Source: a virus
Length of the DNA: 36,680 nt
IMG/VR virus record: IMGVR_UViG_3300007735_000681
Span: 1 to 36,680 of that record
Strand: one strand, 5' to 3'
Shown: in pieces, positions 1-36,680 of the stretch
How positions within the stretch are numbered: position 1 is the first letter of the stretch
Layout: each line of letters begins with the position of its first letter
The notes under the pieces: model-generated
The model's input: only the letters and a program-made list of their open reading frames with translations
Database searches by the model: none
What the model was told of the DNA's origin: nothing
Position numbers and translations under genes: made by a program

Positions 1-127
1 CATAGCCCGAAAGGGCCAGAAACAGCTATTTCGCCCTACTCTGTAAAACCCGGGTTCTACACTGTTTCACCATTTCGTTCCCCTTATATATATATAATGG
101 TGAAACAGACCCCTGTTAGAGCGGGGA
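1..127. repeat. Terminal direct repeat, left copy (circular contig overlap)
   Basis: These 127 bases recur without mismatch at 36554-36680. An exact overlap at both ends means the contig closes to a circle of 36,553 bp. A length of 127 equals a k-mer size commonly used by short-read assemblers, so the repeat is more likely an assembly overlap than a physical terminal repeat. The real packaging ends are not visible. Confidence 0.95.
62..108. promoter_or_regulatory. 13-bp perfect inverted repeat around a (TA)n core
   Basis: CTGTTTCACCATT at 62-74 is the exact reverse complement of AATGGTGAAACAG at 96-108. The 21-base loop is pyrimidine-rich and then alternates TA (TATATATATAT). This sits in the main gene-free gap, between the last gene of the circle (ending 36551) and the first (about 379). 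A long perfect stem next to an easily melted AT core is compatible with a replication origin, a protein binding site or a transcription terminator. The sequence alone does not decide between these. Confidence 0.6.
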
Positions 128-166
128 ACTAAAGTTCCCCCGCTTCGCTTCGCTAGCGGTACCGCT
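120..166. promoter_or_regulatory. Two stem-loops in the non-coding gap
   Basis: AGCGGGGAACT at 120-130 pairs with AGTTCCCCCGCT at 133-144, with one bulged C. It is followed by CGCTTCGCTTCGCT direct repeats and a 12-bp perfect palindrome AGCGGTACCGCT at 155-166. No run of T follows either stem, so a classical intrinsic terminator is not supported. They may form part of an origin or packaging region with the inverted repeat at 62-108. Confidence 0.5.
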
Positions 167-378
167 CCAACCGCGGGGTCTTTTCAGGTTTACCATATGC
201 CTTTTTAATTCTTACCAGAAAGAATAGGTGAAACACTAAAGACTTGCGCGTCGGCCTGGATGCAATACCTTGACGCAGGCCAGTTCTTATGGGGTGGGTT
301 GGGGAATTGGTTGCGACCCGGGAGGGGTGAAAGTGGTTCCCGGGCGCGGGGTTTTCTATCCCACCGGGAGGGTTGCAT

Positions 379-576
379 GTGGCAGACGAAGCTAAAATCA
401 AATCTATCATTGCAGAGAACGCGAAGCTCAAGTCAGCATGCTCATCGTTCTGGAAGTTGCTTACCAATTGCAACAGGAAGTGCAGTGACGAAGTCGGGGA
501 AACGTTAGTCAATGAATGCATCTGGAAACTCCAACGACTTGCCAGCTACTACGAGTCCAAAGGAACAAGCCTCTGA
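379..576 (+). CDS. Small helical protein upstream of terminase
   Basis: A 65-residue protein of unknown function. I chose the GTG at 379 because GGGAGG at 366-371 is at ribosome-binding distance; a TTG at 373 is in frame but too close to that site. The N-terminal half (ADEAKIKSIIAENAKLKSA) is a strongly predicted amphipathic helix or short coiled coil, followed by a segment with three cysteines and a helical C-terminus. It overlaps the longest version of the small terminase gene by 65 bases. The position before terS suggests a packaging accessory or early protein, but nothing in the sequence proves it. Confidence 0.6.
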   Translation: MADEAKIKSIIAENAKLKSACSSFWKLLTNCNRKCSDEVGETLVNECIWKLQRLASYYESKGTSL

Positions 577-1174
577 TCAGATCCCGGCCCCTGTGCCGAG
601 GCAAAAGAAGCGCAGGATGAAACTGCGCATTCCTGAAAAGAAGATTGAGAAGGTGGACGAGAAGCGCTTAGAAAAAGAGCGCAGATTGATGAACGAAGTT
701 CCAAATCATATCCCGGACGTTGAGTTAGGTGCCAGGGGATTGCCCAAGATTACCGAAGAGCACATCACGATTGTCGAGACTGCGCTGAGTAAAGGGTTCC
801 CATATGCAATGATTGCTAACCTATTGGGAATCGCAAAGTCCACGCTATCAATGTTTCTATCCGCCAGGCCCCACATCACTGAACGCTTAAAAAAAGCGGA
901 GTCTCTCCACATCACCCGCGCGTTGGAAGTCATTGACAGAGCGGCAGAAAAGGGGACTTGGCAAGCGGCCGCCTGGCGTATCGAACGCAGGGCCCAGGAG
1001 CACTTCGGGCAACAGTCCAGGGTCCAGGTTGGAGGAGCGGTCGCCAACGTTCACTTCTCAGCCGCGGACGCAGCTCTCCTGGTCAACGCGAACAAAATTA
1101 AGTATGCCGGGAAGGCCGAAACGAAACGTGTTTCCGAGGGCAATTCAACACAAGACTCATTGTGCGACAAATGA
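512..1174 (+). CDS. terS: Terminase small subunit (putative)
   Basis: 220 residues if started at the ATG at 512. A later ATG at 617 would give 185 residues and remove the overlap with the gene before it. Neither start has a strong ribosome binding site, so the start is uncertain. The N-terminal third is lysine/arginine/glutamate-rich. Around residues 90-125 the pattern YAMIANLLGIAKSTLSMFL is a helix-turn-helix of the kind small terminases use to recognise the packaging site on phage DNA. The following segment, TRALEVIDRAAEKGTWQAAAWRIERR, resembles helical oligomerisation regions of this group. The large terminase gene follows directly, which supports the call. The protein would deliver concatemeric DNA to the large subunit at the portal. 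Confidence 0.8.
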   Translation: MNASGNSNDLPATTSPKEQASDQIPAPVPRQKKRRMKLRIPEKKIEKVDEKRLEKERRLMNEVPNHIPDVELGARGLPKITEEHITIVETALSKGFPYAMIANLLGIAKSTLSMFLSARPHITERLKKAESLHITRALEVIDRAAEKGTWQAAAWRIERRAQEHFGQQSRVQVGGAVANVHFSAADAALLVNANKIKYAGKAETKRVSEGNSTQDSLCDK

Positions 1175-1225
1175 AACAGGCAATAACTCAATCATATTTC
1201 CTGGCGGCCAGGAGTCAATAAAAAT

Positions 1226-2767
1226 ATGGAGACGATCGTCGATACCACACCCCCTCCCCACGACACCCCCCCCGGGGGGCCCCCCACACGCGCGCGCGCG
1301 CGCGCGACCCCCCTCAGAAATTCGGCTAAAAATAAAAAGGGGTCATCAAAACCCGGCCCGGCATCCAAGGTCGACGAACAGGCTGGCCCGGCAGGATTCG
1401 CGGAGGGTGTGCTCAAACTGAACCTATACCCCTGGCAAAAGGAAGTAATGAACAACCTGGCTCCGATCTACAGCCGGGTTGCCCTAGTAGCCGCCAATGG
1501 CTCCGGTAAGACGTCGAACGTCATCGCCCCAGCCTTGGTATGGCACATGGTGTGCTTTGAGGAGTCTTTGTCGGTCGTTACCGCGTCGGTATATCGTCAG
1601 GTTGAATCTGTGCTCTGGCCCGCTATTAAAGCCCTTCTAAGGCCCTTTGGCGACATGGTTGAGGTCACCAGTGGGGAAATTCGCTTCAAGCATGCCTCGG
1701 GGCGTATAAGCCGAATTTTGGGGTTTACAGCGGGTAATGACAACGAGTCTGCTGGCCGGGCGGAGGGTTTTCACGCTGCCAACCATGAAACAGCCCCCCT
1801 TCTGTACGTTGTCGACGAGGCCAAGACAGTCCAGGACCCGATCTACGTTTCAGTGTTTCGATGCCAACCAACCCGCCTCCTGGTCGCCAGTTCGCCTGGC
1901 GCCCCGGTTGGTCAGTTCTACCGATGCTTTACTAAAGAGGCAGATCTGTGGAAACGGACCCGGGCGACTGCCTGGGACTGTCCGCACATTAGCCCTTTGT
2001 ACATAAAGGAAATTCAGCAACGATATGGGGTCAATAGTCCATTCACTCAGTCCATGCTCAAGGCTGAGTTTATGGACCTGGGCGAGGAGCGCCTGGTCGT
2101 GAGCCTTGCCAGCTACGACAACTGCATAGACAACCCACCGATCCAGAACGGCAACGACCGGGCGGCTGGGATAGACTTCTCCGCGGGTGGAGACGAGAAC
2201 GTCATAGCGATCCGGGAAGGGAACAGAATCCTGCCCCTCATCACATGGCGCGAAAGAGACACGATGGCAACGGTTGGCCGGATCATTATGGAGCTAAAGA
2301 AGGCCGGGATCAGGCCGGAACAAGTATTCGCCGACGCTGGAGGCTTAGGTTTACCGATGTGCGATGCCCTGGCAGAAGCCGGGTGGGACGTGAACAGAAT
2401 TAACTTTGGTGGAAACGCCAGAGACAACGACGCGTACCAGAACAAGGGTTCCGAGATGTGGCACAGGCTTGCCCGGAAGATCGACACTTGCGATATCATA
2501 TTGCCGGAGGACGACGTCCTAAAAAGCCAGCTAGTGACTAGGAGAGCTCAGGCTACGTCCCGAGGTAAGCTGGGCCTGGAGTCGAAAGATGCAATGCGGT
2601 CGAGGGGCGTCGCCTCGCCTGACAGGGCCGATGCCGTTGCAATGGCATGCGACAACTGTGGACTTGCCTACGACTTGACAATGGCGTACACGCGTCCATC
2701 TTTGATCGAACTAATGAAACAGGCGTCCGCGGACACTGAAATGTCCGGATGGGACGCCGGGGGATAA
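1226..2767 (+). CDS. terL: Terminase large subunit
   Basis: 513 residues. This is the packaging motor ATPase and nuclease that translocates DNA into the capsid through the portal and cuts it. The ATPase domain has Walker A ANGSGKT at residues 90-96 and Walker B LLYVVDEAK with D197 and E198. The RNase H-like nuclease domain shows a plausible acidic triad: D317 (GIDFSAGGD), D370 (FADAGG) and D469 (PDRADAV). The start at 1226 has GGAG 11 bases upstream, a loose spacing. The first 60 or so residues are proline/arginine/alanine low complexity encoded by a C/G homopolymer and (CG)n tract (1266-1316). Conserved sequence begins near LNLYPWQKEV, so the natural N-terminus could lie further downstream or the tract length could be misassembled. 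The family call is secure. Confidence 0.95.
   Translation: METIVDTTPPPHDTPPGGPPTRARARATPLRNSAKNKKGSSKPGPASKVDEQAGPAGFAEGVLKLNLYPWQKEVMNNLAPIYSRVALVAANGSGKTSNVIAPALVWHMVCFEESLSVVTASVYRQVESVLWPAIKALLRPFGDMVEVTSGEIRFKHASGRISRILGFTAGNDNESAGRAEGFHAANHETAPLLYVVDEAKTVQDPIYVSVFRCQPTRLLVASSPGAPVGQFYRCFTKEADLWKRTRATAWDCPHISPLYIKEIQQRYGVNSPFTQSMLKAEFMDLGEERLVVSLASYDNCIDNPPIQNGNDRAAGIDFSAGGDENVIAIREGNRILPLITWRERDTMATVGRIIMELKKAGIRPEQVFADAGGLGLPMCDALAEAGWDVNRINFGGNARDNDAYQNKGSEMWHRLARKIDTCDIILPEDDVLKSQLVTRRAQATSRGKLGLESKDAMRSRGVASPDRADAVAMACDNCGLAYDLTMAYTRPSLIELMKQASADTEMSGWDAGG
1266..1316. repeat. C8-G6-C6 and (CG)9 low-complexity tract inside terL
   Basis: Eight C, six G and six C (1266-1285) are followed by ACA and nine CG dinucleotides (1289-1306), then A and six C. 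It is a self-complementary, potentially Z-forming tract unlike any other in the window. In the terL frame it encodes PPGGPPTRARARATP. Length changes here would shift the reading frame of the terminase N-terminus. Confidence 0.9.
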
Positions 2768-2780
2768 AGGGGGAAAAAAC

Positions 2781-2942
2781 ATGAACTGGAAAACAACTGC
2801 AACTGGAGTTTTGTCAATCGTAGTAGCCGTCGCTGGAGCCGCGGTGGAATTTTTGAAGACAGGCAAAATGCCTGAGCTCGGAACACTCATCGCCGCGATC
2901 ATTGCCGGAATCGGACTGATCAAAGCAGCCGACGCCAAATAA
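2781..2942 (+). CDS. Small holin-like membrane protein
   Basis: 53 residues. The start has a clear ribosome binding site (AAGGGGG at 2767-2773) and the gene begins 13 bases after terL. Two hydrophobic stretches are visible: TGVLSIVVAVAGAAVEFL (about residues 8-25) and LGTLIAAIIAGIGLI (about 33-47), separated by the polar turn KTGKMPE. The ending KAADAK is positively charged. Small two-segment membrane proteins of this form occur beside spanin genes in many tailed phages and could act as a holin, but small size and hydrophobicity alone do not prove it. The two spanin-like genes directly after it make a lysis role the best reading. Confidence 0.65.
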   Translation: MNWKTTATGVLSIVVAVAGAAVEFLKTGKMPELGTLIAAIIAGIGLIKAADAK

Positions 2943-2948
2943 GATTTT

Positions 2949-3173
2949 GTGTTTTCGTGGATCGGCGCTCTCATCGAATTGCTCAAGGCAATTGTAGGAT
3001 TGTTCCCCGGGGAACGTGAGCGCAATGAGTCTGCCGCAAGGAAAGAATGGTCTGACGCTCGCGGTCGCATCGATGCTTCTTTTGGTAGTAGTGCTTGGTG
3101 GTTGCGCAACCGTCGATCCAGTAGTGAGGACGTCGGGGAACGCGGACAGACTGATCAACGACCCAAGGTTTGA
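2949..3173 (+). CDS. Candidate inner-membrane spanin (i-spanin-like)
   Basis: 74 residues from a GTG start at 2949, without a good ribosome binding site, 6 bases after the holin-like gene. The N-terminus FSWIGALIELLKAIVGLF is a single hydrophobic anchor. It is followed by a charged, arginine-rich helical region (GERERNESAARKEWSDARGRID). A lipoprotein gene starts inside it in another frame (3016), which is the nested Rz/Rz1 arrangement. Inner-membrane spanins join outer-membrane lipoprotein spanins to fuse the envelope membranes at lysis. The C-terminal third is arginine- and serine-rich and may be constrained by the overlapping gene. The call rests on topology and gene arrangement, not on a recognised family. 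Confidence 0.5.
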   Translation: MFSWIGALIELLKAIVGLFPGERERNESAARKEWSDARGRIDASFGSSAWWLRNRRSSSEDVGERGQTDQRPKV

Positions 3174-3285
3174 AGAGGTCACAAGGTCTACACCTAACGT
3201 TCAATCTTGGGCCCACGACGCTGTACACACAATCAACGACCTAGAATACGAAATTAGGACAAGGAACAATGGAACCAATAAATAA
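3016..3285 (+). CDS. Candidate outer-membrane spanin lipoprotein (o-spanin-like)
   Basis: 89 residues from GTG 3016, or 86 from ATG 3025; the start is unresolved. A hydrophobic signal (LTLAVASMLLLVVVLGGC) ends in a lipobox with Cys30. The mature protein contains FEEVTRSTPNVQSWAHDAVHTINDLEYEIR, an amphipathic helical region. The gene begins inside the i-spanin candidate in another frame, runs past its end, and overlaps the portal start by 17 bases. Lipid attachment at the conserved cysteine would place it in the outer membrane of a Gram-negative host. The lipobox is clearly visible; the spanin role is inferred from neighbours and size. Confidence 0.7.
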   Translation: MSAMSLPQGKNGLTLAVASMLLLVVVLGGCATVDPVVRTSGNADRLINDPRFEEVTRSTPNVQSWAHDAVHTINDLEYEIRTRNNGTNK

Positions 3286-5176
3286 CGAACTTCATACGCG
3301 CATCCTTCGGGATCTGAAAAACCGTGCGACATGGGACGCCCGGCAGAGGCAGTTCTATGAGATGCGCACGTTCGGAATGCGTCGGAAGGTTAAGCCATGG
3401 CCCACCGCGGCGGACATGCACGTCGCGCTGATTGATCGCATCATTGAAAGGCTCAAACCTAACTACGTCAACTCAGCCTTGGGCAATGATGTGGTCGCCG
3501 GGTTTGTTCCAATGCGTCAGCAGTTGGCCCCTCTCACAGTCACAGCGGAGCGTTACTTTGACTACAAGATCCGTGAGCGCACTGCATTTCAATTTGAGAT
3601 CGTTCGCCTAATCGACGACATGCTTTTGTTCGGTCGCTCTGTACTCAAATCAATTTGGGACGAGGGAAAGAAAGAAATTATTTTCCAAGCAATCGACCCG
3701 ACCAGGTTCATTGTGCCCGATCAGACTGTCGCCCTAGACGACGCCGACTACCTTTGCCACGTCATGGTCCTATCGGTCGACCAGTACAAACGCGTCGCAG
3801 CCTATAACCAGGACGAAGATTTTATTAAGAGGATTGCCGGGCGGGGAACTAAGTTTGAAGGTATCAATACCGAAAAAGAACAGGCAGTTTACCAACGCGA
3901 AGGCATTACCTACGATTCTCGCCCTGACCGGATCATCCTTTGGGAGATCTACACTCGCAACGAAGACGACGAGTGGAATGTTAACACCTACTCGCCACTA
4001 GCGACCATGGAGCCTGTCCGGGAAGATTTCGTTCTTCCTTACAAGCACGGTCAGTGCCCATTCACAGAATTTAGCTACGAGTTAACCAACGGAGGATTCT
4101 ATTCGTCACGCGGGGTCGCAGAGATCCTAGCTGCGAATGAGATGACCCTGGCGAAGCTAAAGAACTCCATGCTCGACTTTTTGGAACTGGCAAATCGTCC
4201 TCTGTTCCAGGCCGACAATCCTGTTTCTCTGAACATGGCTAATCTCAAGATGCAGCCTGGGCAAATCCTGCCACAGGGCATCAAGCCTGTTCAGATGACA
4301 ACTCCCCCGATGGACTTCATGCGTGTTATGTACGACGAACGTGCAGAGGCAGAGCAGAGAGTTGGAACAATTGATTTCGGAGTCGGCAACAATCCCTCGG
4401 AGCCCGGTAGCTCCAGAAAAACAGCAACTGAAATTCAAGCGTTGGTGAACACCGGGTCCGCGGGTGCTGACTTACGAAACCGTCTTTTCCGCATGTCGCT
4501 AGGTCGTCTATTCCGTCAGTGCTGGTCGATCTATTTGCAGTACGACAAGAAAGATCTCAACTTCCGCTACGCTGAAGATACTGGCACCGTCCCCCCGGAG
4601 GCATTGCATGAGCAATACTCGATCATGCCCAAGGGTGGGTACGATTTCCAGACTCGCCAGTTCCAGCTTCAGAAGGCCGTAGCCAGGATGCAACTCCTGG
4701 GTCAGTCTCCGTTTATTAATCAGGCTGAGTTGGTCAAGTCTGTGCTCGAGCTCGATGATCCGAGCCTGGTACGTCGACTTGTCCAGGACCCGATGATGAA
4801 CCAGCAGGAACAGAGGGAAGAACAGGCGAAGGAACTCGCCGCGATGATGACGACAGCGTTCCCGATTTCAATCAAACCTACCGACGATCACAAGGCCCAC
4901 CTGGAGGTCATATTCGACTTCCAACAGGCTTCGGAAAAAGGATTCAGGCAGATCGACCAGGCAACGGCTCAGGCGATTGGTCAGCACTTGACTCAGCACT
5001 TACAGGCGCTGGAACAGATCGATCCGAACACTGCCAGGGCAATTACTGCCGAGCTCAAGAAAATGGACAAGGCAAAGATGAGACAGCAGGAGCAACTAAT
5101 GGGGGCTCAGGGTCAGTTGCCTCCACCGGAAATGGCTGGACAAGTTCCTCCCGAGATGGCACAACCGATGGCGTGA
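3269..5176 (+). CDS. Portal protein
   Basis: 635 residues. The portal forms the dodecameric ring at one capsid vertex through which DNA is packaged and ejected. The length, the position after terL and sequence features such as KPWPTAADMHVALIDRIIERLKP and the DDMLLFGRSVLK stretch fit portal proteins of podovirus-type phages. The C-terminal quarter is helical and glutamine-rich, ending in a Q/P/M-rich tail. AAGGA at 3261-3265 provides the ribosome binding site. The start overlaps the lipoprotein gene before it and the stop overlaps the methyltransferase start (GTGA), so the genes are probably translationally coupled. Confidence 0.9.
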   Translation: MEPINNELHTRILRDLKNRATWDARQRQFYEMRTFGMRRKVKPWPTAADMHVALIDRIIERLKPNYVNSALGNDVVAGFVPMRQQLAPLTVTAERYFDYKIRERTAFQFEIVRLIDDMLLFGRSVLKSIWDEGKKEIIFQAIDPTRFIVPDQTVALDDADYLCHVMVLSVDQYKRVAAYNQDEDFIKRIAGRGTKFEGINTEKEQAVYQREGITYDSRPDRIILWEIYTRNEDDEWNVNTYSPLATMEPVREDFVLPYKHGQCPFTEFSYELTNGGFYSSRGVAEILAANEMTLAKLKNSMLDFLELANRPLFQADNPVSLNMANLKMQPGQILPQGIKPVQMTTPPMDFMRVMYDERAEAEQRVGTIDFGVGNNPSEPGSSRKTATEIQALVNTGSAGADLRNRLFRMSLGRLFRQCWSIYLQYDKKDLNFRYAEDTGTVPPEALHEQYSIMPKGGYDFQTRQFQLQKAVARMQLLGQSPFINQAELVKSVLELDDPSLVRRLVQDPMMNQQEQREEQAKELAAMMTTAFPISIKPTDDHKAHLEVIFDFQQASEKGFRQIDQATAQAIGQHLTQHLQALEQIDPNTARAITAELKKMDKAKMRQQEQLMGAQGQLPPPEMAGQVPPEMAQPMA

Positions 5177-5697
5177 TAGCGCTAATGAGGCCAGAGGAGC
5201 AGTTGAATGCTCTTCGTACGTTGTATTCTTGGGCAAATGAAATTGGATTAAAAAAGAACGCGGTTGAGGTTGGTACATTCTCAGGAGAAAATGCCATACT
5301 CATGGCACAATATTTTGACGAAGTTACAACCATAGACCCATGGCTGAACGGATACGATTCAAACGATCACGCATCCAGCGCAAATATGTATGAGGTTGAA
5401 AAAAAATATTTTGAGAATATTGCAAACTTTCCTAATATCACGCACATCAAGATGAAAAGTGTCGACGCATCGAAAGAGTTTAAAGACGCGTCGGTTGACT
5501 TTGTGTACTTAGACGGAGACCATAGGACTGAGGCCCTGGTGGCGGATATCGACGCCTGGAAGCCAAAGGTCAGGCCGAGAGGAATTCTAGCAGGACATGA
5601 CATAAACATAGAAAGTGTGCATAATGCTCTCAAGCAAAGATTTATGGGAGTTACTGCCAAGATATTCACAGATAGTTCATGGGGGATAATTATATGA
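5173..5697 (+). CDS. Class I SAM-dependent methyltransferase (Methyltransf_24-like)
   Basis: 174 residues from GTG 5173, overlapping the portal stop; ATG 5185 is an in-frame alternative. The SAM-binding motif I is AVEVGTFSGENA, followed by VTTIDPW at the second strand. The later VDFVYLDGDHRTEALVADIDAW and GILAGHDI match the Methyltransf_24 group, which includes enzymes acting on sugars and small molecules. No DNA methyltransferase motif (DPPY or NPPF) is seen, so a DNA substrate is not supported. Its place between portal and scaffold, away from the glycosyltransferases, is unusual. The substrate is unknown; methylation of a glycan or of a virion protein are both possible. Confidence 0.85.
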   Translation: MIALMRPEEQLNALRTLYSWANEIGLKKNAVEVGTFSGENAILMAQYFDEVTTIDPWLNGYDSNDHASSANMYEVEKKYFENIANFPNITHIKMKSVDASKEFKDASVDFVYLDGDHRTEALVADIDAWKPKVRPRGILAGHDINIESVHNALKQRFMGVTAKIFTDSSWGIII

Positions 5698-5981
5698 CAA
5701 GACTAAGGGCAATCTTAAACTTTATGCGATTCACCAAGTGGGTCGACGAACCGGAATGGACTGCAGACGACGCCAGGGCCCTTGGTAGCTTTATGAGATC
5801 CGAGCACGGAGTTAGATTCGCAGCGGTGCTCAGAAACATGACTATTAGGCAGGATTCTAGCGCTGTTCAAAAAGGTAGCTTGACAGCATGTGGATTTGCA
5901 ATAGGCTTCCGATCTGCAGTGGCAGTTATCGATTCCCTTGGAATTGATGCCACTCATCCCGCGGGAGGGGCAGACGACTAG
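5694..5981 (+). CDS. Small protein of unknown function in the head module
   Basis: 95 residues. I chose ATG 5694 because GGGGGA at 5681-5686 lies 7 bases upstream and the start overlaps the methyltransferase stop as ATGA; an ATG at 5679 lacks such a site. The sequence combines a basic N-terminus (MTRLRAILNFMRFTKW), a helical middle and a short hydrophobic segment (GSLTACGFAIGFRSAVAVIDSLG). It ends in the acidic GGADD. The position between portal and scaffold suggests a head assembly role, but I recognise no family. Confidence 0.75.
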   Translation: MTRLRAILNFMRFTKWVDEPEWTADDARALGSFMRSEHGVRFAAVLRNMTIRQDSSAVQKGSLTACGFAIGFRSAVAVIDSLGIDATHPAGGADD

Positions 5982-6063
5982 AGGTTACCCGCGGAGTACA
6001 TAGACTAGTCACAATCCCGCCCGGGATCGTTAACCATTCCGGGGCTGGAGTAAAGGGGTTAGC

Positions 6064-7020
6064 ATGGGTGATGTAATAGAACTGACCGAGGAATCGTTAC
6101 GAAGAGCGGCCATGATCGAGGATGGGATTATCCCTCCAGACAGAGTGGAAGCGAAAACGGAAGCGGAGCCAACGTCGGAACAAGCGGAGAATAACGAGTC
6201 GAACCCCGCGGCGACAACAGAACCTAAAACAGAAAATTCGCCTTCTGCGACCGAAGTCGTGGATCAAAAAGGTGATAGTTCTTTAACAACGACAGAGTCT
6301 GAGAGTCCGGTTGAGTCATCCGACAAGGCCAAGGAACCGAGCAAGTACGAGAAGCTGAAGAATCGCCAGCAGAAAGAATGGGAAGCCATTCAGCAAGCAA
6401 AGGCGGAATCTAAGGCTGAAAAGGAACGTTTGGAAAGCGAGCGCCAGGAATTCCTGCGCGAACGTGAACAAGCCAGGAAGGCCGACCAGGAGAGACCGAC
6501 AGGCAAGTTTGACGCGACCGATTACCGGAACGCTGCGAAGCAGTTTCGAGAAGAGGGCCGAGAAGACCTTGCCGAGCAAGCCGAAAAGAAGGCGACGGAA
6601 GTCGAGCGGTACGAACTAAAGCAACACGAACAGAAGGTCAGAGAGCACGGAGAGAAAGCCTGGAACGACAATCTTTCCAAGATGGCAGACAAGCATCCAG
6701 AATTAAAGGACGCCACGTCTCCACTGCATAAGAAAGTTTCGGAGTTGCTAAAGACGAAGGCAGTTCTTCGTCAGTACGCTGATGGGATCGTCGACGCGGT
6801 AGAAATCGCACAGCTTGCCTTGAAGACGGATCACTCAACTGGACTAGCAGATGAAGTCGAAAAGCTCCGCAAAGAAAATGCGGAGTTTAAAAAACGTTTA
6901 CAACCTGGAGTTGGTTCACCGTCAACACCGGCGCCTAAAAAACAATTTAGGGACCTATCGGTTTCTGAACAGGGCGCCGAGCTCCGCCGAATGGCAGTAG
7001 AATTTGACGAAGCTAACTAA
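6064..7020 (+). CDS. Capsid scaffold protein (putative)
   Basis: 318 residues, highly charged. Residues 25-95 are glutamate/threonine/serine-rich and disordered. Residues 95-215 are a long heptad-like K/E/Q helix (QAKAESKAEKERLESERQEFLREREQ), and a second coiled coil (VEKLRKENAEFKKRLQ) lies near 265-285. This composition, and the position directly before the major capsid protein, are typical of scaffolding proteins that template the procapsid and then leave or are degraded. AAAGGGG upstream serves as the ribosome binding site. The 82-base gap before it contains the inverted repeat ATCCCG-CC-CGGGAT. No protease domain is apparent in it. Confidence 0.85.
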   Translation: MGDVIELTEESLRRAAMIEDGIIPPDRVEAKTEAEPTSEQAENNESNPAATTEPKTENSPSATEVVDQKGDSSLTTTESESPVESSDKAKEPSKYEKLKNRQQKEWEAIQQAKAESKAEKERLESERQEFLREREQARKADQERPTGKFDATDYRNAAKQFREEGREDLAEQAEKKATEVERYELKQHEQKVREHGEKAWNDNLSKMADKHPELKDATSPLHKKVSELLKTKAVLRQYADGIVDAVEIAQLALKTDHSTGLADEVEKLRKENAEFKKRLQPGVGSPSTPAPKKQFRDLSVSEQGAELRRMAVEFDEAN

Positions 7021-7047
7021 GGTTTAGACAACAGGAGATAAAATTAT

Positions 7048-8064
7048 ATGGCACTCGTAACCTCTGGCTCGCTCGCAGCGGCATACCAGGAGTACTTCTC
7101 GAAAGAGTTGCTCCAACGTCAATTGCCCATCCTTCAGATGGAACAATTCGGAATGAAAGCGGCTCTTCCTCGGAAGAACGGCAACAAACAGATTCGCTTT
7201 TTCCGCTACTCGAACCCGAGCATTAGCTCGATCATCGAAGTAACGTCAGAAGGCACAAACCCTGGCAATAACGAACGTGAGTTGACCTTGTCGACTGTTG
7301 GAGCGACCCTCCAGCAATTCGCCAGCTTGGTCAAGCTGTCTGACATCTTGCAAGCCACAAACTTGTTTGATTCCATGGCACAGGCCACGACTCAATTGGC
7401 AGAAGATCACGCGTTACACGCCGACACGCTCGTCCACCGCGTTCTCACGACCGGAACTACCTCCGGAACTGGCACGTTGTCGACCTCGGTCCGCTACGCA
7501 CAGAATGCTACCGCGACGAACTTTATTGCCGCGACAGCAGCTAACTCGGCCTTCACGGCCCTCGACTTGCTCGATTCCGTGACGTCTCTCCGGGTTGACA
7601 AGGCTCCTACAATCAAGGGTGGATACATCCTGGTTGCAGATCCTCGTACTGCTCGTTCGATCCTCAACGATGACGACTATATCCAGGCTCATCGTTACTC
7701 GAACGTGGATAGCTTGCTGAAGGGTGAAGTTGGAACGTACTACGGAGTGAAGACTCTGTTGTCGCACAACATTCTGTCCTTCGGTTCTGCTTCCTCCAGC
7801 GCCATCTCTGGCACTGCGGCAGCGGCCTACAACTCCAGCACAGCGCCTTTCTTGGCGAACATTGTGCTCGGTGACCAGGCGTTCGGCGTACCTAGCCTCA
7901 CAGGCGATTCGCCCTACAGCCCCAAGGTGCTCATTGCAGAAGGTCCGGACAAGTCCGACCCTCTGGATTTGGTCACCTCGGTTGCCGTCAAAACGTACTA
8001 CACCGCGGTTCAGTTGAACGGAGCGTTCTACCGAGTCGTGTTTAGCCGTTCTGAGGTCAGCTAA
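7048..8064 (+). CDS. Major capsid protein, N4-gp56 family type
   Basis: 338 residues, forming the icosahedral shell. The N-terminal region (EYFSKELLQRQLPILQMEQFG, then KNGNKQIRFFRYSNPS) followed by EGTNPGNNERELTLSTVGATLQQFASLVKLSDIL is the pattern I associate with N4-gp56-type HK97-fold capsid proteins. ALHADTLVHRVLTTG fits the helix that usually follows. CAGGAGATAA upstream supplies the ribosome binding site. The gene sits right after the scaffold and before a strong hairpin at 8112-8133. The call is based on sequence pattern and gene order. Confidence 0.9.
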   Translation: MALVTSGSLAAAYQEYFSKELLQRQLPILQMEQFGMKAALPRKNGNKQIRFFRYSNPSISSIIEVTSEGTNPGNNERELTLSTVGATLQQFASLVKLSDILQATNLFDSMAQATTQLAEDHALHADTLVHRVLTTGTTSGTGTLSTSVRYAQNATATNFIAATAANSAFTALDLLDSVTSLRVDKAPTIKGGYILVADPRTARSILNDDDYIQAHRYSNVDSLLKGEVGTYYGVKTLLSHNILSFGSASSSAISGTAAAAYNSSTAPFLANIVLGDQAFGVPSLTGDSPYSPKVLIAEGPDKSDPLDLVTSVAVKTYYTAVQLNGAFYRVVFSRSEVS

Positions 8065-8111
8065 TTAACATGGGCGCGATCGTATTAATGATCGGGCCCT
8101 CGGCGAAGACT

Positions 8112-8133
8112 CGGGGAGGCAAAAACCTCCCCG
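8112..8133 (+). terminator. Strong stem-loop after the capsid gene
   Basis: CGGGGAGG (8112-8119) pairs perfectly with CCTCCCCG (8126-8133) across the loop CAAAAA. It lies 47 bases after the capsid stop and 30 bases before the next start. There is no T tract after it, so it may be a leaky terminator or an mRNA-stabilising hairpin that raises capsid expression relative to downstream genes. Confidence 0.5.
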
Positions 8134-8162
8134 GGTCCGAGCCTAAAAAGAAGGGATCAAAA

Positions 8163-8414
8163 ATGGCTAACATCGTAAGCATTCCGATTGAAAATCTAAC
8201 CATCTCGCAAGAGACCGAACAGGCTGAACCAGCAATCGGTGATATGGTGGAGTTGACCGGAGAAGTTGTCGAAATTAAAGAAGGCGTTGCCATGGTTCGC
8301 GTAAGCGAGGCAGAAGGAGAAATTGAAAAAGAATCTCCAGAAGCCGAAACCGAAGGCGAACGTCTCCGGAATGAGGCTGTCAAGATGGACGGCGGGGAAA
8401 TGATGGAAGACTGA
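8163..8414 (+). CDS. Small acidic protein after the capsid gene
   Basis: 83 residues. I chose ATG 8163, which has AAGAAGGGA about 6 bases upstream; a longer frame from 8070 would run through the hairpin at 8112-8133. The first half (GDMVELTGEVVEIKEGVAMVRVSEAEGE) is beta-rich and may be a small barrel. The C-terminal half is rich in glutamate. It could be a capsid decoration or head-associated protein. I recognise no family. Confidence 0.75.
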   Translation: MANIVSIPIENLTISQETEQAEPAIGDMVELTGEVVEIKEGVAMVRVSEAEGEIEKESPEAETEGERLRNEAVKMDGGEMMED

Positions 8415-8707
8415 TGCCACTTTACGAGTACGAAGATAGAGACACCGGGGGCGTCGTAACGCTCGAGCGGTCGGTAGATGAAAGGGACAAGGTCCCGAGT
8501 AAACTAAAACGACGCAACTTTCCCTCTAGCTTCAGACTTGTTAACTGTGGTTCAGAACCAGCATATCATCCCGCAGCCATGGATGGTCGCAACATTCTAA
8601 AAGGTTATCACGCACTAGAACAAAAACTCGGCTCCAAGTTCCGCCCAAGACATAAAGCCGATCAAATCAAACAAGTTTGGGCAAAACATAGGAAATTAGA
8701 TCCATGA
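8414..8707 (+). CDS. Small protein with FmdB-like N-terminus, cysteines absent
   Basis: 97 residues, start overlapping the previous stop as TGATG. It opens with MPLYEYEDRDTGGVVTLERSVDERD, which recalls the start of FmdB-type zinc ribbons (MPLYEY...CG...F). The two CxxC pairs that define that zinc ribbon are absent; only one cysteine (VNCGSEP) remains. The C-terminus is basic and helical. It may be a ribbon-fold structural protein that lost its metal site. Function unknown. Confidence 0.75.
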   Translation: MPLYEYEDRDTGGVVTLERSVDERDKVPSKLKRRNFPSSFRLVNCGSEPAYHPAAMDGRNILKGYHALEQKLGSKFRPRHKADQIKQVWAKHRKLDP

Positions 8708-8895
8708 GTCAAATTAATATTCGCCGCGAATTGAAAGCAAAAGGAAAGCCTGTCCGGATTAATTCTGGAGCAGAAGCTACCGCGATGGAATTCACGACCA
8801 CTGCTACCACTGGTACGTTTGTGTCCGGGACCTCTACCCTGGGCATAACCATCAAGCTCAACGGCACTTCGTACAAGATCCCGGTTTACAGCTAA
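8704..8895 (+). CDS. Small beta-rich structural-type protein
   Basis: 63 residues; start overlaps the previous stop (ATGA). A basic N-terminus (MSQINIRRELKAKGKP) leads into a threonine/serine/glycine-rich segment that ends in the strand pair LGITIKLNGTSYKIPVYS. The composition and place in the structural block suggest a virion decoration or adaptor protein. No family recognised. Confidence 0.65.
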   Translation: MSQINIRRELKAKGKPVRINSGAEATAMEFTTTATTGTFVSGTSTLGITIKLNGTSYKIPVYS

Positions 8896-8900
8896 ACTGT

Positions 8901-9146
8901 ATGTCCCGCGTATCATCTCGACTCGTCCTTGGCGAGGCCGGGACGGTTATCGTTTCCAGCACTGGAACAAGTGATGGAAACTTTGATGCCGTCACTGCGC
9001 TGACGCAAGGAACTGTGAGCATCATTATTAGCGGAACACAATATAACAACGTTGGATTCTACCATGGATCAACACTTCATGGTGATATCACTCGCGTTGC
9101 TTATGTAAGTGGTGGACCGTTTGCGTTGTACAAAGACCTTCCGTAA
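8901..9146 (+). CDS. Small beta-rich structural-type protein
   Basis: 81 residues starting at ATG 8901, 5 bases after the previous stop. Ribosome binding site is weak. It is made almost entirely of short beta segments (TVIVSSTGTSDGNFDAVTAL, TVSIIISGTQYNNVGFYHG), as in decoration or tail-associated proteins. It may be the functional partner of the 63-residue protein before it. No family recognised. Confidence 0.65.
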   Translation: MSRVSSRLVLGEAGTVIVSSTGTSDGNFDAVTALTQGTVSIIISGTQYNNVGFYHGSTLHGDITRVAYVSGGPFALYKDLP

Positions 9147-9156
9147 GGAGTAAATC

Positions 9157-9570
9157 ATGGGCCGCCAGATAGAGGAGATCATCTCTAGCCTCGGACCGCT
9201 TACTGGCGGAACCGCGTCTATCAACATGAACCTGGCGGACGTCGAGGCGTTGCTCACAACGCTCCAGGCGGACGTTGCCGATGGTATTCGACTACCAAAC
9301 GCAACAACTGGCGGAACTGGTCCTACTACATTTACAAGCACCAGCTACGGCACGATTGCAACGGCAAGCACTGGCAGGCTTGGTTGCACTATTTTTAACG
9401 AAGGAGCAGGCAACCTCCACGTTCTGCTAGGCACAGCAACGGCAAGCACATCGTCTTACACAGTTCGCTTATCTTCTGGAGATTACTACGAAGTTCCATT
9501 CAACTACACTGGATTGATTGGCGGTATATTTGCCACGGCTGGCACGGCTAGAGTGACGCAAGTTAGCTAG
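9157..9570 (+). CDS. Beta-rich virion protein (putative)
   Basis: 137 residues with GGAG at 9146-9149 before the ATG. A helical N-terminus (GRQIEEIISSLGPL, then NLADVEALLTTLQADVADGIRLP) precedes a beta-rich domain of about 80 residues (GRLGCTIFNEGAGNLHVLLGTATASTSSYTV). It ends in a strand-rich segment. A helical stalk followed by a beta domain is common in head fibre or decoration proteins. The specific role is unknown. Confidence 0.7.
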   Translation: MGRQIEEIISSLGPLTGGTASINMNLADVEALLTTLQADVADGIRLPNATTGGTGPTTFTSTSYGTIATASTGRLGCTIFNEGAGNLHVLLGTATASTSSYTVRLSSGDYYEVPFNYTGLIGGIFATAGTARVTQVS

Positions 9571-9579
9571 GAGTAGGCG

Positions 9580-10134
9580 ATGCCTCTTTTTCAATCTCCA
9601 GATTTAGCTTTTTTCCCAGCTTCATCAACAGAAAAAGTATATTATCCATTAGGCGTAAGCTTGCTTTCTGGAGCAGCAGTTCCACAGCAAAATAAAATCC
9701 TATATATGCCTTATTATGTAAAAAAAAATGTTGTTAATCCAACCTTATTAATTCAACAGACTGGCTCGCTTGGAAACACATTTAAAGTTGGAATTTATGA
9801 TGGAACTAATGGAATTTATGGGGCAAGTCTTTTAATTAGTGATGAAATAACAACAACCGTAACTCCTCAAATTTACAGCAAACAAGTTACAATTAATCTA
9901 AATAGAGGTTATTATATATTGGCTGGATTGATGACAACAGCAAATGCTAGTGCGACTAGGATTGTTACGGCTGTTAGCGTTAGAGAGGCTTGGGGAGACA
10001 TTGACTCAATAACATCTATTGATAATAATAACTTTTATAATGAGGCTGGAAGTAGTCTTCCAAGCACAATTGGAACAATAGTGAGAGAATCTGCTACAAC
10101 AAGTTGTGGTGTTAATGTTTTTATTAAATACTAA
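9580..10134 (+). CDS. AT-rich probable receptor-binding or fibre protein
   Basis: 184 residues, start preceded by AGGAG (9570-9574). The gene is visibly much more AT-rich than its neighbours and uses many ATT, AAT, TTA and ACA codons. This suggests it was acquired from elsewhere or evolves under different pressure. The protein is beta-rich with aromatic positions (YYPLG, ILYMPYYVKKNV, VGIYDGTNGIYG, GYYILAGL) and a C-terminus ending VNVFIKY, as in jelly-roll receptor-binding or fibre-tip domains. It is followed by small membrane proteins and the S74 tail fibre. Host-recognition is inferred from composition and context only. Confidence 0.65.
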   Translation: MPLFQSPDLAFFPASSTEKVYYPLGVSLLSGAAVPQQNKILYMPYYVKKNVVNPTLLIQQTGSLGNTFKVGIYDGTNGIYGASLLISDEITTTVTPQIYSKQVTINLNRGYYILAGLMTTANASATRIVTAVSVREAWGDIDSITSIDNNNFYNEAGSSLPSTIGTIVRESATTSCGVNVFIKY

Positions 10135-10150
10135 ATTGATCTAATTTCTA

Positions 10151-10270
10151 ATGCCCATCCTTCTTCTCACCCTCTTCCTCTGCTCCTGCTCGCCCAAGCC
10201 AGCGGATAACAACGTACTACCTCGCTACTCCGATATGGGCGCAGCGGAAGATGCTGGTAATGTCAAATGA
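10151..10270 (+). CDS. Very short lipoprotein
   Basis: 39 residues. The N-terminus MPILLLTLFLCSCSPKPAD is a lipoprotein signal with a cysteine at 11 or 13; the mature part is under 30 residues. The stop overlaps the next start as ATGA. There is no strong ribosome binding site. Tiny lipoproteins of this form often are outer-membrane spanins, here next to two small membrane proteins. A second lipoprotein candidate lies at 3016-3285, so the roles could be split. Confidence 0.6.
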   Translation: MPILLLTLFLCSCSPKPADNNVLPRYSDMGAAEDAGNVK

Positions 10271-10545
10271 AACGCATCGCTACATGGATCACGGTCCTGG
10301 GTTTACGTTTATTGCTGACGGCAAAAGATTACGCCTGTTTCAAGGAGGCACTGAAGTGTGCCGAAGACAACAACAGGATCTCCAGCGGGACGAAGTATAT
10401 CGGGGCAGTAAAGCACCTCCTGTCAGTCAACAGATCAATCAAAAGGATGGTGGACGACGGCAGGGACCGGGACGAAGTTGTGGGCGCTGTAGTACATCTT
10501 GCGGTAAGCCTGAAGTATTTAGAGGGCAGGGGCCGTGAGTCTTGA
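10267..10545 (+). CDS. Small protein with N-terminal hydrophobic signal
   Basis: 92 residues, translationally coupled to the lipoprotein before it (ATGA) and overlapping the next gene by 11 bases. The first 20 residues (KRIATWITVLGLRLLLTAKDY) form a membrane anchor or signal peptide. The rest is helical and charged with two cysteines (Cys24 and Cys31) and a C-terminal VVGAVVHLAVSLKYLEG. Position between a tiny lipoprotein and an XhlA-like protein suggests a lysis function, for example an inner-membrane spanin-like or antiholin-like role. No family recognised. Confidence 0.65.
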   Translation: MKRIATWITVLGLRLLLTAKDYACFKEALKCAEDNNRISSGTKYIGAVKHLLSVNRSIKRMVDDGRDRDEVVGAVVHLAVSLKYLEGRGRES

Positions 10546-10783
10546 CGAAGTTAACGACCTGAAGGACAGGGTCGCAACCGTGTCTGAGCGTCTCGCCCGG
10601 ATGGAAGAGCGCCAGGTTCAGTTGTACAATATGGTCGCCACCAGCTTGTCAAGCTATGCCGATGTGGTAAATAGAATATCTGCTTTGGAGCATCTCAGGA
10701 CAAGGATGCTTACAATTGCGGGTGCCGTTGGACTAATCTGCTCAATGGCTTGGGACATTATAAAAAATCGTTTTCATAGTTAG
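10535..10783 (+). CDS. XhlA/holin-accessory-like protein (coiled coil plus C-terminal membrane segment)
   Basis: 82 residues from a GTG start. The N-terminal 50 residues form a coiled coil (LKDRVATVSERLARMEERQVQ, then SYADVVNRISALEHL). The C-terminal MLTIAGAVGLICSMAWDII is a single membrane segment with a short basic tail. This topology matches the haemolysin XhlA type of small phage protein that sits next to lysis genes. Assignment is by architecture, not detailed similarity. It may help holin function or anchor a tail component to the membrane. Confidence 0.6.
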   Translation: MSLDEVNDLKDRVATVSERLARMEERQVQLYNMVATSLSSYADVVNRISALEHLRTRMLTIAGAVGLICSMAWDIIKNRFHS

Positions 10784-10794
10784 GAGACTATACA

Positions 10795-11976
10795 ATGGCA
10801 AATTTCACAGCAGGAACTTCATTCACGGACGGCGTTACAAATGACGTAACGGCTGCCAAGCTTAATGCGCTAGTGGCCGATGCCGTGCCTACTTCCAGCT
10901 TATCCTTAAACAGCACAACTGGAACCATTGGCTTATTTAGCTCTGGAACTGGAACGGCTGCAACCCCAGCCATCCAACCTACAGGCGATACCAACACAGG
11001 CATATTTTTCCCAGCCGCCGACACCATTGCGTTCAGCGAGGGTGGGGCGGAATCAATGAGGATTGATTCGAGTGGAAATGTTGGGATTGGAATTACACCA
11101 TCCCAAAAACTAGATGTAAATGGAGCATCTTCTATTCGCGGGGCACTATTTCTTGGGGATGGTTCTTCTTCTGTAATTAGAAAGCTAACTTCAAGCACAC
11201 CATTAACTTTTGCAAATAATGGTGGATCAGCCGAGATGACCATTGATTCAAGTGGCAATGTTGGGATTGGGACTACACCATCCCAAAAACTAGATGTAAA
11301 TGGAGGATCTGCTATTCGTGGAACACTATTTCTTGGGGATGGATCTTCTTCTGTAATTAGAAAGCTAACTTCAAGCACACCATTAACTTTTGCAAATAAT
11401 GGTGGATTAGCCGAGATGACCATTAATTCGAGTGGGAATGTGGGGATTGGGACAACAAGTCCTTCTGCACAACTTGAACTATCCACCGATAGTGCAAAGA
11501 AGCCATCAACTAACACTTGGACAATTGCATCTGACCAAAGGTTAAAAACCAACATTATAAACGCTGACAATGATCGGTGTTACGAAATTGTTAAGCAAGT
11601 TCCACTTAAACGCTATTCTTGGAAGAACGAAGTTTATTCTCAAGAGCAAGTAAGGGACAGAAGCAAACTTGGTTGGATCGCGCAAGACGTAGAGGCGGTG
11701 TTTCCTAAAGCCGTTGGAACAAACAGATTTGCCTACAATCAAGTCTTTGAAGATGTGGTCACACCAGAGTTAGATTCTGATGGTAATGCTGTGCTTGACG
11801 AGAATGGTGTAGCCAAAACAAAGACTGAGAAAAGATTGGTTAGCGAAGAGGTTATTCAGGACTGTAAGGATCTTAATTCCGACCAGATTTATGCGGCTAT
11901 GTATGGCACAATTCAAAAGCTAATTGAGAAGGTGGAAATCCTCGAAGCTAAAGTCACCGCACTGGAGGCCGCATGA
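10795..11976 (+). CDS. Tail fibre with peptidase S74 (intramolecular chaperone) domain
   Basis: 393 residues with AGGAGA before the ATG. The N-terminal 85 residues likely attach to the tail. Residues about 85-220 are made of 60-residue repeats with the phage fibre signature SSGNVGIGTT-SQKLDVNG. The C-terminal 150 residues are an intramolecular chaperone: TWTIASDQRLKTNI with S246-D247-x-R249-x-K251 matches the self-cleavage site, followed by YSWKNE, LGWIAQDVEAVFPKAV and a helical coiled coil end. In known S74 fibres the domain drives trimer folding and then cleaves itself off. The protein is the best candidate for the main host-recognition fibre. Confidence 0.9.
   Translation: MANFTAGTSFTDGVTNDVTAAKLNALVADAVPTSSLSLNSTTGTIGLFSSGTGTAATPAIQPTGDTNTGIFFPAADTIAFSEGGAESMRIDSSGNVGIGITPSQKLDVNGASSIRGALFLGDGSSSVIRKLTSSTPLTFANNGGSAEMTIDSSGNVGIGTTPSQKLDVNGGSAIRGTLFLGDGSSSVIRKLTSSTPLTFANNGGLAEMTINSSGNVGIGTTSPSAQLELSTDSAKKPSTNTWTIASDQRLKTNIINADNDRCYEIVKQVPLKRYSWKNEVYSQEQVRDRSKLGWIAQDVEAVFPKAVGTNRFAYNQVFEDVVTPELDSDGNAVLDENGVAKTKTEKRLVSEEVIQDCKDLNSDQIYAAMYGTIQKLIEKVEILEAKVTALEAA
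11041..11457 (+). repeat. 180-bp tandem repeat in the tail fibre gene
   Basis: Two full copies (11041-11220 and 11221-11400) and a partial third (11401-11457) follow one another with an exact 180-base period, or 60 residues. Long stretches are identical at the DNA level, for example TCTGTAATTAGAAAGCTAAC in both copies, so the duplication is recent or kept uniform by gene conversion. The repeat unit carries the SSGNVGIG fibre motif. Copy number may vary between strains. Confidence 0.9.
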
Positions 11977-12104
11977 AACTTGACCTAAACATCAACGAAA
12001 TCAACACCATCCTAGCCTGCCTTGGTCGTGCGCCTTATGAGGCGGTATTTGAGTTGGTAGAGAAGATTCGTAGCCAAGCCAAAGAGCAATCCGAAGCTAA
12101 ATGA
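11973..12104 (+). CDS. Small conserved-type protein after the tail fibre
   Basis: 43 residues, coupled to the fibre stop (ATGA) and to the next start (ATGA). Sequence is one helical hairpin: LDLNINEINTILACLG, then APYEAVFELVEKIRSQAKEQ. Proteins of this form are a recurring small ORF near phage tail fibre genes in my memory; their function is unknown. The coding potential is supported by the exact overlaps on both sides. Confidence 0.7.
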   Translation: MKLDLNINEINTILACLGRAPYEAVFELVEKIRSQAKEQSEAK

Positions 12105-12799
12105 CCCTAACCGAAATTGCGCAGTTTGCTGGGGAGAAGGTCGGAAAGACTGACTCTGACACGGTAACTTTTCTAAAAAAGTCTGCTTCGTTAAACTATC
12201 GTCGCGTCTGGAACTTTGCTCCATGGCGTGAGAGTGTAACCAACTCAACGTACACAGTCTCAACGTCAAGCAGGACTGTCACGCTCGGATCGTTGGTCGA
12301 AAATCCTCTTTCTGTTGCATACGGAGACAGCGAATTATTGGCTGTAGATTTGCAGACAATTATTAGCCAAGACGCAGATCTGCTTGATTCCAACAGGACA
12401 GGCACCCCGACTCAGTACTACTTTACCGGGAGAGGGACAACCGGTACGGCACAGCTTGACGTGTACCCACTATTAAATACGACGAGTACAACCGCTCTTA
12501 AGGTCATTGAGAAATTGCAATGCATAACCAGGTCGAATTATATCGTAGACTTTCCTCCCTCGACAGATGCTTCAGGAGACGAGCTAAGACTTCCGCATGT
12601 TCAGCACGTTGTCCTGGCATTGACCCACGCCGACGCCTTGGAAAGGGAGAGGCAGTACGCAAAGGCCCAGGCTGTTGTTTCAACTGCAAATGCTGACCTG
12701 GCAGCCATGGCGCAGTACGAAATGAGCCAGGTCGGAGGAATTAAGGTCATCACTCCGTCCAGCCTTGGGGAGTCAAGCATCCTAGATATAACGGTTTAA
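12101..12799 (+). CDS. Tail tube / head-tail adaptor protein (tail tubular A-like)
   Basis: 232 residues. The N-terminal TLTEIAQFAGEKVGKTDSDTVTFLKKSASLNYRRVWNFAPWRES and the C-terminal HVVLALTHADALERERQYAKAQAVVSTANADLAAM fit the helical adaptor proteins that join the portal to the tail nozzle in podoviruses (T7 gp11 or P22 gp4 role). A beta-rich middle domain (VTLGSLVENPLSVAYGDSELLAV) lies between. It directly precedes the 611-residue tail protein, which matches the usual A-B order. The role is inferred from position and pattern. Confidence 0.75.
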   Translation: MTLTEIAQFAGEKVGKTDSDTVTFLKKSASLNYRRVWNFAPWRESVTNSTYTVSTSSRTVTLGSLVENPLSVAYGDSELLAVDLQTIISQDADLLDSNRTGTPTQYYFTGRGTTGTAQLDVYPLLNTTSTTALKVIEKLQCITRSNYIVDFPPSTDASGDELRLPHVQHVVLALTHADALERERQYAKAQAVVSTANADLAAMAQYEMSQVGGIKVITPSSLGESSILDITV

Positions 12800-12803
12800 T
12801 AAA

Positions 12804-14639
12804 ATGCCGTACTACAGCGACAACCTGGACGAACTCCTTGCTATTGCCGGGTCTGTAAGTTTTGAGGGGGGCCAGGCGTCTGGCATAGTTGCCAACCTTA
12901 TTAAGGACAACCAGGCGAGCGAACTTATCAATATGACGATAAGTCCGTCCGGAAACTTGGAATCCAGGATGGGCATTGAGGCAATCTCAACAAACGTTTC
13001 TAGCGGATCAAACATTCAAGGCATGCACTATGTGGACACACCGAGCCTGGAGCGCCTTGTCGTTGCTACAAATGGAACAATATACAGAACTACAAGCGCA
13101 ACTACTTTTTCTACCACCGGTGGAACTGTAGCAAATGCAAGCGTTGACGTGGACTTCTCTCAATTCAATAATCGACTTTATTATACCGACGGATCTGGAT
13201 TCCTTCAGTTCTCGAATGGAACGAATGATTATCGGCAAGGGACGAGTATTCTTGCAATTACTGTATCAACACAAGGATTGGGATATACTGGATCAACCGT
13301 AGCGGTAACAATTGGCGCGCCAAGTCTTGGATACGGAACAACTGCAAGTGCTGTTGCAACCGTTACAAGCGGAACAATATCTGCTGTTGTTGTTACAAAT
13401 GCTGGATCTGGATATACTTCAGCACCGTCGGTAACGATAGCTGCGCCACCAGCTGGAGGCGGACACTTTACGGCAACTGCCGTTGCCAGCGTATCTGCTC
13501 TTGCCCCATCTGGCCTTCGCCTTGTCCGCCAATTTACAAATAGGATATTTGCGGTTGGAACCGGAACAAATCGAAACACGCTCTATGCCTCAGATATTCT
13601 TGATGCAGAAGTTTGGAAATCAACCAACAGCATTATTGTTGGTGGCGATGATGGTGAGGACATTGTGGCAATTCAGCCTTTCTACGATTACGAAATCCTT
13701 GTTTTCAAGCCGAACAAAATTTACCTGGTAACAGCCGACCCGACAGCGACTACTGCTGCTGGCTGGACTGTAAGACTTTTGAATGATCGAATTGGATGCG
13801 TGTCCGGAAGGTCCGTAAACTTTGTAAATAAAGATGTATTCTTCTTAGCGAACGATGGAATTAGGTCTGTCGCCAGGTCCGTTGCAGACGACTTCTATAT
13901 TGTTGGAACTCCGGTTAGCGAGCCTGTGAAGAATATCATTGCTAGAATCAATAAAAACTATGTGACATTGTGCAACGCGGCCTTCTACAATAACCGATAC
14001 TACCTAGCCATCCCTCTCGATACAGCTACAACGCCAAACTATATTTTAGTATATAATGCCATATTCAATTCGTTTGAAGGTCTCTGGAGTATCGCAGCTT
14101 CGAGAATGGTGATTACAAACTTTTCATCCGGATACTCAATAAACGCGTTAAAGCTGGCAATCGGAAGTCCCACCAGCAAGGTTGGACATTATGCGGGATA
14201 CAGGGATGCCGACTCGTCTGACCCTACCACTAATTACGTTGACTACGATACGTCCGGAACGTACACAAGCTCGGTAACATCAAAGGCGTATGAATTTGAT
14301 GACAGAATATCTCAAAAATTTGGTTCTCACTACGAAATTGAATTCTATAATTCAGGATCTACAAATGCAACGATCAGCATGCGCAGAGATACCGACGGTG
14401 CCGACATAGGACTTGCCACAGGAGTTGACACAAGGTCTGCCGGTGGAATTACGCTTCCATTCACGCTTCCCGCAACGTTGTCATCACAAACTGTAAAGCG
14501 AATTGCCGACAGCTTGAGGTCGTACCAGAAGTGGCGCAATATGCGCTTAAAGATATCGGCTCCATCTAAAAAACTGTCGCTACGAGGAATTTTAATGGCT
14601 GCAAATCCAGATACGATTGAGTTGCAAAAGAACATATGA
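12804..14639 (+). CDS. Tail tubular B-like nozzle protein
   Basis: 611 residues. N-terminal FEGGQASGIVANLIKDNQASELINMTISPSGNLESRMGIEAI is typical of podovirus tail nozzle proteins, which define the phage length of the ejection tube. Near residues 150-232 is an inserted beta module with GLGYTGSTVAVTI and GSGYTSAPSVTIAAPPAGGG, a glycine-rich repeat found in many phage structural proteins. The remainder contains repeated beta-propeller-like strands (NRIFAVGTGTNRNTLYASD, YEILVFKPNKIYLVT, VFFLANDGIRSV). It sits right after the adaptor gene and overlaps the next start (ATGA). Ribosome binding site not obvious. Confidence 0.8.
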   Translation: MPYYSDNLDELLAIAGSVSFEGGQASGIVANLIKDNQASELINMTISPSGNLESRMGIEAISTNVSSGSNIQGMHYVDTPSLERLVVATNGTIYRTTSATTFSTTGGTVANASVDVDFSQFNNRLYYTDGSGFLQFSNGTNDYRQGTSILAITVSTQGLGYTGSTVAVTIGAPSLGYGTTASAVATVTSGTISAVVVTNAGSGYTSAPSVTIAAPPAGGGHFTATAVASVSALAPSGLRLVRQFTNRIFAVGTGTNRNTLYASDILDAEVWKSTNSIIVGGDDGEDIVAIQPFYDYEILVFKPNKIYLVTADPTATTAAGWTVRLLNDRIGCVSGRSVNFVNKDVFFLANDGIRSVARSVADDFYIVGTPVSEPVKNIIARINKNYVTLCNAAFYNNRYYLAIPLDTATTPNYILVYNAIFNSFEGLWSIAASRMVITNFSSGYSINALKLAIGSPTSKVGHYAGYRDADSSDPTTNYVDYDTSGTYTSSVTSKAYEFDDRISQKFGSHYEIEFYNSGSTNATISMRRDTDGADIGLATGVDTRSAGGITLPFTLPATLSSQTVKRIADSLRSYQKWRNMRLKISAPSKKLSLRGILMAANPDTIELQKNI

Positions 14640-15025
14640 CAGCTGCTGAATACATCGAGCTATCTGGAGTCCCTGAGTCAAGATGGCCCAATTTTAGGGA
14701 ATGGTTTAAGTGGCACCAGGACAACTACCTGGTCGGAGTTGCAAAGGACGGAGACAAGATATCCGGGGTGGCAATTGCAAGATGCTTGCACGAAGGAGAA
14801 GAGCCTGTGCATTATGTACATAGACAAGACGGAAACACTGCATTTGTAGACTTGACGGTCACCTCTACAGATGGTAGTAGTACACCTTATAGCCGTTTGG
14901 CTATGAAGACATTATTGTCTATACTCTGGAGCAGATTTGGCCCGAGGAAGAATATTGTTTTTAATAGGGGTGGCAAAAGAAAGGTTTACGATTACATGAA
15001 ATTTATGCGAAAGGTACTACTATAA
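14636..15025 (+). CDS. Small protein with acetyltransferase-like pattern, tail module
   Basis: 129 residues, start overlapping the nozzle protein stop (ATGA) and stop overlapping the next start (TAATG). The pattern NYLVGVAKDGDKISGVAIARCL, then GNTAFVDLTVTS, then YSRLAMKTLLSILWSRFGPRKNIVFNRGG and a basic end could be a GNAT-like fold in strand-strand-helix order, but the acetyl-CoA binding loop (Q/RxxGxG/A) is missing. A catalytic role is thus doubtful. Its constant location between tail and internal virion genes suggests a virion or assembly function. Confidence 0.65.
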   Translation: MTAAEYIELSGVPESRWPNFREWFKWHQDNYLVGVAKDGDKISGVAIARCLHEGEEPVHYVHRQDGNTAFVDLTVTSTDGSSTPYSRLAMKTLLSILWSRFGPRKNIVFNRGGKRKVYDYMKFMRKVLL

Positions 15026-15504
15026 TGGGAAGCGCACCATCAGTCCCTGCACCTCCTCCTCCGCCCGATCCGAATGCGGTGGCACAGGCTAATGTAGAGG
15101 CATACAAAAAGAATGTAGAGACTTATATTGAAAAAGCACCAGAGATGGCTGCTTTGGAAAATAAGCTTCGCATTCAGTATATGCCACAACAGCGTTCCCT
15201 AGAGCGCCAGTTAGCCGCCCTAGACCAGCAGGCAGGCGTGCAGGCTGGGATGCAACTAGAGCGTCAGTATGGTTCGCAGAGAACACTAGAGGGATTGCGA
15301 AGGTCTTACGAGACTAGCCCACAGGCGTATGCATTAAACCGAGGATTGGGAACTCAAATGACCCGCCAGTTTGAGCGTTTATATGGAGCCAATCCATACG
15401 CCAGCGTTGAGCCTAATGTTGCCTTCGCTCCTCGCAATATGCCTCCACAGGATATTTATGGAACAATTGGAACCAACATATCCAATCCTCCGCTACAAGG
15501 ATAA
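15025..15504 (+). CDS. Small internal virion or tail protein
   Basis: 159 residues. It opens with a proline-rich stretch (SAPSVPAPPPPPDPN), then a long helix rich in Q, A, E and R (NVEAYKKNVETYIEKAPEMAALENKLRIQYMPQQRSLERQLAALDQQ). It lies first in a block of four genes of growing size that probably encode the proteins ejected from the capsid. It may be a proximal-tail or core protein. No family recognised. Confidence 0.75.
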   Translation: MGSAPSVPAPPPPPDPNAVAQANVEAYKKNVETYIEKAPEMAALENKLRIQYMPQQRSLERQLAALDQQAGVQAGMQLERQYGSQRTLEGLRRSYETSPQAYALNRGLGTQMTRQFERLYGANPYASVEPNVAFAPRNMPPQDIYGTIGTNISNPPLQG

Positions 15505-15507
15505 TTT

Positions 15508-17358
15508 ATGGCATTACCAGGCATATCAAGCGGATATATTTCCAAATCAGATGTTGGCGCAGCAAAACCAGGAGTAAGATATTGGGTTCATCCTAGTGGA
15601 GATTTTTTTGAGGGAGCATCAAACACAAACGAAAGACAGGCAAATGAAGGTGGATATGCGGCTGGCGGAAGGATGATGGATGGGTCTGAGGTCAATGCCC
15701 TTATTCAAAAAAGAAAAGATGATGAACTTGCTAAAAAAATATCGGCACAAACACAGCCACAAATTGATGCGTTACAGAAAAAACTTGATGAAGCCACAAG
15801 CCAAGAAAATGCAAAAAACGCATTAGCACAGCAGATTGCTGCTCTTTCTGGTGGCAACCAGCCTGGAACAACAATTGGTGCGGCATCCCAAGCATTACCA
15901 GTAGGTCTTTCTGCCTCTGCTCTTGACGCAATCAGCGGAGGCATTTCACAGCTTGCCTTGGCACAAAATCCAGCAATCACAGCACTTTCGTCTGGCAATA
16001 ATTTTGCAACATCTCCGCTTGCAAATAAGCTGAACTTCCAAGTATCCGACCAGCAAATTCTTGACGATTATAACACAACTAAACTTGGTCGTTTAAACAG
16101 CATTGTGCAACAGGGCAACACACAGGTTGCAGGCATTCAGCAAAGGCTTACAGCAGCGCAATCTCTACTTAATCAGCTTCCATCAGGAGATCCTCGCTAT
16201 ACCTCTTCCAAGGTTTATGTCGATCAGCTTAAATCGGATTTGAATAGCGTTACTGAAGCTATCACTGGAGCCAACAAGCAGATCAAAGAGTTTAAGCCTA
16301 TTGGAGTTGGCACACCCGAAGCCGCAAGCCAGATCACTTCTTTCCGTGAATACTTACAGCTACCCGAAGAGCGTGCCACACAGCAGTTGCGCCAGATTGA
16401 TCCAAAGTCTTATGAAACGGCTGTTGCCCTTGGCCAGCGTTATCGCCAGATGGCAACCGCTCCTATCGGTGAAACCAAATCTGCCCAAGCCGAACAACTC
16501 CGTAGCAACCTAGAACAAGAGGCAATCAATCAGCTTGCCCTTGGCTCGCAGTTAGGTGCGGAGGAGCAGAGGCAGTACCAGCAAGCCGCGCGGGCTGCTC
16601 AGACTGCCCGAGGAAATGTTTTTGGAGTTGCCCCTGCCGTCGAGGAGGCAGTCACAACTGGTCTTGCTGGCGAGCAACGTAAGCTTGCACGCTATGGTGC
16701 AGCCACTCAGTTCCTTGCTTCTGGACAGAACACATCTGATGCACTCAAGTCTGACCTGGCATTCCGCGATGCATTATTGCAGAACCGTCTTGGGGCAGCC
16801 TCCGGATTTATTGCTGGTGGTCCTTCCATCTACAACCTTTCCCAAGCGCGTACAGGCGCACAGCAGGGTGCCATGCAGGGATATATCCAGGCGAACCAGG
16901 CTCTACCTGGAGGATTCAATCAGCAACCTTCTACGGCATCTAATTTCTACCAAGCAGTTGATCAAAGTATTCCTGTCAGTCTTACCAGTGAATTCAACAA
17001 ACTATATAATACGCAATCCAATTACTTGGCTAACACCTATGGGGCGCAAGTTGATGCCCTATCTCGCGTTGCTGTCGCAAATTCACTTCCAAACTATCTC
17101 AGTGCTGGTGCTGATATCTTCAAGGGAGTTGGCTCACTTGGTGGAACAGCAGGAATATTTGCATGTTGGGTCGCTCGCGAGGTTTATGGTGCTGACAATC
17201 CCAAGTGGGTTGAGTTTAGAGAATGGATGCTCACAAAGGCATCAGACAACCTGAGAAACTTCTACCTAAAGTATGGAGAAAGAATTGCTGAATCCATACG
17301 CAATAAACCAAAAATAAAGGCAATCATCCGCAAGTGGATGGACAGCAAGATAGGATAA
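15508..17358 (+). CDS. Internal virion protein with C-terminal CWVAREVYG module
   Basis: 616 residues, mostly alanine/glutamine-rich helix, as in ejected core proteins of podoviruses. The first 50 residues are different: SSGYISKSDVGAAKPGVRYWVHPSGDFFEG. A predicted coiled coil runs over about 70-115 (IQKRKDDELAKKISAQTQPQIDALQKKLDEATS). The last 65 residues form a separate module starting CWVAREVYGADNPKWVEFREWM and ending KAIIRKWMD, which I recall from the ends of other phage tail and internal proteins. The free cysteine and aromatic residues suggest a binding or membrane role. Function unknown. Confidence 0.75.
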   Translation: MALPGISSGYISKSDVGAAKPGVRYWVHPSGDFFEGASNTNERQANEGGYAAGGRMMDGSEVNALIQKRKDDELAKKISAQTQPQIDALQKKLDEATSQENAKNALAQQIAALSGGNQPGTTIGAASQALPVGLSASALDAISGGISQLALAQNPAITALSSGNNFATSPLANKLNFQVSDQQILDDYNTTKLGRLNSIVQQGNTQVAGIQQRLTAAQSLLNQLPSGDPRYTSSKVYVDQLKSDLNSVTEAITGANKQIKEFKPIGVGTPEAASQITSFREYLQLPEERATQQLRQIDPKSYETAVALGQRYRQMATAPIGETKSAQAEQLRSNLEQEAINQLALGSQLGAEEQRQYQQAARAAQTARGNVFGVAPAVEEAVTTGLAGEQRKLARYGAATQFLASGQNTSDALKSDLAFRDALLQNRLGAASGFIAGGPSIYNLSQARTGAQQGAMQGYIQANQALPGGFNQQPSTASNFYQAVDQSIPVSLTSEFNKLYNTQSNYLANTYGAQVDALSRVAVANSLPNYLSAGADIFKGVGSLGGTAGIFACWVAREVYGADNPKWVEFREWMLTKASDNLRNFYLKYGERIAESIRNKPKIKAIIRKWMDSKIG

Positions 17359-17362
17359 TATT

Positions 17363-18328
17363 ATGGCAGACAGAGTTCAAAGACCATTAGTCACAATGCC
17401 CTGGAGCGAGAAGTACTATGCTGACGCAGAAAGAGCTCAGGCTGTTGAAGATGAGGATCGTCAACTTCGCGTTGAAATGCTGAAGCAAAAACTTTATCCA
17501 GCGGACACTGCCCAGAAGGCGGCCGAAGAATTGATGCAAACCACAAACGAGGCAAGAAGGGCTGCGCTAATGCAGACTCTTTACGAGACAACTGGAACAA
17601 CCACAATTCCAGGAACTAGTCTAAATGTTCCAGCCGGAACCCCAGAAGCAGACCAGTATAATTATCTTGAGGGCATGATGGATAGAGTTGCCAGATATGA
17701 AAGAATGGCAGGGCTAGAAACTGATCCGATCAAGAGAGACATGAAAATGAAGACGGTCGACATGGCAAAGAAGTCCATCCAAGCTAAAGGCAAAGAATTG
17801 ACCGCTGCCGATGTTGCTTTTGAGATGAATGCCACCGACGCCTACAGGCTCGCAGACGAACTTGAGGACACGGTTAAGAAATATGGCAATTACGAAATAT
17901 CAAATCCAGAAGGAAGCGCGGCCCTTCGTCAGAAACCTTATTTCCTTGCAGTGGCTTTAGCCAAGGCGCTTGACCCGGGATCTGTCGCAAGAGAAAGTGA
18001 AGTTAAATCATTCCTAGAGACAATGGCATTAGGAACAAGTCCGGTTGAAGTTCCGGGATTGGATCTGCCTATTGCGGGGCCAAGAACCGCAACGACCCTC
18101 GAAGGAATTAAGATGCTTAGGGATCGACTTGATATTAAGGCCAACGACTACAAAAGAATTTCCGGCAGGACAATTGAATTGCCAAAGAGGAACAGGGAAG
18201 ACGCAACTGCTCCAACTCAGGCGCAACAATCGTATCAGGCACCAACGCAACAACAATCGCAACCGATGAGTCAGTCCGGATTTGGCGGATACGATCCTCG
18301 CGCCCGAAGAGTAATCCCAAGCCGTTAG
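17363..18328 (+). CDS. Internal virion protein (putative)
   Basis: 321 residues, helical and charged, with an alanine/glutamate/glutamine-rich N-terminal half. The C-terminal 45 residues (QAQQSYQAPTQQQSQPMSQSGFGGY) are glutamine-rich and disordered, ending in a basic RARRVIPSR. It lies 4 bases after the 616-residue protein and 6 before the giant gene, so the three likely form one complex. A role in the ejected core is inferred from place and composition. Confidence 0.75.
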   Translation: MADRVQRPLVTMPWSEKYYADAERAQAVEDEDRQLRVEMLKQKLYPADTAQKAAEELMQTTNEARRAALMQTLYETTGTTTIPGTSLNVPAGTPEADQYNYLEGMMDRVARYERMAGLETDPIKRDMKMKTVDMAKKSIQAKGKELTAADVAFEMNATDAYRLADELEDTVKKYGNYEISNPEGSAALRQKPYFLAVALAKALDPGSVARESEVKSFLETMALGTSPVEVPGLDLPIAGPRTATTLEGIKMLRDRLDIKANDYKRISGRTIELPKRNREDATAPTQAQQSYQAPTQQQSQPMSQSGFGGYDPRARRVIPSR

Positions 18329-18334
18329 TCGGTC

Positions 18335-21300
18335 ATGGCCGACGAAATCATCCAGGATAAACGCGAGGCGGCAAACTATCTGCTTCGCCAGTATCGCGAA
18401 AATCCTCAGTTTGAGTTCACGCAGGACGAGGCAAAAATCGTCCACGAATCGTATGGGGGCAAAGTTCAATTTGTAGATTCAAAACCAATATTTGCGGACG
18501 AGTTGACTTCCGCGGAATTCATCAGATCTCAAGACGAGTCAGATCCAACTTTTATAGCAAGTGAAGACGAATTTCTTCTCCTAAGAAAAACCGAACCTAA
18601 ATTTAGTAAGAAATTTGAAACCGGATACGAAGGCGGGAAGCAGTACTTTAAGGATGCTTTTGGCAAGGCTGGGCAAGATATTGCAGAGTATTACAAAAAG
18701 CCTATTGAGTTTGGTGACGAAATAAAACCACTTGCAACGGCAGCCGAAGCGCTTGCAAGAGGTACGATGGATCTCGGCACGACAGCAGTCGGTGCGTCAA
18801 AGTTTATTGAGAAGGCGCCTTACATGGCCGCCGGGTTGCTCGGTCTCCAGGCAGATTATAAATCTTATTTAAACCAAAAGACAATTGACCAAAACTACCA
18901 AATGCAGGCAGTTGATAAGATCAACGCCGAAAGAGCTAAAGGGGAAAGCATTATCGGACTACCGAAAGAGTCAATCATGCCAGGGGTGGCAGAAGTTGGA
19001 TCAATGTTCATGGACCCAACGACATTCGCCCCACTTGTTGGTCCTGGAGCCAAGGCTACATCCGTAGCGTCAAAAACAAGCAGAGGATTGAAGGCTGGGA
19101 CTAAGATTGCCGAGGGAGTAGAAACTGGAGCTAGGGCTGTTGGAAACGTGATTGATTACGGAGTTGGAAAGGTTGGTGAAGGAATTCAGCGCGTTTTCCC
19201 ATCAGTATCAGCACCGAAAACAGTAGGAGCCATAGCCACAGGCGCGGCCGCTGTAGGCATTCCAGGCGCGTTCCCGGTTGGAGCCAAGATTGCAGCCACT
19301 AGGGCCGGGGCCGAAGTTGTAGAGAAAGGAGCCCAGGCTGCGAGGATTATGGGAGAAGAAGCGATGACAGGACCTTCTCGCATGAATCTCATGCAGAGGG
19401 TTGCCAAGAACCAGAAGAATCCGGAATGGTTGCGCCGGGCCGCAAATACTTCGATAATGTCTTCACCGATCACTGCCAAAACGGCTGAACTTGGACTAGA
19501 CGTAGGAGTTGGATCTGCAAAGGGAGCGGTCGTTGGCGCTGGATTAGGTTTTGTTGGGTCAGGCGGAGAAGAAGAGGGTATTGGTGGCGGAGTCGCAATT
19601 GGGTCCAGAATGGGGGCAATTGGAGGAGGATTTAGAGGCATTTCCCAACAGCCAGCTAGAAAAGCCCTGGCGAAGCAAGGCGACGTCAACAGGCTATTCG
19701 CAAAACAAGCCGAGCTTGGGCTGGATGTAGAAAGCATTGCCAACTACATCCGAAAAGATAATCGGCCCTTTTTGGACGCGGCGACTCTTCAGATGATGGA
19801 CCCCAACGTCCAGGTCGAGTTCCATAATCGTGATTCTTTTATGAGACCTGAGAATGCTGGGATCAACGCGGCGGGGGTAGTCAAGGGAGTTCCGGACAAG
19901 AGCGGAAAACTTAGGTTACTGATAAACATGGACGACAAGAGGGCTTCGGGGGATACGGTGCGCCATGAGGCAACGCATATCATAACGAAGTCACCGGTAA
20001 TCAATAAGTCTGAAGGACGCATGGCAGTCATGGCAGAATATGGTCCAGAGGGTCTTCGCAAGAGAGGAAACGAGTACGCCAGGAAACTAATAGAGGGCGA
20101 GCGCCAGGGTCGTGGATCGCCAACAGAATCCGAGGTTAGGGCGAAGGTAAATGAACTTCGCGAGGGATCTCAAAGGGCAGAACCGGGAGCCGGAGACCTG
20201 GATTGGATTGCAGACGAAATTCTTGCAGAACAGTTTGTTGGTGAAACCCGCGGTAGAGATCTTGATTCGCTTAGGCGCAAGACTCTTCCAGGCACAGATC
20301 TGCTCTCGCTCCAGGAAGGATACCTGGCTCCTGTTGGTAGGCTTTTGGCTAGGTTTGGGATCGACACGACAGGGCCCAAGCCGACGAACATTGACACGCT
20401 TTTCAAAGATAACCCACTGGTGCCGTCCAAGCAACTACGAGAACTGACTACAAGATGGTTCCGGGACCGGGACAAGTATCTTGACGGACTAGAGAAGGCA
20501 GAGAAGCAGAAGGACGTGACGCTAGTTCCTGGAGCCGGGAACAGAAATCTTGCCAATAATCCTGCAATCAAATTTACTCGCAACAGAAAGACGAATCTTG
20601 AGGAAAACGATTTTGCTGTAAAGTTCCCGGATGGTACGGTCAGGGCTAAAGATCCGGCATCGATCCTGGCAGTAGACAAGGCCCGGGTGGCAGACGTTGG
20701 ACGCCTCTACAATCCGGACGCTGTCCTAGAGCGCGGTAGTCCAGAGTTCGGTGTGAAGATTCAATCAGACGGAAAACCGTATGTTGGCGGGAATAAGCTG
20801 CCGGAAGGATTCTATAGCCTAGACAGTTTTAATGACTTTACCAAGGAGGTCGCCAAGACCCTGGAAGATAGTCGACAGGAGGGTAGGACATTTTCGGTCT
20901 GGTACCAAAAGGTCGGCACAGGCGAGGATGGTAGCTGGGCTCAGTCTGTTAAGCGCGGACTAGGCAACATTAAGGTTGGGCAATCCGAGATTGCGTTCCT
21001 TGGTTGGCGCCTGTCCAAGGCCGGGAACATCCTGGCTCAGGCAGTAGATGTTACTGCTCTCCGCGGTCGCATGTTGGATTTTGCCAGGTCAGGCAAGGGC
21101 AGGATTGACGAAGTGTGGGGCGGAGATCTTGCATCGTATGAAAAAGACGTAATGCAATACCTAGACAATCATGCCAACTCAAGGCCGGGCGAGACAGGGA
21201 TCGGGATCGATAAGCGCAACGCAATCAACTACCTATTCGGCATCACAAACGAGGCCAACAAGAATGCGAATCCAATGTACGCAGCCGAAGGTCGTCCTCC

Positions 21301-23503
21301 AGGGAGCCTAGTCAAATCCTATCGCCTGGACCGTATCGCCAATTCCCGGGACACTGGCCGCACCGGGTTCTTTATTGATTACCAGAAGCAGGCGGCGAAC
21401 TTGGCGCCTGGTGAAAAGTTTGCTCCTTCAACAGGCGCCGAAAACAGGAATCTTGAGATCAATAGAAAAGATCGAGAGTTGATGGCAAGGGTCCCACTCA
21501 AGCCAGAAGATAAGCAAATAATCAAGAATGCTTCTGCAGGAAAAACAAAGTTATCGTCTGGGGCTAAGGCTCAGGAGAAAATGATTGAGAGCAGGGTCAG
21601 GGAGGTTAAGGGAAGGTTCCCGCAGGCATCTGGATGGGCCAAGATTGAGCTTGCTGACGTAGAGGTCACAAAACCAAGGAAGTCCGGGGAAGATCCAAAG
21701 ATAAATCCTGTTTTCAAAACAGTTCCATATTCATTTGAAAAAGATCCGAATACAGGAAAAGATACTGCTGCGACACATGCAAAAAGAGTAGAGGATCACT
21801 CAAACAAGGTTGTCTCTGAATTAATGAAGGTTGTCGAGCGTGCAAAATCCGGAGATAAGAACGCTCAGAAAATACTTGGTCATAAAACATGGTACCGCGG
21901 AATGAACGAAATTCTGCGCAGAACATTTGGTGGTGTAGCAGATTATTTTGCAGATCTTCTCGGGGCCTTTAGTCCAAATACTTCCGTAGATATCAACTGG
22001 AGATTTGGGGTTGAGGCTTTAAGAAAAGTCACAAGAGGTGATTACGATGCAATTCTTTCCAAAGCGGACGAGTGGGTAAAGTCAGGCAAAACAATATCTG
22101 ACTACAAAAAGAAAGGGAATCCAATGATTCTTCAAGAGAATCAGAAATTGTTTGGAATGAATTCTGACAATGGAATGATTGCGATGCTCGACCTGTGGAG
22201 ACAAGTTCAAGCCAAGCAGGCCCCCAAGGCAAGAAACTTTGCCCTTAATTTAGTTGGGCAATCTTTGAAAGCTACAATCGACGTTTGGGCCGCCAGGTTC
22301 TTACAAAGAATGGCAGGACTTGAAAGAGTGCCCACCGTTGCCGAAGGCGGAGTTAGTGGAAATGTTTTGGCGGATACTTCTAGGGTTGGTGGGCAATTTG
22401 GATACGGACAAGAAGTATTTGAGTCCGCGGTTCAGAAATTAAGAAAATCTGGAATTGAAGATTTGAAGGACATAACCGCTCCGGATCTACAGGCAATCGT
22501 ATGGTTTTTGGAAAAGGAAATTTGGGCTGAGAATAATTGGACAAGCAAGACAGGAGAGGGTGGCTCATTTGAGACAGAGGCGGATCTGACGCAACCGTCT
22601 AGGTATGTTATCGGATTGAGCCAGGAAACTCCAGAGGTCAAGCCAAGCGCTGAACAGCAGGCATCATTTGCATCAGATATCAGGAACACATTCGCAGAGG
22701 CTCCTGGAGTAATTGCGACAAAGATTAAGGATTCAATCGGGGCATTCATGGGCACAACCGAGAGGTCGTTCGACGCGGAGTTTGTTGTCACTCCAGATTT
22801 TGATCCGTCAAAACTTATTGAAGTCACAGCATCTAAGGCAATGCAGTCGGGACAGAAGAATGCATTTGTGAGCAGGGTCCTGGGCCCCAACGAGGACAAT
22901 GCAAATGCTCGTCCTGGAATAGAAATTTACTTGCGCAAGAAGGGATCGATGGGCGACGTGAATGCTCTAGCAAAACAAGTGTCTGAAGCTGGAATTGATG
23001 GGTTTACCATGATCGTAGATCCAAGGGCAAAGGTCGCTGGAGTACCGGATGAGTTCATAGGCGTGAGATATCAGTACGTCCCCGAGTTTTCTGGAGATAA
23101 AAATTGGCAAGCAAATGCAGACGCGCTTCGAGGAAAGCTACAGGACCTGGCGGACAACCTTATGTCACAATCGGAAATTGCCTTTGCCAACGTAGTCAAG
23201 TATGATACCCTTGTTTTAGGAGAAAAAGATTATGGCAACTTTAATACAGGAATTGGAACAGGATATACCGAGGGCCGAGGAGCGTCTTGGATCGGACGCG
23301 CGGATAGTGCGCGAAATGAAGCGTCAATTAGAGGGACTGAAAGCGGAAAGCAGACTCAGCGACCAACTGGTTTTCAACGTATCGGCAACGAGTCAAGACA
23401 ACCAGCAAAAGCGGATTTAGAGTCGGAAGTTAAAAAAAGAGCTATCAAAGAAGAGCTCTTGTCGCCAGCAAAATTACTTACTAGGAAAAGAGGCGTCCAA
23501 TGA
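18335..23503 (+). CDS. Giant multi-domain internal/ejected protein (zincin motif and HhH-GPD-like region)
   Basis: 1722 residues, the largest gene in the window. The N-terminal 120 residues are acidic. Glycine/alanine-rich hydrophobic segments near 290-325 and 385-435 (GAIATGAAAVGIPGAF, GSAKGAVVGAGLGFVGSG) could contact membrane, as in ejected proteins that make a channel. VRHEATHIIT at 542-551 carries HExxH (H544, E545, H548), the zinc metallopeptidase signature, with acidic WIADEILAEQF downstream. Around 1186-1325 the pattern YRGMNEILRRTFGG, LLGAFSPNTSVDINW, then K1298-ARNFALNLVG and D1316-VWAARFL has the same order and the same 18-residue Lys-to-Asp spacing as HhH-GPD DNA glycosylases. The arrangement resembles polyvalent proteins injected with phage DNA. 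Activities are predictions. Confidence 0.75.
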   Translation: MADEIIQDKREAANYLLRQYRENPQFEFTQDEAKIVHESYGGKVQFVDSKPIFADELTSAEFIRSQDESDPTFIASEDEFLLLRKTEPKFSKKFETGYEGGKQYFKDAFGKAGQDIAEYYKKPIEFGDEIKPLATAAEALARGTMDLGTTAVGASKFIEKAPYMAAGLLGLQADYKSYLNQKTIDQNYQMQAVDKINAERAKGESIIGLPKESIMPGVAEVGSMFMDPTTFAPLVGPGAKATSVASKTSRGLKAGTKIAEGVETGARAVGNVIDYGVGKVGEGIQRVFPSVSAPKTVGAIATGAAAVGIPGAFPVGAKIAATRAGAEVVEKGAQAARIMGEEAMTGPSRMNLMQRVAKNQKNPEWLRRAANTSIMSSPITAKTAELGLDVGVGSAKGAVVGAGLGFVGSGGEEEGIGGGVAIGSRMGAIGGGFRGISQQPARKALAKQGDVNRLFAKQAELGLDVESIANYIRKDNRPFLDAATLQMMDPNVQVEFHNRDSFMRPENAGINAAGVVKGVPDKSGKLRLLINMDDKRASGDTVRHEATHIITKSPVINKSEGRMAVMAEYGPEGLRKRGNEYARKLIEGERQGRGSPTESEVRAKVNELREGSQRAEPGAGDLDWIADEILAEQFVGETRGRDLDSLRRKTLPGTDLLSLQEGYLAPVGRLLARFGIDTTGPKPTNIDTLFKDNPLVPSKQLRELTTRWFRDRDKYLDGLEKAEKQKDVTLVPGAGNRNLANNPAIKFTRNRKTNLEENDFAVKFPDGTVRAKDPASILAVDKARVADVGRLYNPDAVLERGSPEFGVKIQSDGKPYVGGNKLPEGFYSLDSFNDFTKEVAKTLEDSRQEGRTFSVWYQKVGTGEDGSWAQSVKRGLGNIKVGQSEIAFLGWRLSKAGNILAQAVDVTALRGRMLDFARSGKGRIDEVWGGDLASYEKDVMQYLDNHANSRPGETGIGIDKRNAINYLFGITNEANKNANPMYAAEGRPPGSLVKSYRLDRIANSRDTGRTGFFIDYQKQAANLAPGEKFAPSTGAENRNLEINRKDRELMARVPLKPEDKQIIKNASAGKTKLSSGAKAQEKMIESRVREVKGRFPQASGWAKIELADVEVTKPRKSGEDPKINPVFKTVPYSFEKDPNTGKDTAATHAKRVEDHSNKVVSELMKVVERAKSGDKNAQKILGHKTWYRGMNEILRRTFGGVADYFADLLGAFSPNTSVDINWRFGVEALRKVTRGDYDAILSKADEWVKSGKTISDYKKKGNPMILQENQKLFGMNSDNGMIAMLDLWRQVQAKQAPKARNFALNLVGQSLKATIDVWAARFLQRMAGLERVPTVAEGGVSGNVLADTSRVGGQFGYGQEVFESAVQKLRKSGIEDLKDITAPDLQAIVWFLEKEIWAENNWTSKTGEGGSFETEADLTQPSRYVIGLSQETPEVKPSAEQQASFASDIRNTFAEAPGVIATKIKDSIGAFMGTTERSFDAEFVVTPDFDPSKLIEVTASKAMQSGQKNAFVSRVLGPNEDNANARPGIEIYLRKKGSMGDVNALAKQVSEAGIDGFTMIVDPRAKVAGVPDEFIGVRYQYVPEFSGDKNWQANADALRGKLQDLADNLMSQSEIAFANVVKYDTLVLGEKDYGNFNTGIGTGYTEGRGASWIGRADSARNEASIRGTESGKQTQRPTGFQRIGNESRQPAKADLESEVKKRAIKEELLSPAKLLTRKRGVQ

Positions 23504-23505
23504 CC

Positions 23506-23778
23506 TCACTCGACGTCTTTGAGCCTATCGGTCAAACCGGAGAATCTACCGCGGGAATCAAACACGGTTCCGTCCCGGGTAATAAAACCGTCAAATCTTC
23601 CGTTCCGATCGCTAACCCAACTTCTGTTCCTGGAAACCATTCCGTCAATAGCCCCTGTTCTTGTTGTGCGAATACCCCGATCCAGCATTCCGGAATAGGT
23701 TCCTGTCTTGTCCAGGAGGAGATCCCCGGCGAAACAGTGACCGAGTGACAAAACAACCAACAACAGGATTTTCTTCAT
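23506..23778 (-). CDS. Minus-strand secreted repeat protein
   Basis: 90 residues, the only convincing gene on the minus strand. It starts with a signal peptide (KKILLLVVLSLGHCFAGD). The mature part consists of imperfect repeats of about 18 residues: TGTYSGMLDR..., TGAIDGMVSR...VSDR, NGRFDGFITRDGTVFDSR, GRFSGLTDR. The consensus is G-x-aromatic/Ile-S/D-G-hydrophobic, as in small secreted beta-strand repeat proteins. Its start codon (23778-23776) overlaps the start of the plus-strand lysozyme gene at 23777, so the two genes diverge from one point. A plus-strand frame 23500-23748 covers the same DNA and is the alternative. No clear ribosome binding site is seen for the minus gene. A similar segment occurs in the 28093-28245 protein. 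Confidence 0.6.
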   Translation of the reverse strand: MKKILLLVVLSLGHCFAGDLLLDKTGTYSGMLDRGIRTTRTGAIDGMVSRNRSWVSDRNGRFDGFITRDGTVFDSRGRFSGLTDRLKDVE

Positions 23779-24601
23779 GGCAAACATTCTAACACAGGCA
23801 CCCGAACTAAGCGCAAGCAAAAATTTCACCCCATTTGGGGCCGGGCAATTCGACAGGCAAAACGTGTCTAGGCCCATGCAGGAGCCACAGAGGGCAGGGT
23901 GGACAGACGAGAAGGGGCAACGCCTGGTGGCAATGTCGGATCGTATGCGGTCGGCCGCGACGATGGATGATATCCGGGCAGAGACAACACAAAGAGCAAT
24001 GGAGGACGAAGTGACTAAAAACATTATGCAAGATCAAAACTTAATTGGGCCAAAGGTGCCTCAGAACGAATACGACTCGGCTCTAGCAACGGTCGACATG
24101 GAGGCTAGAAAAGACAAGGCCGGGAATGTCATGGTCTACAATCTTCCGTCCGGAGACATGGGCGGGAGCTACGAGGTTGCCGGGATCAACGACAAGTATC
24201 ATCCAGCGGCCGCCGAAATGCTAAAAAACTTGCCACCTGGAGAGCGCAGAGACGCAGCTGCCAGGTACGTCGTAGAATACACAAAACCATTCACGTCTAA
24301 ACTTCCCGAGCCTTACCGACCATTTTTCCAGGACCTGGCATTCAACCGCGGGGTTGGAGGGGCTACGAAGTTCCTACAACGCGCGATCGGGGTAAAGGAC
24401 GACGGAGCGCTAGGACCTCAGACGCTCAAGGCCCTGGAGGGCTTGAACCCATCCGAGGTAATGAAGAACGTTTCCGTCGAGCAAATGACCTACGAGAGAA
24501 AACTTGCGGAGCAGAATCCGGAACGTAAAAAGTTTCTCAATGGTCTCCAGAATAGAGTCTCGAACAGATATCGACTTTTCGGGAATGCTCCAACCGGGTA
24601 A
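23777..24601 (+). CDS. Lysozyme-like peptidoglycan hydrolase, GH108-type
   Basis: 274 residues. The first 95 residues are polar and carry no recognised fold. From about residue 105 the protein matches the order of GH108 (N-acetylmuramidase) enzymes: a Glu (E109, candidate catalytic residue) in TVDMEARKDKAGN, then GGSYEVAGINDKYHP, and the C-terminal peptidoglycan-binding signature PYRPFFQDLAFNRGVGGATKFLQRAIGVKDDGALGPQTLKAL. These enzymes cut the glycan backbone of the cell wall. The gene follows the internal virion block, so it may be a virion-carried enzyme that opens a path during ejection, or the endolysin. No signal peptide is present. The identification is from sequence pattern. Confidence 0.75.
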   Translation: MANILTQAPELSASKNFTPFGAGQFDRQNVSRPMQEPQRAGWTDEKGQRLVAMSDRMRSAATMDDIRAETTQRAMEDEVTKNIMQDQNLIGPKVPQNEYDSALATVDMEARKDKAGNVMVYNLPSGDMGGSYEVAGINDKYHPAAAEMLKNLPPGERRDAAARYVVEYTKPFTSKLPEPYRPFFQDLAFNRGVGGATKFLQRAIGVKDDGALGPQTLKALEGLNPSEVMKNVSVEQMTYERKLAEQNPERKKFLNGLQNRVSNRYRLFGNAPTG

Positions 24602-24974
24602 TCGTCAGACAGGAGCGATAGGAGTTGCCAGGGTAATCGCAGGACTCCTCGCTTCCGGGTGGAATGTGTTGACCCCATTCGAGGACAACGCCGGGTACGA
24701 TATTGTCGCCGAGAAAGATGGCGCATTCAAAAGAATTCAGGTGAAATCGTGCGGGGCTCCGCGTTTGCACATGAGTGGAAGAAGGGGACCAAGCTATAAG
24801 TTTAGTACCGGACGCGGAATTGATAAGCGCAAGTACGGAAAGTGCGTAGACCTAATATTCCTTGTGGCGCTGGACAAGGATCTGCTGTGGGTATTTGATT
24901 CAAAAAAAATGAAGGCTACGCGTTGCACCTCTCCAGAAGATTCAATTGCCTGGACGCGCTTGTCGAAAATATAG
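24585..24974 (+). CDS. PD-(D/E)XK endonuclease (group I intron endonuclease / PDDEXK_5-like)
   Basis: 129 residues if started at ATG 24585, overlapping the lysozyme stop by 17 bases; in-frame ATG codons upstream (24540) and the longer frame from 24504 run through the lysozyme gene and are less likely. No strong ribosome binding site. The motif order is that of small PD-(D/E)XK nucleases: GAIGVARVIAGLLASGWNVLTP, then D39 in DNAGYDIVA, then Q52-V-K54 in RIQVKS, and a tyrosine/arginine-rich region after it. Asp39, Gln52 and Lys54 are the candidate active-site residues. The role may be DNA repair, recombination or host DNA breakdown. Confidence 0.75.
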   Translation: MLQPGNRQTGAIGVARVIAGLLASGWNVLTPFEDNAGYDIVAEKDGAFKRIQVKSCGAPRLHMSGRRGPSYKFSTGRGIDKRKYGKCVDLIFLVALDKDLLWVFDSKKMKATRCTSPEDSIAWTRLSKI

Positions 24975-25068
24975 CAAGTCAAGCTAATTAAAATTCCCCC
25001 AAAATAATGTATTGACCCAAATGCCGAGTTTCGGCAGAGTCCGGTGATCTTGAAACAAGGAGGTCACC
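24975..25068 (+). promoter_or_regulatory. Gap before the recombination genes, with strong ribosome binding site
   Basis: The 94-base gap is AT-rich at its left end (AATTAAAATTCCCCCAAAATAATG). It has TTGACC at 25012-25017 and a small inverted repeat GCCGA-GTT-TCGGC at 25023-25035, then AAGGAGGT at 25057-25064 before the ATG at 25069. It is a good candidate for a promoter or operator of the 25069-26987 operon, but no convincing -10 box lies at the correct spacing from TTGACC. Confidence 0.35.
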
Positions 25069-25482
25069 ATGGGCGGAGGGAAGATGTCGCGCAACAAGGG
25101 GAAACGCGGTGAACGCGAGGTATCAAGCCTGCTCAGTGAGGCTGGATGGAAGGCTAGGCGCGCCCAGCAGTTCTGCGGGTCGCCGGATGGTGGAGCTAGT
25201 GATGTACTGGTCGAATCAGAATTCTGGCCCTTCCACGTCGAAGTCAAATATTGCCAGCAAACCAAAATTTACGATTGGATGCAACAATCTACCAACGATT
25301 CAAAAACTGGTAAGACGCCTATCGTGTGCCATCGAAGAAATCAAACAGGATGGCACGTCACAATGAAATTTCAGGATTGGATCAATTTAGTGAATAATAG
25401 TCTTCCGATCGTGTTACCAGCAATCACACACGCGAAAGACATTCATCAGACTTCACCTCAGATAAACCCAAATAAACCATAA
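25069..25482 (+). CDS. Holliday junction resolvase / PD-(D/E)XK nuclease
   Basis: 137 residues with a very strong ribosome binding site. The start is basic (MSRNKGKRGEREVSSLLSEAGWKARR); an internal ATG six codons on could also be used. Candidate catalytic residues are E17 (KRGERE), D45 (GGASDVL), E58 and K60 (FHVEVK), in the usual E-D-E-x-K order, then a helix QTKIYDWMQQ. Small phage nucleases of this form act on branched DNA or VRR-NUC-like substrates. It starts the recombination gene cluster, so a role in resolving replication or packaging intermediates is the best guess. Confidence 0.8.
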   Translation: MGGGKMSRNKGKRGEREVSSLLSEAGWKARRAQQFCGSPDGGASDVLVESEFWPFHVEVKYCQQTKIYDWMQQSTNDSKTGKTPIVCHRRNQTGWHVTMKFQDWINLVNNSLPIVLPAITHAKDIHQTSPQINPNKP

Positions 25483-25497
25483 AAGGAGAATACACAT

Positions 25498-26115
25498 ATG
25501 GCACTAGTACTAAGCGAAAAGAGCACAAAAGAAAGACCGATCGTAGAGGCGGGAGCGCATCCTGCAATCTGCTATTCGGTCGTTGATATGGGAACCCAAA
25601 AGAGCACCTACCAAGGTGAGACGAAGGAGTTAAAGAAGATCCGACTTGCGTTTGAGATCTGCGATCAGAATGACGACTTCGAGCAAGTCGAGAATGGCAA
25701 GGTCACCATCATCAAGAAGCCGTTGGTCTGTTCGGCGGAGTTTACCGCGTCGATCGGACCGAAGGCGTCGCTTCGGAAGTTCATCGAAGGTTGGCTCGGT
25801 TCAGCGCTCAACGCGAAGCAACTCGCCTCGTTTAAGGTGACTGACTTCCTCGGAAAGCCAGCATTGCTCAACGTAGTTCACAAGGTGAGCCAGGTATCAG
25901 GCAAGACCTACGCTGCGATCGGATCGGCATCCAAAATGCCTAAAGGCATGGCAGTTCCTGAGCGCGTAAACAATCTTGTCTCATACGAGATTGAGCAGGG
26001 CCAGGGTGGCGAGTTTACCAACTTGCCAAAGTGGCTACAGGAAAAAGTTCTTCTGTCGAAAGAGCTAGGTGGAGTTAAATCAACCGTAGCGACCGACGAC
26101 GGAGCACCATTCTAA
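25498..26115 (+). CDS. Single-stranded DNA-binding-like replication protein
   Basis: 205 residues with GGAG upstream. The beta-rich core (AICYSVVDMGTQKSTYQGETKELKKIRLAFEICDQ) and the following domain with KASLRKFIEGWLGSALNAKQL fit the phage replication/recombination proteins that often neighbour exonucleases. The C-terminus TDDGAPF is acidic and ends in phenylalanine, as in the interaction tail of bacterial SSB (DDDIPF), which recruits partner proteins. The start of the next gene overlaps it by one base. A ssDNA-binding role is inferred from context and tail; I cannot tell whether it also anneals strands. Confidence 0.65.
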   Translation: MALVLSEKSTKERPIVEAGAHPAICYSVVDMGTQKSTYQGETKELKKIRLAFEICDQNDDFEQVENGKVTIIKKPLVCSAEFTASIGPKASLRKFIEGWLGSALNAKQLASFKVTDFLGKPALLNVVHKVSQVSGKTYAAIGSASKMPKGMAVPERVNNLVSYEIEQGQGGEFTNLPKWLQEKVLLSKELGGVKSTVATDDGAPF

Positions 26116-26987
26116 TGGCACTGGAACTCTCTACTCAATCGGAAACACCGACGAGACTAGTATCTGCAGAATTCTCTGCGCACTGGTACTCGACTGATGG
26201 AGAGGCTTTCCACACTGTCCCGGACGCTGAGGGGCGCGATCGCCCAACAACGCTCCGGGACGTGAGGAAGTTAGCCAAGGAAGGAATCGATCTTCTTCCG
26301 TCGGTCACTTCAGTGATGAAAGTGAAGGACGCTCCACAGCTTAACGCATGGAAAATATCTCAGTGCCTACTCGCAGCCGACGAGCGCCCGAGACTTCCGG
26401 GGGAGTCCCTGGAAGATTGGGCGTCGGTTATTGAAGAGTTGAGCAAGGCAGTGACTAAGAAGGCGTCGAACCATGGCACTGCCATGCATGATGTCCAAGA
26501 GAGATTGCTACCACTGCTACGCGAAAAGAAGGAACCGATCTCGACTAAGGATATTGAGATCCGGGAAGATCTTCTTCCGTTTGCAGAGCACATGGTGAAG
26601 TGGATCAACTCCGAGGTCGTCAAGGCGCATTGGGAAGAGAAGGTGCTGGTCGGTGCTGGATACGCTGGAAAGGCGGACGCGCTGATCGATCACTCCGAGT
26701 ATGGCACATGCCTAATCGATCTGAAGAACAGATCGTTCGACCCGGAGAAGGTGACAGCATCTAGGCGCCCAGTGTATCCACACGACGCAATGCAGTTGGG
26801 TGCCTATAGAAAGGCCCTTGGCAAGGAAGTGCACTGCATGTCGGTGATCCTGTCGTCAAAGACTCCGTCCGCTCCGTTTGTCCACAAGTGGAGCGAGCAG
26901 GAGTTGGAAGATGGCTGGAGTGCTTTTCAGCACTGCCTGGCCCTATGGTGCTTTGACAAGAAATTCAAACCCAAAGGTGTTGCATAA
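26115..26987 (+). CDS. PD-(D/E)XK exonuclease, RecB/Cas4-like
   Basis: 290 residues. The signature of RecB-type nucleases is visible: GTAMH with H125, D188 in GYAGKADALID, D202-L-K204 in LIDLK, and Q227 in MQLGAYRKAL. These residues bind metal and cut DNA in the PD-(D/E)XK fold. It overlaps the SSB-like gene and together they could form an exonuclease plus ssDNA-binding pair for recombination-dependent replication. No helicase domain is attached. Family assignment is secure; the exact substrate is not. Confidence 0.85.
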   Translation: MALELSTQSETPTRLVSAEFSAHWYSTDGEAFHTVPDAEGRDRPTTLRDVRKLAKEGIDLLPSVTSVMKVKDAPQLNAWKISQCLLAADERPRLPGESLEDWASVIEELSKAVTKKASNHGTAMHDVQERLLPLLREKKEPISTKDIEIREDLLPFAEHMVKWINSEVVKAHWEEKVLVGAGYAGKADALIDHSEYGTCLIDLKNRSFDPEKVTASRRPVYPHDAMQLGAYRKALGKEVHCMSVILSSKTPSAPFVHKWSEQELEDGWSAFQHCLALWCFDKKFKPKGVA

Positions 26988-26999
26988 AAGGAGGACAAA

Positions 27000-27158
27000 A
27001 TGAAACCAGGACTATACGCAAACATACACAAAAAGAGGGCCAGGATTAAAGCTGGCTCGAAAGAGAGAATGAGAAAGCCAGGATCTAAGGGAGCTCCAAC
27101 CGAAAAGGCATTTGAAATATCCAAGCTGACAGCAAAGGAGGTTGGTTATGGCAGATAG
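27000..27158 (+). CDS. Small basic protein MKPGLYANIHKKR type
   Basis: 52 residues with AAAGGAGG just upstream. Sequence is strongly basic (YANIHKKRARIKAGSKERMRKPGSKGAPT). This type of short protein with the MKPGLY-NI-KR opening recurs in phage genomes and has no known function. It could bind nucleic acid. The next gene starts inside it. Confidence 0.8.
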   Translation: MKPGLYANIHKKRARIKAGSKERMRKPGSKGAPTEKAFEISKLTAKEVGYGR

Positions 27159-27420
27159 TCCAGCATGGCAAAGGGCCCTAGGGAAAAACCCGGAGGGTGG
27201 GCTGAATGAGGCCGGACGTCGCAGCTACAACCAAGCTACAGGCGGAAACCTAAAGGCCCCGGTCAGCAGGAAACAGGCTGCTCGGTCCGAGACCTCGGCT
27301 GCAAGGCGTAAGTCTTTTTGTGCTCGAATGTCTGGCATGAAGAAGAAGTTGACTTCGGCCAAGACTGCTAGGGACCCAAACAGTCGTATCAATAAAAGCC
27401 TCAGAAAGTGGGACTGCTAA
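27148..27420 (+). CDS. Small basic DUF6321-like protein
   Basis: 90 residues. I chose ATG 27148 because AAAGGAGG at 27134-27141 is 6 bases upstream; an in-frame TTG at 27142 is too close. The first half contains GGLNEAGRRSYNQATGG and the second SAARRKSFCARMSGMKKKLTSAKTA, DPNSRINKSLRKWDC. I recall this C-terminal signature from DUF6321 phage proteins. The protein is arginine/lysine-rich. Function unknown. Confidence 0.85.
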   Translation: MADSPAWQRALGKNPEGGLNEAGRRSYNQATGGNLKAPVSRKQAARSETSAARRKSFCARMSGMKKKLTSAKTARDPNSRINKSLRKWDC

Positions 27421-27421
27421 C

Positions 27422-27793
27422 ATGAGCACAGAATCTATAATGGACGCGATTAATTCACTAGGAACAGCAGTCCGGGAACTCCAGGAGGGTCTCCCGGTCA
27501 AGGACTATACAGAACCAACGATCGAAGATGTGGCAACGCATGCGAGTGACGTGATCAGGAAGATCATGAACCGCGGGTCGAACAAGTCCAGGTTTGGCGA
27601 GTGGTTCCACAAAAACTCACTTCGATACAATTCTGACAGGGCAATTGCCCACATGACCCGGGCAATGCAACAGATCGATGGCAACGTGTCTTCTCCGGAC
27701 GGTTCCGGGGAGACATGCATCGACCACCTGGAGCGAGCACTGGTCCGGGCCGTGTTCACTCTCTACAAGGCCAAGGAAGGAAAGATACGGTAA
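27422..27793 (+). CDS. Helical protein, unknown (possibly DUF5664-like)
   Basis: 123 residues. The motif run KSRFGEWFHKNSLRYNSDRAIAHMTRAMQQIDGN...ETCIDHLERALVRAVFTLY resembles, loosely, the arrangement in DUF5664-type proteins in which a histidine-containing helix hairpin binds a metal. I am not confident of that relationship. The gene ends in a TAATG overlap with a membrane peptide. Confidence 0.6.
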   Translation: MSTESIMDAINSLGTAVRELQEGLPVKDYTEPTIEDVATHASDVIRKIMNRGSNKSRFGEWFHKNSLRYNSDRAIAHMTRAMQQIDGNVSSPDGSGETCIDHLERALVRAVFTLYKAKEGKIR

Positions 27794-27924
27794 TGGCTGG
27801 GAACATTATTGAGTTGATATTCTTGATCGGATTGGTCACAACGATCGTGATTGTACTTGCACCAGCAGTTTGGGTGACCATGATCGCAATCGATAAAATT
27901 GATAAAATCCGTGACAACAAATAG
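27793..27924 (+). CDS. Single-pass small membrane protein
   Basis: 43 residues, start overlapping the previous stop (TAATG). Most of it is hydrophobic (IELIFLIGLVTTIVIVLAPAVWVTMIAI) followed by the basic tail DKIDKIRDNK. One long or two short membrane segments. Function unknown. The short length and overlaps suggest a regulatory or lysis-related peptide. Confidence 0.65.
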   Translation: MAGNIIELIFLIGLVTTIVIVLAPAVWVTMIAIDKIDKIRDNK

Positions 27925-28096
27925 CACCAGCATCCACATTGGCCCGAAGACGACGACCTGGGAGGACCCGCTCGCAGTGTTTCTCCACAAGGATGAGTCG
28001 ACCAGGATGGAGCGCATCATGGAGTATCTGTCATGGGAAAACTATCGACTGCATCAGATCATTCAAAGATTCATGGACGAGAGGAAGGCGACATGA
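27911..28096 (+). CDS. Small helical protein, unknown
   Basis: 61 residues from GTG 27911, overlapping the membrane peptide by 14 bases; TTG 27899 is an in-frame alternative. A polar N-terminus precedes a helical region (RMERIMEYLSWENYRLHQIIQRFMDER). Its stop overlaps the next start (ATGA). No family recognised. Confidence 0.6.
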   Translation: MTTNSTSIHIGPKTTTWEDPLAVFLHKDESTRMERIMEYLSWENYRLHQIIQRFMDERKAT

Positions 28097-28245
28097 TCTA
28101 CGTCCAGTGGGGTGAAAGATACTACGCAGTGACTTCCAACGGAGATGTATTTGATTCTACCGGTAAACTGACGATCATCCCGGAAGGATTAAAGAAGGCA
28201 ATTAAGGAGGTAGGCATTCATGAAGAAGCAAATAGTAACAGTTAG
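28093..28245 (+). CDS. Small protein with a secreted-repeat-like segment
   Basis: 50 residues; ATG at 28093 has GAGGAAGG upstream and overlaps the previous stop. It contains YYAVTSNGDVFDSTGKLTI, which resembles the repeat NGRFDGF...DGTVFDSRGRF of the minus-strand protein at 23506-23778. There is no signal peptide. Function unknown; it may share a fold with that protein. Confidence 0.6.
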   Translation: MIYVQWGERYYAVTSNGDVFDSTGKLTIIPEGLKKAIKEVGIHEEANSNS

Positions 28246-28864
28246 TTGTCAGCTACCAGAATGGTTTGAGAAGCATTCTCTCCCAAGGATTAAGGAGGCG
28301 TCGGAACGTTGGGACGCTAATCTTGTGGTCATTAAGCCAGAAAAGCCGATCGGACTACTGGCAAAAATGTCGCTAGTCGACGCGGTCCAGAATGCCGACA
28401 GGACCGTATTCGTAGACAGCGACGTTCTTATATCCAGGGAATGTCAGAATCCTTTTGAGCTATTCCCGCGGGGTCACTTCTACGCTTGCGCAGACGCGCC
28501 TCACGGTGATCAGCTACATTGGGGCCGGGCGAACGAGATGATCCTTTCTCAGGCAATGCTTGGATCTATCAAGTGGACTCAAGGTTACTTCAACACAGGG
28601 GTCATGGTTTGCGACAAACAGCATGCCGGGGCATGGGGCAATTTCATATACGCACCGTTCGCGTTCCCGGAGCAGACATTTACCAACTACCGGGCCAGGG
28701 CACTCGGGTACTCAATTCGTTTCCTAAGCTGGGAATGGAATGCGATGGAGATTAATACGCCGAAGGATAAGAAGCAGTCAGACGGATTCATGCCACACGC
28801 TGCGGGTATCTACGGAGACAACCGCGCAAAGTGGATCGAGGAAATGGATAAGGTGCTGCCATGA
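28220..28864 (+). CDS. GT8-like glycosyltransferase
   Basis: 214 residues with AAGGAGG at 28204-28210. The D66-S-D68 in DRTVFVDSDVLISREC is the DxD metal/UDP-sugar binding motif, and IKWTQGYFNTGVMVCDKQ is typical of glycogenin-like GT8 enzymes, ending in a HAAGIYGDNRAKWI tail. Such enzymes transfer sugar from UDP-sugar donors. The next gene is another glycosyltransferase. Possible targets are lipopolysaccharide or a phage protein. It lacks membrane segments and is probably cytoplasmic. Confidence 0.8.
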   Translation: MKKQIVTVSCQLPEWFEKHSLPRIKEASERWDANLVVIKPEKPIGLLAKMSLVDAVQNADRTVFVDSDVLISRECQNPFELFPRGHFYACADAPHGDQLHWGRANEMILSQAMLGSIKWTQGYFNTGVMVCDKQHAGAWGNFIYAPFAFPEQTFTNYRARALGYSIRFLSWEWNAMEINTPKDKKQSDGFMPHAAGIYGDNRAKWIEEMDKVLP

Positions 28865-29925
28865 GAGTTCTGACACTAAAAGATCCAATGATGTTGGATG
28901 ATCGTTTGCATCATCCTCACGACTCAATCGTAGTTCCGAATGAAGTTAAGGGAGTTCCTGGCACACATGCCGACGCCTACACGATTCCGTACCGGGTCGG
29001 CTGTGCTGCCGGAGGCTACGCTGCTCTGTACCGGGGCGGGGCGATCGGTGACCAGTTCATTGCCATGGGTATTGCCAGGGCGATGCAACACTACGAGGGA
29101 GATGGAAGGATCGAGGCTTACATTCCACAGCGCCACCTTGCATTGTGGGAAGGATTTGCCGGGATAAGAGCATTGCCACTAGCTCCAACCGTAGCCACCT
29201 GGAAGTCTTACAAGGGCCACGTTTGCCTAGACGATATTCTTTCTAGGACAGCGCACCTGGATGGAAACGTTTATGACTACGTCTACAGATCCTGGGGAGT
29301 CGAGGTTGACGATGAGTTTAAGAAGCCTTACGCCAAGTTGCTAGAGAAAGATCAGCACGAGTTGGCTACACTAGGATTCGACGTTGGCGGACCGTTTCTA
29401 CTGTACTCAATCAGTGGATCGAGCCTGTGGAAGACATACCCAACCCATGAGGCTGGGCTGTTCATTAAGTCGTTTCTAAAAGAGAACAAGGATTGGCACG
29501 TCGTTGCTGTGGGTCACGATGATCCTCCGCTATCGATCACGCACCAGAGACTGATCAATCTCCAGGGAAGACTTCGCAATGTCAGATCTTTGCTACACCT
29601 AGCCGCACGTTGCGACATGGCCGTGTGCCCGGAGTCTGCGATCATGCATATCGGGGCAGTGTTCGACACTCCAACCATTGGACTGTACGGACCCTACGGT
29701 CCTGAGCACACGTCGAAGTATTACAAGTACGTCAACCCGATCTTTCCAAAAGAAGTCTGTCCACACGCTCCATGCTCGGTCTACGAGCAGCCAAAGGACA
29801 AGTGCAAAGATGCAGTCAACGCGATAAAAGGAGAACCAAAATGGTGCAACGTTCTAAAAGCAATCAAGCCAGAAGATATCATGGCAAAGACAAAAGAAAT
29901 CCAGGCAAACCTAAAACAGATTTAA
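28861..29925 (+). CDS. GT9-like (heptosyltransferase-type) glycosyltransferase
   Basis: 354 residues, start overlapping the GT8 gene (ATGA). Features of the ADP-heptose-type family are visible: an N-terminal GGAIGDQFIAMGIARAMQHY segment and a C-terminal CDMAVCPESAIMHIGAVFDTPTIGLYGPYGPEHTSKYY segment, the nucleotide-sugar binding part. A short cysteine-containing tail (CPHAPCSVYEQPKDKC) follows. In bacteria the family acts on lipopolysaccharide core. The pairing with GT8 suggests surface glycan remodelling that could block superinfection, or glycosylation of a virion protein. Substrate unknown. Confidence 0.75.
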   Translation: MRVLTLKDPMMLDDRLHHPHDSIVVPNEVKGVPGTHADAYTIPYRVGCAAGGYAALYRGGAIGDQFIAMGIARAMQHYEGDGRIEAYIPQRHLALWEGFAGIRALPLAPTVATWKSYKGHVCLDDILSRTAHLDGNVYDYVYRSWGVEVDDEFKKPYAKLLEKDQHELATLGFDVGGPFLLYSISGSSLWKTYPTHEAGLFIKSFLKENKDWHVVAVGHDDPPLSITHQRLINLQGRLRNVRSLLHLAARCDMAVCPESAIMHIGAVFDTPTIGLYGPYGPEHTSKYYKYVNPIFPKEVCPHAPCSVYEQPKDKCKDAVNAIKGEPKWCNVLKAIKPEDIMAKTKEIQANLKQI

Positions 29926-30101
29926 TCAGAATTGTTTCTGAGAAGAAAGTTGTTTGCTACGAATTAAATCTTGATGTTGACGATGATGTGTACGAGGCAA
30001 TCGTTGAAGCCGGGCGCGTCCATATTGCTAACGACAAGGACGCGTTGTTCCAGTACGCGTTGAAGACCGCGCTCAAGGAGGTTGCTCATGAACGAATTTA
30101 A
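29841..30101 (+). CDS. Small protein with basic N-terminus
   Basis: 86 residues. The start at ATG 29841 is preferred because AAAGGAG is 7 bases upstream, although it overlaps the glycosyltransferase by 85 bases. The N-terminus is basic (QRSKSNQARRYHGKDKRNPGKPK), the remainder acidic and helical (VCYELNLDVDDDVYEAIVEAGRVHIAND). Function unknown. The overlap indicates coupled translation. Confidence 0.7.
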   Translation: MVQRSKSNQARRYHGKDKRNPGKPKTDLIRIVSEKKVVCYELNLDVDDDVYEAIVEAGRVHIANDKDALFQYALKTALKEVAHERI

Positions 30102-30651
30102 GCAGAAGATTCTTACAGCAGTGTGCGAGCCGGACGTGCTCACGGAACATCAGTGCAATATGCTTCGTGACGACGCTCAGGTCATAGGCATGAAGAGGTC
30201 CCACGTCATGAAGAAGGATGGGACGACTAAGTCTTCTTACACCAGGACATGCTCGTCGTGTTGGGTGCCGTTCGCGGAACACTACAAGTGGCTATACGAA
30301 GTCGTTAGGAATGTTGCCAGTGACATGAATGAAGAGCACTACAGATTTGACATTACTGGGATTCAGCAGTTGCAGATCCTGCGCTATAGGCCCGGGCAGT
30401 TCTTCCTGCCACACTTCGACTGCTTCGACGGTAGCGACCGCAAGCTAACGATGGTGATCAACCTATCAGATCCATCAGAGTTCCTGGGAGGAGGGCTCAG
30501 GGTTGAGTGCGACTTGCATAACGCGAAGGATGTTAAGAAGCGGGGATCGGCAACAATGTTTCCTACTTATATAAAGCACCAGGCACGTCCAGTGTTTTGG
30601 GGCTCCAGGTGGGTCCTAGTCGCATGGCTAACAGGGGGGCAGTGGAGATGA
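30088..30651 (+). CDS. 2-oxoglutarate/Fe(II) dioxygenase, prolyl-4-hydroxylase-like
   Basis: 187 residues from ATG 30088, chosen for AAGGAGG at 30075-30081; TTG 30082 is in frame but too close. The double-stranded beta-helix core shows the iron triad H109-x-D111 (FFLPHFDCF) and H164 (YIKHQARP), with R174 (GSRWVLVAW) as the likely 2-oxoglutarate-binding residue. SYTRTCSSCWVPF precedes the core. The family hydroxylates prolines or similar residues in proteins; some phage members act on other substrates. Its place next to two glycosyltransferases suggests hydroxylation followed by glycosylation. Confidence 0.85.
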   Translation: MNEFKQKILTAVCEPDVLTEHQCNMLRDDAQVIGMKRSHVMKKDGTTKSSYTRTCSSCWVPFAEHYKWLYEVVRNVASDMNEEHYRFDITGIQQLQILRYRPGQFFLPHFDCFDGSDRKLTMVINLSDPSEFLGGGLRVECDLHNAKDVKKRGSATMFPTYIKHQARPVFWGSRWVLVAWLTGGQWR

Positions 30652-30728
30652 ACGGTTGGTTCGAGGCGATGATGTGGATAGTTGTTTTCGGCGCGCTATT
30701 AATATTCTGCGACAAGATTAATCGATGA
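30648..30728 (+). CDS. 26-residue membrane peptide
   Basis: MNGWFEAMMWIVVFGALLIFCDKINR: one short membrane segment with a basic end. Its start overlaps the oxygenase stop and its stop overlaps the next start, both as ATGA. That chained arrangement supports expression. Function unknown. Confidence 0.55.
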   Translation: MNGWFEAMMWIVVFGALLIFCDKINR

Positions 30729-30877
30729 TAGTTCTTGCCTGGGTCTTGTATTGGATAGGAGACATAATCTCGAGAACGTTCATGCGGTTTGGGTTGGGAT
30801 ATCCTATTTACAATAAGGTCATGAACTGGTCCCTAAAGTTTGATAAGAACGATGTGATCTGGAAGAAGGTAAAATGA
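30725..30877 (+). CDS. Small protein with N-terminal hydrophobic helix
   Basis: 50 residues. The first 15 (MIVLAWVLYWIGDII) are hydrophobic; the rest is basic and aromatic (RTFMRFGLGYPIYNKVMNWSLKF). Start and stop overlap both neighbours by ATGA. The series of small membrane peptides may act at the membrane, possibly with the glycosyltransferases. Function unknown. Confidence 0.6.
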   Translation: MIVLAWVLYWIGDIISRTFMRFGLGYPIYNKVMNWSLKFDKNDVIWKKVK

Positions 30878-31464
30878 CTCACGCCTGCAATCTTCCGCGC
30901 CACCTATACGTCAAGGTCGACATGGCATTCGTGTCGGACGGAGAGAAGCAGGAGATAGACGACGCTGTCTGGTTCGGACTGACCGCGATACCTGGCCGGG
31001 CTTGGGGATGCACTGTCATGTTGAAGTGCGGGGCAATCTACCGCGGACTTCCACTGCATGCGTTGGCCCATGGCGAAATCGCTATTGCAGATTGGGATCT
31101 CAACGACGCGCAGAGGTGGGACTGTTTTGGGTGGAACTTTACGACGATCGAGTACGACTATCTGATGGGCCTATCGTGCAAGGTATGGATCGCTAGCAAG
31201 AAGACCTGGGAGGTCGGGCGATATCTATTTACCGCGGAACCTTACGGAGACGGATTCTCCATGGCCCCGGAGCAGACTAAGTCTCATCACTTCATTAAAC
31301 TAAACAACGGAAGGATTACTGCGGTCCCGGGCAACAATGTACTGTGGAACGAGTCCAGCTTTACCACTCCAGGAGACAAGCCTAAGTGGCTGCGCGGACA
31401 GCGCGAAGCATGGCACGGTGAAGAGGCGACCTGGGACGATGTGGTCGGGGAGGAGACAGCGTGA
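30874..31464 (+). CDS. Conserved-type phage protein of unknown function
   Basis: 196 residues, overlapping its neighbours by 4 bases at each end. It contains WGCTVMLKCGAIYRGLPLHALAH, DAQRWDCFGWNFTTIEYDYL, and KVWIASKKTWEVGRYLFTAEPYGDGFSMAPEQTKSHHFIKLNNGRITAVPGNNVLW. I recall this kind of sequence as a recurring phage protein without a known role. The fold appears beta-rich. It lacks signal peptide and membrane segments. Confidence 0.8.
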   Translation: MTHACNLPRHLYVKVDMAFVSDGEKQEIDDAVWFGLTAIPGRAWGCTVMLKCGAIYRGLPLHALAHGEIAIADWDLNDAQRWDCFGWNFTTIEYDYLMGLSCKVWIASKKTWEVGRYLFTAEPYGDGFSMAPEQTKSHHFIKLNNGRITAVPGNNVLWNESSFTTPGDKPKWLRGQREAWHGEEATWDDVVGEETA

Positions 31465-31736
31465 ACGACATAATCGAAGAGCTAATTGAAATGTACGGAG
31501 AAGAGGCTGAGAACATGGTGCTTGCCGACGGACTAGACAAGGCATTCGTTGGAGTTGCGTTTTGTTTTGGTGAAAAGATCCGGGCCGTGTACGACATTGA
31601 CAAGATAATTGAAGAACTACAGGAGCAGGGAATGTCTCACGAAGATGCCCAAGAATATTTTGATTATAATATTGCCGGGGCCTATGAAGGTGACCAGACT
31701 CCGATCTTCATGCATGCAATGTCGGTAAACAAATAA
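31461..31736 (+). CDS. Small acidic protein of a widespread uncharacterised type
   Basis: 91 residues from GTG 31461, coupled to the previous stop (GTGA). The pattern VLADGLDKAFVGVAF...YDIDKIIEELQEQGMSHEDAQEYFDYNIAGAYEGDQTPIF is one I recall from many phage and virus genomes, always as a small acidic protein of unknown role. A ribosome binding site is not evident; coupling is likely. Confidence 0.8.
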   Translation: MNDIIEELIEMYGEEAENMVLADGLDKAFVGVAFCFGEKIRAVYDIDKIIEELQEQGMSHEDAQEYFDYNIAGAYEGDQTPIFMHAMSVNK

Positions 31737-31750
31737 CAGAAAGGAAACAT

Positions 31751-31906
31751 ATGCCATTAGGAAAGAACGTATCGAAGAACATGAGAGAGTTGATGAAGGA
31801 TAACAAGAAGAAGGGCAAGGAGCGCGGGGCCGGAGGCAAGGCCCGGAGCTTTGAACAGATGGTTGCGATCGCACTGAGTTCGGCTGGCAAGAGCAAGAAT
31901 CGGTGA
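31751..31906 (+). CDS. Small DUF6496-like basic protein
   Basis: 51 residues with AAAGGA before the start. The C-terminal FEQMVAIALSSAGKSKNR matches the QAIAIALSxAGKSK end of DUF6496-type phage proteins; the rest is lysine/glycine-rich (KKKGKERGAGGKAR). It could bind nucleic acid. Function unknown. Confidence 0.75.
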   Translation: MPLGKNVSKNMRELMKDNKKKGKERGAGGKARSFEQMVAIALSSAGKSKNR

Positions 31907-32148
31907 GCTTGGCGAACACCCTCAAATGGCAACGTGATATCCTCGAGGCGACTAAGAGGATGCTCGTTGTCGAGCGAGATAAGTCAGACCATACCCATGC
32001 TCCAGCAATTCGGCAGATCATTACCAACGTCGACGCGGCCCTACTATTTAACAAGGAACTAATTGAAAATCTACAAAATGACAACGGCAAAGTTCGGTGC
32101 TCTTGTGAAGGAGTTCGGGCTAGCGCCGGGGAGCCTGTTCCCGCTTGA
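31903..32148 (+). CDS. Small helical protein, unknown
   Basis: 81 residues from GTG 31903, coupled to the previous stop (GTGA). The first 60 residues are helical (LKWQRDILEATKRMLVVERDKSD, QIITNVDAALLFNKELIENLQ). The last 15 overlap the next gene in another frame, so the C-terminus may be poorly constrained. No family recognised. Confidence 0.6.
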   Translation: MSLANTLKWQRDILEATKRMLVVERDKSDHTHAPAIRQIITNVDAALLFNKELIENLQNDNGKVRCSCEGVRASAGEPVPA

Positions 32149-32314
32149 GTTCGGTAATCAAGGAAGAATAATCAACGCGATGCTTTACGATTACTGGCAC
32201 GGAAACGGATACAAGCTGGACATGTTGACAGGAACTTTTGTAGAAGATAAGACAACAACCCCAACGAAAGGAAACCCACAATGCAATCCACCAGACTCGC
32301 GAAAGGAGACCTGA
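32078..32314 (+). CDS. Small protein, unknown
   Basis: 78 residues from ATG 32078; TTG 32063 is an in-frame alternative. It overlaps the gene before by 71 bases and the one after by 34. MTTAKFGALVKEFGLAPGSLFPLEFGNQGRIINAMLYDYWHGNGYKLDMLTGTFVED appears structured; the end is polar and proline-rich. No family recognised. Confidence 0.6.
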   Translation: MTTAKFGALVKEFGLAPGSLFPLEFGNQGRIINAMLYDYWHGNGYKLDMLTGTFVEDKTTTPTKGNPQCNPPDSRKET

Positions 32315-32643
32315 CCGAACGGTACAGGCAACTAGCAGGAGAGGTCGTCGTGCAGATGATCTCAGATATTAAGCTACTCAACCGAAGGAGAATCCTGTCG
32401 GGATTGATACCTATAGCCAAGCCAGTGCGTACAGCATGGCAGGGCGACGGATATAAAACGTACATAGAATCGGAAGAGTTGGTCCGTGCGGTCCGCGGTG
32501 AACCTATGGCTACATGGCTCATGGTTGCCGGGGCCAACGTTGACCATCGTGATGTAGTCCGGCGCCTAGAGAAGTTGACCCCTGAGAAGTGCATGGAGAA
32601 TGAGAACAGGAAGTTTCATCAGTCCAGGAAGGGCAACAAATGA
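32281..32643 (+). CDS. Protein of unknown function upstream of the helicase
   Basis: 120 residues with AAAGGA before the start. Helical N-terminus (LTERYRQLAGEVVVQMISDIKLLNRRR) then mixed sequence with a basic end. It is two genes before the helicase and may take part in replication. No family recognised. Confidence 0.65.
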   Translation: MQSTRLAKGDLTERYRQLAGEVVVQMISDIKLLNRRRILSGLIPIAKPVRTAWQGDGYKTYIESEELVRAVRGEPMATWLMVAGANVDHRDVVRRLEKLTPEKCMENENRKFHQSRKGNK

Positions 32644-32804
32644 AGATGGACGACTACAAGTGCGCGGTGCCTAACGAACTGAAGAAGCTGGCAGAACAGT
32701 TCCAGGTTGAGAAGTGCTGGATCTTTCCTGACAAGGTCTGGCAAGTGATCGTGGAAATGCGCGGGACTGCCTGGCGCAATATGTGGGGAAGGCAATATAA
32801 ATGA
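32640..32804 (+). CDS. Small protein coupled to the helicase gene
   Basis: 54 residues with ATGA overlaps on both sides. It contains two cysteines and is tryptophan-rich (CWIFPDKVWQVIVEMRGTAWRNMWGRQYK). No family recognised. The coupling to the helicase gene suggests co-production. Confidence 0.65.
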   Translation: MKMDDYKCAVPNELKKLAEQFQVEKCWIFPDKVWQVIVEMRGTAWRNMWGRQYK

Positions 32805-34219
32805 ACCCGGACTCTTACGGACCTCCGCGGGACAACGAGGCTGAGTGGGCAGTGCTGTCGGCATGCTTCACAGATCCTTCCATCCTAGACAGGAACAAGG
32901 CTGAGATCCTCGACCCACACAACTACTACCAACCAGTAGCCCGGTGCGTCGCCCGGGGGCTGAGGGATGGTGTGCCACCCGACGCTGTCGCCATGGGTGA
33001 GTTTGTTGCCAAGGAACATCAGAAGTACGTCCACGAATTTAGTCTCAAGATTATGTCTGGCTCGATCACGTCCGCGTCAAAGATGGACTATTGGTTGCCC
33101 AGGCTGAGAAGAACTACGCGCATGCGCAACATGCACACCGCGGCCCTCAAGGCGCTCGGTGCGATGGAAGAACAGGACGCATGCCCGGAAGATATTAGGA
33201 ATATCCTTGCCGGGGCTAGCAAGCCATGGGGCAGTGGGAATCTCCCACTCATCATGGAGGCCGGGGCCCTGGACGAACTGCCGATTGAGAAGCCGGAAGA
33301 GATTATTTACGGAGCCCTGCACCGGGGGTGTAAGATGGTTTTGGGCGGGACCAGCAAGAGCATGAAAACCTGGACGCTACTTCAACTTGCGATCTGCGTC
33401 GCATCTGGCACAAAGTTTTGGGAGATGCCGACGCGCAGGACGCGGGTGCTGTTCATCAACTTTGAGATCCAGCAGTACTCATTCCGGGAGCGGATCAGAT
33501 CGGTGTGCCGGGCCATGGGCATACAGATACCTAACGACCAGTTATTCGTTTGGAACTTGCGCGGACACTCGGCGGACCTGAGCGCACTGCGCCCGAAGAT
33601 CATCGACCAGCTGCGGATCGGAGAGTTTGGACTGATCTGCTTTGATCCGATCTACAAGTTGTACGGAGAGAGAGACGAGAACAGTGCCGGGGAAATGGCT
33701 ACGTTGATGAATGAGGTAGATTCCATTGCAGTGGAGACCAACGCGAGCGTCGTGTTCGGGCATCACTTCAGCAAGGGCCACGGCAACAGGGCCGGGTTTG
33801 ATAAGATGTCAGGAAGTACTGTGTTTGCCCGGGACCCTGACAGCATTTTTGTAATGCATCCACACAAGGAAGAGAACGTGCTAATCGTTGAGCCAACGAT
33901 GAGAGACTTTTCTCCGATCGATCCGTTTTGTGTGCAGTGGGAATTTCCCCTAATGAAACGCACAGCAGAATTTAATCCGGACGACGCGCGCCCAACCGAA
34001 GGATCGAAGAAGGCATACGAGGACGAGGAAGTAATGGCATGCGTTGACAAGGAGAAGGGCTCATCGTTTAAGGATGTGTGGGAGAAGGCAGATCCTGCGA
34101 TGGGAATTCCGCGGGGAACATTGTCGAGATACCTCACGCGCCTGGTGAAGTCTGGGAAGTTGCTGAAGGATAAAACTCAATTTGGCGAGGTTTACCGCGT
34201 TCCGACGCCAGGTTTTTAG
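32801..34219 (+). CDS. Replicative helicase, RepA/DnaB-like (AAA_25 type)
   Basis: 472 residues. Residues about 1-125 resemble the DnaB N-terminal domain (NEAEWAVLSACFTDPSILDRNKAEILDPHNYY). A RecA-like ATPase follows: Walker A GGTSKSMKT at 182-190, in which the usual glycine before the lysine is methionine, Walker B with D282 (LICFDPIYKLYG) and the sensor-type segment VFGHHFSKGHGNRAGFDKMSGSTVFARDPDS. The last 70 residues (FKDVWEKADPAMGIPRGTLSRYLTRLVKSGKLLKD) look like a winged helix. It would unwind DNA for host polymerase. No primase domain is visible. Confidence 0.85.
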   Translation: MNPDSYGPPRDNEAEWAVLSACFTDPSILDRNKAEILDPHNYYQPVARCVARGLRDGVPPDAVAMGEFVAKEHQKYVHEFSLKIMSGSITSASKMDYWLPRLRRTTRMRNMHTAALKALGAMEEQDACPEDIRNILAGASKPWGSGNLPLIMEAGALDELPIEKPEEIIYGALHRGCKMVLGGTSKSMKTWTLLQLAICVASGTKFWEMPTRRTRVLFINFEIQQYSFRERIRSVCRAMGIQIPNDQLFVWNLRGHSADLSALRPKIIDQLRIGEFGLICFDPIYKLYGERDENSAGEMATLMNEVDSIAVETNASVVFGHHFSKGHGNRAGFDKMSGSTVFARDPDSIFVMHPHKEENVLIVEPTMRDFSPIDPFCVQWEFPLMKRTAEFNPDDARPTEGSKKAYEDEEVMACVDKEKGSSFKDVWEKADPAMGIPRGTLSRYLTRLVKSGKLLKDKTQFGEVYRVPTPGF

Positions 34220-34307
34220 AAAAAGTATTTCATTCAATATCAACAACTTACGCATTGTATTGAAAATACTTGTAGACATAACCCAGCGGATGGGTTAAAT
34301 TCTAACC
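34220..34307 (+). promoter_or_regulatory. Regulatory gap with two inverted repeats
   Basis: Between the helicase stop and the next ATG (34308) are AAGTATTT (34223-34230) and AAATACTT (34264-34271), and TAACCCA-GCGGA-TGGGTTA (34279-34297), which overlaps the expected promoter/leader region. TTGTAT (34255) and CATAAC (34277) give a weak sigma-70-like pair. This is the only sizeable gap between 25069 and 36551 and could be a repressor or activator site driving the last operon. Confidence 0.4.
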
Positions 34308-34574
34308 ATGAGCAACACAACAAACCAAACCGAAGCAACCCCGGTCAAAGCGGGTCGCAGTCAATCATCTTGGGAAAAACTTGGAGTTAAGTTTAAGCAA
34401 ACTGAAAGCATTGGCTTTAGTTTAAGTGGCGGATTTAGCGAGCCACATTTAACCTGGGTTGCCGTATATAAAGGTCAGTATGTGGCAACTGGCGGAAGAT
34501 CACTCGAGCCAATGATTGAATGGATGAATAAAAAAGAAGACAAGATCATCGCCAAAATGAAGTCCATCAAATAA
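34308..34574 (+). CDS. Small protein, first gene after the regulatory gap
   Basis: 88 residues, more AT-rich in codon use than the helicase. The N-terminus is disordered and polar; the core TESIGFSLSGGFSEPHLTWVAVYKGQYVATGGRSLEPMIEWMNKKEDK looks like a small alpha/beta fold. No clear ribosome binding site. It may be an early regulator because of its place, but no DNA-binding motif is seen. Confidence 0.65.
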   Translation: MSNTTNQTEATPVKAGRSQSSWEKLGVKFKQTESIGFSLSGGFSEPHLTWVAVYKGQYVATGGRSLEPMIEWMNKKEDKIIAKMKSIK

Positions 34575-34600
34575 CCCCCAACCAAGAAAGAACCATCAAC

Positions 34601-34894
34601 ATGAAAATACTAGAACGCATATCAACACCAACCCGATGCTACACCAAGTATGACGATGAGGGATTTGTAGGCAAAGGAGTCAGGGTTCGCACCTGGGAAG
34701 AACGAGTGCAGGAATTGGAAGACCTGGGTGCAGACCGAAGCGATGCACAGGCAATAGTCGACGCGGAAGATGCTGTTAACCGCGGAATGCAGGCAGAGAC
34801 ATTTGCGTTTTCCATGCAGTGGAATCGCATAGAAAAACTAGACAATGCAAAGCAAGTGCTGGCAAACAACATAAAAAAGAAAGGTCAAAAATAA
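34601..34894 (+). CDS. Small helical acidic protein, unknown
   Basis: 97 residues. The middle (WEERVQELEDLGADRSDAQAIVDAEDAVNRGMQAETFAF) is helical and acidic and the end basic (NNIKKKGQK). The stop overlaps the next start as TAATG. No family recognised. Confidence 0.65.
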   Translation: MKILERISTPTRCYTKYDDEGFVGKGVRVRTWEERVQELEDLGADRSDAQAIVDAEDAVNRGMQAETFAFSMQWNRIEKLDNAKQVLANNIKKKGQK

Positions 34895-35352
34895 TGATTA
34901 ACAAAGAACTACTCAACAAAATCCGTGAGCAGATTAACCCACTGCTCCAGGACCTAAACAACGGTAACAAGGAATTCAATCTGCAACTTGGCAATTGCAC
35001 CTACAACCCGGACACTGCCACGTTCAAACTAGAGGTCAGATCGATTAGTTCTACTGGTGAGATTGTGACCAAGGATCTGGCAGACTTGCGCAACGTCGTG
35101 TCCTACGGACTGCACGGACTGAAGCAGGAGCATTTGACCAAGGAGTTCAAAACTGCCAAGGGCACTGCTCGCCTGTCCGGGTACAGGGGAAGGGCGACAA
35201 AATCGTTCGTCTTCGAGGTGCTCGACGGAGTTAACAAGGGCAAGCAGTTTGTGACTGATGAGAAGGGCATTCAGTTCTACCTTGGGATCGAGGCTCCATC
35301 AATCCAGAAGGCAACTGAGTGGACGAAATTCGAGGCAACATGCAAGAACTAA
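34894..35352 (+). CDS. Protein of unknown function
   Basis: 152 residues. I take ATG 34894 as the start because it overlaps the previous stop; a longer frame from 34819 runs inside that gene. The N-terminal half has NKELLNKIREQINPLLQDLNNGNKEFNLQLGNCTYNPDTATFKLEVRSI, the rest is beta-rich with a GKQFVTDEKGIQFYLGIEAPS end. No family recognised. Confidence 0.7.
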   Translation: MINKELLNKIREQINPLLQDLNNGNKEFNLQLGNCTYNPDTATFKLEVRSISSTGEIVTKDLADLRNVVSYGLHGLKQEHLTKEFKTAKGTARLSGYRGRATKSFVFEVLDGVNKGKQFVTDEKGIQFYLGIEAPSIQKATEWTKFEATCKN

Positions 35353-35420
35353 TCCTACTCAGTCCTTGCTTAATATTGTGCACCGTGTTTATGTGGAAAA
35401 TGTACTGGAGGAAACCATGA
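35340..35420 (+). CDS. 26-residue membrane peptide
   Basis: MQELILLSPCLILCTVFMWK... is a single hydrophobic stretch with two cysteines and a basic end (KMYWRKP). It starts inside the gene before it and its stop overlaps the next start (ATGA). Same size and form as the peptide at 30648-30728. Function unknown and only moderately supported. Confidence 0.45.
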   Translation: MQELILLSPCLILCTVFMWKMYWRKP

Positions 35421-35689
35421 AGTATTACGCCGAAGAGGAGGGTGAGTTGACGTTCGAGCAGATGGTCCCGGGCAAGTATTATAGGTCCGGGAACGACTAC
35501 GGAATCTGCGAGATCAATCAGCATGCTAGCAACAAGCCTAAGATCCTTACCTATCTCAATAGGTGCGGGAGTTGCATAGGTGGCAACGTCCTGCTGTTCG
35601 AGGTCGACATGACTGACCGGATGCTTGCCAAGTTGAAGGAGCGCCGGGACAGAACGATCGGGTTCATCGACGAGATGGGCACATGGTGA
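35417..35689 (+). CDS. Small protein upstream of the mom-like gene
   Basis: 90 residues; GGAGG lies 7 bases before ATG 35417, which decides against the longer frame from 35258. The acidic N-terminus (YYAEEEGELTFEQMV) precedes PGKYYRSGNDYGICEINQHASNKPKILTYLNRCGSCIGGNVLLFEVDM; CGSC gives two cysteines spaced as in a metal site, plus one before. The mom-like gene starts at its stop. Could be a mom partner. Confidence 0.7.
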   Translation: MKYYAEEEGELTFEQMVPGKYYRSGNDYGICEINQHASNKPKILTYLNRCGSCIGGNVLLFEVDMTDRMLAKLKERRDRTIGFIDEMGTW

Positions 35690-36351
35690 GTTTACGCGCA
35701 GATAGTTCAATAGAAGAACTTCCCCTATTCCAAGGGGAGAACGGAGGTGCGATCCCTACCTCTGCGCTCCAACTTAAATTCCGGGCAATCACTTCCAAGA
35801 CCATGAACGAGGTGGTCGTTGCCAATCACTACGCGCACCGGGCAGTGCCATGTAGTTGGTCGTTTGGATGCTTTAACGAAGAGGAGTTGCTAGGCGTAAT
35901 CTCATTCGGCAAGCCAGCATCGCCTCATTTATGCAGGGGCATATGCGGGGAGGAGAATGCATCCAGGGTGTACGAGTTGAACAGGCTATGGCTCGACGAT
36001 CGGTGCCCTAAGAATTCTGAGAGCAGATTTATATCCTGGAGCATCCGGGAACTATCCAGGTTGCGACCGCACTTGATCCTGGTTAGCTATGCAGATACCG
36101 GGGCCGGGCATAGTGGAATGATCTACGCAGCCACCAACTGGATTTACACCGGATTGTCTGACAAGAGATCTTCCGGTGACAAGGTTGTGGGCAACAAGCA
36201 TAGTCGACATTCGCGGACCCTGGAAGAAGCAGTAATTGTTCCGCGGACCAGGAAGCATAGGTTTGTCTATTTCTGCAATCAAAAGGACAAGGCATTGCTG
36301 AAGTGGAGCACACAAAACTGGAAAGAATGGAAAGAATGGAGGCAAGAATGA
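35683..36351 (+). CDS. mom: Mom-family DNA modification protein
   Basis: 222 residues from ATG 35683 (GTG 35686 alternative), overlapping the previous gene. The core follows the order of phage Mu Mom, a GNAT-like enzyme that converts adenine in DNA to an N6-carbamoylmethyl-type base and so protects it from restriction. Visible signatures: VVANHYAHRAVPCSWSFG near the start, YELNRLWLDD (97-106), SRFISWSIRELSRLRPHLILV and YADTGAGHSGMIYAATNW (136-153), then SDKRSSGDKVVGNKHSR. The N-terminal 30 residues are variable. In Mu expression is tightly controlled; here it sits last but one in its operon. The nearby CxxC protein may be connected. Confidence 0.85.
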   Translation: MVSLRADSSIEELPLFQGENGGAIPTSALQLKFRAITSKTMNEVVVANHYAHRAVPCSWSFGCFNEEELLGVISFGKPASPHLCRGICGEENASRVYELNRLWLDDRCPKNSESRFISWSIRELSRLRPHLILVSYADTGAGHSGMIYAATNWIYTGLSDKRSSGDKVVGNKHSRHSRTLEEAVIVPRTRKHRFVYFCNQKDKALLKWSTQNWKEWKEWRQE

Positions 36352-36551
36352 GTCAATCAATTGAATGTCCTAACTGTAAATGTGAGGTTCCACTGGCCCT
36401 ATTCGCGTCCAGGATCGGCAAGGTGAGGTCGGAGGCCAAGGCAAAGGCGTCGATCGCTAATGGCAAGAAGGGTGGCGCGCCTAAAGGGAACAGGAATTGG
36501 GCCGGAAAAGAGCTCCCGGTGGTATCATTTCGACCTTCCAAACTGGACTGA
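36348..36551 (+). CDS. Small CxxC protein with KGGAPKG motif after mom
   Basis: 67 residues from ATG 36348, overlapping the mom stop (ATGA). It begins MSQSIECPNCKCEVPLALFASRIGK with CPNCKC, half a zinc ribbon, followed by basic helix (SEAKAKASIANGKKGGAPKGNRNW) with an AT-hook-like GGAPKGN run. Mu Com, a small zinc protein next to mom, activates mom translation; here the order is reversed and only one cysteine pair is present, so this is a possible analogue, not a homologue on the evidence. It is the last gene before the junction. Confidence 0.7.
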   Translation: MSQSIECPNCKCEVPLALFASRIGKVRSEAKAKASIANGKKGGAPKGNRNWAGKELPVVSFRPSKLD

Positions 36552-36553
36552 AG

Positions 36554-36680
36554 CATAGCCCGAAAGGGCCAGAAACAGCTATTTCGCCCTACTCTGTAAA
36601 ACCCGGGTTCTACACTGTTTCACCATTTCGTTCCCCTTATATATATATAATGGTGAAACAGACCCCTGTTAGAGCGGGGA
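36554..36680. repeat. Terminal direct repeat, right copy
   Basis: Identical to bases 1-127, including the 13-bp inverted repeat and the TA core. It marks closure of the circle as explained for the left copy. No gene lies in this stretch. Confidence 0.95.

Follow-up and report, generated by a model that had tools for sequence, protein, structure and literature searches.

SieA of phage P22 blocks DNA injection, with escape mutants in the ejection proteins gp16 and gp20, and it has been called the sole studied system thought to block injection among short-tailed phages (PMC10883804). It occurs as three divergent types. Types A and B do not differ in specificity (PMC10883804), so divergence is no proof of distinct targets. 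In the P22 genome (NC_002371), sieA is a minus-strand gene immediately following ejection gene 16. The name beta-flower dates from 2023 and was given to a group of predicted structures; the paper suggested a Tubby-like resemblance and offered no tested function (Durairaj et al. 2023, PMC10584680). The tips of their hairpins carry the motif [DNEQ]xxG (PMC10584680).

The window analyzed here is a whole stretch of 36,680 nucleotides, the IMG/VR virus record IMGVR_UViG_3300007735_000681. Between a giant gene and a lysozyme gene it harbors a minus-strand gene predicted to encode an exported, beta-flower-like protein. The genes and gene parts concerned are:

17363-18328, plus strand: gene of 321 amino acids for a probable ejection protein, the A version of which is found only with allele A of the minus-strand gene
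18335-23503, plus strand: giant polyvalent-like protein with a HEATH zincin-type motif at amino acid 544
18335-20233, plus strand: N-terminal third of the giant gene, which co-segregates with the minus-strand allele; the C-terminal cassette (types i to v) does not
23500-23748, plus strand: frame of 82 codons, the codon-aligned antisense of the minus-strand gene, open in all relatives
23506-23778, minus strand: gene for a beta-flower-like protein of 90 amino acids, predicted to be exported, here as allele A, identified from homologues, a codon-position test, a profile and a predicted structure
23777-24601, plus strand: lysozyme (PG_binding_3 endolysin-like) gene, found directly after the giant gene in distant relatives

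The protein encoded on the minus strand begins MKKILLLVVLSLGHCFAG, followed by DLLLD. As a preliminary description of this DNA had it, the start codon of the gene (23776-23778) shares two bases with that of the lysozyme (23777-23779), and the gene fills the gap between its neighbors, with its stop two bases from the stop of the giant gene (23501-23503). That description proposed a search for homologues of the 90-residue protein and a comparison of substitution ratios in both frames. Full-length relatives were found in 14 contigs of the IMG/VR proteins (41-90% identity), and a profile search raised the number of contigs to 18. An independent search based on the lysozyme led to the same 18 close relatives (lysozyme identity 88-96%), and in 18/18 the gene is located between the giant gene and the lysozyme, on the same strand. 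Within allele classes, changes in the minus frame fall mainly at third codon positions, and pN/pS is 0.03-0.57 in the minus frame versus 0.5-4.5, mostly ~1, in the plus frame, which places amino-acid constraint in the minus frame only. Relatives that keep the plus frame and break the minus frame with stops, named in the same description as the observation that would count against the gene, did not occur; both frames are open across the relatives. Because full-length relatives are found at a constant place and the minus frame is constrained, a chance ORF can be excluded, and on sequence grounds we consider 23778..23506 (minus strand) to be a real gene, the anatomy of which is near certain.

The codon usage of this gene is atypical for the phage. 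At 0.067 per codon, it falls just over the antisense background (5th-95th percentile -0.17 to 0.063, versus 0.076-0.239 for sense genes). The sign of the GC skew is also reversed across 23475-23864. Rfam and tRNA searches gave no match, neither the protein nor the major capsid protein had a relative among bacterial genomes, and significant relatives were not found among isolated phages. An integrase was searched for in the phage and not found, which implies that the protein would act in lytic infection.

Two parts can be distinguished in the encoded protein:

23728-23778, minus strand: signal peptide, codons 1-17 (MKKILLLVVLSLGHCFA ahead of the cut, GD after it), with a signal peptidase I-type C-F-A site
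23509-23727, minus strand: variable mature core of 73 amino acids with four predicted beta-hairpins, in classes A, B and C, based on allele comparison and predicted structure

The signal peptide that had been claimed is borne out at about 17 residues, with the cut expected after C-F-A, a site placed by inspection under an A-x-A-like rule. It is found in two versions, which are common to several allele classes. A lipoprotein was considered and ruled out, as there is no lipobox residue ahead of C15 (position -1 is H, R or N). Past the N-terminal hydrophobic region no transmembrane stretch is predicted, and the remainder is beta. The four repeats of about 17 residues noted earlier are present, but they are captured better by a hairpin of the form G-x-(Y/F/I)-x-G, tipped with [DNEQ]xxG, than by the G-x-aromatic-S/D-G consensus proposed for them. 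In shuffle tests, alleles B and C show a strong 17-residue periodicity (p=2e-4), which does not reach significance in the allele A of the window taken singly (p=0.06).

AlphaFold2 predicts eight short strands in four hairpins for the allele A of the window and for allele C alike, a number within the symmetric antiparallel hairpin sets of beta-flowers (8, 10 or 12 strands), whose fold is a shallow closed barrel with a hydrophobic channel. The mean pLDDT of the window protein is 75 in the best of five models (47-57 in the others), and that of the mature core of allele C is 86, with all five models in agreement (83-86). The best Pfam match is PF21785 (Bflower_2), to class C alleles at 22 bits (E ~1e-4, range 1.1e-4 to 1.5e-4), which is 16 bits under its curated cut-off of 38 bits. 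This match spans only part of a 5-fold model, and the predicted structure has four hairpins. Eight of the 15 members match Bflower_2 at E<=10, and the allele of the window reaches only E 0.065 with PF21784 (Bflower). The [DNEQ]xxG motif, a short one counted in the sequence, is found three times in allele A, six times in B and three times in C. No match to the beta-flower profile was identified in 15 more distant phages, and Foldseek and VIA returned no solved beta-flower for superposition. The best solved structure by sequence was 7zcu LH2-gamma (E 1.4, not significant), and those found by Foldseek had E 0.1 or worse. Among viral structures there was one weak phage match, A0A6J5NLS9, with E 4.7e-3 (0.06 with a second model). 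By predicted structure and motif, the protein is beta-flower-like; it is not a formal Pfam member.

In more distant relatives (lysozyme 44-60% identical), the stop of the giant gene and the start of the lysozyme overlap or are at most 44 nt apart at 61/61 loci, this being the number where the junction is readable. The overlaps have the form ATGA or a single base. No comparable minus-strand gene is found at the junction in any of these 61 loci. At one outgroup locus, which has a tight ATGA junction, a short minus-strand ORF with a loose signal-peptide pattern starts within the lysozyme gene. The tight junction in the outgroups implies that the minus-strand gene was inserted there, and comparison of the loci indicates an inserted gene (moron) under purifying selection. 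The suggestion that the gene is a moron acting in the envelope gains support from this insertion, given its absence from 61/61 distant relatives, and from the signal peptide for export.

The ATG at 23500, where the plus frame starts, overlaps the stop of the giant gene as ATGA, and this is best read as a relic of the former giant gene-lysozyme junction. Taken with a frame that is open in all relatives, the overlap could instead suggest that the 82-residue plus-strand frame is the true gene and the minus frame its shadow. This is highly improbable, because pN/pS in the plus frame is mostly near neutral and changes fall at third positions of the minus frame, because the signal peptide, the repeats, the fold and the beta-flower profile all belong to the minus strand, and because the relic explains the ATGA. 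The plus frame is open although its amino acids are unconstrained. Leu and Ser codons that would place a stop in the antisense (TTA, CTA, TCA) account for 0/197 within the plus-frame span versus 20/44 in the signal-peptide codons outside it, counted over unique sequences. For three representative alleles the counts are 0/35 versus 6/15 (Fisher p=3e-4), and the chance of having no such codon, estimated from the codon usage of the phage itself, is 5-24% per single sequence. Stop avoidance in the plus frame is suggestive, as related sequences are not independent. The frame may function as a stop-free translated spacer, or relay, through which ribosomes leaving the giant gene would reach the lysozyme start without polarity.

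Candidate expression signals are located at both ends of the minus-strand gene:

23763-23779, plus strand: ribosome-binding site of the lysozyme (AGGATTTTCTTCATG), in codons 1-5 of the minus-strand gene, invariant in 19/19 phages
23779-23795, minus strand: candidate promoter, an extended -10-like element (TGT-TAGAAT) in lysozyme codons 2-7, conserved
23490-23507, minus strand: candidate terminator, a hairpin GAGG...CCTC followed here by a T-run, within the final giant-gene codons

The ribosome site of the lysozyme, AGGATTTTCTTC followed by ATG, sits in the first codons of the minus-strand gene and would have been used since the insertion. The TGT-TAGAAT element ends 7 nt ahead of the minus-gene ATG, and its hexamer is TAGAGT in four phages. 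A standard sigma-70 scan did not report the element, and no Shine-Dalgarno sequence was seen ahead of the minus-strand gene. A promoter within the first lysozyme codons would yield a leaderless mRNA. Over the candidate promoter, synonymous sites of the lysozyme are near-constant, with CTA ACA CAG invariant, and codons 1-15 of this gene show less synonymous change (0.13 versus ~0.28). The reduction is compatible with an embedded promoter, though not specific to one, since the same dip is found in another gene and at the 3' end of the lysozyme, where the next gene overlaps. A PD-(D/E)XK gene overlaps the lysozyme 3' end by up to 98 bases (24504-24601), and lysozyme synonymous change falls there. 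The hairpin after the minus-gene stop is kept across unrelated giant-gene ends, with a good T-run in some phages only. It would end the transcript of the minus-strand gene and could limit the antisense transcription into the giant gene that the preliminary description foresaw and that may occur.

The mature core occurs as three allele classes, ~40-50% identical, between near-identical flanks. These near-constant flanks are the signal-peptide DNA, the 5' end of the lysozyme and the last bases of the gene (GACGTCGAGTGAGGTCATT). All six combinations of the two signal-peptide versions with the three cores are found, and core A is seen with all five of the unrelated versions of the giant-gene C-terminus. 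These patterns indicate that the allele classes of the mature domain are exchangeable and reassort freely with signal peptides and giant C-termini. The lysozyme is near-constant (95% of amino acids) over the core alleles. The DNA of core A is 99-100% identical among five phages; in the same A phages, four of them with upstream sequence, gp17363 is 94-96% and the giant N-termini are 83-92% identical. Core A seems to have spread recently, and among A-block phages only.

Association with core A was tested for 44 segments and found for 17363-20233 alone (permutation p<=0.002). The identity of 17363-18328 is 98% among core A phages versus 54% against the rest, that of the first ~630 codons of the giant gene is 91-93% (core A) versus 64-82%, and the last part of the gene preceding 17363 follows the same trend. 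The A-version block accompanies core A in 5/5 cases versus 0/11 (Fisher 2.3e-4), the A phages with the upstream block numbering five only. No association with core A was found for the middle and C-terminus of the giant gene, the lysozyme or any other comparable gene. The ~3 kb between the matched block and the core is shuffled among the A phages. Because the upstream blocks differ by 4-17% between phages with near-identical A cores, and because the stretch between is shuffled, the matching appears not to reflect one shared haplotype. Cores B and C differ by ~50% yet share one gp17363 class, so the matching concerns A versus the rest only; a comparison of B with C elsewhere in the genome gave nothing convincing. 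Such matching can arise from direct contact, from a shared host or by chance in so small a sample. Further contigs with an A-type gp17363 end ahead of the minus-strand gene and speak neither for nor against it. On one contig (L143:7001-9841), which also ends before this gene, an A-type gp17363 (91%) is found with a non-A giant N-terminus (68%), so the two are separable. From its place ahead of the giant gene, 17363-18328 probably encodes an ejection protein; family searches with it gave no match.

Other regions of the phage also vary. The giant C-terminal domain (21395-23503) is a swappable cassette, of which close relatives carry at least five unrelated versions, ending in a shared short tail. 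One version is ASCH-like (L029), and the cassette looks like an exchanged, injected effector module. The linked structural genes 12804 and 14636 (12804-15025) occur in at least two deeply divergent versions, whose variation is independent of the minus-strand gene; three phages (G009, G016 and G017) share the version of the window. For 9580-10134 and the tail-fibre gene (10795-11976), no full-length relative was detected in nine sister phages, the genes of which are elsewhere at least 90% identical. Also present are a Mom-like DNA modification protein (35683-36351; phrog_1384, E 5e-51) and a methyltransferase-like gene (5173-5697).

The best reading of the minus-strand gene, to which we give a probability of roughly 40%, is a moron for superinfection exclusion whose exported product acts on ejection proteins. 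The protein would be exported to the periplasm of the infected cell and bind incoming ejection proteins of related phages there, so that the DNA-delivery conduit would not form. Exclusion, which the preliminary description had given as an example, is the likeliest function because the gene has the place and orientation of sieA, is next to probable ejection proteins, and encodes an exported and diverse protein. The occurrence of core A with only one version of the probable DNA-injection proteins suggests a guard against rival phages, and such matching would be expected if each core recognizes one ejection-protein class or must spare that of its own phage. A more elaborate model, which we hold as doubtful, is that the beta-flower is a polymorphic reader of ejection proteins, with a core fitted to its own block and exchanged at the constant flanks, mismatches being lost, and with the antisense serving as a stop-free relay in the late operon.

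The co-segregation of core A with the upstream block would equally follow if the protein assisted its own phage in entry or assembly, the beta-flower being bound to the ejection or giant protein of that phage, perhaps as a periplasmic partner either packaged or encountered in ejection, so that the matching reflects a cooperating pair. The presence of the gene in 18/18 of the clade agrees with such a helper, but its absence from all more distant phages sharing the giant gene-lysozyme layout argues that it is not generally needed, its strand is opposite to that of the late genes, and the signal peptide would export the protein from the cell assembling virions; we regard this as rather unlikely. 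Somewhat less unlikely is that core A and the A block both fit the envelope of one host lineage, with a component of the host envelope, not a phage protein, as the target (through receptor masking or envelope remodelling). A shared host would yield co-segregation without physical linkage, and bacterial cell-envelope beta-flowers and lipoproteins exist (PMC10584680); among comparable genes, however, co-segregation with the core is limited to the block next to the giant gene. The tail-fibre gene is too different among sister phages to compare and counts neither way here. The overlapping divergent starts could instead point to the lysozyme, with the exported protein inhibiting or timing it, or blocking rival endolysins, like PliC/MliC inhibitors. 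Small beta-barrels including PliC show a weak structural likeness (Z 3.2), but this Z is at background for small barrels and is equaled by many unrelated folds, no MliC/PliC Pfam match is found even at E<=10, and the lysozyme hardly varies over the core alleles, which makes such a regulator improbable.

Diverse beta-flower cores matched to a probable ejection block would provide the first testable biological partner of the fold, and a recognition module, if true, its first function. If the exclusion reading holds, a small soluble protein would also join the candidates for excluding superinfecting short-tailed phages. The interlocked layout, with a ribosome site in the codons of another gene and an open antisense frame, illustrates how an opposite-strand gene can be fitted into a late operon.

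Compared with P22 SieA, the minus-strand gene shares its strand, its place after the last ejection-type gene, divergent types at one locus and an envelope protein, predicted here from the signal peptide. In contrast, SieA, with 160-odd residues, passes several times through the inner membrane; it comes from a temperate phage and has a known promoter. The protein described here has an N-terminal hydrophobic stretch only, in place of several transmembrane helices, and no significant sequence similarity to SieA (BLASTP E 0.51 over 13 residues). Judged by these features, it is not a SieA. With beta-flowers, the families of which (PF21785 Bflower_2 and PF21784 Bflower) belong to clan CL0395 with the Tubby C-terminal domain, it shares a small single domain, tandem ~17-residue beta-hairpins and [DNEQ]xxG tips; it differs in its signal peptidase I-type signal without a lipobox, in being phage-encoded, and in its allelic diversity. 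Like phage morons, the gene is inserted between genes that abut in relatives, is on the opposite strand and has atypical codon usage. Morons with a promoter and terminator of their own stand free; this gene interlocks with the start of the lysozyme, its antisense frame is open, and its promoter and terminator are candidates. The neighboring giant protein, with its HEATH zincin-type motif and swappable C-terminal domains, one of them ASCH-like, resembles the proteins known as polyvalent (Iyer et al. 2017, PMC5512222).
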